Assembly (NCBI GenBank): GCA_017552615.1
Contig: JAFZPI010000017.1
Location: 1 to 50,567 of the forward strand
DNA length: 50,567 nt
Origin: Clostridia bacterium
GTDB taxonomy: Bacteria; Bacillota; Clostridia; Christensenellales; Aristaeellaceae
Direction: 5' to 3'
Shown here piece by piece: positions 1-50,567 of the stretch (position 1 is its first letter; each line of letters begins with the position of its first letter). Below the pieces are notes generated by a model. The model was not told where the DNA came from. It saw nothing but the letters and a program-made list of their open reading frames with translations, and did not search any database. Made by a program: the position numbers and the translations under genes.

Positions 1-19
1 ATGGCGATTGATGCGGTGG

Positions 20-93
20 TGGAGCAGGTGATGGGAATCGAACCCACGTGGTCGGCTTGGGAAGCCGAAGCTCTGCCATTGAGCTACACCTGC
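20..93 (-). tRNA. tRNA-Gly (anticodon CCC)
   Basis: Read on the minus strand this folds as a full cloverleaf: acceptor arm GCAGGTG pairs with CACCTGC, D-stem GCTC/GAGC, anticodon stem TCGGC/GCCGA around loop TTCCCAA (anticodon CCC), and a T-loop TTCGATT. The discriminator is T and CCA is encoded in the DNA (20-22). It reads GGG codons and is one of three glycine tRNAs in the window; the others (GCC, TCC) are in the array at 47.5 kb. Confidence 0.96.
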
Positions 94-133
94 ACGTCCC
101 GCATCAAGCCCAGCCAGACTTGCAGACGGATGT

Positions 134-162
134 ATCATAGCTGTTTTTGTCGTAACTGTCAA
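134..162 (-). promoter_or_regulatory. sigma-A promoter of tRNA-Gly(CCC)
   Basis: On the minus strand TTGACA (157-162) and TATGAT (134-139) are separated by exactly 17 bp and lie about 40 bp upstream of the tRNA 5' end. Confidence 0.8.
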
Positions 163-229
163 GGGGTTGATTGTGATTTTGGATAGACTTCTTACTGCTT
201 CAAACTCGCAAAGATTAAATGCAACGCAC

Positions 230-264
230 TTGCAACGCACATCAATTTGTAGTATAATCACTAC
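230..264 (+). promoter_or_regulatory. Promoter and likely operator of the relB-yafQ pair
   Basis: TTGCAA (230-235) and TATAAT (253-258) are 17 bp apart. Two features suggest repression at this promoter. An inverted repeat GTAGT (249-253) / ACTAC (260-264) straddles the -10 element, and the nonamer GCAACGCAC is directly repeated at 221-229 and 232-240, overlapping the -35. Antitoxins of the RelB family usually repress their own promoter, so the palindrome is the best operator candidate; that role is inference. Confidence 0.75.
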
Positions 265-282
265 GAAAGGAGATGCATTTTT

Positions 283-549
283 ATGACGACGAAAACGAAC
301 ATGACGCTTCGTGTTGAACCGGAGCTGCGCGATAAGGCGGCTATTCTTTTCAAGTCTCTTGGCTTGGATCTCAGCACCGCAACAGGGATCTTTTACCGAC
401 AAGCCCTTCGCTGTCATGGCCTGCCCTTTGAAATCAAACTGGATGAGCCCAACAAGGAGACATATAAGGCAATAGAAGCAGCTGAAAAAGGCGATGTGTA
501 CGGTCCGTATAACAGTGTCGCAGACCTGATGGAGGCACTGAATGCTTAA
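283..549 (+). CDS. relB: RelB/DinJ-family antitoxin
   Basis: An 88-residue protein with the N-terminal ribbon-helix-helix pattern of RelB/DinJ antitoxins (MTLRVEPELRDKAAILFKSL at about 7-26, then a helix with STATGIFYRQAL). The C-terminal part would wrap the toxin. It is preceded by AAAGGAG about 9 bp from the ATG and overlaps the downstream toxin gene by 8 bp, the usual antitoxin-first, translationally coupled order. It should neutralise the YafQ-like RNase and repress the promoter at 230-264. A short sequence of this kind cannot be assigned to RelB versus DinJ subfamily by eye. Confidence 0.87.
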   Translation: MTTKTNMTLRVEPELRDKAAILFKSLGLDLSTATGIFYRQALRCHGLPFEIKLDEPNKETYKAIEAAEKGDVYGPYNSVADLMEALNA

Positions 550-820
550 ACCGCAGTTTACAGGTCAGTTTAAACGGGACTATAAAGCGGCACTAAAGCG
601 AGGTTGTGATCCCGCAAAACTGGAGACGGTCATTTCGCTTTTGTGTCAGGAAAAGCCACTGGATGAGCATTATCGTGATCATCCGTTGGTCAATTCCCGG
701 AATTACAAAAACGTGCGGGAGTGTCACATTGAACCGGACTGGCTGCTGATCTATCAGGTTGTTCGCGACCGGCTTTTGCTGGTATTGATCCGCACAGGTT
801 CGCACAGTGAATTATTCTGA
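542..820 (+). CDS. yafQ: YafQ-family mRNA interferase toxin
   Basis: A 92-residue protein of the RelE/YafQ fold. The residues corresponding to the YafQ active site are visible: His47 (DHPL), His62 and Asp66 (CHIEPDW) and His88 (TGSHSELF), spaced as in YafQ toxins, so it is probably catalytically intact. YafQ toxins cut mRNA on the ribosome. The gene starts inside the end of relB (8 bp overlap), so the pair forms a type II toxin-antitoxin module. No mobile element lies directly beside it, but the left edge of the window hides the other side. Confidence 0.87.
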   Translation: MLKPQFTGQFKRDYKAALKRGCDPAKLETVISLLCQEKPLDEHYRDHPLVNSRNYKNVRECHIEPDWLLIYQVVRDRLLLVLIRTGSHSELF

Positions 821-846
821 GGAAAAAGCGGAAAGAATAAACGGAA

Positions 847-2628
847 ATGCAAAACTGGACAGATGATTCATTTACCCTTCCGGAGCAGGAAGACGACAGC
901 ACCTTGCTGCCGCTTTACCTGCGCCCGCAGGAACTTTCGCCGGATGCCCGGACTTACGGCACGCTGAGCTGGAACCGGCGCAGCAAGTGCTGGGTGGTCA
1001 AGGGCGATCCCTCAGTGACGGAGCTGTGCAAGCGGCTCTTCCCGGGGAGCGCGGGGGCGCGGCGCGGGGAGGCGCGATTCACGGCCCACCGGCGTGCGGT
1101 GGGCGATTTGTGCTGGCTGATGCTGCGCTTCCCCCTGCAGGTGAAGCTCGGGGACCTGGACCGCTGGGATGAGGCGGTTGCCGCGGTGCGGAACTACGCG
1201 ATCCGTCAGGAGAAAGCCGCCCGGATGCCCCAGGCAGCCGACCCGCCCGAGGGAAGCTTTGACGGCACGCTCATGAATTTCCAGCGGGAGGGCCTGGCTT
1301 TCCTCCTGCAGCATGACCGCTGCTTGCTGGCCGACGAGATGGGCCTTGGCAAAACCGTGCAGGCCCTGGCAATGCTGGCCGCTGACCGGCTCTTCCCCGC
1401 GCTGGTCGTTCCGCCGCCGCACCTGACCCTGAACTGGCGGGAGGAAGCCCAGCGATTCCTGCGCATCGAAGACCGTGCGCCGCGCGTGCACATCGTCACA
1501 GGCCTGACCCCGTATGATCTGCCTGAAGCGGACATTTACATCATGCACTATCTCCTCCTGCGTGGTTGGAAGGAAACCCTGCCGACCCTGCCCCTGCGCT
1601 GCGTGGTCTTCGACGAGATCCAGGAACTCCGTCATTCGGGGACAGAAAAATACAGCGCGGCGTCGCTCCTCGCAGAGAGCTGTGAGCGCGTGTACGGGCT
1701 TTCCGGAACGCCAATCTACAACCGGGGCGGGGAAATCTGGAACGTTATCAATATCCTGGACTTCCATTTCCTCGGGGACTGGGAGAGCTTTTCACGGGAG
1801 TGGTGCTACGGCTACGGCAGCGCCATCGTGGCGAAACCGGACGTCCTGGGAGACTACTTGCGGCGTGAAGGGCTGATGCTCCGCCGCACCAAAGAGGCTG
1901 TCCTGTCCCAGCTGCCGCCCAAGCGCCGCCTGGTGCAGGAACTGGACTGGAACGACAAGGTCTACGCGAAGCTGATGGCGCCGGTGATCCCACAGATCGT
2001 GAAGTGGAAGACCGACGCCAGCCTGACCCGGCAGGAGAAAAACATCCTGGAAGAAACCATCAGCCAGCGCGCCCGGCAGGCCACCGGCGTGGCCAAGGCC
2101 CCGTGGGTCTGCCAGTTTGTGCGGGCATTGCTGGAGAACGGGGAAAAAGTGCTCCTCTTTGCGCACCACCATGAAGTGATGGACATCTACCGCCAGGAAC
2201 TGAAGGCTTTTCACCCGGGCTTCATCACGGGCCGGGAGACCGTCAGCCAGAAGGAGCAGGCGGTCTCGCGCTTTATGGAAGGAAAGACAGACCTGTGCTG
2301 CATCAGTCTGCGTGCGGCGGCGGGCCTGAACCTCCAGCGCGCCACGTGTGTGGTGTTCGGCGAGCTGGACTGGAGTCCGGCGGTACATTCCCAGGCGGAG
2401 GACCGTGCGCACCGCATCGGCCAGCAGGACAGTCTTCTCTGCTATTACCTGGTCGCTCCCGCGGGTTCGGACGCCTCCATGCAGGAAGCTCTGGGCCTGA
2501 AGGTCAGCCAGTTTGTCGGCCTGATGGGCGATCGCCCCCAAACCCAGGAGGAAGCCGAGGCTGCCGCCAATTACGCGAGGCGGCATGTAGAGCAGATTGC
2601 GGAGAGGATGCTGGGAGGAGAAACCTGA
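847..2628 (+). CDS. SNF2-family DEAD/DEAH ATPase (stand-alone)
   Basis: A 593-residue Swi2/Snf2-type ATPase with both RecA lobes. Visible motifs: Walker A DEMGLGKT (about 163-170), Walker B DEIQ (256-259), motif III LSGTP (285-289) and motif VI QAEDRAHRIGQ (516-526). The first ~135 residues are a separate N-terminal region without a motif I recognise. No methyltransferase, nuclease or phospholipase-D domain is attached or adjacent, so this is not a recognisable DISARM or RapA locus; it resembles compact single-protein SNF2 translocases. The start is 26 bp after the toxin stop and its ribosome binding site is weak (GGAA only), so read-through from relB-yafQ is possible. A rho-independent terminator follows at 2646-2682. 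Confidence 0.9.
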   Translation: MQNWTDDSFTLPEQEDDSTLLPLYLRPQELSPDARTYGTLSWNRRSKCWVVKGDPSVTELCKRLFPGSAGARRGEARFTAHRRAVGDLCWLMLRFPLQVKLGDLDRWDEAVAAVRNYAIRQEKAARMPQAADPPEGSFDGTLMNFQREGLAFLLQHDRCLLADEMGLGKTVQALAMLAADRLFPALVVPPPHLTLNWREEAQRFLRIEDRAPRVHIVTGLTPYDLPEADIYIMHYLLLRGWKETLPTLPLRCVVFDEIQELRHSGTEKYSAASLLAESCERVYGLSGTPIYNRGGEIWNVINILDFHFLGDWESFSREWCYGYGSAIVAKPDVLGDYLRREGLMLRRTKEAVLSQLPPKRRLVQELDWNDKVYAKLMAPVIPQIVKWKTDASLTRQEKNILEETISQRARQATGVAKAPWVCQFVRALLENGEKVLLFAHHHEVMDIYRQELKAFHPGFITGRETVSQKEQAVSRFMEGKTDLCCISLRAAAGLNLQRATCVVFGELDWSPAVHSQAEDRAHRIGQQDSLLCYYLVAPAGSDASMQEALGLKVSQFVGLMGDRPQTQEEAEAAANYARRHVEQIAERMLGGET

Positions 2629-2645
2629 GTTTCCAAGGCAAATGG

Positions 2646-2682
2646 AAAACGCTGATTCCCTGCAGAACAGAGTCAGCGTTTT
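2646..2682 (+). terminator. Rho-independent terminator after the SNF2 gene
   Basis: Perfect 10 bp stem AAAACGCTGA / TCAGCGTTTT with a 17 nt loop, followed by a T-rich run (CGTTTGTTTTGC). The stem itself ends in A4/T4, so it could also stop the convergent Lgt-like operon on the minus strand. Confidence 0.82.
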
Positions 2683-2731
2683 CGTTTGTTTTGCATTTTC
2701 AATATGAAAGATCCATATCATTGTCACCCAT

Positions 2732-3892
2732 TCACATACGATCTTTTGACCTTTGATCCGTTCCGACCCGCAGACTTACCGTTGACAGCACGGCGCAGGC
2801 GATCAAGATGATGCCGTAGATCAGGACGACCTCGGAATCCATATCAATCTTGCCGAGGGTAAGTCCCGCCGCGAGGGCAAAGCCCGCCAGTTCCGCAGAG
2901 ATGGCGATGGGCGTCTCGAGTTCGTGTCTGTTCCAATGGAGGGTCAGGCAGGCCAGGCCCATTTCGGCCGAGAAGGCGATGATCAGGGCGGTGTAGAACT
3001 GCGGCTTGTCGAAGACGAACTCCGCAAAGATCACGGTCAGGAAGCCGGCGGCGACGGTCAGCAGGCGGAGAATGTCGCGCCAGGTCGCGCGGTGTTCCCG
3101 GATCACGCGCACCATGCGGATGGCCAGGACGGTTGAAATGGTCACGGCGGCGGCGATCTGTGTGAAGCTGATCACAAAGCCGAAACGGAGGGCGTCGTCA
3201 TCGCGAAGCTGCTCGAAAAAGATCTGGGAGCCGGAGAGAACAATGAGGAAAATACCGGCCAGTCGGCCGTCGGGGAGGAGAGTCTTGTGCTTTCGCTGGC
3301 GGAAAAGAAGGGTCAGGAGCGCTGCGAGGAGACACAGGGCCGCCAGCGCTTCCCAGAACCAGACGCAAACCTGCCAGGACGAAAAATCCTCGTCCGCGTA
3401 TGTACAGACGGAGAGAGGGAAGAACTGCAGGTTCTCGTCCTCGATCAGCGAGCCGATGCCCTGGCCGTTGAAGACCTCCGCGGCACGGCCACAGGCCAGC
3501 GCCAAGCAGGCGCCGGGGGCCAGGAGGTCCAGGGTCCGCAGGAGGGAGGGCTGTCCTTTTTCCCGTGTGAAAACCCAGAAAACAAGAACGCCCAGTAAAC
3601 CGCCGAAAAGGCCGCCGTAGAGGGTGGTTCCGCCCAACCACGGCTGTAGCAAAAAGAGCCATCCCGGCTCTGCGTAGACGTCGAGAAAACCAAGGTTCAC
3701 CAGGCCCCAGGCCAGATGACCGCCCAGGATCGCGCCAAGGGCCGCGCACAGGCCAGCCGCCAGGGCTTTGCGGCCGCCGAGGATGCGGGCCAGGACCAGC
3801 GCGCCGACGGCGCCTCCGGCCATCAGGAGACCGTACGGGGTGAAGCCGCCGGTGACCGGCAGCAGGAAACCCATTTCTTCCATTGGTGTCAA
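2732..3892 (-). CDS. Lgt-like polytopic membrane protein, copy 2
   Basis: A 386-residue integral membrane protein, longer than typical Lgt (~270-300), with about ten hydrophobic segments. It has the outline of prolipoprotein diacylglyceryl transferase: an N-terminal TPYGLLMAGG resembling the Lgt YGL segment, LYGGLFGG (91-98) where Lgt has HGG, CGRAAEVFNG (134-143) where Lgt has GRxxNFxN, and FEQLRDDD (226-233) near the second Lgt arginine. The histidine of HGG is absent and the Asn of GRxxN is replaced by Glu, so ordinary prolipoprotein modification is doubtful. It shares FFPLSV, RAAE and E-x2-R-D motifs with the copy at 4852-5916. The start shown is TTG; ATG at 3883 is the alternative. It is the last gene of the four-gene operon. 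Confidence 0.72.
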   Translation of the reverse strand: MTPMEEMGFLLPVTGGFTPYGLLMAGGAVGALVLARILGGRKALAAGLCAALGAILGGHLAWGLVNLGFLDVYAEPGWLFLLQPWLGGTTLYGGLFGGLLGVLVFWVFTREKGQPSLLRTLDLLAPGACLALACGRAAEVFNGQGIGSLIEDENLQFFPLSVCTYADEDFSSWQVCVWFWEALAALCLLAALLTLLFRQRKHKTLLPDGRLAGIFLIVLSGSQIFFEQLRDDDALRFGFVISFTQIAAAVTISTVLAIRMVRVIREHRATWRDILRLLTVAAGFLTVIFAEFVFDKPQFYTALIIAFSAEMGLACLTLHWNRHELETPIAISAELAGFALAAGLTLGKIDMDSEVVLIYGIILIACAVLSTVSLRVGTDQRSKDRM

Positions 3893-3910
3893 ACCCCATT
3901 ATCCGCGGGC

Positions 3911-4855
3911 TCAGGGCAGGGAATACGCTTCCTCCGCGGTGATAAAGTAGATGCAGTCGGAGATCGTGCGTTTTTTGCCGTTCAGGGCGTTGATGCGGGT
4001 TGTTCCGAGCACCAGCCAGGAGGAGGAGCCACCGTCGAGGTTGAAGGCCTCTTGGGCGCCCATGTCGTAGGCCAGCTGGGCGAGCTCGGGGATGGTGTAT
4101 CCACCGTTATCATGCTGTTCCGGGCCTTCGGTGGTGATGATGAGGTAGCTCAGCTCGTCCATCTGGCAGAGGGCTGTGCGCTGGGCCTTGCCGTACCCGA
4201 CACGGCGCATGCACATTTCGGTGTACTCCGTCTGCAGGACACCGTCGATGACCAGCGCCGGGCCAAAGACGAATGACTGCAGGATCTCGCCGTCAAAATC
4301 GTCGTAGTTGTTGGCAACCGGAGCCCGGAAGATGTGGAAATCCCCGTTCCCGTCGATAAACATGCAGTCCCACTCGGTGGCTTTGGCCTTCCGCAGGGTC
4401 TGCCCGTTGCGGATGACCACGCCCTGGGTGCGGTCCACGCAGTAGTCGCCGCTGATGGTGAGCACGGCGTGCTCCCGCTCGGCCATGGTCGTGACGAAAA
4501 CGGTCTGCTTGGAGGGATATTTGCGCCAGGAGGTTGTGCGGATCTGGGTGGGATCGGCGATCTGCACCCAGGTGAAATACACTTTGGTGACCCCGATGAC
4601 CCGGCTCTCGATGCGCACCGAAAGCGTTCCGTCCAGGTATCCGCCCTGGTCCGACAGCCAGCCCTCCGCGTGGGGCTCATAGGGGGTCTTGGCCTGGAGG
4701 TCGATCGGTGCTGCGTCCGGGTTCTGCAATTCCACGGGATTGTAGTACGGGAGGTCCGCCTCCGCCGCGGCCACGGGCATGGAGGACGGAACGAGGAACG
4801 CGATCAGTACGAACACCAGGATCAGGACCAGGACCAGCGGCAGGATCTTTTTCAA
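3911..4855 (-). CDS. Secreted phosphodiester glycosidase (NAGPA domain), copy 2
   Basis: A 314-residue protein with an N-terminal hydrophobic export or anchor segment (about residues 3-24), then a NAGPA/phosphodiester glycosidase domain: an ISGDYC block, a VVIRNGQ strand, an FGPALVIDG block and the C-terminal signature AFNLDGGSSSWLVL. Family members hydrolyse sugar-1-phosphodiester bonds, classically GlcNAc-1-phospho-6-mannose; the substrate here is unknown. I chose the TTG start at 4855 because it has AGGAGG 6 bp upstream, opens directly on the signal sequence and overlaps the TGA of the upstream Lgt-like gene (TTGA), implying translational coupling. A longer upstream frame exists but would bury the signal peptide. 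Confidence 0.82.
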   Translation of the reverse strand: MKKILPLVLVLILVFVLIAFLVPSSMPVAAAEADLPYYNPVELQNPDAAPIDLQAKTPYEPHAEGWLSDQGGYLDGTLSVRIESRVIGVTKVYFTWVQIADPTQIRTTSWRKYPSKQTVFVTTMAEREHAVLTISGDYCVDRTQGVVIRNGQTLRKAKATEWDCMFIDGNGDFHIFRAPVANNYDDFDGEILQSFVFGPALVIDGVLQTEYTEMCMRRVGYGKAQRTALCQMDELSYLIITTEGPEQHDNGGYTIPELAQLAYDMGAQEAFNLDGGSSSWLVLGTTRINALNGKKRTISDCIYFITAEEAYSLP

Positions 4856-5916
4856 AGGAGAGCCTCCTTGCGTATCTGGCGGCGGGTCAGGATGAGCTCC
4901 ATCACCAGCATGCCGATGTCGGTCAGGATCATACCGGGATAGCACCAGTCCTTGGGATGGATCTTCATCCAGTCTTTGGCTGCCTCCCCGAGGGGCAGCG
5001 CGTCGATGAACGACGTGAGTTTGTCGTCAAGGCCGAACTGGAGCGCGGCGTTGACACCGATGATCAGCAGGAGAAGGAAGACCGGCACGGCGATCCCGAG
5101 CCAGCTTTTGCGGGAGCGCACGGCCGCGAGCAGGATGCACGCGGTCATGGCGGCCATGCAGAGGATCTGTTCCATCTGCACGAGCACAAAGATCGTGTGG
5201 CTGAGGTTGTCCCGCATGAGCTCCAGGATGAATACGGGTGCGCACAGGAACACGACGGTCCGCTCAAAAGCCACGCCGCGGGCCCCGGAGCATTTGCGGA
5301 GCCAGTGCACGGCGAGAAAAACACAGATCAGGCTGAAGATCGCGATATGCAAGCTGATGGGCAGCACCCACTCCTGTTCCCACGCGGCGTCGCCCCACAT
5401 GTCCTCGCTGTAGGAGGTGTTGGGCACGGACAGCGGGAAGAAGTGGGTCCAGCCGGCTTCGGTCAGGTCCTGTCCCTGGGCATAGCGGCCAATGGAACGG
5501 AAAACACCCTCGGCTTCATCGAGGCCCCGCGCACCGAGGAAACACTCGGCGGCGCGCGCAAACGTCACGCCCAAAGCCAGCGGGGCGGCGAAGCAGTCCA
5601 GGGCCCGTCGGACGGGCACTTTCGCCGCCAGAGCCGCGAGGACGCAGCCCAGCGTGAATCCCGCGCAGCCCCCCACAAAGGAGAGATGCTCGTGGTTCAG
5701 CTCGGTCAGCGCGCCGAGGCCGAGGTCCGCGAAGACATCCATCCGGAACAGGACGTACACGCCCTTTGAAAGAATGTAGCCTGTCACAAGACCGATGGCG
5801 AGCGTCAGCCAGGCTAGCCTGCGCTTCTCGCCCTCCCGGGCCAGGATGAGATGAAAGAGCCAGGCGCTCAACAGCAGGCCGCCGCCGAAGATCAGGACAA
5901 ACGGAATCGCGTCCAT
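4852..5916 (-). CDS. Lgt-like polytopic membrane protein, copy 1
   Basis: A 354-residue multi-pass membrane protein paralogous to the one at 2732-3892. Shared landmarks are SFVGGCAG (79-86, at the Lgt HGG position), FARAAECFLG (119-128), HFFPLSV (158-164) and ILELMRDN (230-237). As in its paralog, the Lgt HGG histidine is missing and GRxxN reads RAAE, while an arginine in each motif is retained. The ATG at 5916 is chosen because the longer frame overlaps the preceding gene and has no ribosome binding site; GGGAG lies 13 bp upstream. The gene is flanked and coupled on both sides by the NAGPA-domain genes, so the pair is likely one functional unit in the envelope. The reaction is unknown. Confidence 0.72.
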   Translation of the reverse strand: MDAIPFVLIFGGGLLLSAWLFHLILAREGEKRRLAWLTLAIGLVTGYILSKGVYVLFRMDVFADLGLGALTELNHEHLSFVGGCAGFTLGCVLAALAAKVPVRRALDCFAAPLALGVTFARAAECFLGARGLDEAEGVFRSIGRYAQGQDLTEAGWTHFFPLSVPNTSYSEDMWGDAAWEQEWVLPISLHIAIFSLICVFLAVHWLRKCSGARGVAFERTVVFLCAPVFILELMRDNLSHTIFVLVQMEQILCMAAMTACILLAAVRSRKSWLGIAVPVFLLLLIIGVNAALQFGLDDKLTSFIDALPLGEAAKDWMKIHPKDWCYPGMILTDIGMLVMELILTRRQIRKEALL

Positions 5917-5935
5917 GGCGATGATGTCACTCCCA

Positions 5936-6850
5936 TTACTGCGCAGAGGCGAAATAGATGATATCGAGAAGCTTGCGGGCTTCGTGGCCGGAGCCGTTCG
6001 CGCGTTTTCCGCACAGGGCAATCGTAGCCGAGTTGCCGCCGTCGAGGTTATAGGCGACCTGGACGCCCTGGCGCCAGACCAGGTCGGCGAACTGGGACAT
6101 GGTCATGCCCTTCGAGCCGAGGGAGGGGCCGGAGCAGGCGATCACTTTATAATGCAGGGGTCCCGCCTGGCAGATGCAGATGCGCTGCTTGTAGCCTGCG
6201 GAGTCCATGTCCACGAAACTGCGGTCCGAGCGGTGGTAATCCGTGATCAGTTCGCCGTTGTCGACCAGGCAGGGGCCGAAGGTGAAGGCGTTGATGATGC
6301 GTTTGCCGTTGATGGTCTCCGGGATGCTGTCCTGTGTGGGCCGGTAGAAGATATGGAAATCCCCGTCCTCGTCGATGAGGAGGACGTCCATCAGGCGGCC
6401 GTAAGTCGTGTCTTCCTCCTCCAGGTGGTTGCGGTACATGATGCCCTGGCGGATGATATACCCCATGCCGTGCTTGTCCGCGGCGTTGTTGTAGTCGCCG
6501 TTGACGGCCAGGACCGCGTTCACTTCCTGCGCCATGCGCAGGGGATCCCGCGCGTCGTTGGAGTCGAAGCTGGTCGCGGCCTTGGTGCGCAGTTGGGAGG
6601 CGTCGCTGATCACGATGTCTGCCACCCAGTATTCGGTGCGGGCTTCGTGGCCGCTGACGATGGTCACGGTGATGGTGCTGTCCGTGTACCCGCAGACGGT
6701 GTTGCCGTCCGCGTCGGTATATGGCGCGGTATAGCCCTCCCGGGAGAGGCTGGAACCGCCGGAGAAATCGATCGGCAGCGGGATCTCGGCCCCCGCAGCG
6801 ACGCAGAACAGGCACAGGAACAGGGCGATGGACAGGATGCGTTTCAGCAT
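5936..6850 (-). CDS. Secreted phosphodiester glycosidase (NAGPA domain), copy 1
   Basis: A 304-residue protein with a clean signal peptide (MLKRILSIALFLCLFCVAAGA) followed by a NAGPA domain: LAVNGDYNN, YIIRQGIMYR, TFGPCLVDNG and the signature AYNLDGGNSATIALCG. The ATG at 6850 is preferred over the one at 6880 because GAGGTG sits 7 bp upstream and translation opens on the signal peptide. It is the first gene of the operon and directly follows the promoter at 6881-6909. It is paralogous to the protein at 3911-4855 but clearly diverged, so the duplication of the pair is not recent. Confidence 0.85.
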   Translation of the reverse strand: MLKRILSIALFLCLFCVAAGAEIPLPIDFSGGSSLSREGYTAPYTDADGNTVCGYTDSTITVTIVSGHEARTEYWVADIVISDASQLRTKAATSFDSNDARDPLRMAQEVNAVLAVNGDYNNAADKHGMGYIIRQGIMYRNHLEEEDTTYGRLMDVLLIDEDGDFHIFYRPTQDSIPETINGKRIINAFTFGPCLVDNGELITDYHRSDRSFVDMDSAGYKQRICICQAGPLHYKVIACSGPSLGSKGMTMSQFADLVWRQGVQVAYNLDGGNSATIALCGKRANGSGHEARKLLDIIYFASAQ

Positions 6851-6880
6851 GGTGCACACCTCGACATAAAAATTCATCAT

Positions 6881-6909
6881 ATTGTAACAATTTTGACCGG
6901 ACTTGTCAA
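6881..6909 (-). promoter_or_regulatory. sigma-A promoter of the NAGPA/Lgt-like operon
   Basis: Minus strand TTGACA (6904-6909), 17 bp spacer, TACAAT (6881-6886), about 30 bp upstream of the chosen start codon. No operator-like palindrome is evident. Confidence 0.85.
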
Positions 6910-6955
6910 TGCGTGCACGGCGCCTGCGGCGCGGGAAGTGAAGTTTTTACAAGTG

Positions 6956-6980
6956 AAAACCCCGCCGGGGTGCGGCGGGG
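6956..6980 (-). terminator. Terminator of the sugar ABC operon
   Basis: CCCCGCCG / CGGCGGGG, an 8 bp GC stem with a 5 nt loop, followed on the minus strand by TTTTCACTT. It lies about 30 bp beyond the mmsB-like stop codon. Confidence 0.85.
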
Positions 6981-7011
6981 CAGGATGGGTGACCGTTTGG
7001 ATTCAGGATAT

Positions 7012-9531
7012 TTACTTGACTTGTTTTTCCGCGGCTTTCTCAGCTTGGGTTTCCGTATGCGCGGCCTCCTTATGCTTGCCGAAGCCGAAGCGGGAGAACA
7101 GGCTGATGGACGAGCCGTTCTTGGAGATGATGTCGATGACGACGGCGACCAGGAGGACCAGGCCCAGGACGACCTGCTGGATATCCATGGACATACCGAC
7201 CATCGACATGCCGTTCTTGATCATGGCCATGGTCAGAGCGCCGACGACCGCGCCGCCGACGGTACCGATGCCGCCGTATGCGGAGGCGCCGCCGATGTAG
7301 CAGGCCGCGATAGCGTTCAGCTCTTCACCCTGGCCGGCCATCGGGAAGGCGGAGTTGGCGCGGACCGCGTAGGTCAGGCCGGCGAGGGATGCCAGGAAGC
7401 CCATGTTAACGTAGGTCAGGAAGAGCATGCGCTGGGTCTTGACACCCGAGAGCCGGGCCGCGTTCACGTTGCCGCCCATGGCGTACAGGTGACGGCCGGG
7501 AACCGTTTTCTGGGTCAGGAAAGTGTACGCGATCAGGACCAGGGAGACCGTGATCAGCACCATCGGCATGCCTCTGTCCTGAGACAGGGAGTAGAACACC
7601 CAAATCAGAACCGCAGAGATGAGGCCGGTTTTGAGCAGCATCTTTCCGAGCGGCTCAACGGCATTGCCCTTCCGGGCCTGCTTGATCCGGCCGTAGAATT
7701 TGAGGCCCACAAAGGCGGCCACCACGATCAGGCCGATCCACAGGGCGAGGCTCTTGTCACCGCCGAGCGAGCCGCCGAAGATGTTCCGGAAGCCTTCCGG
7801 GAACGGCGCGCGGGTCTCACCCTTCAGGAGCACCATGGTCAGGCCGTAGAAGGTCAGCTGGCCGGCCAGGGTCACGACGAATGCGGGGATCTTCATGTAA
7901 GCGATCCAGAAGCCCTGCCAGGCGCCAATGGCAATGCCGATCAGCAGGCACAGCGGCAGGACGACAGCGACCGGCAGTTTGACGTCTTCCACCAGAATGG
8001 CGGCGCACGCTGCGATGAAGCCCATCACGCGGCCGACAGACAGGTCGATGTTGGCGCTGGAGATAATGCACAGCAGCATACCGGTCGCCAGGATGACGAT
8101 GTAACCGGCCTGGTTGATGACGTTCGTGATGTTCTGGGGACTCAGGTTGGCGTAGTGGGTCATGATGAAGAAGAACAGCGTGATGACCACCAGCGCCACC
8201 AGCATCATGTTCTTGTTGGCGGCGGCGCCGATCTTCTTCAGCAGGTCCGGCTTCAGCCAGCCGATCAGGCACAGGACACCGATGACCAGCAGCAGCCCGG
8301 CGCCCCAGAAGAAGTAATCCCAGTTGTCCTTCAGGGTGCCGTTTGTACCGGTCTCAAGTTCCTTGATCTGGGCTTTGCGTTCTGCGATCCGCTGGGCAGC
8401 CTCGTCCTTCTCTTCCGAGGATTTGGCGTTCTCGGCCTTGGCCTGTTCCTCAAACTGCTGGATCTGCTGGACAAAGAGATCGACGGAGGAGGTTTCGGGC
8501 TCATAGGGTGTCAGCTCGATCTCAAGACCGTTTTCCTCGGCGACCTTTTTGACCTGTTCGACAGCCTTTTCATACTGTTTGCGGGTCGTGGCTTCGGAGG
8601 TCTTGGGATGCTGGCCGTCGTAGTTGATGATCTTCTTCAGATAAGTGTTGGCCAGGTTGAATTGTTTGAAGAGGTCGCTGTTGGCCTGCTTCACGGCTTC
8701 TGCATCCTCGGGATTCAATCCGGCGAACGCGTTGACCTGCTCGAGACGGTAGAGGATGTTTTTGCCCTCGTTTGTCTCGAGATAGCCGACGGCTTCCTCG
8801 CGGGCTTTCTCAGCTGCTTCGATGCAGGCGTCGATGTCCTTGAACAGGGGATCGACTTCCGGTGCAACCGGCTGTTCCGCCTTGCGCAGCGCATCGTTGA
8901 CCGCTGTCATGATGAAGCCTTCGAGCTTGTCGACTTCTTCCGGGTTGACGACTTTTTCCGCGAGGGTGATGTCCGTCATCTCGGGGCGGTCGGTAAAGAC
9001 GACCTTGACGTCGCCGCCGCCGCTGGCCGCTTCGACCGTGCGGAGGCCGTCCTCCGCCTCGGCGGCCGTCTCTTCCGCGAGGGCTTCGCCTTCTGTCGGT
9101 GCAGTTGCATCGGCAACAACAGTCTCGGTGGCTGCCTCGGGGTTCTCGGCCGTTTCAACCGGCGTCTCGACAGCCGTTGTGGTCTCCTCGGTCACCGCGC
9201 CTGCTTCTTCCGCCGGGACGGTTTCGGAAGTCTCCTCTGTTTCGGGAGTCTCTTCTTCATCCGTCGGATAGAGGAGCTTGTTCAGCGCGGCTCGATCCGC
9301 TTTCATCTGGGCAATATAGCCGTCGATGTTCGCGATAGCCACCTCGGCGATCGATTTGCAGTTCTCTGTCTTGGCGACGTATTGCTGGATGTTCGCCTGG
9401 TATTCTTCGTAGTCGTTGTCTTTCAGTGTCTGCCATTCGTTTTTGATCTGCAGACCCTTGAAGCCGACAACGGACAGGCCGATCGCAAGCACCAGCAGAA
9501 CGACGGTTGCAATCTTGATCCCGTGTTTCAT
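7012..9531 (-). CDS. mmsB: Multiple-sugar ABC transporter permease with large N-terminal extracytoplasmic domain
   Basis: An 839-residue protein about twice the usual size of this permease family. Residues ~440-820 are a standard branched-chain-amino-acid/ribose-type permease (SSANIDLSVGRVMGF, AFVVTLAGQLTFYGL, YAMGGNVNAARLSGV, GEELNAIAACYIGGAS). The N-terminus adds one membrane segment (7-25), then about 380 extracytoplasmic residues: an acidic Glu/Thr/Ala/Pro-rich stretch (~92-165), helical charged segments (~195-395) and a second membrane segment (~405-425). The frame is open without a break and the only good ribosome binding site (GAAGGAAGGG) is at 9531, so the extension appears genuine. 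It follows the ATPase gene by 45 bp. Together with the ChvE-like protein and ATPase it should import monosaccharides. Confidence 0.88.
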   Translation of the reverse strand: MKHGIKIATVVLLVLAIGLSVVGFKGLQIKNEWQTLKDNDYEEYQANIQQYVAKTENCKSIAEVAIANIDGYIAQMKADRAALNKLLYPTDEEETPETEETSETVPAEEAGAVTEETTTAVETPVETAENPEAATETVVADATAPTEGEALAEETAAEAEDGLRTVEAASGGGDVKVVFTDRPEMTDITLAEKVVNPEEVDKLEGFIMTAVNDALRKAEQPVAPEVDPLFKDIDACIEAAEKAREEAVGYLETNEGKNILYRLEQVNAFAGLNPEDAEAVKQANSDLFKQFNLANTYLKKIINYDGQHPKTSEATTRKQYEKAVEQVKKVAEENGLEIELTPYEPETSSVDLFVQQIQQFEEQAKAENAKSSEEKDEAAQRIAERKAQIKELETGTNGTLKDNWDYFFWGAGLLLVIGVLCLIGWLKPDLLKKIGAAANKNMMLVALVVITLFFFIMTHYANLSPQNITNVINQAGYIVILATGMLLCIISSANIDLSVGRVMGFIAACAAILVEDVKLPVAVVLPLCLLIGIAIGAWQGFWIAYMKIPAFVVTLAGQLTFYGLTMVLLKGETRAPFPEGFRNIFGGSLGGDKSLALWIGLIVVAAFVGLKFYGRIKQARKGNAVEPLGKMLLKTGLISAVLIWVFYSLSQDRGMPMVLITVSLVLIAYTFLTQKTVPGRHLYAMGGNVNAARLSGVKTQRMLFLTYVNMGFLASLAGLTYAVRANSAFPMAGQGEELNAIAACYIGGASAYGGIGTVGGAVVGALTMAMIKNGMSMVGMSMDIQQVVLGLVLLVAVVIDIISKNGSSISLFSRFGFGKHKEAAHTETQAEKAAEKQVK

Positions 9532-9576
9532 GGTCGAACCCTTCCTTCACGATGTGATATGAGTCCGGCGGTCGTC

Positions 9577-11133
9577 TTATTCCGCCTGTGTGCCTATGCC
9601 CGTCTTGCTGGCCTCCATGATCATCTGCATGATGATCTCCTGGTTGGCCGCGGCGGCGGGAAGTTCGCCGATCAGCTTTCCTTCGCACATGACATAGATG
9701 CGGTCGCACATGCCGAGGAGTTCGGGCAGTTCGGAGGAGACCATCAGGATCGACTTCCCCTCCGCTGCCATGTCGTTGATGATGCAGTAGATCTCGTACT
9801 TGGCGCCGACGTCGATACCGCGGGTCGGCTCGTCGAGCATCATGATTTCAGGCTTGGCGTACATCCATTTCGCGACCAGCACTTTCTGCTGGTTGCCGCC
9901 GGAGAGGTTGTTGACATACTGCTCGACGGAAGGCGTTTTGATGTTGAGCAGCTGCCTGTATTCCTCTGCCGAGGACAGCTCTTTATCTGCGTCCAGAACA
10001 CCGTGGGATGAGACGAAGCCGAGGCGCGAGAGCGTGATGTTGTGCTTGATCGAATTGCTCAGCACCAGGCCGTCGCCCTTGCGGTCCTCCGTCACATAGG
10101 CCAGGCCGGCTTGAACGGCCTGCGAGACGGTGTTCAGGTGAATTTCTTTTCCATCTTTGTACAGGTGTCCGCTGATCTGGGTGCCGTAGGCTTTGCCGAA
10201 AACGCTCTGGCAGAGCTCCGTCCGCCCGGCGCCGATCAGGCCGGCGATGCCGACGACCTCGCCCTTGCGCAGGTAGATCGAGACATCGTCCACGACCTTG
10301 CGCTCCGGATACAGCGGGTGATGTACGGTCCAGTTGCGGATCTCCAGCGACTTTTCTCCGATCTGTACGCCGTGGCGCTTCGGGAAACGGTCGGTAATCT
10401 CACGGCCGACCATGCCCTTGATGATGCGGGCTTCGGTGAAGTCGTCGTGGTTTTTGTCGAGGGTTTCGATGGTCTTGCCATCGCGGATCACGGTGATATG
10501 ATCGGAGACGTAGGCCACTTCGTTCAGCTTGTGGGAGATGATGATGGACGTGATGCCGCGGGTCTGCTTGAACTCGAGCAGCAGGTCCAGGAGCTTCTTG
10601 GAGTCGGACTCGGTCAGGGAGGAGGTGGGCTCGTCGAGGATCAGCAGGCGGACGTTTTTGGCCAGCGCCTTGGCGATCTCGACCAGCTGCTGCTTGCCGG
10701 TGCCGATGTTCTTGATCAGCTCGCGGGGGGAGTCCTCCAGGCCGACAATGCGCATGTATTTTTCCGCATTGGCATACGTGGCATCCCAGTCGATGATGCC
10801 CTTCATTTTGCGCTGTTCGTTGCCCAGGAACATGTTCTCGGCGATGGTCAGGTAGGGGACCAGCGCCAGTTCCTGGTGGATGATGACGATGCCGAGACGC
10901 TCGGAGTCGCGGATCGTCTGGAAACGGCACTCATTGCCGTCAAAAAGGATATCGCCCTCATAGGTTCCATAGGGATGGATACCGCTGAGGACTTTCATCA
11001 GCGTTGATTTGCCCGCGCCGTTCTCGCCGACCAGCGCGTGGATCTCTCCCTCCTCGACGCGGAGATTGACGTTATCCAGCGCGCGGACGCCCGGAAAGGT
11101 TTTGGTGATGGCGCGCATCTCCAGCAGGGCCAT
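9577..11133 (-). CDS. mmsA: Sugar ABC transporter ATPase with two ABC domains
   Basis: A 518-residue MglA/XylG-type ATPase with tandem nucleotide-binding domains. Domain 1 has Walker [10 protein letters not shown] (36-44), a [14 protein letters not shown] signature and Walker [12 protein letters not shown]. Domain 2 has a degenerate P-loop ([11 protein letters not shown]) but an intact [14 protein letters not shown] signature and [16 protein letters not shown], as is usual for the family, in which the second site is regulatory. The cytoplasmic subunit powers the adjacent permease. The gene lies 144 bp downstream of the binding-protein gene, and the gap contains two strong hairpins. Confidence 0.93.
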
Positions 11134-11163
11134 GCGATCAGTCCCTTCTCGATGGTATCATGG

Positions 11164-11198
11164 AAAAAGCGAAAGGACGGTGAAGACCGTCCTTTCGC
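11164..11198 (-). terminator. Intra-operon terminator/attenuator between chvE and mmsA
   Basis: A perfect 13 bp stem (GCGAAAGGACGGT / ACCGTCCTTTCGC) with a GAAG-type 4 nt loop, followed on the minus strand by TTTTT. It is a good intrinsic terminator placed inside the operon, so it probably lets only part of the transcripts continue into the ATPase and permease genes, leaving binding protein in excess. Confidence 0.85.
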
Positions 11199-11231
11199 CG
11201 TCGCGGAGGGCAAGCCTTCGCCTCGGAAAGG

Positions 11232-11260
11232 GGAGGCTGACTGCCAACCAGTCAGCCTCC
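11232..11260 (-). promoter_or_regulatory. Second hairpin after chvE
   Basis: An 11 bp perfect inverted repeat GGAGGCTGACT / AGTCAGCCTCC with a 7 nt loop directly after the chvE stop. It has no following T-run, so it is more likely an mRNA 3' stabiliser, blocking exonucleases for the upstream chvE message, than a terminator. Role is inference. Confidence 0.6.
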
Positions 11261-11277
11261 GCCAAGAGGTTTACGGA

Positions 11278-12324
11278 TTACTGAAGATCTTCGGGGGTGT
11301 AGTAGCCGGACTCGATCAGCAGCTCTTCGTAGTTGTTGATGTCAGCGAAGACAGGATCGCACAGGAAGGAGGGAACGTCCTTCACGTTGTTGTTGTAGGT
11401 GGAGGTGTCGTTCACGGTGACTTCCTCGCCCAGCAGGTACTCGTTAACCATCTCGACGACCTGCGCAGCCAGGGTACGGGTGTCCTTGAACACGGACATG
11501 GACTGCTTGCCGGCAAGGATGTTCTTCATGTTGGCCTTGTCGCAGTCCTGGCCGGTGATGACCGGGAAGCTCTCCAGCGGGCAGCCGGCAGCCTCAACGG
11601 CGTTGGCGATACCCATGGCCAGGGAGTCGTTCGGGCTCAGAACCAGATCCGGGAAGGAGCCGTCAGAATAGAAGGCGGTCAGCAGGTTGTCCATACGGGT
11701 CTGGGCGTCGGGGGTGCCCCAGCCCAGGATGGCGCAGGTCTCGAAGTCGGTCTGGCCGGAAGGCACAACCAGCTTGCCCTCGTCGATGTACTTCTGCAGG
11801 ATGTCCATCGCACCGGCATAGAAGAAGCGGGCGTTGTTGTCGTCGGGAGAGCCGGCGAACACTTCCATGCGGAAGGTCTTGTCGGTGTTCTCAAGATCGA
11901 ACTTCTCGACGATGTAGGAGGCCTGGATGACGCCAACCTTGTAGTTATCGAAGGTGGCATAGAAGTCCACGTCGGGGGTGTCCATCAGCAGACGGTCATA
12001 GGCGACGACCATGATGTTGTTTTCCTTGGCCTTCGCGAGGACTTCGCCGAGGGAGGAGCCGTCGATGGAGGCGATGACGAGCACGTCACAGCCGTTGGTG
12101 ATCATGTTCTCAAGGTCGGCGATCTGCTGAGCCACGTTGTTGGCGGCATAGGTCAGGATGACTTCATAGCCGTTCTCTTCGAGCTCTTTCTGCATATTCT
12201 CGCCGTCCTGCACCCAGCGCTGCAGGTCCTGCGTGGGCATGGACACGCCGACCTTCTCGGCCAGAGCGCTTGCACAGGCCATCATCATGACCAGAGCGAT
12301 GAGCAGAGCAACAAACTTTTTCAT
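11278..12324 (-). CDS. chvE: ChvE-like periplasmic/extracellular sugar-binding protein
   Basis: A 348-residue solute-binding protein of the ribose/galactose (type I periplasmic-binding-protein) fold. It has a signal peptide of about 22 residues ending in ASALA, then KVGVSMPTQDLQRWVQDGENM, IASIDGSSLGEVLAKAKENN, YDRLLMDTPDVDFYATFDN and a C-terminal VITGQDCDKANMKNILAG, all characteristic of ChvE/xylose-type multiple-sugar binders. AAAGGAGAG precedes the ATG. It is the first gene of the importer operon and is followed by hairpins and then the ATPase and permease genes. Which sugar it binds cannot be read from the sequence. Confidence 0.92.
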   Translation of the reverse strand: MKKFVALLIALVMMMACASALAEKVGVSMPTQDLQRWVQDGENMQKELEENGYEVILTYAANNVAQQIADLENMITNGCDVLVIASIDGSSLGEVLAKAKENNIMVVAYDRLLMDTPDVDFYATFDNYKVGVIQASYIVEKFDLENTDKTFRMEVFAGSPDDNNARFFYAGAMDILQKYIDEGKLVVPSGQTDFETCAILGWGTPDAQTRMDNLLTAFYSDGSFPDLVLSPNDSLAMGIANAVEAAGCPLESFPVITGQDCDKANMKNILAGKQSMSVFKDTRTLAAQVVEMVNEYLLGEEVTVNDTSTYNNNVKDVPSFLCDPVFADINNYEELLIESGYYTPEDLQ

Positions 12325-12427
12325 GGGGCATCTCTCCTTTTTTTATTTTCATGGCACCTGCCATGGAGAACGAATCCATCCGCGTGCCCAAATGGCAAAC
12401 ACGTCGGCACTTCCGGCCGGGATATCA

Positions 12428-12462
12428 ATACTGTGGATCGCACGCGAAATCGTGCACAGTAT
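12428..12462 (-). promoter_or_regulatory. Candidate operator at the chvE promoter
   Basis: Inverted repeat ATACTGTG (12428-12435) / CACAGTAT (12455-12462) with a 19 bp spacer that itself holds GCACG/CGTGC. The right arm overlaps the -10 element, so a bound regulator would block initiation. The regulator is not in the window. Confidence 0.55.
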
Positions 12463-12486
12463 ACACGACTTTCATGCCGCTGTCAA
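12458..12486 (-). promoter_or_regulatory. sigma-A promoter of the chvE operon
   Basis: Minus strand TTGACA (12481-12486), 17 bp spacer, TATACT (12458-12463). It leaves a leader of about 130 nt before the chvE start and sits just beyond the end of the next operon. Confidence 0.87.
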
Positions 12487-12562
12487 GACAGCAGCGACGG
12501 GTTTGCGAGACAGTGCAACAGAAGTGCAAGATCTGTTCCGGTTTGCGCAATATCCGCGGGAT

Positions 12563-14476
12563 TCAGGCAAGTTTCTTGGCCTGCTCTTCCTTCCCGGCGC
12601 GCCCGGTGATGCGGGCGAAGAAGCGACGCCGCTTCTCCCGGCGTTTGAGGCGCTCCGCGAGGTCACGCGCGCCGACACCATAAACAAGGTAGAGGATGAT
12701 CCCCGAAACAACCATGATCAGCACAGTCGCAGCGCACCGGAGGCCGGCCTGGTTGAACTGGCTGCTGTTGTTGCCTGTCTCCGTCAGGCCTTTGACCACC
12801 ATGGCCAGCGTCTGCGTGTTGGTATTGGCGAAGGTCGCGCTCATGTCATACTCTGAGAACAGGGCGTTAAAGTTGAGTGCGAACACCGCCAGGACACTGG
12901 GCAAGACGATGGGCAGTTTGATCCGCAAGAACGATCGGACCGGACCGGAGCCGAGATTTCGCGCTGCTTCCTCAAGTTCGTCATCGATCGAGTAGAACGA
13001 GGCTTTGATCATGCGCAGGGTAAACGGAAGCTTGACCACGACATAGGCGGCGATCAGCAGGATCCGCATCCGCTCCGGCGAACTCAGCGATTCACCGAAG
13101 ACATACCACAGGTTCTGCTTGAAATAGATGCGGTAGGAATAGCAGATCAGGATCGTCGGCAGGAGCCAGGGGAAGAGCATGCCGGCCTCGACGAACTTGG
13201 ATGACTTGGCCTTCTTGTGCTTGAAGATGTAGTTGACCGCCAGGACCACGATCACGCAGACCAGGGCTGCGGCGATGGCCGAGAGGATAAAGCTCAGGAT
13301 GATGCTGTCCTTGGTCTTGTCAAAGGAGAACAGGCCGATGATCGCGTTCTTCACGGTCCGGAATTTGCCGGCGTTCCGCGCGCCGCTCTTTGGGATGAGT
13401 GCGTCCTCGACACCGACATAGTTGGAGAACGTCATCTGGCTGAAATCCAGGATCTTGCCGTCCACATTCTTCCAGTTCTGGAAAGAGAAGAGGATGATCA
13501 TGACCACCGGCGTCATATAGATCAGGAACAGAACATATGCGTAGATATGGGCCAGGACATTCGCAACCGGATTCTGGATCTTCTGCTTGACAAGCTTGGC
13601 CTTGGTCTTGCTGACGGAAAGGTAGTGGCCCTTTTTCTCATAATGGTTCAGGATCAGGAGCAGTGCCACGGTAAACATGGCCAGAATAATGGACAGCAGG
13701 GCGGCCCGACCCTCCGGGGAGAAGTCATCTCCCGCGCCTACCGCGCCTGCCAGGCGGACGATTTCCGGGTTGATTGAGTCATAGTGCAGGAGTGTCGGAG
13801 CGGACATGGCGCACAAACCGGTGATGAAGGTCATGACCGTCAGCGAGAAGATCGTCGGCAGAAGGGTGGGCATGACGACCTTGAACAGGACGCCGAATGG
13901 GTTGGACCCCAGATTCCGCGCAGCTTCGACGGTATTGTAATCGATGCCGCGGATCGCGTTGCGCAGAAACAGCGCGTGGTTTGACGTACAGGCAAAGGTC
14001 ATTGTGAACACAACGGCACCGAATCCGGAAAACCATTGTTTATCCATCTCCGGGAAATATTCGCGCAGCATCTTGGTCACAAAACCGTCCTGATCATAGA
14101 GGAACATATAGCCTGTGACCAGGGCGACGCCGGAGTAGATCAGCGTGGTCATGTAGCCCAGACGGAGGAACTTTGCGCCTTTGATGTCAAAGTACTCTGT
14201 CAGCAGCACGATGGAGATGCCGACCACGTTGACCGTGACGACAAGAACGATGGCCAGCTTCACGGAATTCCAGATGAACGAAGGCATGTTTCCGGCGAAG
14301 AAGAACCGGATGACCGCAAAGGGATCGCCCTCCACCGCCGTAAAGATGGATTTCAGCGTATCCCAGCACGGGAAGATCATAAAGCCGAGGAACAGGTAGA
14401 GGAAGAGGACGCCCCCAAAGACAGCCCAAAGTTTGCCAAAACCGTATTTTTGCTTGCGTGGCATCGCTGCCTGCAT
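12563..14476 (-). CDS. Fe(III)-type ABC transporter permease, two fused domains
   Basis: A 637-residue permease with about twelve membrane segments and two binding-protein-dependent transport domains in one chain, as in FbpB/SfuB. Each half carries the EAA loop that docks the ATPase: VEAARNLGSNPFGVLFKVV in the first half and EEAARNLGSGPVRSFLRIK in the second. GAGGTGA lies 7 bp before the ATG and the gap to the upstream ATPase gene is 16 bp. The architecture is shared by iron(III), thiamine and 2-aminoethylphosphonate importers, so the substrate is open. No terminator is evident after the gene; the promoter of the next operon begins ~75 bp downstream. Confidence 0.88.
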   Translation of the reverse strand: MQAAMPRKQKYGFGKLWAVFGGVLFLYLFLGFMIFPCWDTLKSIFTAVEGDPFAVIRFFFAGNMPSFIWNSVKLAIVLVVTVNVVGISIVLLTEYFDIKGAKFLRLGYMTTLIYSGVALVTGYMFLYDQDGFVTKMLREYFPEMDKQWFSGFGAVVFTMTFACTSNHALFLRNAIRGIDYNTVEAARNLGSNPFGVLFKVVMPTLLPTIFSLTVMTFITGLCAMSAPTLLHYDSINPEIVRLAGAVGAGDDFSPEGRAALLSIILAMFTVALLLILNHYEKKGHYLSVSKTKAKLVKQKIQNPVANVLAHIYAYVLFLIYMTPVVMIILFSFQNWKNVDGKILDFSQMTFSNYVGVEDALIPKSGARNAGKFRTVKNAIIGLFSFDKTKDSIILSFILSAIAAALVCVIVVLAVNYIFKHKKAKSSKFVEAGMLFPWLLPTILICYSYRIYFKQNLWYVFGESLSSPERMRILLIAAYVVVKLPFTLRMIKASFYSIDDELEEAARNLGSGPVRSFLRIKLPIVLPSVLAVFALNFNALFSEYDMSATFANTNTQTLAMVVKGLTETGNNSSQFNQAGLRCAATVLIMVVSGIILYLVYGVGARDLAERLKRREKRRRFFARITGRAGKEEQAKKLA

Positions 14477-14492
14477 TTCAATTCACCTCGCT

Positions 14493-15548
14493 TCAGTAGC
14501 TCATGACATCTTCCGGATCAATCCGGAGGATGACATGTTCACCGGGTTGGTGAATGTTGATGCCGTCGTTCTTTTCAACGACTTTCAGCGTCTGGCCGGC
14601 GGCCTGGATCGAATATTTCACGGACAGGCCGTAGTACTCCTGCGACTCAATAATGCCGTGCAGCTTGAGGGCCTTGCCGGGTTTGGCCTTCTTGTCCTTT
14701 TTCTCGCCCTTGTCTTTCTTGTCCTTTTTGTCTTCCTTTCCCTCGTCGTCCTTCTTGACGCCGATGCGCTCCAGACGGATATAATGTTTCTTGCCGGGAG
14801 AGAGCTGCATTCGGTTGACAATCTCTTCGTCCAGACGGTTGATATCCCCGATGAAGTTCGCGACGAAGTCGGTTGCGGAATGGTTGTAAACATCGTTGGG
14901 TGTGCCAATCTGCTCAATATAGCCGTTGTTGAAGACGGCGATCCGGTCGGAGAGGGTCAGCGCCTCCTCCTGATCGTGGGTGACATAGATCGTCGTGATA
15001 CCGAACTCCCGCTGCATCCGCTTCAGCTCGTTGCGCAGGTTGACGCGCAGCTTGGCGTCCAGGTTTGAGAGGGGTTCGTCCATGCAGATGATGGTTGGGT
15101 TGGTGACCAGGGCACGGGCGATGGCGACACGCTGCTGCTGGCCGCCGGAGAGCTGGGAGACCGCTTTGTCAAGCTGGTCGTCCGTGAGATTGACCCGCTC
15201 CGCGATCTGCTGCACCCGCTGCTTGATCTCATCCCGCTTCACGTGCTTGACTGTGAGACCGTAGGCAATGTTTTTCCGTACCGTCATGGTGGGGAACAGC
15301 GCATAGGACTGGAAGACGATGCCGATGTTCCGCTTTTCGATCGGGACATTGGTGATGTCACGACCCTGCATCCAGACCTTGCCTTCCGCCGGCTGGATAA
15401 AACCGGTAATCGTGCGCAGCGTTGTGGTTTTTCCGCAGCCGGAGGGGCCGAGGAACGTGAAAAACTCGCCCTCTTTGACGTGGACGTTGATCTTGTGCAG
15501 CGCTTCGAACTTGTCAAAACGCACGACGATATCTTCAAGGCGGATCAT
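14493..15548 (-). CDS. Fe(III)/polyamine-type ABC transporter ATPase with TOBE domain
   Basis: A 351-residue ATPase of the FbpC/PotA class: Walker A GPSGCGKTT (34-42), signature LSGGQQQRVAIARAL, Walker B IICMDEPLSNLD and switch His in YVTHDQEEA. The C-terminal TOBE region is interrupted at about residues 264-292 by a low-complexity Lys/Asp/Glu stretch of repeated KKDK-type units, unusual for the family and probably a flexible loop. It energises the two-domain permease encoded next. GAAAGGA precedes the ATG. A strong hairpin separates it from the binding-protein gene. Confidence 0.92.
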   Translation of the reverse strand: MIRLEDIVVRFDKFEALHKINVHVKEGEFFTFLGPSGCGKTTTLRTITGFIQPAEGKVWMQGRDITNVPIEKRNIGIVFQSYALFPTMTVRKNIAYGLTVKHVKRDEIKQRVQQIAERVNLTDDQLDKAVSQLSGGQQQRVAIARALVTNPTIICMDEPLSNLDAKLRVNLRNELKRMQREFGITTIYVTHDQEEALTLSDRIAVFNNGYIEQIGTPNDVYNHSATDFVANFIGDINRLDEEIVNRMQLSPGKKHYIRLERIGVKKDDEGKEDKKDKKDKGEKKDKKAKPGKALKLHGIIESQEYYGLSVKYSIQAAGQTLKVVEKNDGINIHQPGEHVILRIDPEDVMSY

Positions 15549-15621
15549 CAGGCATCGGTCCTTTCTTTACCCAGTCAGGTTTTGAGACAGGCTTGTCTCC
15601 TCGTGCGGGGACGCGCCTGAG

Positions 15622-15651
15622 AAAAGGACGAACCCAAGAGGGTTCGTCCTT
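15622..15651 (-). terminator. Intra-operon terminator/attenuator after the binding-protein gene
   Basis: A perfect 12 bp stem AAGGACGAACCC / GGGTTCGTCCTT with a 4 nt loop, followed on the minus strand by TTCTC (TTTT including the stem end). It sits 14 bp after the binding-protein stop, in the same position as the hairpin in the chvE operon. Confidence 0.8.
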
Positions 15652-15664
15652 GGGTCGGCAGAGA

Positions 15665-16861
15665 TTACTGCGCAGCCTGGGTCATGGTGGCCCAATCCAC
15701 ATTCTCCCAGTCGGGTTCCTTGGGGGCGTTGTTGTTGTCGGCCCAGTAGAAGCCCAGGTTGGTCATGATGTTGGTCCACTCGGCGTTGTGAGCGCCCACA
15801 TATTCGGCATAGGTCAGGTCTGTGCCGGGTACGATGGTCAGGGAACAGTTCTTGAGCGTGTAGATCGGGGGAACTTCGTCGTACAGTTCGGCGACAGCGT
15901 CCGCGTTGCAGGGGTAGGAGTCGAACTCTTCGGACCAGGCGATCTGCACTTCCGCGGAGCCGAACCACTCGGCGAATTCCTTCACGATCTCAGTTTGCTC
16001 GGCGGTGCGGCCTTCACGGTCCAGCACGCCCAGGTACTCGGCGATGTAGTAGGTGCCGTCGTCAATGTCGACCAGGTTCCAGTTCTCGGGCTCGTCGGTA
16101 CCGATCAGCGGATTCTCGTAGGTGCCGGCAAAGACAGCCTTGTCGATGTTGCCGTACAGGGAAGAGGAATAGTAGGTGGAGACCTGCACGTCGCCGCGGA
16201 TCAGGGGATCCAGGCCGTAGTTGTCGTTGGTGAACTTGCCGCCGGCGCAGTAGGCCCACAGTGTCTTCCAGCCCTCGACAGAGATGCCGCCGGCCGGGGA
16301 TTCCGGATCGGTGAAGGCATAGAGCATCGCGTTGTTGATGTTCATGTTCGTGGTGCCGCCGACCTTGCCCTGGCGATACCAGGTGTAGCCGCAGTTCACG
16401 ATGTCAGCCCAGTGCTGGAAGTGCAGCTCCTGGCCGTTGGTGCCGAGATTGTCGGTGCGGTAGAGCATCAGGATGTTCTGGATGACCAGGCCGTAGGCCT
16501 TGCCGTCATACTTGTACTCGCCGACTTTGTCAGCCCAGGTGGGGGTCCAGTCGAGGATCTTCAGGTTCTCATACTGGCCTTTGATCAGCTGGGACCAGCG
16601 GACTTCGTTCAGGCCGAAGATGATGTCGCCGTCTTTGTTTTCATTGGCGGCTTGCACAGCCTTCACGTCGCCGGAATAGATGGTGTTGTCATCGATGGAG
16701 ATGTCGAAGCCTGCTTCCTTGGCCGCTTCGATCAGCCAGGTGGTGCGCTCGGGGGAATTGGAGTTGGAGTAGATGCGGATGGTGTAGCCGTCAGCCGATG
16801 CCACGGAAACGAGCCCCAGCAGCATGACGGAAACCAAAGCCAGGCAGAACAGTTTTTTCAC
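15665..16861 (-). CDS. Extracellular solute-binding protein of the Fe(III)-type importer
   Basis: A 398-residue exported binding protein of the type II fold: signal peptide of ~23 residues ending in SVASA, then TIRIYSNSNSPERT, a hinge region and a C-terminal half with FAEWFGSAEVQIAW and SYPCNADAV typical of FbpA/thiamine/phosphonate binders. The start codon is GTG at 16861 with GGGAGG 8 bp upstream; no competing ATG precedes the signal sequence. It is the first gene of the operon. Iron-binding tyrosine pairs cannot be confirmed by eye, so the ligand is undetermined. Confidence 0.86.
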   Translation of the reverse strand: MKKLFCLALVSVMLLGLVSVASADGYTIRIYSNSNSPERTTWLIEAAKEAGFDISIDDNTIYSGDVKAVQAANENKDGDIIFGLNEVRWSQLIKGQYENLKILDWTPTWADKVGEYKYDGKAYGLVIQNILMLYRTDNLGTNGQELHFQHWADIVNCGYTWYRQGKVGGTTNMNINNAMLYAFTDPESPAGGISVEGWKTLWAYCAGGKFTNDNYGLDPLIRGDVQVSTYYSSSLYGNIDKAVFAGTYENPLIGTDEPENWNLVDIDDGTYYIAEYLGVLDREGRTAEQTEIVKEFAEWFGSAEVQIAWSEEFDSYPCNADAVAELYDEVPPIYTLKNCSLTIVPGTDLTYAEYVGAHNAEWTNIMTNLGFYWADNNNAPKEPDWENVDWATMTQAAQ

Positions 16862-16917
16862 GAAAAGACCTCCCTTTATTCATTTGTCCGCGTCCTTCGC
16901 GGCACTTTCTGAGGGGT

Positions 16918-16945
16918 ATTATACACAAATTTGGTGAATTGTGAA
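16918..16945 (-). promoter_or_regulatory. Promoter of the second ABC importer operon
   Basis: Minus strand TTCACA (16940-16945), 16 bp spacer, TATAAT (16918-16923). The -10 is perfect and the -35 weak, suggesting possible activator dependence. It is divergent from the rsgA promoter about 40 bp away. Confidence 0.7.
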
Positions 16946-16982
16946 CCCCCTTTTTTCCGGCGGTGCGCGGACCTCCGGATTC

Positions 16983-17010
16983 TTGACAAAACCCTTCCAA
17001 TGCATATACT
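16983..17010 (+). promoter_or_regulatory. sigma-A promoter of rsgA-rpe
   Basis: TTGACA (16983-16988), 16 bp spacer, TATACT (17005-17010), 32 bp upstream of the rsgA start, which has AAGGAGG at 17030-17036. Confidence 0.82.
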
Positions 17011-17042
17011 GTCAGACAGCATCTTGATGAAGGAGGCGCGCC

Positions 17043-17924
17043 ATGCCCGAGGGCATTCTGATTCGCGGGATCGGCAGCTTTTACACCACCCGGACCGACG
17101 ACGGCGGCGAGTTTGTGCTGCGCGCGAAGAAGAAGTTCCGCCGGCTGGGGCTGACCCCCATGGTGGGTGACCGCGTGCGCTTCACACCCGGGACCGGCGA
17201 GGAAGAGGGCTGGGTGGAGGAGATTCTGCCCCGGCGCTCGGCCTTTGTGCGGCCGCCGGTGGCAAACGTCGAATGCCTGCTGATCGTCCTGAGCCCGGAA
17301 CCCGCGCCGGACTGGCTGCTGGCGGAGCGCCTGCTGGTGGAGTGCCGACGGCAGGAGATCGATTCCGTCCTCGTGGCATCGAAGTCCGATCTTGACGGCG
17401 GCGCGCTGGCGGAAACCATGCGCAGGGACTATGCGGCGGCCGAGGCCCCCGTCTTCAGCGTCAGCGCCCGGACCGGCGAGGGCCTGGAAGCCCTGCGGGA
17501 GGCCATGGCGGGCCGTCTCTGCTGCCTGGCCGGACAGAGCGGCGTCGGAAAGTCCACTCTGCTCTCCGCGCTGACCGGGCTGGATCTCGAATCCGGTGAA
17601 CTGAGCCAAAAGATCGCCCGGGGTAAAAATACCACCCGCAAGGCGGAACTGCTGTTCGCGGGTGATCTCCGGGTCTTCGATACCGCGGGTTTCTCGCTTC
17701 TGGCCCTTTCGGGCCGTATGGAACCGGAAACCCTGCGCCTGTATTATCCTGAGTTTATTGAATATGAGGGCCAGTGCCGCTTTGATGAATGCCTTCATGA
17801 CCGGGAACCCGGCTGCGCGGTGACCGCCGCCGTGCTGGAGGGGCGGATTGCCCCGGTCCGGCAGGAGCGCTATCGCCAGATCCTGGCAGAAGTCAGGGAA
17901 GCCTGGAATGCCCGTTTTGACTGA
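17043..17924 (+). CDS. rsgA: Ribosome small-subunit-dependent GTPase A
   Basis: A 293-residue circularly permuted GTPase of the RsgA/YjeQ/YloQ family, a 30S maturation factor. In order: N-terminal OB fold (1-70), G4 motif SKSD (113-116), G1 GQSGVGKST (164-172), G3 DTAGF (213-217) and the zinc-binding C-x4-C-x-H-x5-C knuckle (Cys245, Cys250, His252, Cys258). Length and domain order are normal. AAGGAGG precedes the ATG. It is followed 16 bp later by rpe, an rsgA-rpe pairing common in Firmicutes, where it often belongs to the prpC-prkC-rsgA-rpe-thiN locus; the phosphatase and kinase genes are not here. Confidence 0.95.
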   Translation: MPEGILIRGIGSFYTTRTDDGGEFVLRAKKKFRRLGLTPMVGDRVRFTPGTGEEEGWVEEILPRRSAFVRPPVANVECLLIVLSPEPAPDWLLAERLLVECRRQEIDSVLVASKSDLDGGALAETMRRDYAAAEAPVFSVSARTGEGLEALREAMAGRLCCLAGQSGVGKSTLLSALTGLDLESGELSQKIARGKNTTRKAELLFAGDLRVFDTAGFSLLALSGRMEPETLRLYYPEFIEYEGQCRFDECLHDREPGCAVTAAVLEGRIAPVRQERYRQILAEVREAWNARFD

Positions 17925-17940
17925 GAAAGGGAGGATCCCC

Positions 17941-18597
17941 ATGCTCCTGATTGCCCCTTCGATTCTCGCCGCCGACCCGCTGAATCTCGAGCGAGACGTG
18001 CTCCGCATGGCGGAAGCGGGCTGCGACTGGCTGCATGTGGACGTGATGGACGCCCATTTTGTCCCGAACCTGTCTTTCAGTATGGAGACCGTTCGCGCGC
18101 TTCACCGGCGTTTCCCGGACCTCCCGCTGGATGTTCACCTGATGATGGACAACCCCGAAAACTATGTCGAGCGCTTCGCCGAGGCCGGGGCCGCCCGGAT
18201 CACCATTCACGCGGAGATTCCCGGAAATCCCGCAGCGGTCCTGCAGACGATCCGCGGTCTGGGCTGCCGCCCGGGTCTGTCCCTGAAGCCCCGCACGCCC
18301 GTGACGGACATCCTGCCCCTGCTGCCCCTCTGTGATCTCGTGCTCGTGATGACTGTCGAACCCGGTTTCGGCGGCCAGTCTTTCATGGCAGATATGCTGC
18401 CCAAGCTGGATCAGCTCCGTACCGCGGGTTTCTCGGGCCTGATTGAGGCCGACGGCGGCCTGGACGAGGAAACGGTGCCTCTCCTCCGTGCCCGCGGCCT
18501 GGATGTGGCCGTGGTCGGGACGGCGCTGTTCCACAGTGCGGAGCCGGGGAGGATGATGGAGGAAATGAGAGGGAAGGGCACAGGGCATAAGGCATAG
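17941..18597 (+). CDS. rpe: Ribulose-phosphate 3-epimerase
   Basis: A 218-residue TIM-barrel enzyme that interconverts ribulose-5-P and xylulose-5-P. Visible signatures: IAPSILAAD near the N-terminus, HVDVMDAHFVPNLSF with the metal-binding His/Asp pair, VHLMMDNPE, MTVEPGFGGQSF and EADGGL. The ATG at 17941 has GGGAGG upstream and gives the expected N-terminus. The last seven residues (roughly GTGHKA) are encoded by a heptanucleotide repeat tract that also contains the stop codon, so the natural C-terminus may have been extended or replaced by repeat expansion. Confidence 0.95.
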   Translation: MLLIAPSILAADPLNLERDVLRMAEAGCDWLHVDVMDAHFVPNLSFSMETVRALHRRFPDLPLDVHLMMDNPENYVERFAEAGAARITIHAEIPGNPAAVLQTIRGLGCRPGLSLKPRTPVTDILPLLPLCDLVLVMTVEPGFGGQSFMADMLPKLDQLRTAGFSGLIEADGGLDEETVPLLRARGLDVAVVGTALFHSAEPGRMMEEMRGKGTGHKA

Positions 18598-18610
18598 GGA
18601 ATAGTGAATA
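18576..18610 (+). repeat. Heptanucleotide tandem repeat spanning the rpe stop codon
   Basis: Five consecutive 7-mers: GGGCACA, GGGCATA, AGGCATA, GGGAATA, GTGAATA. The rpe stop (TAG 18595-18597) lies inside. The period is in register and the units drift at one or two positions, as in an old slippage tract. Confidence 0.7.
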
Positions 18611-18694
18611 GAGAGTCGTGATGGGTTTTCTGTGTGTAGAAAGAAAACTCAAATACAGATAAAAAGCAATCAACCAACCAAAGGAGGCTTCCCA

Positions 18695-19741
18695 ATGTCC
18701 GCCGCAACAGAAAACCAGATCCTTTACACCGGCCGCATCGCTTATCAACCCGAAGGTGCACATTTCTACTGGCCGGGGTCCAATGCCCGGGTGCGCTTTA
18801 CCGGGACGACCCTTTCCTGCGAGGTGACTGTGAATGTCATCTGGGGAACCGATTGCCTCGGACTTGTGGTGGACGGACGGCTCTCGCGGGTGGCGCTGTC
18901 GAAAGAGAATAACGGCAAGCGGATGGCCTTCCTCCTTGCCGATAACCTGGAACCGGACCGGGTGCATGAGGTCATGCTCTTCAAGCAGCTGGACTGCTCG
19001 TATGATTATATCCTGCACGGGTTCACGACCGATGGGGCCTTCTATGAGCCGCCGGAACCCGAACCTCTGCGCCTGGAGTTCTATGGCGACAGTGTGACCG
19101 CCGGGGCCTGCGTGGAGGCCGTAGACTATGTGGGACGCACCGATCCGTGCTCGAACGACGCCTGCTACGACAACGCCTGGTGGGCCTACAGCTGGCAGAC
19201 GGCGCGGCTGCTGGGGGCTTCGTGCCACCTGACCGCGCAGGGCGGCATCGCGGTGCTGCCGCACACCGGGTACTTCCATTACCCGACGCAGATCGGTATG
19301 GACGAGACCTGGGACCGGCTGTGCTACTTCCCGGAGGCCGGGGAGTTCACAAAGTGGGACTTTTCGCGCTACATCCCCCACGCGGTGGTGTTCGCGCTCG
19401 GGCAGAACGACCAGCACAATGCCCTGACCGAGCAGAACGACATCCGGTGCGAGGGAGAGCACAAGGACCTGTGGAAAGCCGAATATAAAAAGATCGCCTG
19501 GGGCGTGATGGCGCATTACCCCGTGGAGACACCCGTTGTCTTCATCACGACGCTCCTCCGACACGACCGGGCATGGGACGAGGCCATCGAGGAGATCACG
19601 CAGGAACTACGGGCTGAGGGCCTGAATGCACACCACTTCCTGTTCCGCCGCAACGGCGATGCCACCGACGGCCATCCCCGCATCCCGGAACAGACCGAGA
19701 TGGCGGAGGAACTGGCGGCTTTCCTCAAGACCTTGCTGTGA
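18695..19741 (+). CDS. SGNH/GDSL esterase, carbohydrate esterase family 2-like
   Basis: A 348-residue protein with an N-terminal beta-sandwich (~1-120) and a C-terminal SGNH hydrolase domain, the CE2 arrangement of acetyl-sugar esterases. Motifs: nucleophile LEFYGDSVTAG (Ser133), LGQNDQHN (block III-like Asn) and DGHP near the C-terminus (Asp325/His327). CE2 enzymes remove acetyl groups from polysaccharides. No signal peptide is visible, so it probably acts in the cytoplasm on imported oligosaccharides. The start at 18695 has AAAGGAGG 9 bp upstream. It is followed 29 bp later by the CapA-like gene. Confidence 0.83.
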   Translation: MSAATENQILYTGRIAYQPEGAHFYWPGSNARVRFTGTTLSCEVTVNVIWGTDCLGLVVDGRLSRVALSKENNGKRMAFLLADNLEPDRVHEVMLFKQLDCSYDYILHGFTTDGAFYEPPEPEPLRLEFYGDSVTAGACVEAVDYVGRTDPCSNDACYDNAWWAYSWQTARLLGASCHLTAQGGIAVLPHTGYFHYPTQIGMDETWDRLCYFPEAGEFTKWDFSRYIPHAVVFALGQNDQHNALTEQNDIRCEGEHKDLWKAEYKKIAWGVMAHYPVETPVVFITTLLRHDRAWDEAIEEITQELRAEGLNAHHFLFRRNGDATDGHPRIPEQTEMAEELAAFLKTLL

Positions 19742-19770
19742 AAATTTGATTGGATAGGGAGAAACGGCTC

Positions 19771-20844
19771 ATGAAGCGATTCCTGCCATTATGGTTCCTG
19801 CTGCTCCTGTTCAGCCTTCCGGCATTTGCTGAGAACACGATGACGCTGTCCTTCATCGGGGACTGTTCCCTCGGGGATGCCGTGCAATACCGGAACGCCA
19901 GCAGCGCGTTCACAAAGGCCATCGATGAGAACGGGGTTGACTGGCCGTTCTCGACGCTGGTTGAGTATTTCACAGCGGATGACTGCACGTTTGCCAACCT
20001 CGAGGTCGTGCTCACGGAGCGGGCGAACCAGAAGGCCAACAAGACGTACCCGCTCATCGGCAAGCCGGAATTTGTGCAGTGCCTGGTGGAGGGCGGTATC
20101 GACGCGGTGAACACGGTGAACAACCATTGCATGGACTTTGGCGCTTCCGGCTATGATGACACGATCGCGGCGCTGGACGGGGCGGGGATCACGCATTTCG
20201 GGTCGACCAACTGGGGGAAGCACCCGGAATGGGATACCCTCGCCGTGAAAGAAGTCAACGGGTGCAAAATCGGCATGATCGGTTTCACCTATCCGCAGAA
20301 TGCGGACCTGCAGAACATCGCCGACCGCATCCAGATCCTGCGGGACCAGGGCTGCCAGCTGGTGATCGTCAGTCTCCACTGGGGGAAGGAGAAGCACCTG
20401 GAGCCCAACTCCGGCCAGTACACCTATGCCCAGAAGGTCATAGACAGCGGGGCGGACGTGGTCTGGGGCCATCATCCGCACGTGCTGCAGCCGGTCTACT
20501 TCTACAACGGCAAACCGATTTTCTTCTCGACGGGGAATGTCGTCTTCGGAACCATCGCGTCGCTGGATCCCTACACCGGGATCTTCCAGCTGACCTATGA
20601 CCTGGATGATGAGGGGAATCCCACGCTGTGCTGCTTCTCGACGGTTGCGCTGCGCTTCCGGCATGGCGGCGGGGAGTTCCGTCCCCTGGTGCTCGAGGAC
20701 GAAAGCCAGATCCATACCTTCCGCACCCGGGTGTACAACTCAAAAAAAGTGAAAAACATGACCAACCTCCCGAAGGAGTTTCTCGATACGGGGGAAGTAT
20801 GGCTCCTGCCGGACAACAGCCTAACCGCATACAAGCCCGAGTAA
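19771..20844 (+). CDS. CapA-family metallophosphatase-like protein, exported
   Basis: A 357-residue protein: signal peptide MKRFLPLWFLLLLFSLPAFA, then a calcineurin-like CapA/PgsA fold. Metal-ligand blocks are visible: FIGDCSLG, FANLEVVL, NNHCMDFG, SLHWGKE and WGHHPHVLQP. CapA proteins are linked to poly-gamma-glutamate export or anchoring, but many paralogs without capB/capC have unknown roles, as here. The ATG at 19771 is preferred to a TTG seven codons upstream because AGGGAGA precedes it and it opens on the signal peptide. Neighbours (esterase, two VanY-like peptidases) point to an envelope role. Confidence 0.85.
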   Translation: MKRFLPLWFLLLLFSLPAFAENTMTLSFIGDCSLGDAVQYRNASSAFTKAIDENGVDWPFSTLVEYFTADDCTFANLEVVLTERANQKANKTYPLIGKPEFVQCLVEGGIDAVNTVNNHCMDFGASGYDDTIAALDGAGITHFGSTNWGKHPEWDTLAVKEVNGCKIGMIGFTYPQNADLQNIADRIQILRDQGCQLVIVSLHWGKEKHLEPNSGQYTYAQKVIDSGADVVWGHHPHVLQPVYFYNGKPIFFSTGNVVFGTIASLDPYTGIFQLTYDLDDEGNPTLCCFSTVALRFRHGGGEFRPLVLEDESQIHTFRTRVYNSKKVKNMTNLPKEFLDTGEVWLLPDNSLTAYKPE

Positions 20845-20881
20845 AGGGCACGCTCTTCTCGCTTGAAGAAAGGATGATCCG

Positions 20882-21559
20882 ATGGCAAACCCGATGCAGG
20901 CCCTGGCCTCGCTTTTGACGGCAGGCGTCCTGATGATCAGCCAGCCGATTTCGACCGTGACACCGCAAAACAACCCCGATGACCTGCTTCTGGTCAACCG
21001 GGAGTGGCGCATCAGCGGCAAATATACCCCGGACGTGCGCCTCAGCAACGTGCCGGGCCAGGTCCGCCGCCTCACACATGAGGCCGCCGATCACCTCGAG
21101 GCCATGTTTGCGGCCTGCAAGCAGGAGACGGGCAAGCAGATGCTCTCCGTCAGCGGTTACCGGGATTACGAGAAGCAGACCAAGCTCTGGAACCAGAAGC
21201 TCCGCAATGTCCACGGCGACGAGGCCCAGGCGGACGCCTATGTGGCCCGCCCCGGCGCGAGCGAGCACCAGACAGGCCTGAGCATGGACGTGGGGCAGAA
21301 CGGCGTGAACGACAGCCTCGGCGAGGCGTTTGCCGATTCGGTCGCGGGGCAGTGGATGCGGGAGAACAGCTGGCGCTTCGGCTTTGTCCTCCGGTACGAC
21401 AAGGGCTGGGAGGAGATTACCGGCTATTCCTACGAACCCTGGCACTTCCGTTATGTGGGAGATGAGCATGCGGCCCGTATTCACGAGCTGAACATCCCCC
21501 TCGAGGAATACTTGCTGCTGATTCGCCGCGAGCGTTTTCTCGATACGCTGACCCCGTGA
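20882..21559 (+). CDS. D-alanyl-D-alanine carboxypeptidase, VanY/M15B family (copy 1)
   Basis: A 225-residue peptidase of MEROPS M15B. Zinc and catalytic residues are in place: SGYR (91-94), SEHQTGLSMDV with His129 and Asp136, and EPWHFRYVG with Glu185 and His188. It would trim D-Ala-D-Ala stems of peptidoglycan outside the membrane; an N-terminal hydrophobic stretch (~5-20) may be a weak signal sequence or anchor. GAAAGGATGA lies before the ATG. No vanR/S/H/A/X genes accompany it, so a glycopeptide-resistance role is not indicated. It is followed by a second VanY-like gene 13 bp later. Confidence 0.9.
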   Translation: MANPMQALASLLTAGVLMISQPISTVTPQNNPDDLLLVNREWRISGKYTPDVRLSNVPGQVRRLTHEAADHLEAMFAACKQETGKQMLSVSGYRDYEKQTKLWNQKLRNVHGDEAQADAYVARPGASEHQTGLSMDVGQNGVNDSLGEAFADSVAGQWMRENSWRFGFVLRYDKGWEEITGYSYEPWHFRYVGDEHAARIHELNIPLEEYLLLIRRERFLDTLTP

Positions 21560-21572
21560 GAGGAGATCGTTT

Positions 21573-22421
21573 ATGAAGATCCTGAAACGAATGGCTGCAC
21601 TTGAGCTGGCCTTCTGTCTGGTTCTCGGCTGTTCCTTGGCTGAAGACTTTTCCCTTGAAGATTTCTGGGAAGACGATCTGATCGCCGAGGACACTTACGG
21701 TGACGTGACCTGGGATTTCCCGATCCGGCTGTCGGACATGGACCCGGAACTGATCCGCATCGCGAACCAGGATTACCTGCTGTCGAAGGATTTCGTCCCC
21801 GACACGCTGGTGACCATCCCGGCCCGCAAGGCGAACAAGGACGGGAGCAACGCCAACAACGGCATGCTGAAGGCCGTGAGCTCGACCATGCAGCTCCAGG
21901 CCACCTGCGCCGAGGCCCTGATCGAGCTGTCCGAGGCCGCGAGAGCCGACGGCTATAACCTCTACCTCAAGAGCGCATACCGCTCCTGGAGCACCCAGAA
22001 CACCATGTACAAAAACCGCCTGAAGAAGAACAACGGCAAGGATGACGGCTGGGTCTCGAAGGCCGGGGCTTCCGACCACCAGACCGGCCTGGGCTGCGAC
22101 GTGATCCCGAAGAGCTGGATCAACGCCTCCGGGATGAACAGCAAGATGGCCAAAGAAAAAGAATGCATCTGGATGGCTCAGCACTGCCAGGAGTACGGCT
22201 TCATCATCCGCTATCCTGAGGACAAAGAGGACATCACGAAGATCCATTACGAGCCCTGGCACCTGCGCTACGTGGGCATCCCCGTCGCCACTTACATCAT
22301 GGAGAACGGCCTGTGCCTGGAAGAGTTCCATGAGCAGCTCCAGGCCGCCATCGACCGTTTCCTTGAAGCTGGTGGCAATCCCGCGGTGGTGGAGCCTTAT
22401 ATCCAGAGGTCGGCGGAGTGA
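21573..22421 (+). CDS. D-alanyl-D-alanine carboxypeptidase, VanY/M15B family (copy 2)
   Basis: A 282-residue M15B peptidase with an intact active site: SAYRS, SDHQTGLGCDV (His169, Asp176) and YEPWHLRYVG (Glu227, His230). The N-terminal ~22 residues are a signal peptide; LVLGC (Cys20) resembles a lipobox, so it may be a lipoprotein, though Leu at -2 is atypical. The region between signal and domain (~24-55) is very acidic. It is only 13 bp after copy 1 and is diverged from it. AGAGGAG precedes the ATG. Its stop codon abuts a palindromic repeat element. Confidence 0.9.
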   Translation: MKILKRMAALELAFCLVLGCSLAEDFSLEDFWEDDLIAEDTYGDVTWDFPIRLSDMDPELIRIANQDYLLSKDFVPDTLVTIPARKANKDGSNANNGMLKAVSSTMQLQATCAEALIELSEAARADGYNLYLKSAYRSWSTQNTMYKNRLKKNNGKDDGWVSKAGASDHQTGLGCDVIPKSWINASGMNSKMAKEKECIWMAQHCQEYGFIIRYPEDKEDITKIHYEPWHLRYVGIPVATYIMENGLCLEEFHEQLQAAIDRFLEAGGNPAVVEPYIQRSAE

Positions 22422-22617
22422 CCTCTCCACCGCTGCGGCGGTCCCCCTCCCCTTTCAGGGGAGGTTGGGGCGGCTCCGCATGCGGCAAGGAATTAACAGT
22501 ATTGTAAACTCGAACTGTAGCAGGGACGCCGCTTGCCACACCTACAATGCACGGGAACCCGCATAAAACCTAATCTCCCCTGAAAGGGGAGATGTCGCCC
22601 GCAGGCGACAGAGAGGT
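22421..22617 (+). repeat. Palindromic intergenic repeat element
   Basis: About 197 bp bounded by ACCTCTC (22421-22427) and GAGAGGT (22611-22617). Near each end lies a copy of the palindrome CTCCCCT-TTCA-type (CTCCCCTTTCAGGGGAG and CTCCCCTGAAAGGGGAG) plus a GC hairpin (CCGCTGCGGCGG; TCGCCCGCAGGCGA). Related elements occur at 34.9, 40.0 and 45.9 kb. The middle ~90 bp is unrelated low-GC sequence. It starts in the vanY stop codon and could double as a transcript end. The remainder of the 22422-22827 gap holds no convincing gene. Confidence 0.75.
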
Positions 22618-22827
22618 TCCCTGTGCACCGGAGACCCCTATACATGAATCGACCTACAGACAGATCGGGATTGACGGATGCCAGATTAACTTTTGAAATT
22701 GTCGATTATCGATCACCTGGATTTATCAGGATTGCTGATCGTTGTAAATCCCTGAATACATCCCTGCCCATTATGTGTGCAGCAATTAACAGGGAAAAGC
22801 AATGACGCTGATCGGAAAGGAATATGA

Positions 22828-23334
22828 ATGAAAAATCGGAAAAAGAGGATCCTCTGCCTTTTTGTCCTGATTCTGTTTGCCGGAGTTATTTGGTTCGGCA
22901 TTGGTTTTTTTCAACGCAGGGAAGCAAAATCACGAATGCTTTCAGCAGTAGGGATTAAAGACCACCCGGAGATCTATGGGTTTTATAGTGGTATCTGGAC
23001 AGATTGGCTCCAATATACCGATGGATATGAAATCATGCATGTTTATACAAAAGAACAATCCGGTTTGGAAATAAAAGACATCATTCCGGAATCATGGACC
23101 TGGGAATACCCGGACATTGCCATTACGGAATTGGGCAGCCAATTGCATATTCATCTCAACATACAGGCGATTCTGAATGAAAGTGTCGGAGGAGCCCAAT
23201 GTAATGCATGGTTTTTTGCGGATCACAGGCAGGAAGATATTCCTTTTGACAAGAAGGAGTTTTATCTTGGATACTATGATGAATCCTCAGATATGATCCA
23301 TATTTACCGCGGTCACCATTTTTATGCGCCTTAG
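22828..23334 (+). CDS. Hypothetical membrane-anchored protein
   Basis: A 168-residue protein I do not recognise. A Lys/Arg-rich N-terminus (MKNRKKR) is followed by one hydrophobic segment (~8-28), then a mainly polar, aromatic-rich extracytoplasmic domain (several Trp/Tyr, motifs IYGFYSGIWTDW and HIYRGHHFY). GGAAAGGAA lies about 6 bp before the ATG, supporting translation. Base composition is lower in GC than the neighbouring genes and it stands alone between a repeat and structured non-coding DNA, which suggests an acquired gene. No function can be stated. Confidence 0.6.
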   Translation: MKNRKKRILCLFVLILFAGVIWFGIGFFQRREAKSRMLSAVGIKDHPEIYGFYSGIWTDWLQYTDGYEIMHVYTKEQSGLEIKDIIPESWTWEYPDIAITELGSQLHIHLNIQAILNESVGGAQCNAWFFADHRQEDIPFDKKEFYLGYYDESSDMIHIYRGHHFYAP

Positions 23335-23620
23335 TATTGCGTAATTTGGGATATACAAATCTCCAATTCTTCTGGTCTTATGATAAAGAATATCGGAAGT
23401 TATTCGTACAATTCCACCGCTTTGCGGCTGCTCGTTCGCCGTTGCGGTGATGTTGTGATGTGACGATACGCTTTAGGCTTAGCATCGTCACGGTGTTCAT
23501 TTGAGATGCTAAATTTCCGACCCATCGTAAACCCTTGAAATGACTGGATTTCCATTAGCAAATTAGCAAGCAAGCATCTGTGCACCGCCCCTGAGGTGCA
23601 TGACGATGCTAACGAAGCTG
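23335..23620. other. Non-coding region with several inverted repeats
   Basis: No convincing gene in either direction. A perfect 12 bp inverted repeat TTAGCATCGTCA (23479-23490) / TGACGATGCTAA (23601-23612) encloses ~110 bp, and a smaller hairpin TGCACC/GGTGCA lies at 23581-23600. The enclosing long-range pairing could define a structured RNA or a decayed element. Confidence 0.4.
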
Positions 23621-23667
23621 AAAAATCGCCTGAAAGCAAATTTGTTCCCTTGCTTATCAGGCGATTT
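23621..23667 (-). terminator. Terminator of the SdrD-like/LexA-like operon
   Basis: A long stem AAATCGCCTGA / TCAGGCGATTT extended inward by AGCAA/TTGCT, followed on the minus strand by TTTTT. It lies 33 bp after the regulator's stop codon and also faces the hypothetical gene on the plus strand. Confidence 0.85.
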
Positions 23668-23699
23668 ACTTTTGAGCGCCGGAGATTGAATGGAAAGGC

Positions 23700-24443
23700 T
23701 TACGGTTCAAACTCCACCCTGACGACCCTGCCGATAAACGTCATTTCGTTCAGCTGAAGGCTGTCGGCCTCGAGTTCACGGTTGTAATGCTGGAGCAGGA
23801 CCGTCGTGGCGTCCAGCTTTTTCACTTTACGGAGATGGCGGTGACCTTGCAGGTCCACGAGCATCAGCGCGCCGTCGACGGGACTCTGGGCGGGGACGAT
23901 CAGGGCCAGGTCGCCCTGGTGGACGCGGAAGCCGCGCATGCTGTCGTCCGGGACCAGGAAGTAGAAGACCTTGTCAGGGTTCGCGCCTTCGATGCGGCCG
24001 TTCAGAATGGGCAGCAGGCGGTGATCGACTGGCTGCATCACGGCGTTCATCACCGGGACGTTTTTCATCACGCTCTTCAGGGCGTCGAGCCATACAGAAC
24101 CGGCGACGTTTTCGTCCCCGCCCTTTTTCTCAGGTTCGGTGGACGCTACGCGCACGGCCTCCGGTGCGGGTTTGCGGACCTCCACGGCACGGGCAACCGC
24201 CGGGTTGGCCTGGGCCAGGTCCACCGTGGCGGCGATGTCGTCGAGGGAGAAGTCGGCCTCGTTCTGCTGGCGCAGGCCGATGGTGCGCAGGATGCGCCGC
24301 GCCTGGTCATCCGCGATGATGCGCGTCCCGGCCTCCACGGCCAGGAGGTAGCTCTCGCTGACACCACACTTGCGGGCCACCTGCTTGGGGGTCATCTTCT
24401 GCCGCAGCCGTTCGGTGCGGATCAGGTCGCCGAGTCTCGACAT
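23700..24443 (-). CDS. LexA-like regulator: XRE helix-turn-helix plus S24 peptidase-like domain
   Basis: A 247-residue protein with an N-terminal Cro/CI-type helix-turn-helix (~4-57: TPKQVARKCGVSESYLLAVE) and a C-terminal LexA/S24-like domain (~155-247). The presumptive catalytic Ser168 lies in PDDSMRGFRVHQGDLALI and a Lys near 206 follows in HRHLRKVKK. An Ala-Gly at 114-115 (NVAGSV) could be a self-cleavage site. It may therefore be a stress-cleaved repressor, like CI or LexA. The ATG at 24443 has AGGAGG 8 bp upstream; the longer frame runs into the upstream gene. It begins 19 bp after the large surface-protein stop, so the two are co-transcribed, an odd partnership. Confidence 0.84.
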   Translation of the reverse strand: MSRLGDLIRTERLRQKMTPKQVARKCGVSESYLLAVEAGTRIIADDQARRILRTIGLRQQNEADFSLDDIAATVDLAQANPAVARAVEVRKPAPEAVRVASTEPEKKGGDENVAGSVWLDALKSVMKNVPVMNAVMQPVDHRLLPILNGRIEGANPDKVFYFLVPDDSMRGFRVHQGDLALIVPAQSPVDGALMLVDLQGHRHLRKVKKLDATTVLLQHYNRELEADSLQLNEMTFIGRVVRVEFEP

Positions 24444-24462
24444 TCGGGGAGCCTCCTGAGGA

Positions 24463-27400
24463 TCAGTTGGACCAGACCTGGGTTGCGCCTTCGCCGTAAC
24501 CCTCGGGATACTGCCCAGGGGTGGTGAGCACATAGCCAAGGTCCGCGTTATAGTTATGGGAAGCGCTGGTCACCTGCACCGGCACGGAGCCGCCTTCGTC
24601 CATAACGGAGACGATGCCGGGGATGTTATCGCGCAGGACGGTGGGCATCAGCCCGGTGACGTCGGCGGTCAGGGTGTAGACACCGGGATAGAGGTCGACG
24701 AAGCGATAGAAGCCGTATTGGTCCGTCACGGTCGAGGCGATCTCCTCGCCGTTGCGCCACAGGTGCACCGTGATGCCTGGGATGCCGCCGTCACCGGAGT
24801 CCTGCAGGCCGTCGCCGTTCTCGTCCAGCCAGACGAGGTCGCCGAGGGATCCGGGTGCCACGCTGCCGACGTCGAGACGCATCTGGTCTTCGCCCATGCG
24901 CAGGGTGATGGCCTCGCTCTCGCCGACACGGCCGTGGATCACGCGCATGACGCTGACCTGTCCGCCTTCTTCAAGCCGTACATCGTCGGCTTCCACGGGG
25001 ACATAACCCTCGGGGAATTCCGCGCGCAGGAAGTATTCGCCGGGCTCCTGGCCCGCGATGAACCAGCAGCCGTTTTCGTCCGTCACATCGTCGAAGACCG
25101 TCTCGCCCGCCGCGTTGGTCACGGTGATGGCCACGCCGGGGACGGGCACATAGGTGCCGCCGTCGTCAAACCAGGCCATGCCCGCGAGCACGCCGGTGCT
25201 CTTCACGCCGAGGCGCAGGTCCGAGCGAATCTCGCCGGCCGTCAGCCGCAGGTCGTTCACGACCAGCAGGCCGTCCCCCTCCGTGAAGGAGCTGTCGCCG
25301 GGCTGGGCGGGATAGATGTCTTCTTCGGGGCTGTACTGCAGGCAGTACAGGCCGGGCACCACGTCGACAAAGAGGAAGACGCCCTCGCGGTCGGATTCGG
25401 TTTCGATATAGCCGTCCGGGTCGTTCAGGTCGATCAGGGTGATCAGCGCGCCGATCAGCGGGGCTTCACCCTCATCGAGCAGGCCGTTGTCATTCTCGTC
25501 GAGCCAGGCGATGCCAGAGAGTTCCGCGGGGGTGATCACGCCGAGCTGCTGGTCTGCGAAGACCGCGCCCATCTCGACGTCGATCATGGACTCCTGGCTA
25601 CCGAAGCCGCGCGCGAGCGGGAGGTCCAGGCTGGTGGTGCGGGTGATGACCATGCCGTCCGGCAGGGTCAGGAACAGGCTGCGTTCGCCGGGCCGCAGAC
25701 CGGTGAGGGCAAAGGTGCCGTCCTCGCCGGTGGTGGCGGTTTCCGTCGTGCCGTCCGCCTTGACCAGGGACAGGGTGACGCCGCTCAGGGGTTCATCGCC
25801 CGCGCCGCAGACGCCGTCCACGTCGTTGTCCACAAAGGCGGTGCCCGTGATGCTCGCAAAGGTCAGCGCGCCGATGGCGGGCATCGTGATGCTGCTTCCG
25901 CCCTGCATCGCGAAGGGGCCGTAGGTGATCACGCCGTCCACGGAGGTCAGCCGGGAATCCAGCTCATTGTAGACGCTGTCCTCTGGGATGGCCCAGCGGA
26001 TCGTATAAGTTCCGGGCAGAATGCTGTCGAAGAGGTAGCGGCCCTGGTCATTCGAGGCCATGACCTGTTCCGTGCCGTCCGCGGCGATCAGGGTGATGGT
26101 CGCGCCGGGCAGCGCGCCTTCGCCGGGATCCTGCGTGCCGTTGTCGTTCGCGTCGCCGTAGAAGGCACCCGCCAGCGTCGCGGGAACGATCATGCCGCCG
26201 CTCATGCCGGTCTTATCTTCACCCGAGGCCAGCCAGAAGGGCTCGGTGGAGCCGGCGCCCGCGCCGCGGTTGACAAAGACGTTGCCAGCGCCCAGGGAGG
26301 TGAAGGCAAGGCCGTTGCGAGCGGTGAGGCGCAGTGTGTAGGTACCGGGCCGCAGGCTGGTCATCTTGTAGTAGCCGTTGCGGTCCGTAGTGGAGGTGGC
26401 GACGACAAGGCCGTCCTCATCCACCAGAGTCACGGTCATACCTTGCTGGCGTTCTTCCCCGGCATCGAGGGTGGAGGAGTTGTCGGTGTCCATGTACACC
26501 ATGCCGCTGATGCTGGCCAGGCGGATGGCGCCGAGGTACAGGGTGATGTTCTGGCCGGCATCCGTCAGGGTCACATTGTTGATGGTGCAGTCGCGGCGGT
26601 TGTCCTGGTGGAAGCGGTTGCCGGTTTCCCCGGTCCCTGTGGGGCTGTAGTTCCAGCCCTCGGGGATGCGGGCCATGACTTTGTAGGTGCCGGTCCGCAA
26701 CGCGCCGAAGGAGGCGTCGCCGGAATCGTCGCTGTAGATGGTGGAGAGCTCGTTCCCGTTCTGGCGGGAGAGTTTGAACATCACGCCGGGCAGGGCGGGT
26801 TCGCCTTCGTCATAGATGCCGTTGTCGTTCAGGTCCTCGTAGCAGACCACACGCACGGAGGAGCCGCCGATGAGGCCGATGTTCTGGTCTGTGGTGGTCA
26901 TCCCGCGCTCTACGGTCACGTTCTTCTTGCCGGTGGAGCGGCCCTCGCCGTAGATCACGGTGCGGAGCTTCGCGCTGACGCGGCTGTTGTTTACGGTGAA
27001 CATCATGCCGTCCGGCAGGTAGCAGCGCAGGTTGTATTCGCCGGGCTTGATGCGCTCGAAGTGATAATCGCCGTTTTCATCTGTCACGGTCTGGTAGATA
27101 TCGCCGTTGCGCTGGAATTCGAGTTCCATCAGCACGCCGGCCACACCGGGCTCGCTTTCCTCGCGCTCACCGTCGCCGTCAAGGTCGTTCCACACGCGGC
27201 CGGAGACCGCGCCGGGCAGCATGGCGCCCACGGCGGTGCCGACTTCTTCACCCTCAGCGACGGGGATGATCTCGCTTTCTTCGATGCGCAGGGCGCTCTG
27301 CTGCATGATGTTTTGCTTGAGGGTCATCTTCTTGGTGCTCTTTTCGCTGAAGATGTAGTCCTCCGGCAGGGTCACGCGGATGCGGTACTGGCCCGCGGGC

Positions 27401-28854
27401 AGTTCGGTGAAGCGCACGATGGAATCCCCGGCGGAAACGCCCGTGGACACGATGCGGTCACCGTCCTCGCCAACGAGGATCAGCTCAACCTTCGTGCTTT
27501 CCAGTCCGCGCTCGGTGGCGTTCATCTGCGCGTCGCGGTTGCCGTCGTAGAAGACCTGGACCAGCAGGCTGCCGGTACCGGTTCCCACCACGCTGTCGTC
27601 CATGGGAAGGTTCCGGGGCTCCTCAAACAGCGGCAGGCGGGTGATGGACAGCATATCCCCGTATGTGGCCTCCATGGCCAGGATTTCTTCTTCATAAGCT
27701 GTCAGGCTGATGGAGCGGGGTGTGGGTGTCGGGATAGGTTCGGGAGTCGGTTCTGGCGTGGGCTCAGGAGTGGGTTCCGGAGTAGGCTCGGGAGTGGGTT
27801 CAGGAGTGGGTTCGGGAGTCGGTTCCGGCGTGGGTTCCGGAGTGGGAGTTGGGGTAGGTGTCGGAGTAGGTGTTGGAGTCGGGGTTGGGGTAGGTGTCGG
27901 AGTAGGCGTGGGAGTTGGTGTTGGGGTAGGCGTGGGAGTCGGTGTGGGTGTGGGAGTCGGAGCAGGCTGGATCTCAAGAGCGAGCTCACAGCTGTCTGTT
28001 AAGTTCAAAACCGTTGTCATTTCACCGGTGAATTGGGTGTCGGTAAACAGGCCCTGTGCGCCTTCGGGAGCGGTGACGACGACGGTCCACTCGCCGGGGG
28101 TCAGGGTGACGGGGACAGATTCACCGCCCGAGAGGAAAATATCGATCTGGCGCTCGCCGCGCTGCAGGCTTAGCGCCGCGGCGGCTTCGAGGTTGTCGGT
28201 GCGGGTGAGGGTAACGGTGATCGGGGTCGGGATCAGGGTGTCTGATGTAGCCCGTACGACCGTGATGTCCTCTTCGTTGCCGGTGTAGCGCACAATGCTC
28301 AGCAGCAGGGGCTCATAGCGCTCTTCCGCATCCTGCAGCATATAATCACCGATCGGCAGGGCGCGCTCGGGCAGGATCCGGCCGCTCTCATCGGCGGTCA
28401 GTTCCATCGGGAAACGCTCGTCTTCCGTGTCCTCCAGCGGTGTAAGTACAAAGCGCGCGCCGGGGTCGGCGGTGATGGCAAACAGACCGGCTTCCGCCTT
28501 CAGACGGATTGTGGCCCGGTTCAGGGCGCCGGCGGTGAGGTTGACCGCGTACCCGGCCTCAAAATGCCAGCCCTCCGGCAGGGTTTCCGCCACAGGGTAG
28601 AGGTACAGTAAGCCGCCGCTGCATTCCAGCTGCGTTTCACCGTCGGCCGTCAGGGTGCCGATGGTCTGATCGTCCTGGACGACGCGGAACTTCGCCACCA
28701 CGGGCTCGCTGTCCCAGGTGCCGTCCTTCAGGGCCGTCTCACCCAACAGGATCAGGCTAAAGCGGGTGTCCTCCGCAAGCGCCGTTACGGGCAGCGCAAG
28801 GGTCGTGGCCAGCATGGCCGCGCAGAGCAGGAACGCCAACAGTCTGTTTTTCAT
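24463..28854 (-). CDS. Large secreted repeat protein with SdrD-B/Cna-B-like modules
   Basis: A 1463-residue protein with a signal peptide ([20 protein letters not shown], ending near LPVTALAE). An N-terminal region (~25-295) of beta-rich sequence is followed by a Pro-Thr and Pro-Glu stalk (~297-378), then nine modules of about 100-120 residues. Each opens with a pattern such as [19 protein letters not shown] and contains a GxYxFxxLxPGxYxL strand, typical of SdrD-B/Cna-B domains whose Asp/Asn-rich loops bind calcium. No LPxTG motif or C-terminal membrane anchor is present; it ends EGATQVWSN, so attachment is unclear. The start at 28854 is fixed by GGAGG 7 bp upstream and by the signal peptide. 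It probably acts as an adhesive or structural surface protein. Confidence 0.88.
27718..27965 (-). repeat. In-frame hexanucleotide repeat encoding the Pro-Thr/Pro-Glu stalk
   Basis: Tandem 6 bp units encode PT (toward the N-terminus) and 12 bp units encode PEPT-type repeats. Third-position variation is frequent, so the tract is diverged rather than freshly expanded, but it remains a likely site of length change. Confidence 0.85.
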
Positions 28855-28933
28855 CGGAACGCCTCCGCTTCGGGCACAATGCCCGGTGATACCGTGCACG
28901 CGCACGGAAAAGGGCGAATCATCACCACATAGA

Positions 28934-28962
28934 ATGCTATCGCAAACCGCGCCGATTGTCAA
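28934..28962 (-). promoter_or_regulatory. sigma-A promoter of the SdrD-like operon
   Basis: Minus strand TTGACA (28957-28962), 17 bp spacer, TAGCAT (28934-28939), about 80 bp upstream of the start codon. Confidence 0.75.
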
Positions 28963-29018
28963 TCCTTTGTGTGCAGGTGTTACAGGATAAAGCTTGGAAT
29001 TTTCACGGTTTTTCGTCC

Positions 29019-29047
29019 TTGCCAATCCCACTCCCATGCGCTACAAT
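29019..29047 (+). promoter_or_regulatory. Promoter of the nucleotidyltransferase/AlkX-like/HD operon
   Basis: TTGCCA (29019-29024), 17 bp spacer, TACAAT (29042-29047), 26 bp before the start codon. It is divergent from the SdrD-like promoter. Confidence 0.75.
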
Positions 29048-29072
29048 AACCGCAGGAAAGGGGTGGAGATTC

Positions 29073-29600
29073 ATGGCCTTCAAAGACAAAGCGCTCAAGC
29101 GGCTCGCGGAGCGCCTGAACAAGGCGGGTATTCCCTACAATGTCGGTGCCGGATGGCTGCTGTGCGTCCGTGGGGTAACCGACAGCTTCCATGATTTTGA
29201 TGTGCTCGTGCCGTTTGAGCTGGCGGAGGAAGTCGACCGCGTCCTGTCGAAGCTTGGGATGCGCGGCGAAGTCAGGAACGGTGAAGCCAGTTTCCGCGCG
29301 TCCTACCACTTCGACGGCGCGGATATCGACTTGTGCGCCGGGATGGATTTGGGGGACGGTCTCCACGCTGTCATCAACGCGGACAGCGCCGAGCGCGAGG
29401 AAACGATCCTCGGCGTACCGGTACGGGCAGGCTATCTGGAGGACTGGTACGTCTGGTATACGCTCTTCGGCCGCGACCGCAAGGTCGAACTCCTTGAAAA
29501 GTACTTCGCAGAGCATCCTCCGGAGCATCCGGAGCGCTTCACCGCCTGTGTGGACGGCTCTCTGCCGGAGACGGTGACCAAGGCAGTGGAAAGGTTCTGA
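29073..29600 (+). CDS. Nucleotidyltransferase-fold-like protein
   Basis: A 175-residue soluble protein. GAGWLLCVRGVTDSFHDFDVLV (~21-42, key residues Gly-x-Gly and HDFD) resembles the glycine turn plus DxD metal site of minimal nucleotidyltransferases, and a third acidic site may be DIDLCAG (~84-90). The usual GS dipeptide is not clear, so activity is uncertain. GGAAAGGGGTGGAG precedes the ATG. It is the first gene of a tight three-gene operon with a DNA glycosylase-like protein (3 bp gap) and an HD hydrolase. Alternatives include small-molecule adenylyltransferase or a non-catalytic relative. Confidence 0.6.
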   Translation: MAFKDKALKRLAERLNKAGIPYNVGAGWLLCVRGVTDSFHDFDVLVPFELAEEVDRVLSKLGMRGEVRNGEASFRASYHFDGADIDLCAGMDLGDGLHAVINADSAEREETILGVPVRAGYLEDWYVWYTLFGRDRKVELLEKYFAEHPPEHPERFTACVDGSLPETVTKAVERF

Positions 29601-29602
29601 AT

Positions 29603-30802
29603 ATGCTGATCATTACGCGCGAGCAGGCGAGACAGTTTATCGTCAGCAAGCAAGGTTTGCTGGGGCATTATCGCTTTGCGGGAAAGGACGGCGCGCTCGC
29701 GTATGTCCGCCAGGCCGGCTGTATCCAGTATGACCCCGTCGATGTCTGCGGCAAGAATGCCGAGCTGACACTGCAGTCCCGCGTGAAGGGGTTCACAAAG
29801 CAGACGCTTTCCAACCTGCTCTACAAAGATCGCCTGCTTGTAGACTACAGCGACAAGGAACTGTCGATCTGGCCGCGCGAGGACTGGCCGTATTTTGCCG
29901 GATATCGTGAACGAAGCATGGCTCACGGCGCATCCTTTGCGGGAATCCCGGAGCTGGAAGAAAAGGCCATTGCCTATATCCGGGAGCACGGTCCGGTCAG
30001 CAGCGATACCCTGCCGATTGAAGGGAAGATTTTCTGGCATTCTTCCATGCACTGGAGTGGCCACTGGCACCAAAGCTCACCGGCTGCGCGCTCGGTGCTT
30101 GAACAGTTGTATACGGACGGGGTCCTGCTGATCCATCATAAGAGCGGCTCGCGGAAGTTTTATGACCTCGCAGACCGGTATATCAGCCGCGAACTGTTGG
30201 AAGCCCCGAATCCCTGTCCGGATGAAACATCTTTTCTGCAATGGCGCATCAAAAGACGTATTGGTGCCATTGGCTTGTTGTGGAATCGCCGTTCTGACGC
30301 TTGGTTGAGCATCCGCATGGACAACGAGCAGCGTAACCTTGCGTTCGAAGCCCTGGAAAAGGCAGAGAGGATTACCCCTGTCCAGGTGGAAGAAATCCGT
30401 TTCCCTCTATACATGCTGGCGGAAGACAAACCACAGCTGGAAGAAACGATTGCCGGGACTATTGACACAAAGCCGCGCTTGGAGTTCCTTGCCCCTCTGG
30501 ATCCGATGCTGTGGGACCGGAAGCTGATCGAGGCCATCTGGGATTACCAGTATTCCTGGGAAATCTATACCCCGGCGGAAAAGCGGAAGTATGGATATTA
30601 TGTTCTACCCATGCTCTGCGGGGACCGATTTGCTGGCAGGATCGAAGCCGCAGCAGACAGGAAAAACAGCACGCTGGTTGTCAAAAACATATGGTATGAA
30701 AGCGGTGTCAGGCAGACGAAAAAACTGGCACAGGCGGTTGAAGGAGCCATCGGGCGGCTGGCGAAGCTGAACGATTGCGGAAAGATCGAACAGCGGAGGT
30801 AA
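29603..30802 (+). CDS. AlkX/YcaQ-like winged-helix DNA glycosylase
   Basis: A 399-residue protein of the HTH_42 (AlkZ/YcaQ) family, tandem winged helices and no other domain. The catalytic Q-hydrophobic-D motif of the YcaQ/AlkX subfamily is visible as QYD (Gln42-Tyr43-Asp44) in AGCIQYDPVDVC. These enzymes excise alkylated bases and unhook interstrand crosslinks made by nitrogen mustards or natural products such as azinomycin. A conserved-looking LDPMLWDRKL block and WEIYTPAEKRKYGYYVLPML follow. The start is 3 bp after the upstream stop. Neighbours (nucleotidyltransferase-like, HD hydrolase) suggest nucleic-acid or nucleotide processing. Confidence 0.85.
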   Translation: MLIITREQARQFIVSKQGLLGHYRFAGKDGALAYVRQAGCIQYDPVDVCGKNAELTLQSRVKGFTKQTLSNLLYKDRLLVDYSDKELSIWPREDWPYFAGYRERSMAHGASFAGIPELEEKAIAYIREHGPVSSDTLPIEGKIFWHSSMHWSGHWHQSSPAARSVLEQLYTDGVLLIHHKSGSRKFYDLADRYISRELLEAPNPCPDETSFLQWRIKRRIGAIGLLWNRRSDAWLSIRMDNEQRNLAFEALEKAERITPVQVEEIRFPLYMLAEDKPQLEETIAGTIDTKPRLEFLAPLDPMLWDRKLIEAIWDYQYSWEIYTPAEKRKYGYYVLPMLCGDRFAGRIEAAADRKNSTLVVKNIWYESGVRQTKKLAQAVEGAIGRLAKLNDCGKIEQRR

Positions 30803-30806
30803 AATC

Positions 30807-31802
30807 TTGGATCATTATCACATCTATCATGATGAATTGCCTTCATTCCTGTGGGAGATTGCACAGGTTCCCGCTGTCCGGCGGCTTCAAAACATCGGGA
30901 TGAATTGCGGGTGTGAATACACATCCTTTCCGCGGTTCCGGGGGCTGGCTCCGTATTCCCGGTTCGATCACAGTCTCGGTGTTGCCCTGATCGTGTGGCA
31001 TTTCACACAGGACCGCGCACAGGCAGTGGCCGGTCTGCTGCATGACATCGCGACGCCGGTCTTTGCCCATGTTGTGGACTTCATGCGCGGAGACTATCTG
31101 AAACAGGAATCGACAGAAGATCAGACCGTTCGGCTGATCACCGCTTCCGATGAATTGCTGCAAATGCTGAAGCGATATGATCTGACCGTCGAGGATGTGT
31201 GCGACTATCACCGATATCCCATTGCGGACAATGAGACGCCGCGGCTATCGGCAGACCGGCTGGAATATACGATCGGAAACGGTATCAATTTCGGCATCTG
31301 TACAGAAGAAAGCGCCCGACGCTTTTACAATGATTTTGTGATTGGAGTCAATGAGGATGGACAAAACGAGCTCATGTTCAGTCACAGAGAGTCGGCAAAG
31401 GGTTTCGCAACCGTGGCATTGGAATGTTCCCGGATCTATGTCTCCGATGAGGACCGCTATGCCATGCAGATACTTTCTGAGCTTCTGTACGATGCGATAC
31501 AGCGCGATGTGATTCACGAAGATGATCTGTATACGACCGAACCGGAAGTGATTGGCAGACTGTCAGAAGATCCATGCTCAAAAGCTCAATGGGAAGAGTA
31601 TTGCGCGTACAGCCGGATTCTGCACGGAAAGCAGCCGGGTCCCGAAGCAAACTGGAGAAAGGTCATGGCAAAGAAGAGATGGATCGACCCGATGGTAAAA
31701 GGAAGCGGCAGAGTCAGTCAACTCTTTCCGGCGCTTGCCAATGATCTGAAAGCATTTCTGCATAGCAGTCAGGACGATTGGCTTTGCGGCCGATCCAGAT
31801 AA
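30807..31802 (+). CDS. HD-domain phosphohydrolase
   Basis: A 331-residue protein with an HD superfamily site: FDHSLGVALIVWHF (His55), AGLLHDIATP (His79-Asp80) and FAHVVD (His88). The LPSFLWEIAQVPAVRRLQNIGM opening resembles HD proteins related to dGTP triphosphohydrolases and YgfF/SAMHD1-like enzymes, in which a target-recognition segment precedes the HD core. The substrate, dNTP or another phosphoester, is not determined. It starts with TTG at 30807, with GCGGAGGT 6 bp upstream and no nearby ATG, and lies 4 bp after the glycosylase stop, so it is co-translated with it. Confidence 0.82.
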   Translation: MDHYHIYHDELPSFLWEIAQVPAVRRLQNIGMNCGCEYTSFPRFRGLAPYSRFDHSLGVALIVWHFTQDRAQAVAGLLHDIATPVFAHVVDFMRGDYLKQESTEDQTVRLITASDELLQMLKRYDLTVEDVCDYHRYPIADNETPRLSADRLEYTIGNGINFGICTEESARRFYNDFVIGVNEDGQNELMFSHRESAKGFATVALECSRIYVSDEDRYAMQILSELLYDAIQRDVIHEDDLYTTEPEVIGRLSEDPCSKAQWEEYCAYSRILHGKQPGPEANWRKVMAKKRWIDPMVKGSGRVSQLFPALANDLKAFLHSSQDDWLCGRSR

Positions 31803-31833
31803 GAATGATGTGTCATGATGCCCTTTGACGTTT

Positions 31834-31900
31834 GTGAAAGTTGTCAAACTTTTCACTGCTACTGAAAAGTTTGCATGATGTGCTGCAGAGTTTTCAGTAG
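31834..31900 (+). promoter_or_regulatory. Array of four inverted half-sites upstream of GH43
   Basis: Alternating half-sites of type TGAAAAGTTTG: TGAAAGTTG (31835-31843), its inverse CAAACTTTTCA (31845-31855), TGAAAAGTTTG (31863-31873) and GAGTTTTCA (31889-31897). The middle two form an 11 bp perfect palindrome with a 7 bp gap; the outer pairing CTACTGAAAA (31859-31868) / TTTTCAGTAG (31891-31900) is also perfect. It could be a multi-site operator or alternative RNA hairpins. No convincing promoter is visible. Confidence 0.65.
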
Positions 31901-31956
31901 AGAATCACATACCCTGTCCCAACACCCATTAACCAATGAAAGGCGGTACATCGACC

Positions 31957-33351
31957 ATGAAAAAGCAGGCTTTCAACCCCTACCTCCCCCTCTGGGAATA
32001 CATTCCCGACGGCGAACCGTATGTTTTTGACGGGCGGGTGTATGTGTACGGGTCCCATGACTATTACAACGGAGCTGTTTTCTGCTCCGGAGACTACATG
32101 GGCTGGTCCGCACCTGTGAACGATCTTTCCGACTGGCGCTGCGAAGGTGTGATCTACCCGCGACTAGCGGACCCGGCCAACGACGGCCGCATGAACCTCT
32201 ACGCCCCGGACGTGACAAAGGGGCCGGACGGGCGGTATTACCTCTACTATGTGCTGGACAAGGTGGGTTTTGTGTCCGTGGCTGTGTGCGACAACCCTGC
32301 GGGATGCTATCAGTTCCTTGGATATGTCCGGTACAAGGACGGCACCCGTCTCGGCGAGCGGGAGGGAGACGAACCGCAATTTGACCCCGGCGTGCTGACC
32401 GAGGGCGACCGCACCTTCCTGTACACTGGCTTCTGCGGGCGCGGGGACAAGGGACGTCACGGGGCAATGTGCACCGTACTCGGTCCGGATATGGTGACCA
32501 TTGAGGAGGAACCGATTTTTGTTGCGCCGGGCAGCGAGTATTCTGCCGGGACGGGTTTTGAGGGCCACGCCTTCTTTGAAGCCTCTTCGATCCGCAAGCG
32601 CGGGGAGACCTACTATTTCGTCTATTCCTCCGAGGTCATGCACGAACTCTGCTGGGCAACGGCGCCCGATCCCCGCGGTCCTTTCACCTATGGCGGAGTG
32701 ATCGTCTCGAACAATGATATCGGAATCGGCAGCTACAAAGCGGCCGAACGCCCCGTGGCCTACGGTGGGAACAACCACGGCAGCATCGTCGAGATCAACG
32801 GTCAATGGTATGTGTTCTGGCACCGGCAGACCAACGGGCACTGGTTCAGCCGCCAAGGCTGCGCCGAGCCGATTCGGTTCGATGAGAAGGGTCGCATCCT
32901 CCAGGTGGAGATCACCTCCTGCGGGTTGAACGGTGGCCCACTGCGCGGCGAAGGCGACTATCCCGCCGCAATCGCCTGCCATCTCTTCGTTCCGGACATG
33001 AAGCTCTATGCCGGAGAGCCCGGTCAGCCCCGCATTGTGCGCGACGGTCCCGAGGATAAAGGCGATGGATGGATTACGGATCTGCACGAAGGCGCGACGG
33101 CGGGCTGGCGGTATTTCGACTGCCACGGCGTGCGGCGCATTGAAGTCGTAACACGGGGCTACGGCCACGGGGCTTTCGCGGTGCGGAACGCTCTGGACGG
33201 TCCGGTGCTGGGCCGTATCGAGGCGGACAGCAGTAACGTCTGGGAACGGCACGGTGCGGACATTGCTTTCCCGGACGGCGTCCAGTCCCTTTATCTCACC
33301 TGGGAAGGATCGGGGAGCCTGCAGCTACAGAGTGTAGGTTTCAGGAAGTGA
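31957..33351 (+). CDS. Glycoside hydrolase family 43 enzyme
   Basis: A 464-residue protein: an N-terminal five-bladed beta-propeller (~8-310) of GH43 and a C-terminal beta-sandwich (~330-464) resembling a CBM6-type or GH43-accessory module. Catalytic positions appear intact: Asp18 in YIPDGEP as base, Asp84 in YAPDVT as modulator and Glu208 in FFEAS as acid. There is no signal peptide, so it works in the cytoplasm on imported arabino- or xylo-oligosaccharides; specificity cannot be read by eye. The ATG at 31957 is preferred to 31936 because AAAGGCGG lies ahead of it, though spacing is long. A shared terminator follows at 33378-33406. Confidence 0.87.
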   Translation: MKKQAFNPYLPLWEYIPDGEPYVFDGRVYVYGSHDYYNGAVFCSGDYMGWSAPVNDLSDWRCEGVIYPRLADPANDGRMNLYAPDVTKGPDGRYYLYYVLDKVGFVSVAVCDNPAGCYQFLGYVRYKDGTRLGEREGDEPQFDPGVLTEGDRTFLYTGFCGRGDKGRHGAMCTVLGPDMVTIEEEPIFVAPGSEYSAGTGFEGHAFFEASSIRKRGETYYFVYSSEVMHELCWATAPDPRGPFTYGGVIVSNNDIGIGSYKAAERPVAYGGNNHGSIVEINGQWYVFWHRQTNGHWFSRQGCAEPIRFDEKGRILQVEITSCGLNGGPLRGEGDYPAAIACHLFVPDMKLYAGEPGQPRIVRDGPEDKGDGWITDLHEGATAGWRYFDCHGVRRIEVVTRGYGHGAFAVRNALDGPVLGRIEADSSNVWERHGADIAFPDGVQSLYLTWEGSGSLQLQSVGFRK

Positions 33352-33377
33352 CCGAAACAGCCACAATGCCCATAAGC

Positions 33378-33406
33378 AAAAGGCCTGCGATTGCGCAGAC
33401 CTTTTT
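33378..33406. terminator. Bidirectional terminator between GH43 and purB
   Basis: AAAAGG-C-CTGCG / CGCAG-A-CCTTTT stem with one mismatch and a tight ATTG loop. It is flanked by A4 on the left and T5 on the right, so it can stop both converging genes. Confidence 0.85.
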
Positions 33407-33439
33407 GCGTGGGATCAAGAAAGAAAGGTGTGTTTTGCA

Positions 33440-34873
33440 TTATACGTTCAGTTCCTGCTTTTCGCCCAACACATCCCGGTTCTTTTCCAGGATCGGGCGA
33501 ACAATATTCGTGAGGTATTCCGTGACCTGTTCGGCGCTGCGGCCGGTAAAACGCTCGGGAGAGAGGACGGCTTCGATTTCTTCGCGGGTCAGGCCGAAGG
33601 CGGGGTCGGCGGCGATGCGATCTACCAGGTCGTTGGCGGCGCCGTCCTGCTTCACATGGTTGGCGGCGGCCTGGGCGTGCACGCGCAGGCGCTCATGGAG
33701 TTCCTGGCGGTTGCCGCCCTTCTTAACGGCGTCCATCATGATGTTTTCCGTAGCCATGAAGGGGAGCTCCGCCATCACGCGCTGGCGGATGACTTTTTCA
33801 TAAACGACCAGTCCGTCGCAGACGTTCAGCATGATATTCAGGATGGCGTCGATCCCGAGGAAGGCCTCGGCCATGGCGATACGCTTGTTGGCGCTGTCGT
33901 CCAGCGTGCGCTCGAAGAACTGGCAGGAGGTTGTCAGGGCAGGGTTCAGGGCGTCGGTCATGACGTACCGGGCCAGAGCGTCGATGCGCTCGCAGCGCAT
34001 GGGGTTGCGCTTGTAGGGCATGGCGGAGGAGCCGATCTGCTTCTTCTCGAAGGGCTCTTCCATCTCCTTGAAGCTGGCCAGCAGCCGCATGTCGTAGGCG
34101 AACTTGGAGGCGGACTGTGCAATGCCGGAGAGCGCGGAGGCCACCTGGTAGTCCACTTTGCGGGAATAGGTCTGTCCGCTGACGGGAATGACCCGGTCAA
34201 AGCCGAACTCCGCGGCGATCTGGTTCTCAACGGCTGCGATCTTCGCGCTGTCGCCCTCAAAGAGCTCCATGAAGCTGGCCTGGGTACCGGTGGTGCCCTT
34301 GGAGCCGAGCAGGGCGAGGGTGGACAGCCGGTGGTCGATCTCCTCGAGGTCCATCATCAGCTCGTTCATCCAGAGCGTGGCGCGTTTGCCCACGGTGGTG
34401 AGCTGGGCTGGCTGGATGTGCGTATAGGCGAGGCAGGGCAGGGCTTTGTACTTGTCTGCGAAATCCGCCAACAGGGCAATGACGTTCAGGAGCTTTCGGC
34501 GGACAATTTGCAGACCCTGACGCATGACGATGACGTCGGTGTTGTCGCCTACATAGCATGAGGTGGCGCCAAGATGGATAATTCCCGCCGCAACCGGGCA
34601 CTGCAGGCCGTAGGCGTAGACATGGCTCATCACGTCGTGGCGGACTTCCCGCTCCCGGCGCTGGGCGTCCTCATAGTTGATGTCGTCCGCGTGGGCTTCG
34701 AGCTCGGCGATCTGTGCATCCGTGATGTCCAGGCCCTGGGCCTGCTCGGCCTTCGCCAGGGCGATCCACAGCCGCCGCCAGGTGAGGAACTTGTTGTCTT
34801 CGGAGAAGACGAACTGCATCTCGTCGGAGGCATAGCGGGTGGAGAAGGGGCTGATGTAGCGGTCGTGAGACAT
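33440..34873 (-). CDS. purB: Adenylosuccinate lyase
   Basis: A 477-residue member of the fumarase/aspartase superfamily. The signature GSSAMPYKRNPMRCERI (flexible catalytic loop with Ser) is intact, and HLGATSCYVGDN and KGTTGTQASFMEL carry the substrate-binding residues. It acts twice in purine synthesis: cleaving SAICAR to AICAR and adenylosuccinate to AMP. It is the last gene of the purine operon, separated from purL by a palindromic repeat. GGGAGG lies 8 bp before the ATG. Confidence 0.96.
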   Translation of the reverse strand: MSHDRYISPFSTRYASDEMQFVFSEDNKFLTWRRLWIALAKAEQAQGLDITDAQIAELEAHADDINYEDAQRREREVRHDVMSHVYAYGLQCPVAAGIIHLGATSCYVGDNTDVIVMRQGLQIVRRKLLNVIALLADFADKYKALPCLAYTHIQPAQLTTVGKRATLWMNELMMDLEEIDHRLSTLALLGSKGTTGTQASFMELFEGDSAKIAAVENQIAAEFGFDRVIPVSGQTYSRKVDYQVASALSGIAQSASKFAYDMRLLASFKEMEEPFEKKQIGSSAMPYKRNPMRCERIDALARYVMTDALNPALTTSCQFFERTLDDSANKRIAMAEAFLGIDAILNIMLNVCDGLVVYEKVIRQRVMAELPFMATENIMMDAVKKGGNRQELHERLRVHAQAAANHVKQDGAANDLVDRIAADPAFGLTREEIEAVLSPERFTGRSAEQVTEYLTNIVRPILEKNRDVLGEKQELNV

Positions 34874-34895
34874 TGAGGTTTCCTCCCGTTGGAGA

Positions 34896-35011
34896 ACCTC
34901 ATCCGTCGGCGCTTCGCACCGACACCTTCCCCTAAAGGGGAAGGCTTTAGCTGGGTGATCCTTTGCCTTCCCCTTTAGGGGAAGGGGGACCGCCGCAGCG
35001 GTGGATGAGGT
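34896..35011 (+). repeat. Palindromic repeat between purL and purB
   Basis: A 116 bp element with 9 bp terminal inverted repeats ACCTCATCC (34896-34904) / GGATGAGGT (35003-35011). Inside are two near-identical 20 bp palindromes, CCTTCCCCTAAAGGGGAAGG (34925-34944) and CCTTCCCCTTTAGGGGAAGG (34966-34985), and a GCGGT/ACCGC-type hairpin. It has the size and form of a MITE or REP-type element and has no coding capacity. Confidence 0.85.
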
Positions 35012-35016
35012 CCACG

Positions 35017-38000
35017 TTATCTGAAATAATCCATTCCGCCCTCGAACAGCGGCTGGAACAGGTTACCCGGCATGTTCTTGTACAGCCATTTGCCGCTGCG
35101 CTCAGTGTGGCCCATCTTGCCGAGGACACGGCCGTCGGGGCTCGTAATGCCTTCGATGGCGAAGAGGCTGGCGTTGGGATTCAGGCGGGTGTCCATGGTG
35201 GCGCGGCCGTTCTCGTCCACATACTGGGTGGCGATCTGACCGTTGGCCGCGAGCTCGCGAATCAGGACTTCCGGGCCGACGAAGCGCCCTTCGCCGTGGC
35301 TGATGGCGATCGTGTGCACATCGCCGACGCTGCACCGGCTGAGCCACGGGCTCATCGCGGAGGCGACCCGCGTGCGGACACACATGGACTGATGGCGGCC
35401 GATCTCGTTGAAGGTCAGGGTCGGGCAGTCCGCGTCGGTGTCGATGATCTTGCCGTAAGGCACAAGCCCCAGCTTGATCAGCGCCTGGAAGCCATTGCAG
35501 ATGCCGAGCATCAGGCCTTCGCGCTTTTCCAACAGATCTGTCACCGCGTCGCGCATGGCAGGGTTGCGGAAGAAGGCCGTGATGAACTTCGCGGAGCCCT
35601 CGGGCTCGTCACCGCCAGAGAAACCGCCGGGAAGGACGATCATCTGGCTCTGCCGAATGAGTTTGGCCGCGGCTTCGATGCTCTCGGTGATGGCAGCGGG
35701 GGACAGGGTGTTCAGGACAAGGATCTGCGCTTCGCCCCCGGCGCGCTCCACGGCGCGGGCGGTATCGACTTCGCAGTTGGTGCCCGGGAAGACCGGGATG
35801 AAGGCTTTCGGTTTTGCAAACTTCGCGGAGGCGTACGCGACACGGGGTTTGTCGGAGGAGAAGGTTTCGGTGTTCTCTCCGGCATGGCCCCGGTAGGGGA
35901 AGACTTTGTCGAGCTTGCTTTCGTACAGGACCTGCATATCCGCGAGGTCGATGCGGTCGCCTTCGTAGCTCAGGGACCAGTCGGGTGTGGTGTCGCCGAC
36001 TTTTTCGCCCAAGGCGCAGCCGGCGTCGCACTCGATCAGGATCGCGCCGGGCTGCTGGGCGAAGAGGTCGTCCTGCCAGTCCTCGTCGATGCGGGTGCCG
36101 ATGGCGTTGCCGAGGCCCATCTTGAACAGGCCTTCCGCCACGCCGCCCAGGCCCAGCGCCCACGCGGAACGGACTTCCCCGGTGCGGATCGCTTCCGTCA
36201 CGCTGTCGAGCATGGCCTTCAGAGCATCGGCGTCAAAGGGATCGCAGGAGACCAGCCGAATCTCGCTCCCGGCCTGCTTGAACTCGGGGGAGATCACGTT
36301 TTTCGCTTCACCCGGTGCGACAGCGAAAGAGCAAAGAGTGGGTGGGACATCCATTTTCTCGAAGGTGCCGGACATGGAGTCCTTGCCGCCGATGGAGGCG
36401 ATCTCCAGATTCAGCTGGGCGTCAAGCGCGCCGAGGAGCGCCGCGAAGGGCTGGCCCCAGCGGCTCGGATCGGCGATCATGCGTTCGAAGTATTCCTGGA
36501 AGGTCAGGTAGGCGTCTTTCCGGTCAAAGCCCGCGGCGACCAGCTTGGCAACGCTCTCAACCACGGCCAGGTAGCTGCCCTCGTAGGGACTCTGGGCTTC
36601 GAGTTCCGGGTGGAAGCCGTAGGCCATGCCGGAGACGGTGTCCGTCTCACCGAGGACGGGGAGTTTGGCTACCATGGTCTGGATCGGGGTCAGCATGCGT
36701 TTCCCGCCGAAGGGCATTAGCACGGTCGCCGCGCCGATGGTGGAGTCAAAGCGCTCGGAGAGGCCCTGCTTGGAGCAGATATTGAGGTTCGAGAGCATGG
36801 AGGCGAGCTTTTCGGTGACGGTGTCACCCTCAAAGGGCACCTGCCCGATGTCGGTATCCGGGACGGAAACCCGCGTGTGCTTCTCCGCGCCGTTGCTGTT
36901 CAGGAAGTCACGGCTCACATCGACGATCGTGCGGCCCTTCCATTCCATGCGAAGACGCTTTTCCTCGGTCACGACGGCCACGGGGGTGGCTTCGAGGTTT
37001 TCCCGGTCTGCGGCGGCGAGGAAGGCGGGCACGTCTTCTTTGCCCAGCACGACGGCCATGCGCTCCTGGCTCTCGGAGATGGCGAGCTCGGTGCCGTCGA
37101 GGCCCTCATACTTGCGGGGAACCGCGTCAAGGTTCACCTTCAGGCCGTCGGCCAGTTCACCGATGGCTACGGACACGCCGCCCGCGCCAAAGTCGTTGCA
37201 GCGCTTGATGAGGCGGGTGACAGCGGGATCGCGGAAGAGGCGCTGGAGCTTGCGCTCGGTCGGGGCGTTGCCCTTTTGGACCTCCGCGCCGCAGGTCTCG
37301 AGGGATGACTGCTTGTGGGACTTGGAGGAGCCGGTGGCGCCGCCGATGCCGTCGCGGCCGGTGCGTCCGCCCAGGAGGACGATCACATCACCCGGGGCCG
37401 GAGTCTCCCGGCGAACATTCGCGAGGGGCGCCGCGCCAAGGACCGCGCCGATCTCTAGGCGCTTCGCGGCATAGCCGGGATGGTACTGCTCATCGACCAG
37501 GCCGGTAGCCAGGCCGATCTGGTTGCCGTAGGAGGAATAGCCGGCCGCCGCTGTCGTGACGAGCTTGCGCTGAGGGAGCTTGCCCGGGATTGTCTCTGCC
37601 ACGGGTACCAGGGGATCCGCCGCGCCGGTGACGCGCATGGCCTGGTAGACATAGGTCCGTCCGGAGAGCGGGTCGCGGATTGCGCCGCCGATGCAGGTGG
37701 CCGCGCCGCCAAAGGGCTCGATCTCGGTGGGGTGGTTGTGGGTTTCGTTCTTAAACATCAGCAGCCAGGGCTCTTTTTCCCCGTTCACGTCCACGTCGAT
37801 TTGGATCGAGCAGGCGTTGATCTCCTCGCTGATGTCGATGTTGGGCGTGAAGCCACGCTTGCGCAGCACTTTCCCGCCAATGGTTGCCAGGTCCATCAGG
37901 TTCATGGGGCGGGTCTTGGCCTTTTCACCGTAGACTTCTTCCCGGACGGAAAGATAGCGTCTGAAGGCTTCTTCCACCTGGGGCTTTGCGATGGAAACTT

Positions 38001-38700
38001 CATCGATGGTCGTCAGGAAGGTCGTGTGGCGGCAGTGATCGGACCAGTATGTATCGATCATACGGATCTCGGTGATCGTGGGATCGCGGTCTTCCGAGCG
38101 GAAATACGTCTGGCAGAAGGCAAGGTCGTCCGCGTCCATGGCCAGACCGTAGCGCTGGACGAAGGCCGCAGTCTCTTCTTTGGTCATGTTCCGGAAACCG
38201 TCGAGGGTTTCAACCGTCTCCGGGGTCTCGTAGGTTTCCTGCAGTGTTTCGCGCTCCGCAAGGGAAGCCTCCCGGGCTTCTACCGGGTTGATGACATGCT
38301 TTTTGATCTGGGCGATCTCAGCTTCCGAAGGATTGCCTTCAAGCAGGTAGACCCGGGCCGTGCGCACGGTTGGGCGCTCGCACTGGCCGACCAGCTGGAT
38401 GCACTCTTCGCAGGAGGCCGCGCGCTGGTCGAACTGGCCAGGCAGATACTCCACGGCAAACACACAGGCCGCGTCTTCCGGCAGCTCCGTGAAGGTCATG
38501 TCCAACTGGGGCTCGGAGTAGACGACGGGGAGGCAGCGCGCGTACAGCACGTCGTCGATGCCCTCGGTGTCATAGCGGTTGATGAGCCGCAGCCCGGTGA
38601 CGCTTTTGATCAGCAGGATATGCCGGATCTCCCGCAGGAGCTGCTTGGCTTCCACGGCGTATTCCGGGCGTTTTTCCACGTAGATTCGCTTGACGCTCAT
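35017..38700 (-). CDS. purL: Phosphoribosylformylglycinamidine synthase, single chain
   Basis: A 1227-residue fused FGAM synthase that converts FGAR, ATP and glutamine to FGAM. It combines a PurS-like N-terminus, two AIR-synthase-type halves (ETHNHPTEIEPFGGAATCIGG; GGKDSMSGTF) and a C-terminal class I glutaminase with the FPGTNCEVD nucleophile Cys, GICNGFQALIKLGL and a terminal SHGEGRF His/Glu. Separate purS and purQ genes are therefore not needed. The length is slightly below proteobacterial PurL (~1295). AGGGGAAA precedes the ATG, and purD ends 16 bp upstream. Confidence 0.96.
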   Translation of the reverse strand: MSVKRIYVEKRPEYAVEAKQLLREIRHILLIKSVTGLRLINRYDTEGIDDVLYARCLPVVYSEPQLDMTFTELPEDAACVFAVEYLPGQFDQRAASCEECIQLVGQCERPTVRTARVYLLEGNPSEAEIAQIKKHVINPVEAREASLAERETLQETYETPETVETLDGFRNMTKEETAAFVQRYGLAMDADDLAFCQTYFRSEDRDPTITEIRMIDTYWSDHCRHTTFLTTIDEVSIAKPQVEEAFRRYLSVREEVYGEKAKTRPMNLMDLATIGGKVLRKRGFTPNIDISEEINACSIQIDVDVNGEKEPWLLMFKNETHNHPTEIEPFGGAATCIGGAIRDPLSGRTYVYQAMRVTGAADPLVPVAETIPGKLPQRKLVTTAAAGYSSYGNQIGLATGLVDEQYHPGYAAKRLEIGAVLGAAPLANVRRETPAPGDVIVLLGGRTGRDGIGGATGSSKSHKQSSLETCGAEVQKGNAPTERKLQRLFRDPAVTRLIKRCNDFGAGGVSVAIGELADGLKVNLDAVPRKYEGLDGTELAISESQERMAVVLGKEDVPAFLAAADRENLEATPVAVVTEEKRLRMEWKGRTIVDVSRDFLNSNGAEKHTRVSVPDTDIGQVPFEGDTVTEKLASMLSNLNICSKQGLSERFDSTIGAATVLMPFGGKRMLTPIQTMVAKLPVLGETDTVSGMAYGFHPELEAQSPYEGSYLAVVESVAKLVAAGFDRKDAYLTFQEYFERMIADPSRWGQPFAALLGALDAQLNLEIASIGGKDSMSGTFEKMDVPPTLCSFAVAPGEAKNVISPEFKQAGSEIRLVSCDPFDADALKAMLDSVTEAIRTGEVRSAWALGLGGVAEGLFKMGLGNAIGTRIDEDWQDDLFAQQPGAILIECDAGCALGEKVGDTTPDWSLSYEGDRIDLADMQVLYESKLDKVFPYRGHAGENTETFSSDKPRVAYASAKFAKPKAFIPVFPGTNCEVDTARAVERAGGEAQILVLNTLSPAAITESIEAAAKLIRQSQMIVLPGGFSGGDEPEGSAKFITAFFRNPAMRDAVTDLLEKREGLMLGICNGFQALIKLGLVPYGKIIDTDADCPTLTFNEIGRHQSMCVRTRVASAMSPWLSRCSVGDVHTIAISHGEGRFVGPEVLIRELAANGQIATQYVDENGRATMDTRLNPNASLFAIEGITSPDGRVLGKMGHTERSGKWLYKNMPGNLFQPLFEGGMDYFR

Positions 38701-38716
38701 AGGCTTTCCCCTGTCT

Positions 38717-39988
38717 TTATGCTTTCAGCGCACGCTGGCCGATGTCCCGGCGCAGGTGGCGGTCTGTGAAGCTGATTTTGTCTGCGGCATTGTAAGCACG
38801 TTTGATGGCTTCGCGCAGAGTCGGCGCGGTGCAGGTGACGCCCAGGACCCGGCCGCCGGCGGTGACCATCGTGCCGTCGGGCTCCCGGCGGACACCCGCA
38901 CAGTAGATCTCAGCGCTTTTCTCGGCGTCCTCCAGGCCGGTGATGGGATATCCGCTCTTGTAGCTCACCGGATAGCCGCCGGAGGCGAGGATCACGCAGC
39001 ATGCGCTGCTGTCCGCGAAGACGACATCCGTCTCAACCAGGGTGCCGTTCGTGGTGGCGAGCATGACGGTCAGCAGGTCGCTTTTCAGCAGGGGGAGCAG
39101 CACCTGGGTTTCCGGGTCGCCGAAGCGGCAGTTGTATTCGATGACCTTCGGGCCGTCGGCGGTGATCATCAGGCCGAAGTACAGGCAGCCCTTGAAGGGA
39201 CGGCCTTCCTTGTTCATGGCTTCGATGGTGGGCAGGAAGATTTCGTTCATCGCCCGGTCGGCCACGGCTTTCGTGTAATACGGATTGGGGGCGACGGTGC
39301 CCATGCCGCCGGTGTTCAGGCCTTCGTCGCCGTCGAGGGCGCGCTTGTGGTCCATGGAGGAGACCATTGGCTTGACGACCTTGCCGTCTGTGAAGGCCAG
39401 CACGGAGACTTCCGGGCCTGTGAGAAACTCTTCGATGACCACGCGGCTGCCGGAGGCACCGAACTTCGCGTCCACCATCATTTCATGAAGCGCTTCTTCG
39501 GCTTCCTCCCGCGTCTGGCAGATGAGCACACCCTTGCCCAGGGCCAGGCCGTCGGCTTTGACCACCACGGGGCAGGGAGCCTCGGTTTGCACATAGCGCA
39601 GGGCGGCTTCGTAATCGTCGAAGGCCTCGTAGCGGGCGGTCGGGATGCCGTAGCGGCGCATTAGATCCTTGGCGAAGATCTTGCTGCCTTCGATCTGGGC
39701 GGCGGCCTTCGTCGGGCCAAAGGCGGGGATACCGATCTCCGCAAGGGCGTCTACCATGCCGAGGCACAGCGGGTCGTCCTGGGCGACGACCACGTAGTCC
39801 ACGGGATTTGCCTTGCAGAAGGCGACGATGCCGTCCACGTCTGTGGCTTTCAGGGGCACCAGGGTGCACAGCGAAGCCATGCCGCCGTTCCCGGGCGCGG
39901 CCCACATCTTCTCAACCTTCGGGTTTTCCGCCAGCTTCTTCGCGATGGCGTGCTCCCGCCCGCCGCCGCCGACAATCAGGATTTTCAT
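38717..39988 (-). CDS. purD: Phosphoribosylamine-glycine ligase (GAR synthetase)
   Basis: A 423-residue ATP-grasp enzyme that joins glycine to phosphoribosylamine. Visible: MKILIVGGGGREHAIAKKL, CPVVVKADGLALGKGV, HKRALDGDEGLNTGGMG and EYNCRFGDPETQVLLPLL. The ATG at 39988 gives the canonical N-terminus with GAGGA upstream; the longer frame translates a palindromic repeat and is rejected. The gap to the upstream formyltransferase gene is filled by that repeat. Confidence 0.96.
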   Translation of the reverse strand: MKILIVGGGGREHAIAKKLAENPKVEKMWAAPGNGGMASLCTLVPLKATDVDGIVAFCKANPVDYVVVAQDDPLCLGMVDALAEIGIPAFGPTKAAAQIEGSKIFAKDLMRRYGIPTARYEAFDDYEAALRYVQTEAPCPVVVKADGLALGKGVLICQTREEAEEALHEMMVDAKFGASGSRVVIEEFLTGPEVSVLAFTDGKVVKPMVSSMDHKRALDGDEGLNTGGMGTVAPNPYYTKAVADRAMNEIFLPTIEAMNKEGRPFKGCLYFGLMITADGPKVIEYNCRFGDPETQVLLPLLKSDLLTVMLATTNGTLVETDVVFADSSACCVILASGGYPVSYKSGYPITGLEDAEKSAEIYCAGVRREPDGTMVTAGGRVLGVTCTAPTLREAIKRAYNAADKISFTDRHLRRDIGQRALKA

Positions 39989-40019
39989 ATGTTCTGTCCT
40001 CATTCTTCTGCTCGGTGAA

Positions 40020-40090
40020 ACCTCATCCACCACCGCTTCGCGGCAGTCATCCTTCCCCTTTCCTGAAAGGAGAGGCGCCGGGGGTGAGGT
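40020..40090 (+). repeat. Palindromic repeat between the AICAR transformylase gene and purD
   Basis: About 71 bp running from ACCTCATCC (40020-40028) to a degenerate GTGAGGT (40084-40090), with a CCTTCCCCTTTCCTGAAAGG core. It belongs to the same family as the element at 34896-35011 but has lost one internal palindrome. It abuts the upstream stop codon. Confidence 0.7.
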
Positions 40091-41271
40091 TAATGATGGA
40101 ACAGTCTCTGGTGCGTGAAGCACATGACCATGTTGTATGCGTCGCAGGTCTCGATGACCTGGTCGTCGCGGATGGAGCCGCCGGGTTGGGCCACATACTG
40201 CACGCCGGAGCGGTGGGCCCGCTCGATGTTGTCTCCGAAGGGGAAGAAGGCGTCGCTGCCCAGGGACACGCCGGTCTGCTGGGCGAGCCAGGCCTTTTTC
40301 TGCTCTTTGGTCAGCGGGGCGGGTTGCTCGGTGAAGTAGCGCTGCCAGCGGCCTTCGGTCAGGACTTCGTCGGCCTCGTCGGAGATGTACACGTCGATCG
40401 TGTTGTCCCGGTCCGGGCGGCCGATCGTGGGCAGGAAAGGCAGGGCCAGCACCTGGGGATGCTGCCGCAGGAGCCAGTTGTCCGCCTTGGAGCCTGCCAG
40501 GCGCGTGCAGTGGATGCGGCTCTGCTGGCCGGCGCCCACGCCGATGGCCTGGCCGTCCTTGACGTAGCAGACGGAGTTGGACTGGGTGTATTTCAGGGTG
40601 ATCAGGGAGATCATCAGGTCACGCTTTGCGGCTTCGGGGAGGTCCTTGTTGGCGGTAACGATCTCAGAAAGCATGGCCTCGTCGATGCGGCACTCGTTGC
40701 GCCCCTGCTCAAAGGTCACGCCGAAAACCTGCTTGTGCTCGATGGGGTCGGGCACATAGTCCGGGTCGATCTGCACGATATTGTAGCCGCCCTTGCGCTT
40801 GCTCTTCAGGATCTCCAGCGCCTCGTCTGTGTAGCCGGGGGCGATGATGCCGTCGGAGACTTCGGGCTTGATCAGCAGGGCGGTGGACTTGTCGCAGACA
40901 TCGCTCAGGGAGATCCAGTCACCGAAGGAGGACATGCGGTCTGCGCCGCGGGCCCGGGCATAGGCGCAGGCCAGGGGAGAGAGTTCTCCGACGTTCTCGG
41001 GGATGAAAAAGATCTGCCTGAGCACATCATTCAGCGGCACGCCCACAGCCGCGCCGGCGGGGCTGACGTGCTTGAAGGATGCGGCAGCTGGGAGCCCGGT
41101 GGCCTGCTTGAGCTCACGGACGAGCTGCCAGCCGTTCAAAGCATCAAGAAAGTTGATATATCCCGGGCGTCCGTTCAGGACAGTCACGGGGAGATCCCGG
41201 CCTTCGACATAGATCCGGGAAGGTTTTTGGTTGGGGTTGCAGCCGTATTTGAGTTCGAGTTCGGAAGGCAT
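40090..41271 (-). CDS. Stand-alone AICAR transformylase (PurH C-terminal domain only)
   Basis: A 393-residue 5-aminoimidazole-4-carboxamide ribonucleotide formyltransferase. The catalytic pair Lys67-His68 lies in SFKHVSPAGAAVG, matching KHVNPCGAA of PurH; YTQSNSVCYVKDGQAIGVGA and AGSKADNWLLRQHP are also typical. The N-terminal MGS-like IMP cyclohydrolase domain of bifunctional PurH is missing altogether: the protein starts at the transformylase domain. The missing step is supplied by the adjacent upstream gene (41285-42007), so the pair replaces purH. The 13 bp gap implies co-translation. Confidence 0.92.
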   Translation of the reverse strand: MPSELELKYGCNPNQKPSRIYVEGRDLPVTVLNGRPGYINFLDALNGWQLVRELKQATGLPAAASFKHVSPAGAAVGVPLNDVLRQIFFIPENVGELSPLACAYARARGADRMSSFGDWISLSDVCDKSTALLIKPEVSDGIIAPGYTDEALEILKSKRKGGYNIVQIDPDYVPDPIEHKQVFGVTFEQGRNECRIDEAMLSEIVTANKDLPEAAKRDLMISLITLKYTQSNSVCYVKDGQAIGVGAGQQSRIHCTRLAGSKADNWLLRQHPQVLALPFLPTIGRPDRDNTIDVYISDEADEVLTEGRWQRYFTEQPAPLTKEQKKAWLAQQTGVSLGSDAFFPFGDNIERAHRSGVQYVAQPGGSIRDDQVIETCDAYNMVMCFTHQRLFHH

Positions 41272-41284
41272 GGTGGGTTCCTCC

Positions 41285-42007
41285 TTACACGTTCTTGTTC
41301 AGGATGTCGGACTTCTCAACTTCCCCGGTTTCCACATTCAGGAACACCGTGAACAGCGAGACTTTATTGTCAGCGTTCAGGTTCTCCCATAGCAGGGACG
41401 TGAATTCGTCGAAGTCATCGGGAACGGCGATTTTTTCGGGATCCCCCTCGAAGGACGGGATCGGGTTGCCGTCGCAGCGGTAGGTGTGGAGGAAGTGGCC
41501 TTCGCCCGCGACGGGCTGGCTGTACTCCCAGAAGAAGCGCTGCACGCTGTCGCCGTTGCCGTCATCGCTCTTGAGGATCGACATTTTGTATTGCAGGGCG
41601 CCGTCCCGCAGGTCCAGCAAGGCGCTGATACGAGGTGTCCAGTTCGGGGGATCGGGCTCGAAGGTGCGGGTGCGGAGGGCTTCCTCAAAGGTCTTGCCTT
41701 CCGCAAGGAAATCCCGGACCGTGTCAGTCTGGTCGCCATTGGTGACGATCCACAGGCCCTTTTCCGGTACGCGCACCGGCGCGTAGATGATCAGGGACGG
41801 GTCCACCATCTTGCTCTCGTCGAAAGCTTTGGTGATGATCCCGCCGTCGGGCTGTGCCACAAAGATCCGGTTGCGGCTGTTGACGCTGCGGCCCATGATG
41901 AAGTATCCGATGGCAGCGCGCTTGCCGTCCGGGGTCAGACCCACGACGATGCCGCGGCCGGGGTAGGTATTTTCGCGCAGAAGCGCGCCGATATCCGCGA
42001 TTTTCAT
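41285..42007 (-). CDS. IMP cyclohydrolase, archaeal PurO-like
   Basis: A 240-residue protein of the IMP_cyclohyd (PurO-like) family, unrelated to the PurH cyclohydrolase domain. N-terminal YPGRGIVVGLTPDGKRAAIGYFIMGRS and SRNRIFV are characteristic, as are SLIIYAPVRV and TNGDQTDT. It would close the ring of FAICAR to IMP, the last step of the pathway. The ATG at 42007 overlaps the purN stop (ATGA) and has AGAGGAG upstream. PurO is best known from methanogenic archaea; related proteins exist in some anaerobic bacteria. Assignment rests on sequence resemblance and on its exact position next to a cyclohydrolase-less transformylase. Confidence 0.9.
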   Translation of the reverse strand: MKIADIGALLRENTYPGRGIVVGLTPDGKRAAIGYFIMGRSVNSRNRIFVAQPDGGIITKAFDESKMVDPSLIIYAPVRVPEKGLWIVTNGDQTDTVRDFLAEGKTFEEALRTRTFEPDPPNWTPRISALLDLRDGALQYKMSILKSDDGNGDSVQRFFWEYSQPVAGEGHFLHTYRCDGNPIPSFEGDPEKIAVPDDFDEFTSLLWENLNADNKVSLFTVFLNVETGEVEKSDILNKNV

Positions 42008-42615
42008 TTCGTCAAGCTCTCCTCTGTTAGTTTTTGAGCGACCTGTTCCAGTGCCGCCGGAAGCAGTTTCCACTCCGCTTCTTCCATGACGCGTCGCTGC
42101 AGGATTTCAGGGGTATCTCCGTCCTGAATATAGACTGCTTTCTGGGCGATGATCTCCCCGCCGTCGGGGATCTCGTTGACGAAGTGCACCGTCGCGCCGG
42201 TGACCTTGACGCCATAATTCAGGGCGGCTTCGTGAACCTTCAGTCCGTAGAATCCCTTCCCGCAGAAGGACGGGATCAGGCTTGGGTGAATGTTGAGGAT
42301 CCGGTGGTCATAGGCTTTGATGACGTTGGCCGGCAGGATCGTCAGGAAACCAGCCAGCACACAAAGGTCGATTTGATTCTCCCGGAGAACGTTCAGGAGC
42401 CTTTCCCCATAGGCCTCGATCGTTTCGCCTTTTTCCTTTTGCACGACGCATCCTGGAACACCGGCTTTCTTCGCGCGTTCCAGGGCGTAAGCCGTGGAAT
42501 TTGAGGCGATGACGAGGGAAATTTCCGTGTGGGGGATCTGTCCGGCAGCCTTGGCGTCGAGAATGGCCTGGAGGTTTGTGCCTCCTCCGGAGACCAGGAC
42601 AGCCGTTCTCAGCAC
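42004..42615 (-). CDS. purN: Phosphoribosylglycinamide formyltransferase
   Basis: A 203-residue folate-dependent GAR transformylase. VSGGGTNLQAIL binds phosphate, and the catalytic Asn-His-Asp set is visible in RILNIHPSLIPSF and VTGATVHFVNEIPDGGEII. It starts with GTG and overlaps the purM stop by 7 bp; its own stop overlaps the next start (ATGA). The tight coupling indicates one translational unit with purM and the cyclohydrolase. Confidence 0.96.
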   Translation of the reverse strand: MLRTAVLVSGGGTNLQAILDAKAAGQIPHTEISLVIASNSTAYALERAKKAGVPGCVVQKEKGETIEAYGERLLNVLRENQIDLCVLAGFLTILPANVIKAYDHRILNIHPSLIPSFCGKGFYGLKVHEAALNYGVKVTGATVHFVNEIPDGGEIIAQKAVYIQDGDTPEILQRRVMEEAEWKLLPAALEQVAQKLTEESLTK

Positions 42616-43646
42616 AGGATCACGCCCTTTTCGCCGGAGACGATCTCGCCGACGACATACGCGCCGGGTTCGCCGTTCGCGCGGAGGATCTCCAGGGCTT
42701 TGTCCGCGTCGATCTTTGCGACCGTGACGGTCATCCCGATGCCCATGTTGTAGGTGTTGAACATATCACGTTCTGGAACATTGCCTTCTTTGGCAATCAG
42801 GTCAAAGATTGCGAGGGTGCGAATGGCAGCTTTTTCGATCTTTGCAGTGCAGCCGTCGGGGAGCGTCCTCGGGATGTTTTCGAAATATCCGCCGCCGGTG
42901 ATGTGACAGATGCCACGGGGCTGGACGGTCTTCAGCAAGGCGAGAACGGGCTTGACATAGATTTTCGTGGGGGTCAGGAGGGTATCCCAGAGGGGCTTTT
43001 CCAGTTCAGCGTATTGCTTGTTTTCCCCGTCTTCTCCGATCCCGAACACTTTGCGGATCAGGGAGAAACCATTGGAATGCGCGCCGGAGGAAGGCAGGGC
43101 GATGATGACATCCCCGGGGCGGGTGGTCTCGTGGTCGATCATCCGCTCGTGGTCAACCAGCCCTACAGCAAAGCCCGCGAGGTCGTATTCGTCCGCAGGC
43201 ATCATGCCGGGATGCTCCGCGGTCTCGCCGCCGACGAGGGCGCAGCCGGCCTCGACGCAGCCGTCCGCGACACCCTTCACGATGGCCTCGATGACCTCCG
43301 GGGTGTTTTTTCCGCAAGCGATGTAGTCGAGGAAGAACAGCGGGGTCGCGCCGCAGCAGATCACGTCGTTGACGCACATGGCCACGCAGTCGATGCCCAC
43401 GGTGTCATGCTTGTTCATAAGGAAAGCCAGCTTTAGCTTGGTGCCGACGCCGTCGGTGCCGGAGACCAGCACGGGATCCTTCATGCCGCTGAGCTCGGGG
43501 CGGAAGACCCCGCCGAAGCCGCCGATACCCACGAGGGCGCCGGGGATCGAGGTGCGGGCGACATGGGACTTGATCAGTTCTACGGAACGGTATCCCGCGG
43601 TGATGTCCACACCCGCGGCCTTGTAGCTTGCGCTCTCACTCTTCAC
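42609..43646 (-). CDS. purM: Phosphoribosylformylglycinamidine cyclo-ligase (AIR synthetase)
   Basis: A 345-residue AIR synthetase, with SYKAAGVDITAGYRSV at the N-terminus, DPVLVSGTDGVGTKLKLAF, GGETAEHPGMMPADEYDLAG and HITGGGYFENIPR, all PurM hallmarks. It starts with GTG at 43646, overlapping the purF stop by 11 bp, with GAGGA 9 bp upstream. Confidence 0.97.
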   Translation of the reverse strand: MKSESASYKAAGVDITAGYRSVELIKSHVARTSIPGALVGIGGFGGVFRPELSGMKDPVLVSGTDGVGTKLKLAFLMNKHDTVGIDCVAMCVNDVICCGATPLFFLDYIACGKNTPEVIEAIVKGVADGCVEAGCALVGGETAEHPGMMPADEYDLAGFAVGLVDHERMIDHETTRPGDVIIALPSSGAHSNGFSLIRKVFGIGEDGENKQYAELEKPLWDTLLTPTKIYVKPVLALLKTVQPRGICHITGGGYFENIPRTLPDGCTAKIEKAAIRTLAIFDLIAKEGNVPERDMFNTYNMGIGMTVTVAKIDADKALEILRANGEPGAYVVGEIVSGEKGVILC

Positions 43647-45084
43647 GATTCTCGTCCTCCCGTCTCGTCAGCGGAATCTCAAAGCGGTGCTTGGTCATGC
43701 GGACAGGGGCCGGAACGGGGTATTCACCGCTGAAGCAGCCCTTGCACATGGGCAGGTGCACATCGCCGGTCAGTTTGTCGAGGTCTTCCATTTGCAGGAA
43801 GCCGATGGAGTCAGCGCCGATGATCTTGCCGATCTCTTCTTCCGTATGCTGGTTGGCGATCAGGGCCTCTTCATTGTCGATGTCGGTGCCGAAGTAGCAG
43901 GCGTGGCGGAAGGGCGGCGCGGAGAAGATCACGTGCACTTCCTGCGCACCGGCCTCGCGGAGGATCCGAACGACGCGGGCGGAAGTCGTGCCGCGAACGA
44001 TGGAGTCGTCCACGAGGACGACGCGCTTGTCCTTCACGGTGGCAGTGACGGCGTTGAGTTTGATGCGGACGCTTGCTGCGCGCTGGGTCTGTTCCGGCTG
44101 GATGAAGGTCCGGCCGATGTACTTGTTCTTGATCAGGCCGATGCCGTAGGGGATGCCGCTCTCGTAGCTGTAGCCCAGGGCGGCGTCGAGGCCGGAGTCC
44201 GGCGCGCCGATGACCACGTCGGCATCCACGGGGTGGGATTTCGCCAGCAGGCGGCCGGCGCGGATGCGGGCCTCGTGGACCGAGACTCCGTCCACGACGG
44301 AGTCCGGACGGGCAAAGTAGATGTACTCAAAGACGCAGAGGCCTTTCCTGTCCGATTCCAGCGGCGGCCAGGCGGTGATGCCGTCTTTGGTGACGACGAC
44401 CATTTCGCCGGGCAGGATATCGCGGATGAATTGGGCGCCGATGGCGTCGAGCGCGCAGGTCTCGCTCGCGAAGACGATGTCCTCCCCGATCTGGCCCATG
44501 CACAGGGGGCGGAAGCCGTGCGGGTCACGGGCGGCGACGAGCTTGGTGGCACTCATGGCAACGAGGGAGTAGGCGCCTTCAATGATCTCCATGGAAGCGC
44601 GGATGGCGGCCTCGATGGAAGAGGTGCGCAGGCGCTGCTGGGTGATCGTGTACGCGATGACCTCGCTGTCGGTGGTGGTGTGGAAGATCGCACCGGCCAT
44701 CTCGTAGCGTTCGCGCAGGAAGGCGGCGTTGGTCAGGTTACCGTTGTGGCACAGGGCCATCGCACCTTTCAGGTGGTTGACCAGCAGGGGCTGGGCATTG
44801 GCGCTGTTCAGGGTGCCTGTGGTGCCGTAGCGGCAATGGCCCACAGCCATCTCGCCCTCGGTCATCTTGCTCATGCGGTCGCGGGTGAAGACATCGGTCA
44901 CCAGGCCCACGTCCTTATAGCAGGAGATGACCCCGTCATGGTTGACGGCGATGCCGCAGCTCTCCTGGCCGCGGTGCTGGAGGGCATAAAGGGCGTGGTA
45001 GGTCTCGTCGATGACGCCGTCACCGCTGCGGCGGTAGATGCCGAAGACGCCGCATTCCTCGTGGAGCTTGTCGGACTGGATCAT
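43636..45084 (-). CDS. purF: Amidophosphoribosyltransferase
   Basis: A 482-residue first enzyme of the pathway, making phosphoribosylamine from PRPP and glutamine. A ten-residue propeptide (MIQSDKLHEE) precedes the nucleophile Cys11 in CGVFGIY, so it is processed like the B. subtilis enzyme. The PRPP loop is VVLVDDSIVRGTT. Four cysteines lie at the places that bind a [4Fe-4S] cluster in B. subtilis PurF (LCVFEYIYF, HACYFGTDI and MCKGCFSGEYP), suggesting an oxygen-sensitive enzyme that suits an anaerobe. Confidence 0.96.
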   Translation of the reverse strand: MIQSDKLHEECGVFGIYRRSGDGVIDETYHALYALQHRGQESCGIAVNHDGVISCYKDVGLVTDVFTRDRMSKMTEGEMAVGHCRYGTTGTLNSANAQPLLVNHLKGAMALCHNGNLTNAAFLRERYEMAGAIFHTTTDSEVIAYTITQQRLRTSSIEAAIRASMEIIEGAYSLVAMSATKLVAARDPHGFRPLCMGQIGEDIVFASETCALDAIGAQFIRDILPGEMVVVTKDGITAWPPLESDRKGLCVFEYIYFARPDSVVDGVSVHEARIRAGRLLAKSHPVDADVVIGAPDSGLDAALGYSYESGIPYGIGLIKNKYIGRTFIQPEQTQRAASVRIKLNAVTATVKDKRVVLVDDSIVRGTTSARVVRILREAGAQEVHVIFSAPPFRHACYFGTDIDNEEALIANQHTEEEIGKIIGADSIGFLQMEDLDKLTGDVHLPMCKGCFSGEYPVPAPVRMTKHRFEIPLTRREDENREE

Positions 45085-45165
45085 ACAGTTTGTACCTCAC
45101 ATTCTCTGAGAAACAATGCCCCGCTTGTCCGGCTGAAAGGTCAGGCAGGCGGGGAAAGAAAGGGC

Positions 45166-45876
45166 TTACTCGCCCAGCAGGCGGTGGCTGATTTCCTGGT
45201 AGGCCTCTTCCACGCCGCCCAGGTCGCGGCGGAAGCGGTCCTTATCCAGCTTCTCATGCGTGCGGGAATCCCAGAACCGGCAGGTGTCCGGGCTGATCTC
45301 GTCTGCGAGGACCAGCTGGCCGTCATTGGTGATGCCGAACTCCAGCTTGAAGTCGATCAGGTCGATGTTCAGCGGGCGGAAATACTGGATCAGCAGGTCG
45401 TTGATTTTCAGGGCGTAGGCCGCGATATCTTTCATGGTCTGGTCGTCGGCCCAGCCCATGGCGGCGATGTGATACTCGTTGACCATCGGATCGCCGAGCT
45501 CATCGTTCTTGTAGCAGTATTCCAGCACGGTCCTGCGCAGCGGGGTGCCCTCGGGCAGGCCCAGGCGCTTGGAAAGGCTGCCGGCGGCGACGTTGCGCAC
45601 GATGACTTCCAGCGGCACGATGTTGACCTTCTTCACCAGAGTCTCGCGGTCTGAGATCTCCTCGATGAAGTGGGTCGGAACGCCGTTCTTCTCCAGCATC
45701 TGCATCAGGAAGTTGGTCATGCGGTTGTTGATGGCACCCTTGCCCTCAATGGTGCCTTTCTTCAGGCCATTGAAAGCGGTCGCGTCGTCCTTGTAGGATA
45801 CCAGTACGACATTCGGGTCGTCCATGGCAAACACTTTCTTGGCTTTGCCCTCATAGAGCTGTTCGAGTTTCTTCAT
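45166..45876 (-). CDS. purC: SAICAR synthetase
   Basis: A 236-residue phosphoribosylaminoimidazole-succinocarboxamide synthase. [49 protein letters not shown] and [13 protein letters not shown] are diagnostic. CAGGAGGAAG precedes the ATG. The ~200 bp gap to purE is occupied by palindromic repeats, and a GC hairpin (CCCCGC/GCGGGG) lies between it and purF. Confidence 0.97.
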
Positions 45877-45924
45877 AAATAGCTTCCTCCTGTACCTAAA
45901 GGTGTAAGTCTGTCAATGATCTAT

Positions 45925-46082
45925 AGGCTCCCCATCGCAATGGGGAGCTCCCGCGAAGCGGGTGAGGGGTACCCCTCTGGCCTGCGGGCCACCTCCCCAC
46001 TGCGGTGGGGAGGCAAGGGTTTTGTATGGTTTCCTTAGGCTCCCCATCGCAATGGGGAGCTCCCGCGAAGCGGGTGAGGGGT
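45925..46082 (+). repeat. Duplicated palindromic repeat between purE and purC
   Basis: An identical 46 bp unit occurs twice in direct orientation (45925-45970 and 46037-46082). Each contains GGCTCCCCATCGCAATGGGGAGC and CCCGCGAAGCGGG hairpins. Between them lies an inverted, related unit (ACCCCTCTGG... CCTCCCCACTGCGGTGGGGAGG). The second copy ends 1 bp before the purE stop. Confidence 0.88.
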
Positions 46083-46083
46083 C

Positions 46084-46572
46084 TTACAGTTCGATATTCA
46101 GCGCCGCGTCTTTTTCAAGGACCTTTTTGGTCTGTTTGGCGCGAAGGTCAGCGAGTTTTCCGGCCAGCGCTTCGTCCGAGACTGCCAGTATTTGGGCAGC
46201 GAGCAGGGCCGCATTGGCAGCGCCGTCGATGGCGACCGTGGCGACCGGCATGCCCGAGGGCATCTGGACGGTGGAGAGCAGGGCGTCCAGGCCGTCGAGG
46301 GTCGAGGACTTGACCGGGATGCCGATGACCGGAAGCGTGGTCCGGGCCGCCAGGGCACCTGCCAGGTGAGCTGCTTTACCCGCTGCGGCAATCAGAACGC
46401 CGAAGCCATTTTCCCGGGCCGATTTGGCAAAGTCCGCCGCCGCGTCCGGGGTGCGATGGGCGGAGTAGACATGGGCTTCGAAGGGAATTTCCAGCACCTT
46501 CAGCTGCTCAAAGCAGGGGCGCAGAGCCGGGAGGTCACTGTCCGAACCCATGATGACCGCAACTTTCCGCAT
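46084..46572 (-). CDS. purE: 5-(carboxyamino)imidazole ribonucleotide mutase / AIR carboxylase
   Basis: A 162-residue Pur[43 protein letters not shown] and [10 protein letters not shown] are visible. No purK lies in the operon. It could be a class II enzyme carboxylating AIR directly, or purK may lie elsewhere; the sequence features separating the classes were not resolved by eye. The ATG at 46572 is chosen over 46581 because AAAGGA sits 8 bp before it. It is the first gene of the operon. Confidence 0.95.
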
Positions 46573-46581
46573 GGCAATCAT

Positions 46582-46604
46582 CCTTTCGCGACAAGCGAAA
46601 AAGG
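46582..46604 (-). promoter_or_regulatory. Hairpin occluding the purE ribosome binding site
   Basis: In the transcript CCTTTTTCGC-TTGTC-GCGAAAGG folds with a 2 nt bulge and its 3' arm contains the AAAGGA ribosome binding site. It may lower purE translation. It is not a recognisable purine riboswitch. Confidence 0.4.
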
Positions 46605-46700
46605 CCGGACAATCCTGTCGTGCCCCGCCTCGCTGTTGCCCGAAAAAGCCAGCCGCGCGCCTGTTTTCCGAAGCATGATCCGCATCGCGCGATCACCGCC

Positions 46701-46742
46701 TTTCCGAACATTACATCTCATTTTATGCGAAAAGTTCGGAAC
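46701..46742 (-). promoter_or_regulatory. Paired PurBox-like operator (PurR)
   Basis: Two inverted sites match the Gram-positive PurBox core CCGAAC: TTTCCGAACATT on the plus strand (46701-46712) and its opposite, AAAGTTCGGAACT (46731-46743). The cores are 24 bp apart, similar to the paired boxes of the B. subtilis pur operon. One lies in the promoter spacer and the other downstream of the -10. A further palindrome CGAACGTTCG occurs at 46874-46883. Confidence 0.72.
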
Positions 46743-46748
46743 TGTCAA
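46720..46748 (-). promoter_or_regulatory. sigma-A promoter of the purine operon
   Basis: Minus strand TTGACA (46743-46748), 17 bp spacer, TAAAAT (46720-46725), leaving a leader of about 140 nt before purE. Confidence 0.87.
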
Positions 46749-46944
46749 GCCCTCGGAGGAAACTTTTCACAAGGCGAAAAATGCCAGAAACCGCGATGGA
46801 ATATCCGGCTGAATCTTTGACAAATACAACATCATCTGTATTCTGCTGATCCAATAATACGGATCAGAAAATACGAACGTTCGGATTTTGTCGGATTCTT
46901 GAAGACTTCTTGAAAACTTTGATATAACCCTTGAAAATCCGCCA

Positions 46945-46972
46945 TTGACAAAGACTGAAATTGTGCTATAAT
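46945..46972 (+). promoter_or_regulatory. sigma-A promoter of the tRNA array
   Basis: TTGACA (46945-46950), 16 bp spacer, TATAAT (46967-46972), both perfect, about 55 bp upstream of tRNA-Arg. The rest of the 46573-47028 gap holds the pur control region and no gene. Confidence 0.9.
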
Positions 46973-47028
46973 CCATATCCGTCAGCATCCGTGCTGACGC
47001 GCTGGGAAGGGACTGGCGGCCAGGTCGT

Positions 47029-47102
<74 letters not shown>

Positions 47103-47108
47103 CGTTGT

Positions 47109-47184
47109 GGTGGGTATAGTTCAGTGGTAGAGCGTCAGATTGTGGCTCTGAATGGCGTGGGTTCGAGTCCCACTACTCACCCCA
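47109..47184 (+). tRNA. tRNA-His (anticodon GTG)
   Basis: Acceptor GTGGGTA/TACTCAC, anticodon loop TTGTGGC (GTG), discriminator C73 paired with the extra G(-1) at 47109 that is the identity element of tRNA-His. CCA is encoded (47182-47184). Confidence 0.95.
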
Positions 47185-47224
47185 TCTTTCCGGTCTGCTG
47201 CCAGAGGCAGATGTTAACCTGCGT

Positions 47225-47296
47225 TGGGGTGTAGCCAAGCGGTAAGGCAGGGGACTTTGACTCCCCGACGCGCAGGTTCGATTCCTGCCACCCCAG
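47225..47296 (+). tRNA. tRNA-Gln (anticodon TTG)
   Basis: Acceptor TGGGGTG/CACCCCA with a U1-A72 pair as usual for tRNA-Gln, anticodon stem GGGGA/TCCCC and loop CTTTGAC (TTG), discriminator G. CCA is not encoded. Confidence 0.95.
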
Positions 47297-47303
47297 TCTG
47301 CGT

Positions 47304-47376
47304 GACCCATTAGCTCAGTTGGCAGAGCACTTGACTTTTAATCAAGGTGTCTGGAGTTCGAATCTCCAATGGGTCA
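47304..47376 (+). tRNA. tRNA-Lys (anticodon TTT)
   Basis: Acceptor GACCCAT/ATGGGTC, anticodon stem CTTGA/TCAAG with loop CTTTTAA (TTT), discriminator A. Only 7 bp separate it from tRNA-Gln. Confidence 0.96.
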
Positions 47377-47396
47377 TACCCATCTGCCTCTGGTAT

Positions 47397-47477
<81 letters not shown>

Positions 47478-47485
47478 TTCCATCT

Positions 47486-47561
47486 GCGGTAGTAGCTCAG
47501 TTGGTAGAGCGCCACCTTGCCAAGGTGGAGGTCGCGAGTCCGAGCCTCGTCTACCGCTCCA
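47486..47561 (+). tRNA. tRNA-Gly (anticodon GCC) with unusual T-loop
   Basis: Acceptor GCGGTAG/CTACCGC, anticodon stem CCACC/GGTGG with loop TTGCCAA (GCC), encoded CCA (47559-47561). The T-loop reads TCCGAGC rather than TTCGAGC, so the normally pseudouridylated U55 is C. Confidence 0.93.
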
Positions 47562-47571
47562 TTTTCGTTTT

Positions 47572-47642
<71 letters not shown>

Positions 47643-47743
47643 TTTCGTTTGTTTTGGCGGGCTGACGTGTGGCTGATCGTTATGAAAATATGGGTAAATG
47701 TATAAGATTTTGCCACTTGGAGGGGCGGTAAAATCTGGTAAGT

Positions 47744-47778
47744 CTTTGTAAGCCCTTGTAAATAAAGGGCTTACAAAG
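47744..47778. terminator. Perfect hairpin between the tRNA array and the integrase remnant
   Basis: A 14 bp uninterrupted stem CTTTGTAAGCCCTT / AAGGGCTTACAAAG with a 7 nt loop between converging transcription units. No clear T-run follows on either side, so it may be a terminator-like structure or part of an element boundary. Confidence 0.5.
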
Positions 47779-47844
47779 TTCAAAAAGGGCGAAATCGGAG
47801 GGACTTGCCCCTTGCATAGAGATGAATAATGCGTTATTCAACTC

Positions 47845-48639
47845 TTAGCTTGCGACATACAAATCGGTCAGTTTTTCACCCGCTTTTGCAATCTGTTCCT
47901 GCTGAGCATGAGCATAGCGATTGAGCGTTATATCACACTTTGAGTGCCCGGCGATAGATTGCAGAGTTTTCGGATCAAGGAAAACTGACGACATGGTGAT
48001 AAAGGTATGCCGGAACACATGAGCGGTTGCGCCGTAGAGGTTGATCCGCTCTTTAATTTTGTCATACAGCCACTGATAGGCTCGCTTTGTGCATGGAGCA
48101 TCACCATCGCCGATCAGGAAGCATCCTACTGCCTGACTTTGGGCCTCAAGCAATACATCTTTAAGTGGTGGTAGGATCGGAATCACCCGAAAACCTGCTT
48201 TGCTCTTCGGCGCTTTGAGTGAAGGATTGTTGTTGTCTGGGAAGTCGGCAGACTGTACCACGTGTATCAGCCCACCAGCTAGATCAACGTTCTTCCATTC
48301 CAAAGCAAGGATTTCACCCCGGCGCATTCCGGTATACAAGAGCAGCGAAAGCAGAAGTCTCTCCTGGAGTTTCAACTCCGGCATTTGTTGACAGATATTC
48401 TGGACTTGAACTGAGGTCAGAGCTTTCCTGGGATTTTCTCCACCACGAATGACAAGTCGTTTGCTGGTCATCACATTTCGCACAACGAGATCATCTTCCA
48501 GCGCGCTTTCAAAGATACTGTTCAGAAGATACCGAATGTGCTTGTTTGTTGATTGAGAGAGTTCTGATTTCGTGTTGAAGAACTGTTGTACGTCAGAGAC
48601 TGTGATCTCGTTTATTGGCGTCAAGGTTGGAGATATCAT
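47845..48639 (-). pseudogene. int: Tyrosine recombinase (phage/ICE integrase), N-terminally truncated
   Basis: 264 residues containing a complete catalytic domain: Arg in YTGMRRGEIL, a Lys in the following beta-strand region, HVFRHTF (His-x-x-Arg), AGHSKCD and the nucleophile Tyr in LNRYAHA. It begins in the core-binding domain (ITVSDVQQFF), whereas related integrases have another ~100-130 residues with an arm-binding domain ahead. No such sequence occurs upstream in any frame, and the ATG at 48639 has no good ribosome binding site. It lies about 200 bp beyond the 3' end of tRNA-Gly(TCC), a usual integrase target. It is probably a decayed integrase rather than an active one. Confidence 0.82.
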
Positions 48640-48736
48640 TGTTTACACACTGAGACTTACTACTTTGGTTATTATGCTGTTCAGATGGCGACTGTGAGGT
48701 CATCTGGGTTTTGATTTGTTTGATACGGGAACTCAT
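48593..48736 (-). CDS. Small ORF with strong ribosome binding site upstream of the integrase
   Basis: A 47-residue frame (MSSRIKQIKTQMTSQS...) begins with ATG at 48736 preceded by CAGGAGGAAAAA, the best initiation signal in this area. It overlaps the start of the integrase frame by 47 bp in another frame. It is polar, Gln/Ser/Asn-rich and not recognised. It may be a leader for translational coupling, or the original start region of a gene shortened by deletion. Confidence 0.35.
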   Translation of the reverse strand: MSSRIKQIKTQMTSQSPSEQHNNQSSKSQCVNNDISNLDANKRDHSL

Positions 48737-49069
48737 TTTTTCCTCCTGTAGTGACGGGATTATATTCATTGTCTGCTGTGTGTCCGATCACACAGACAGG
48801 AAGAAAAGTGCTGCCCTATGTTCGGATCATGCTTCGCGACGGCATGACACAAGGCAGCTTTATGTGAACGTGCAGAGGATCAGTCCGCACGATAATTGGA
48901 AGATGTGTTATTTCAGACAGGTAGATAGCGCATTTCAGGACACAGGGTAACCTCTACCGAAACTAAAGTAGCAAGCAGGGCAAAGCTGTAAGATTTGCAC
49001 ATTTGCTTGTTGGAGGGCAGTGCCCCCAAGCCCCTTTTGCCAGCGCAAGCGCTGTGGTTGTAATCAGGT
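48737..49069. other. Gene-free remnant between integrase and relaxase fragments
   Basis: No supportable gene. Contains a 7 bp palindrome CTGTGTG-TCCGAT-CACACAG (48776-48795) just upstream of the small ORF on the minus strand, an operator-like position, and a longer imperfect hairpin GCTGCC/GGCAGC. Base composition is low in GC compared with the core genome. Confidence 0.4.
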
Positions 49070-49458
49070 TCACCGTTCCAGATCGTAGTGCCGATGATGG
49101 TTCTTTGGTTTTGGATCGGTATCCTGTAACAGGATTCGGAAGTTGTAGCGGATATTCTTCAGGTCCTTAATCTCCTGATTCAGTTTTTCCAGCACGGCTT
49201 TAGCTTCGATAACCTGCGTCCGGAGCGAATCGTATTCCGCGGATAACTCTTTCAGCGTCGGCATCTTCCCGCCGGCAATGTCATAGGCAGCCTGCGCATT
49301 TTTGTGCGTATCGATTACTTCCTGGTGTTCCTGATAGAATTGTTCTGACCAGCCGGACTCACGATACTGGATATAATGTAGTCCAGACGATCCTGAAAAC
49401 ACTGTGCTGCTGTTTTTCCCTGATTGATATGCAGGGACATGATTCTTGTCGTCGCCAT
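49070..49458 (-). pseudogene. Relaxase gene with large internal deletion and frameshift
   Basis: Translation from ATG 49458 (GGAGGAACC upstream) gives MATTRIMSLHINQGKTAAQC followed by FQDRLDYI, the N-terminus of Tn1549/Tn4451-type relaxases. Near 49380 the frame shifts and the sequence continues as the C-terminal part of such a protein (SGWSEQFYQEHQEVIDTHKN, KMPTLKELSAEYDSL, ending at 49070). The ~300-400 residues with the catalytic tyrosine and histidine triad between these parts are missing. It follows mobC by 18 bp, as in intact elements. Matching the fragments to this family is from memory of the family's sequence. Confidence 0.72.
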
Positions 49459-49476
49459 GGTTCCTCCGTCATGATT

Positions 49477-49863
49477 TTATTGGATCTGCTTGTGAACGTT
49501 GAAGTGTTTTACCGGATCGCTCATCCAATCGACGATCCGGATCATCACCCGGCAACAGTCTTTATACCGTTGTAGGATTTCCTCCATGTAACCGTAATCC
49601 GGTAAATCCCGCTTTCGCATGGCATTTGCGATCTGCCTCAGGTTGTTGCCAAGGTTGTTCATGAGCCGCATGCACTCGTGGAGTTCCTTTTGGTCGGTTA
49701 CAACGATATAGCCGTTCAGAATCATCTTCCGGAGGAATTCCGATCGGTTGGTGATCCCGGCTGCTTCCATCTTTTTCCGGATCAATTCGTCTTCCGCTTT
49801 CGTTACCAGGAAACCGTTTGTAACGGTCCGTTCCCGGGATGAGGCTTTGGGTGTATTCTTCAT
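49477..49863 (-). CDS. mobC: MobC-like relaxosome accessory protein
   Basis: A 128-residue protein with a ribbon-helix-helix-like N-terminus (VTNGFLVTKAEDELIRKKME, NRSEFLRKMILNGYIV) and a C-terminal MobC helix (LMNNLGNNLRQIANAMRKR). MobC proteins bind near oriT and help the relaxase nick DNA. GCGGAGGAACGA lies ahead of the ATG at 49863, and the relaxase remnant follows by 18 bp. The gene looks intact although its partner is not. Confidence 0.85.
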   Translation of the reverse strand: MKNTPKASSRERTVTNGFLVTKAEDELIRKKMEAAGITNRSEFLRKMILNGYIVVTDQKELHECMRLMNNLGNNLRQIANAMRKRDLPDYGYMEEILQRYKDCCRVMIRIVDWMSDPVKHFNVHKQIQ

Positions 49864-49884
49864 ATTCGTTCCTCCGCACTTTCG

Positions 49885-49911
49885 TACTAAATATGCTAAA
49901 TATACTAAAAA
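49885..49911 (-). repeat. Three 9 bp direct repeats just upstream of mobC
   Basis: TACTAAATA, TGCTAAATA and TACTAAAAA occur in perfect succession (49885-49911), 22 bp from the mobC start. The AT-rich iteron-like array is a candidate binding site for MobC autoregulation, or part of oriT. Confidence 0.6.
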
Positions 49912-50051
49912 GTCCCGGAGGCATCTGATTCCTCGAGCACTCTCGGGTTGACATAAATCAGGCTCGAAGGCGGCCGTCCGGCTCCGCTGTAAGCCTGCAT
50001 TTGGGTCAAGTACTTTTACGCTGTTTTTTTCAGGAAATTTGAAATTGCGCT

Positions 50052-50264
50052 TTACGATGTCGGTTCGCAAAGAGAATTTGAGCGGATCAGCTTCAAAACC
50101 TTGTCGTTCATGGTCGCTTTTCCTTTCTCGGCAAAGCGGAAGATGACCTTGTAGAGCGTCTTGCCATATCTGATGGTCATTGCTGCTTTCTGTACAGTTG
50201 CCTCTTTCTGTTCTGCTTCTATTGAAATCACCTCCCATAGGTGGCTACTACCACCTCGAAGCAT
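50052..50264 (-). CDS. TnpW-like transposon-encoded small protein
   Basis: The conserved part, AAMTIRYGKTLYKVIFRFAE then TMNDKVLKLIRSN, resembles the short TnpW proteins of Tn4451/Tn1549-type elements, whose function is unknown. The open frame can start at ATG 50264, but a textbook GGGAGG (50231-50236) sits 8 bp before codon ATA at 50222, where a Met would be expected, suggesting the natural start ATG has mutated to ATA. A start at the internal Met codon of AAMTIRY is also possible. Confidence 0.6.
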   Translation of the reverse strand: MLRGGSSHLWEVISIEAEQKEATVQKAAMTIRYGKTLYKVIFRFAEKGKATMNDKVLKLIRSNSLCEPTS

Positions 50265-50567
50265 AGGTCTTCCTGATGCGCCTTGGCCTGCTCCAGCGGC
50301 TGGGTGAAATCCTGATGTCGGTCATAGTTTTCCTTCAGCTTATCGTTTGCCGCCACCAGCGCCCGGCTGTACTGTTCCACCGCCCGCTGCTGCTGGGTAA
50401 GCTTCTGTCCCAGCATGGACAGCTTGCTCTCTGTCCCGGCGATGGTTTTTTCGTAGTTCTCAACGCCCGCCCCGGCCAGACGGAAGGTGGACTCGGCTTC
50501 CTTGATCTGCTGGTTGATGGTGCGCATATTGCGCGAGAAATTGCTGGAATCCAGCGACAGCGCGACC
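50228..50567 (-). pseudogene. Phage tail tape-measure protein, N-terminal fragment (runs off right edge)
   Basis: About 112 residues in frame from the window edge: LDSSNFSRNMRTINQQIKEA, STFRLAGAGVENYEKTIAGT, QQRAVEQYSRAL, ending HQEDLCFEVVVATYGR and a stop. The conserved part is the coiled-coil N-terminus of siphophage tape-measure proteins, normally 600 or more residues long. The last ~13 residues are not phage-like and correspond to the leader of the TnpW-like gene, so the tape-measure gene is cut by the mobile element at about 50265. The true start is beyond the window. Confidence 0.75.

Follow-up and report, generated by a model that had tools for sequence, protein, structure and literature searches.

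Paired genes for an Lgt-derived membrane protein and an NAGPA-family protein in uncultured Clostridia point to undescribed cell-envelope chemistry

Lgt is, to our knowledge, known for one reaction, and it is discussed as an antibiotic target. NAGPA is the mannose-6-phosphate uncovering enzyme. 5azb is the structure of E. coli Lgt, and 3ohg is BACOVA_00430, an NAGPA/DUF2233 phosphodiester glycosidase. Compared with Lgt (PF01790; 5azb), the Lgt-like proteins described here have N146, a position in the Lgt signature motif, replaced by Glu and R239 replaced by Gln, have lost E151 and N149, and are distinguished by extra C-terminal helices, an NAGPA partner and a canonical lgt elsewhere in the genome. 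Compared with the uncovering enzyme and BACOVA_00430, the NAGPA proteins here are bacterial and secreted, with an Lgt-like gene directly 3' in 49 of the 150 NAGPA genes among the matches listed, NAGPA often being found alone.

The pairs would resemble the multi-component transmembrane glycosylation systems of the CsbB/GtcA/YfhO type (PMC8035078, in the portions available) in that a likely polyprenyl-phosphate-sugar synthase with a GtrA domain is encoded upstream at 15 loci. They differ from it in that no GT-C was recognised in these 15 GT2-GtrA loci, with 10 neighbour proteins scanned, NAGPA and the Lgt-like protein being found where a GT-C might be, and in that the window's own pairs are without GT2-GtrA. 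No description of an NAGPA/Lgt-like pair was found in the available portions of the open-licence literature searched; the one paper to name both NAGPA and Lgt, PMC12419801, treats them apart in the portions available.

Layout of the quartet

The window was the whole stretch of DNA analysed, 50,567 nucleotides of a Clostridia bacterium (contig JAFZPI010000017.1, assembly GCA_017552615.1). The NAGPA/Lgt-like quartet consists of four minus-strand genes, each scoring above the curated cut-off of its own Pfam family (gathering scores of 25 bits for PF09992 and 24.9 bits for PF01790). The features, in the direction of transcription, were as follows.

6959..6981, minus strand: terminator-like hairpin, a 9-pair stem followed by a T-rich tail, 3' of the upstream sugar-ABC genes
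6881..6909, minus strand: promoter-like site of the quartet, TTGACA-17-TACAAT, with 11 of 12 consensus positions and TG before the second hexamer
5936..6850, minus strand: NAGPA-B, phosphodiester-glycosidase family, predicted secreted, with an N-terminal hydrophobic segment (PF09992, 70.9 bits)
4852..5916, minus strand: Lgt-like-B, membrane protein of 354 aa (PF01790, 35.3 bits), site residues given below
3911..4855, minus strand: NAGPA-A, 314 aa, TTG start (PF09992, 86.2 bits)
2732..3883, minus strand: Lgt-like-A, membrane protein of 383 aa with C-terminal helices past the Lgt match (PF01790, 75.1 bits)

The order NAGPA-Lgt-like-NAGPA-Lgt-like behind one promoter, as proposed in the initial annotation, was borne out by the four Pfam matches and by the promoter-like site at 6909-6881; such sites are consensus matches only, and two were found versus 1.1 in shuffles. 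The hairpin (6981-6959) stands between the quartet and the upstream ABC-transporter genes. The proposed TTGA stop/start coupling of the second and third genes was present at 4855-4852, where the TGA stop of Lgt-like-B (4854-4852) overlaps the TTG start of NAGPA-A (4855-4853), and Lgt-like-B starts 19 nt past the NAGPA-B stop. Gene starts were set in the script by rule (ATG near the expected place first). The NAGPA-B ORF opens with an ATG at 6880; because the second promoter hexamer ends at 6881, ATG 6880 is unlikely and ATG 6850 was preferred.

Site residues and fold of the Lgt-like proteins

Both Lgt-like proteins still clear the Pfam LGT cut-off despite the remodelled site. The NCBIfam lgt equivalog TIGR00544 (cut-off 118.9 bits) was missed by Lgt-like-A (62.4 bits), Lgt-like-B (25.9 bits) and the C42 Lgt-like protein (47.1 bits), and was passed by a separate canonical lgt (C7, 182.6 bits), which was found by genome search, so that the Lgt-like gene as the sole lgt of the genome was rejected. 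The predicted structure of Lgt-like-A matches Lgt, in line with the Lgt outline ascribed to the membrane proteins at the outset.

Site residues were compared with those of 28 canonical Lgts of the order, obtained by tblastn among 30 fetched loci and including the C7 gene of the same genome, which appears a second time in the site-residue tables. R239 was present in 28/28 canonical Lgts and in 0/52 paired Lgt-like proteins tabulated (45 Q, 5 other residues and 2 gaps). Among 49 paired Lgt-like proteins, R143 was kept in 46, E243 in 46 and R246 in 41, N146 was replaced by Glu in 43, and the exact set R143-E146-Q239-E243-R246 was found in 35, which argues for a working site. Lgt-like-A has this full set; Lgt-like-B has R143, E146, E243 and R246, but its residue at position 239 is V and that at position 202 is I in the alignment, and this further departure counts against the explanation preferred below.

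The motifs by which the two membrane proteins had been characterized in the initial annotation fared unevenly. RAAE (the N146 to Glu change) and E-x2-R-D were present in both, and YGL was confirmed in Lgt-like-A and was absent from Lgt-like-B. FFPLSV is not special to them, canonical Lgt itself having FFPASV, and loss of the HGG histidine (position 103) was discarded as a discriminating feature, since Tyr, not His, was found there in 27/28 canonical Lgts of the order. The loss of R239 (Q in Lgt-like-A, V in Lgt-like-B) was absent from that annotation.

According to the available parts of PMC4728403, R239 of E. coli Lgt tolerates none of A/E/H/K/Q, the R239Q mutant giving no complementation in E. 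coli, and R143, E243 and R246 are part of a buried network near bound phosphatidylglycerol. The mutants E151A/Q and E243A/Q/R are inactive in that source, whereas E151A and E243A are functional in the available parts of PMC13251419; the literature is thus split on E151 and E243, and therefore the argument rests on R143, N146 and R239. Loss of R239 is shared with divergent Lgt-annotated proteins of Deinococci, Myxococcales and others (PMC13251419, same parts), but those are also without R143, which is kept here. In a tree of 91 of the 93 proteins (two were dropped for gaps), 55/55 proteins without R239 fell in one clade (support 0.69), and this clade, the separate canonical lgt and the altered site residues agree with the earlier view that the membrane protein is no ordinary prolipoprotein Lgt.

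Three other readings were weighed against these residues. It is highly improbable that these are just further Lgts of the usual kind that lipidate certain secreted proteins, for instance the NAGPA partner: PF01790 scores above cut-off and the additional lgt copies known from PMC13251419 (available parts) would suit this reading, but the equivalog cut-off was missed, the R239Q change is the non-complementing one in PMC4728403 (available parts), and a simple pattern picked out a lipobox-like cysteine in only 1/49 paired NAGPA proteins. Lipidation of NAGPA by its own Lgt-like partner was rejected on the same count. Alternatively, the Lgt-like protein would be an active transferase on phosphatidylglycerol or a relative, moving diacylglyceryl or phosphoglycerol to a glycan hydroxyl with E146 as a new general base, and NAGPA would trim or expose a phosphosugar on the product. 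The retention of R143, E243 and R246 near the lipid site and the new conserved carboxylate at 146 are consistent with this, but not one of the 52 tabulated paired proteins has R239, the presumed phosphate-holding residue, and no annotated neighbour suggests glycolipid synthesis from phosphatidylglycerol, and it was considered rather doubtful. It is unlikely, thirdly, that the Lgt-like protein is a non-catalytic scaffold or lipid sensor tethering NAGPA, with NAGPA as the only catalyst (for example uncapping glycosyl-phosphate decorations of wall polymers). That N146, E151 and R239 of Lgt are gone, and that NAGPA retains the conserved positions of its family, would fit such a role, but the R-E-Q-E-R combination is shared by 35/49 very divergent proteins, seemingly beyond the needs of a scaffold.

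Pairing and co-divergence across genomes

The tightly linked pair occurs in one to several copies per genome in one family of Clostridia, all uncultured and in several cases of animal-gut origin. NAGPA was encoded directly upstream, on the same strand, of at least 49 of 69 Lgt matches below 150 bits, and among the matches listed 0/37 Lgt matches at or above 150 bits, the canonical level, were paired with NAGPA; chance neighbourhood was rejected on this basis. The 14 loci below 125 bits among the 20 unpaired matches below 150 bits were fetched and re-inspected, and profiles built from the pairs added 3 of these 14 and one further tandem pair. When named contigs were scanned with the Lgt-like sequence alone, NAGPA was found upstream in 22 of 23 loci (some on the same contigs as in the earlier survey), the Lgt-like match of the single exception beginning at base 40 of its contig. 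At least 1-5 pairs per genome were present among the matches listed. Pairing was thus conserved beyond this genome, answering the co-occurrence question raised in the initial annotation. Five R239-less Lgt-like proteins were without NAGPA upstream, two of them reaching the contig end, and in the 30 order-level loci one Lgt-like gene had NAGPA downstream instead and one had none upstream. Among 398 phylum-level genomes (this one included), only this one passed E 1e-52, a strict cut that would miss diverged families. Relatives of the C42 Lgt-like protein were not found in viral contigs and plasmids.

The predicted NAGPA structure matches the NAGPA/DUF2233 fold, and a hydrophobic N-terminal segment was present in 49/49 paired NAGPA proteins. 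Distances among the Lgt-like proteins followed those among their NAGPA partners (48 pairs; Pearson 0.81, Spearman 0.47), and this Pearson value was reached in 0/2000 free and 0/2000 within-genome shuffles; one of the 49 pairs, with a truncated Lgt-like protein, was left out. Nearest neighbours of the two partners agreed in only 24/48. Conserved pairing and co-divergence favour the original proposal that the two proteins work together. The accompanying claim of pair duplication as a local unit did not hold: identity between the window's two pairs was 18.5% (Lgt-like) and 33% (NAGPA) and closer relatives were found in other genomes, by which a recent tandem duplication in the window was rejected. 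A second tandem quartet (L066) was likewise rejected as the window quartet relocated, its genes fitting other pairs better.

Proposed joint function and the GT2-GtrA neighbour

As the best explanation, quite possible though held tentatively, the pair would be a two-protein extracytoplasmic enzyme module, Lgt-fold and NAGPA, acting on a lipid-phosphate-sugar; the data show the pairing, the co-divergence, the predicted folds and the remodelled site, and the physical complex, the joint substrate and the reaction are what we infer. The membrane half would have kept the Lgt fold but given up prolipoprotein lipidation, its headgroup site, with R143, E243 and R246 kept and N146 and R239 changed, probably binding another lipid-linked substrate. 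The secreted half, of the NAGPA fold, would cleave a glycosyl-1-phosphodiester or catalyse a transfer across it. The joint substrate would lie on the outer leaflet and most likely be a polyprenyl-phosphate-sugar, made and flipped, in one frequent locus type, by the adjacent GT2-GtrA protein; NAGPA would act on the sugar-phosphate bond of a lipid held by the Lgt-like protein, the sugar being passed to an envelope polymer or the carrier being released, and paralogous pairs would serve different sugars or acceptors. That an Lgt-descended clade has had its active site rebuilt and usually comes with a secreted partner suggests a fold put to another use, and for the bacterial NAGPA proteins the pair provides a definite setting in which their role can be tested. 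If the substrate is as proposed, this would be a new route for moving sugars onto envelope polymers or for freeing the carrier.

The GT2-GtrA gene was upstream and in the same direction in 15/15 loci holding it (blastp cluster, C42 included); it adjoins one pair type, and neither of the window's two pairs. One member scanned gave PF00535 and PF04138 matches, with polyprenyl-phosphate-sugar synthase models matched below cut-off, and no match to the protein was found among PDB sequences. No GT-C was found among 10 scanned neighbour proteins, and no YfhO match in this genome (73% complete). A bolder form of the module, in which the Lgt-derived protein and NAGPA jointly replace the GT-C of the CsbB/GtcA/YfhO-type pathway and form a new class of transferase or hydrolase for lipid-linked sugars on the outer leaflet, with pairs specialised by sugar or acceptor, is speculative and somewhat unlikely. 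This genome also encodes a PMT_2 protein resembling GT-C (on C43) and has two further GtrA genes, so the pair is not needed there for a missing GT-C role.

The gene quartet and the Lgt proteins of the genome

Two pairs, each of a secreted phosphodiester-glycosidase family protein (NAGPA, PF09992) and an Lgt-like membrane protein (PF01790), are encoded in the window as follows:

6850 down to 2732, minus strand: quartet NAGPA-B, Lgt-like-B, NAGPA-A, Lgt-like-A
6909-6881: promoter-like site of the quartet (TTGACA-17-TACAAT)
6981-6959: terminator-like hairpin upstream of the quartet

The quartet is separated by the promoter-like site and the hairpin from upstream sugar ABC-transporter genes, and a convergent gene of helicase-like appearance (judged by eye) is met at its downstream side. 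The TTGA coupling described in the initial annotation was confirmed, with the TGA stop of Lgt-like-B overlapping the TTG start of NAGPA-A. The adjoining gene (7012-9531, minus strand) encodes a GguB-like sugar ABC permease of 839 aa, in which roughly 440 N-terminal residues precede the permease match and include a PF02575 (YbaB) match at 164-230.

Four PF01790 matches were obtained in the genome assembly (2.03 Mb, 49 contigs, 72.8% complete), on contig C7 (228.7 bits), on contig C42 (85.2 bits) and in the two window genes (76.6 and 37 bits). The separate canonical lgt, for which a search had been proposed, is present on C7; its product scored 182.6 bits against the NCBIfam lgt equivalog cut-off of 118.9 bits and retains R143, N146, N149, E151, G154, E202, R239, E243 and R246 (E. 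coli Lgt numbering), with Tyr at position 103. The C42 Lgt-like gene starts 22 nt past a NAGPA stop and forms a third pair in this genome.

Conservation and co-divergence of the pairing

The survey covered 40 genomes, this one included, with 24 from the window's own family, and pairing was defined as a NAGPA match at most 300 bases upstream of an Lgt match on the same strand. PF01790 and PF09992 gave 106 and at least 150 matches, respectively. Among the NAGPA matches listed, one was found upstream of 0 of 37 Lgt matches at 150 bits or more, at least 1 of 10 at 110-150 bits and at least 48 of 59 below 110 bits. The co-occurrence is not confined to one genome: at least 49 pairs were found in at least 21 genomes, and among the matches listed every genome with a pair belongs to the family of the window. 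The converse fails, an Lgt neighbour being found beside 49 of the 150 NAGPA matches listed. NAGPA stop and Lgt-like start are a few dozen bases apart at most in the majority of pairs. By pair-derived profiles, 3 of 14 unpaired loci below 125 bits were re-classed as paired, two loci were ordered NAGPA-NAGPA-Lgt and one further locus had the window-like order. The latter (L066:4053-7844) lies in a second genome, and the closest matches of its pairs are not the window pairs.

With C42-type Lgt-like proteins as queries, 23 loci were obtained from genome contigs, all of which have Clostridia, Clostridiales or Christensenellaceae in the title; some sample names mention rumen, omasum or rectum, and some of the contigs also belong to the 40-genome survey. 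NAGPA was directly upstream in 22, and the 23rd match begins at contig base 40. The order-level search of 248 genomes returned 30 loci, with NAGPA upstream in 13 (2 already counted), downstream of one Lgt-like gene, absent upstream of another and absent from the 15 others.

Lgt-like and NAGPA distance matrices of 48 pairs were correlated (Pearson 0.81, Spearman 0.47), and the Pearson value was reached by 0 of 2000 free and 0 of 2000 within-genome permutations (mean 0.13 and maximum 0.49 for the latter); nearest neighbours of both partners agreed in 24 of 48 pairs. The pair is thus for the most part inherited as a unit. The duplication proposed in the initial annotation does not stand as a local event: the two window pairs are paralogues of old origin, and more closely related pairs occur in other genomes. 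The two proteins are very probably functional partners.

The remodelled Lgt clade

Residues were compared with E. coli Lgt in 49 paired and 28 canonical proteins, and 15 were added later (12 unpaired and 3 re-classed, hence 52 paired). Among the 49, R143 (46), E243 (46), R246 (41) and E202 (43) are kept, while Glu replaces N146 in 43 and Gln replaces R239 in 43; Phe occupies position 256 in 46. R239 is found in 28/28 canonical and 0/52 paired proteins (45 Q, 5 other, 2 gaps); the 12 unpaired ones carry R (7) or Q (5). In two studies, E. coli Lgt R239A/E/H/K/Q all fail (PMC4728403), as do N146A and R239A (PMC13251419). All 55 R239-less proteins form one clade in a 91-protein tree with moderate support (0.69), and its sister contains canonical Lgts of the order. 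Loss of the HGG histidine, previously taken as telling, is uninformative, since 27 of the 28 canonical Lgts also carry Tyr at this position.

Three R239-less Lgt-like genes (loci L091, L093, L096) lack an upstream NAGPA, upstream sequence being present; that of L093 is followed by a PIG-L cluster member. Six Lgts of the order (L087, L088, L089, L090, L095, L097) have Cys at 146 and 151 with R239 retained, and a search of their surroundings found no NAGPA; Cys in place of N146 and E151 is mentioned in PMC13251419.

Candidate mechanism and neighbouring genes

Mammalian NAGPA releases sugar from a phosphodiester linkage, and polyprenyl-phosphate sugars contain a bond of the kind on which NAGPA enzymes act. 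NAGPA enzymes release phosphodiester-linked sugars (PMC12419801), and the Lgt fold binds phosphatidylglycerol with the headgroup facing the outer side (PMC4728403). The NAGPA protein is expected at the outer face, on the same side as that headgroup. Bond type, headgroup site and location together make a lipid-phosphate-sugar the simplest joint model, in which the substrate would be held by the Lgt-like protein, itself catalytic or not, and would be cut or transferred by NAGPA, with the order of steps and the acceptor left free. This specific model is tentative, somewhat short of an even chance. Both folds are already known; the NAGPA/Lgt combination, the E146/Q239 clade and the genomic rule were not found in open-licence literature, and there is a real chance that the chemistry of the pair is new.

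At 15 loci in 15 genomes, C42 included, the pair has a co-oriented gene of one blastp cluster upstream; the C42 member encodes a GT2-GtrA protein (PF00535 and PF04138) with NCBIfam matches, all below cut-off, to AglJ, polyprenyl-phospho-GalNAc synthase and dolichyl-phosphate hexose transferase. In multi-component glycosylation, as reviewed in PMC8035078, a C55-P-sugar synthase is combined with a GtrA flippase and a GT-C transferase; by comparison, NAGPA and the Lgt-like protein could take the place of GT-C at GT2-GtrA loci. Against an exclusive substitution, two further GtrA genes and a single PMT_2 protein are present in this genome; no YfhO was found in its 72.8% complete assembly. Close to other pairs there are genes from secreted clusters; the single members scanned matched PGA_cap and PIG-L, and the PIG-L cluster occurs in 4 loci, one beside an unpaired Lgt-like gene. 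At five loci (L052, L053, L055, L057, L068) a peptide of 46-50 aa with a hydrophobic start and a DFL end is encoded between GT2-GtrA and NAGPA, and by eye it resembles the NAGPA N-terminal segment of loci L120 and L124.
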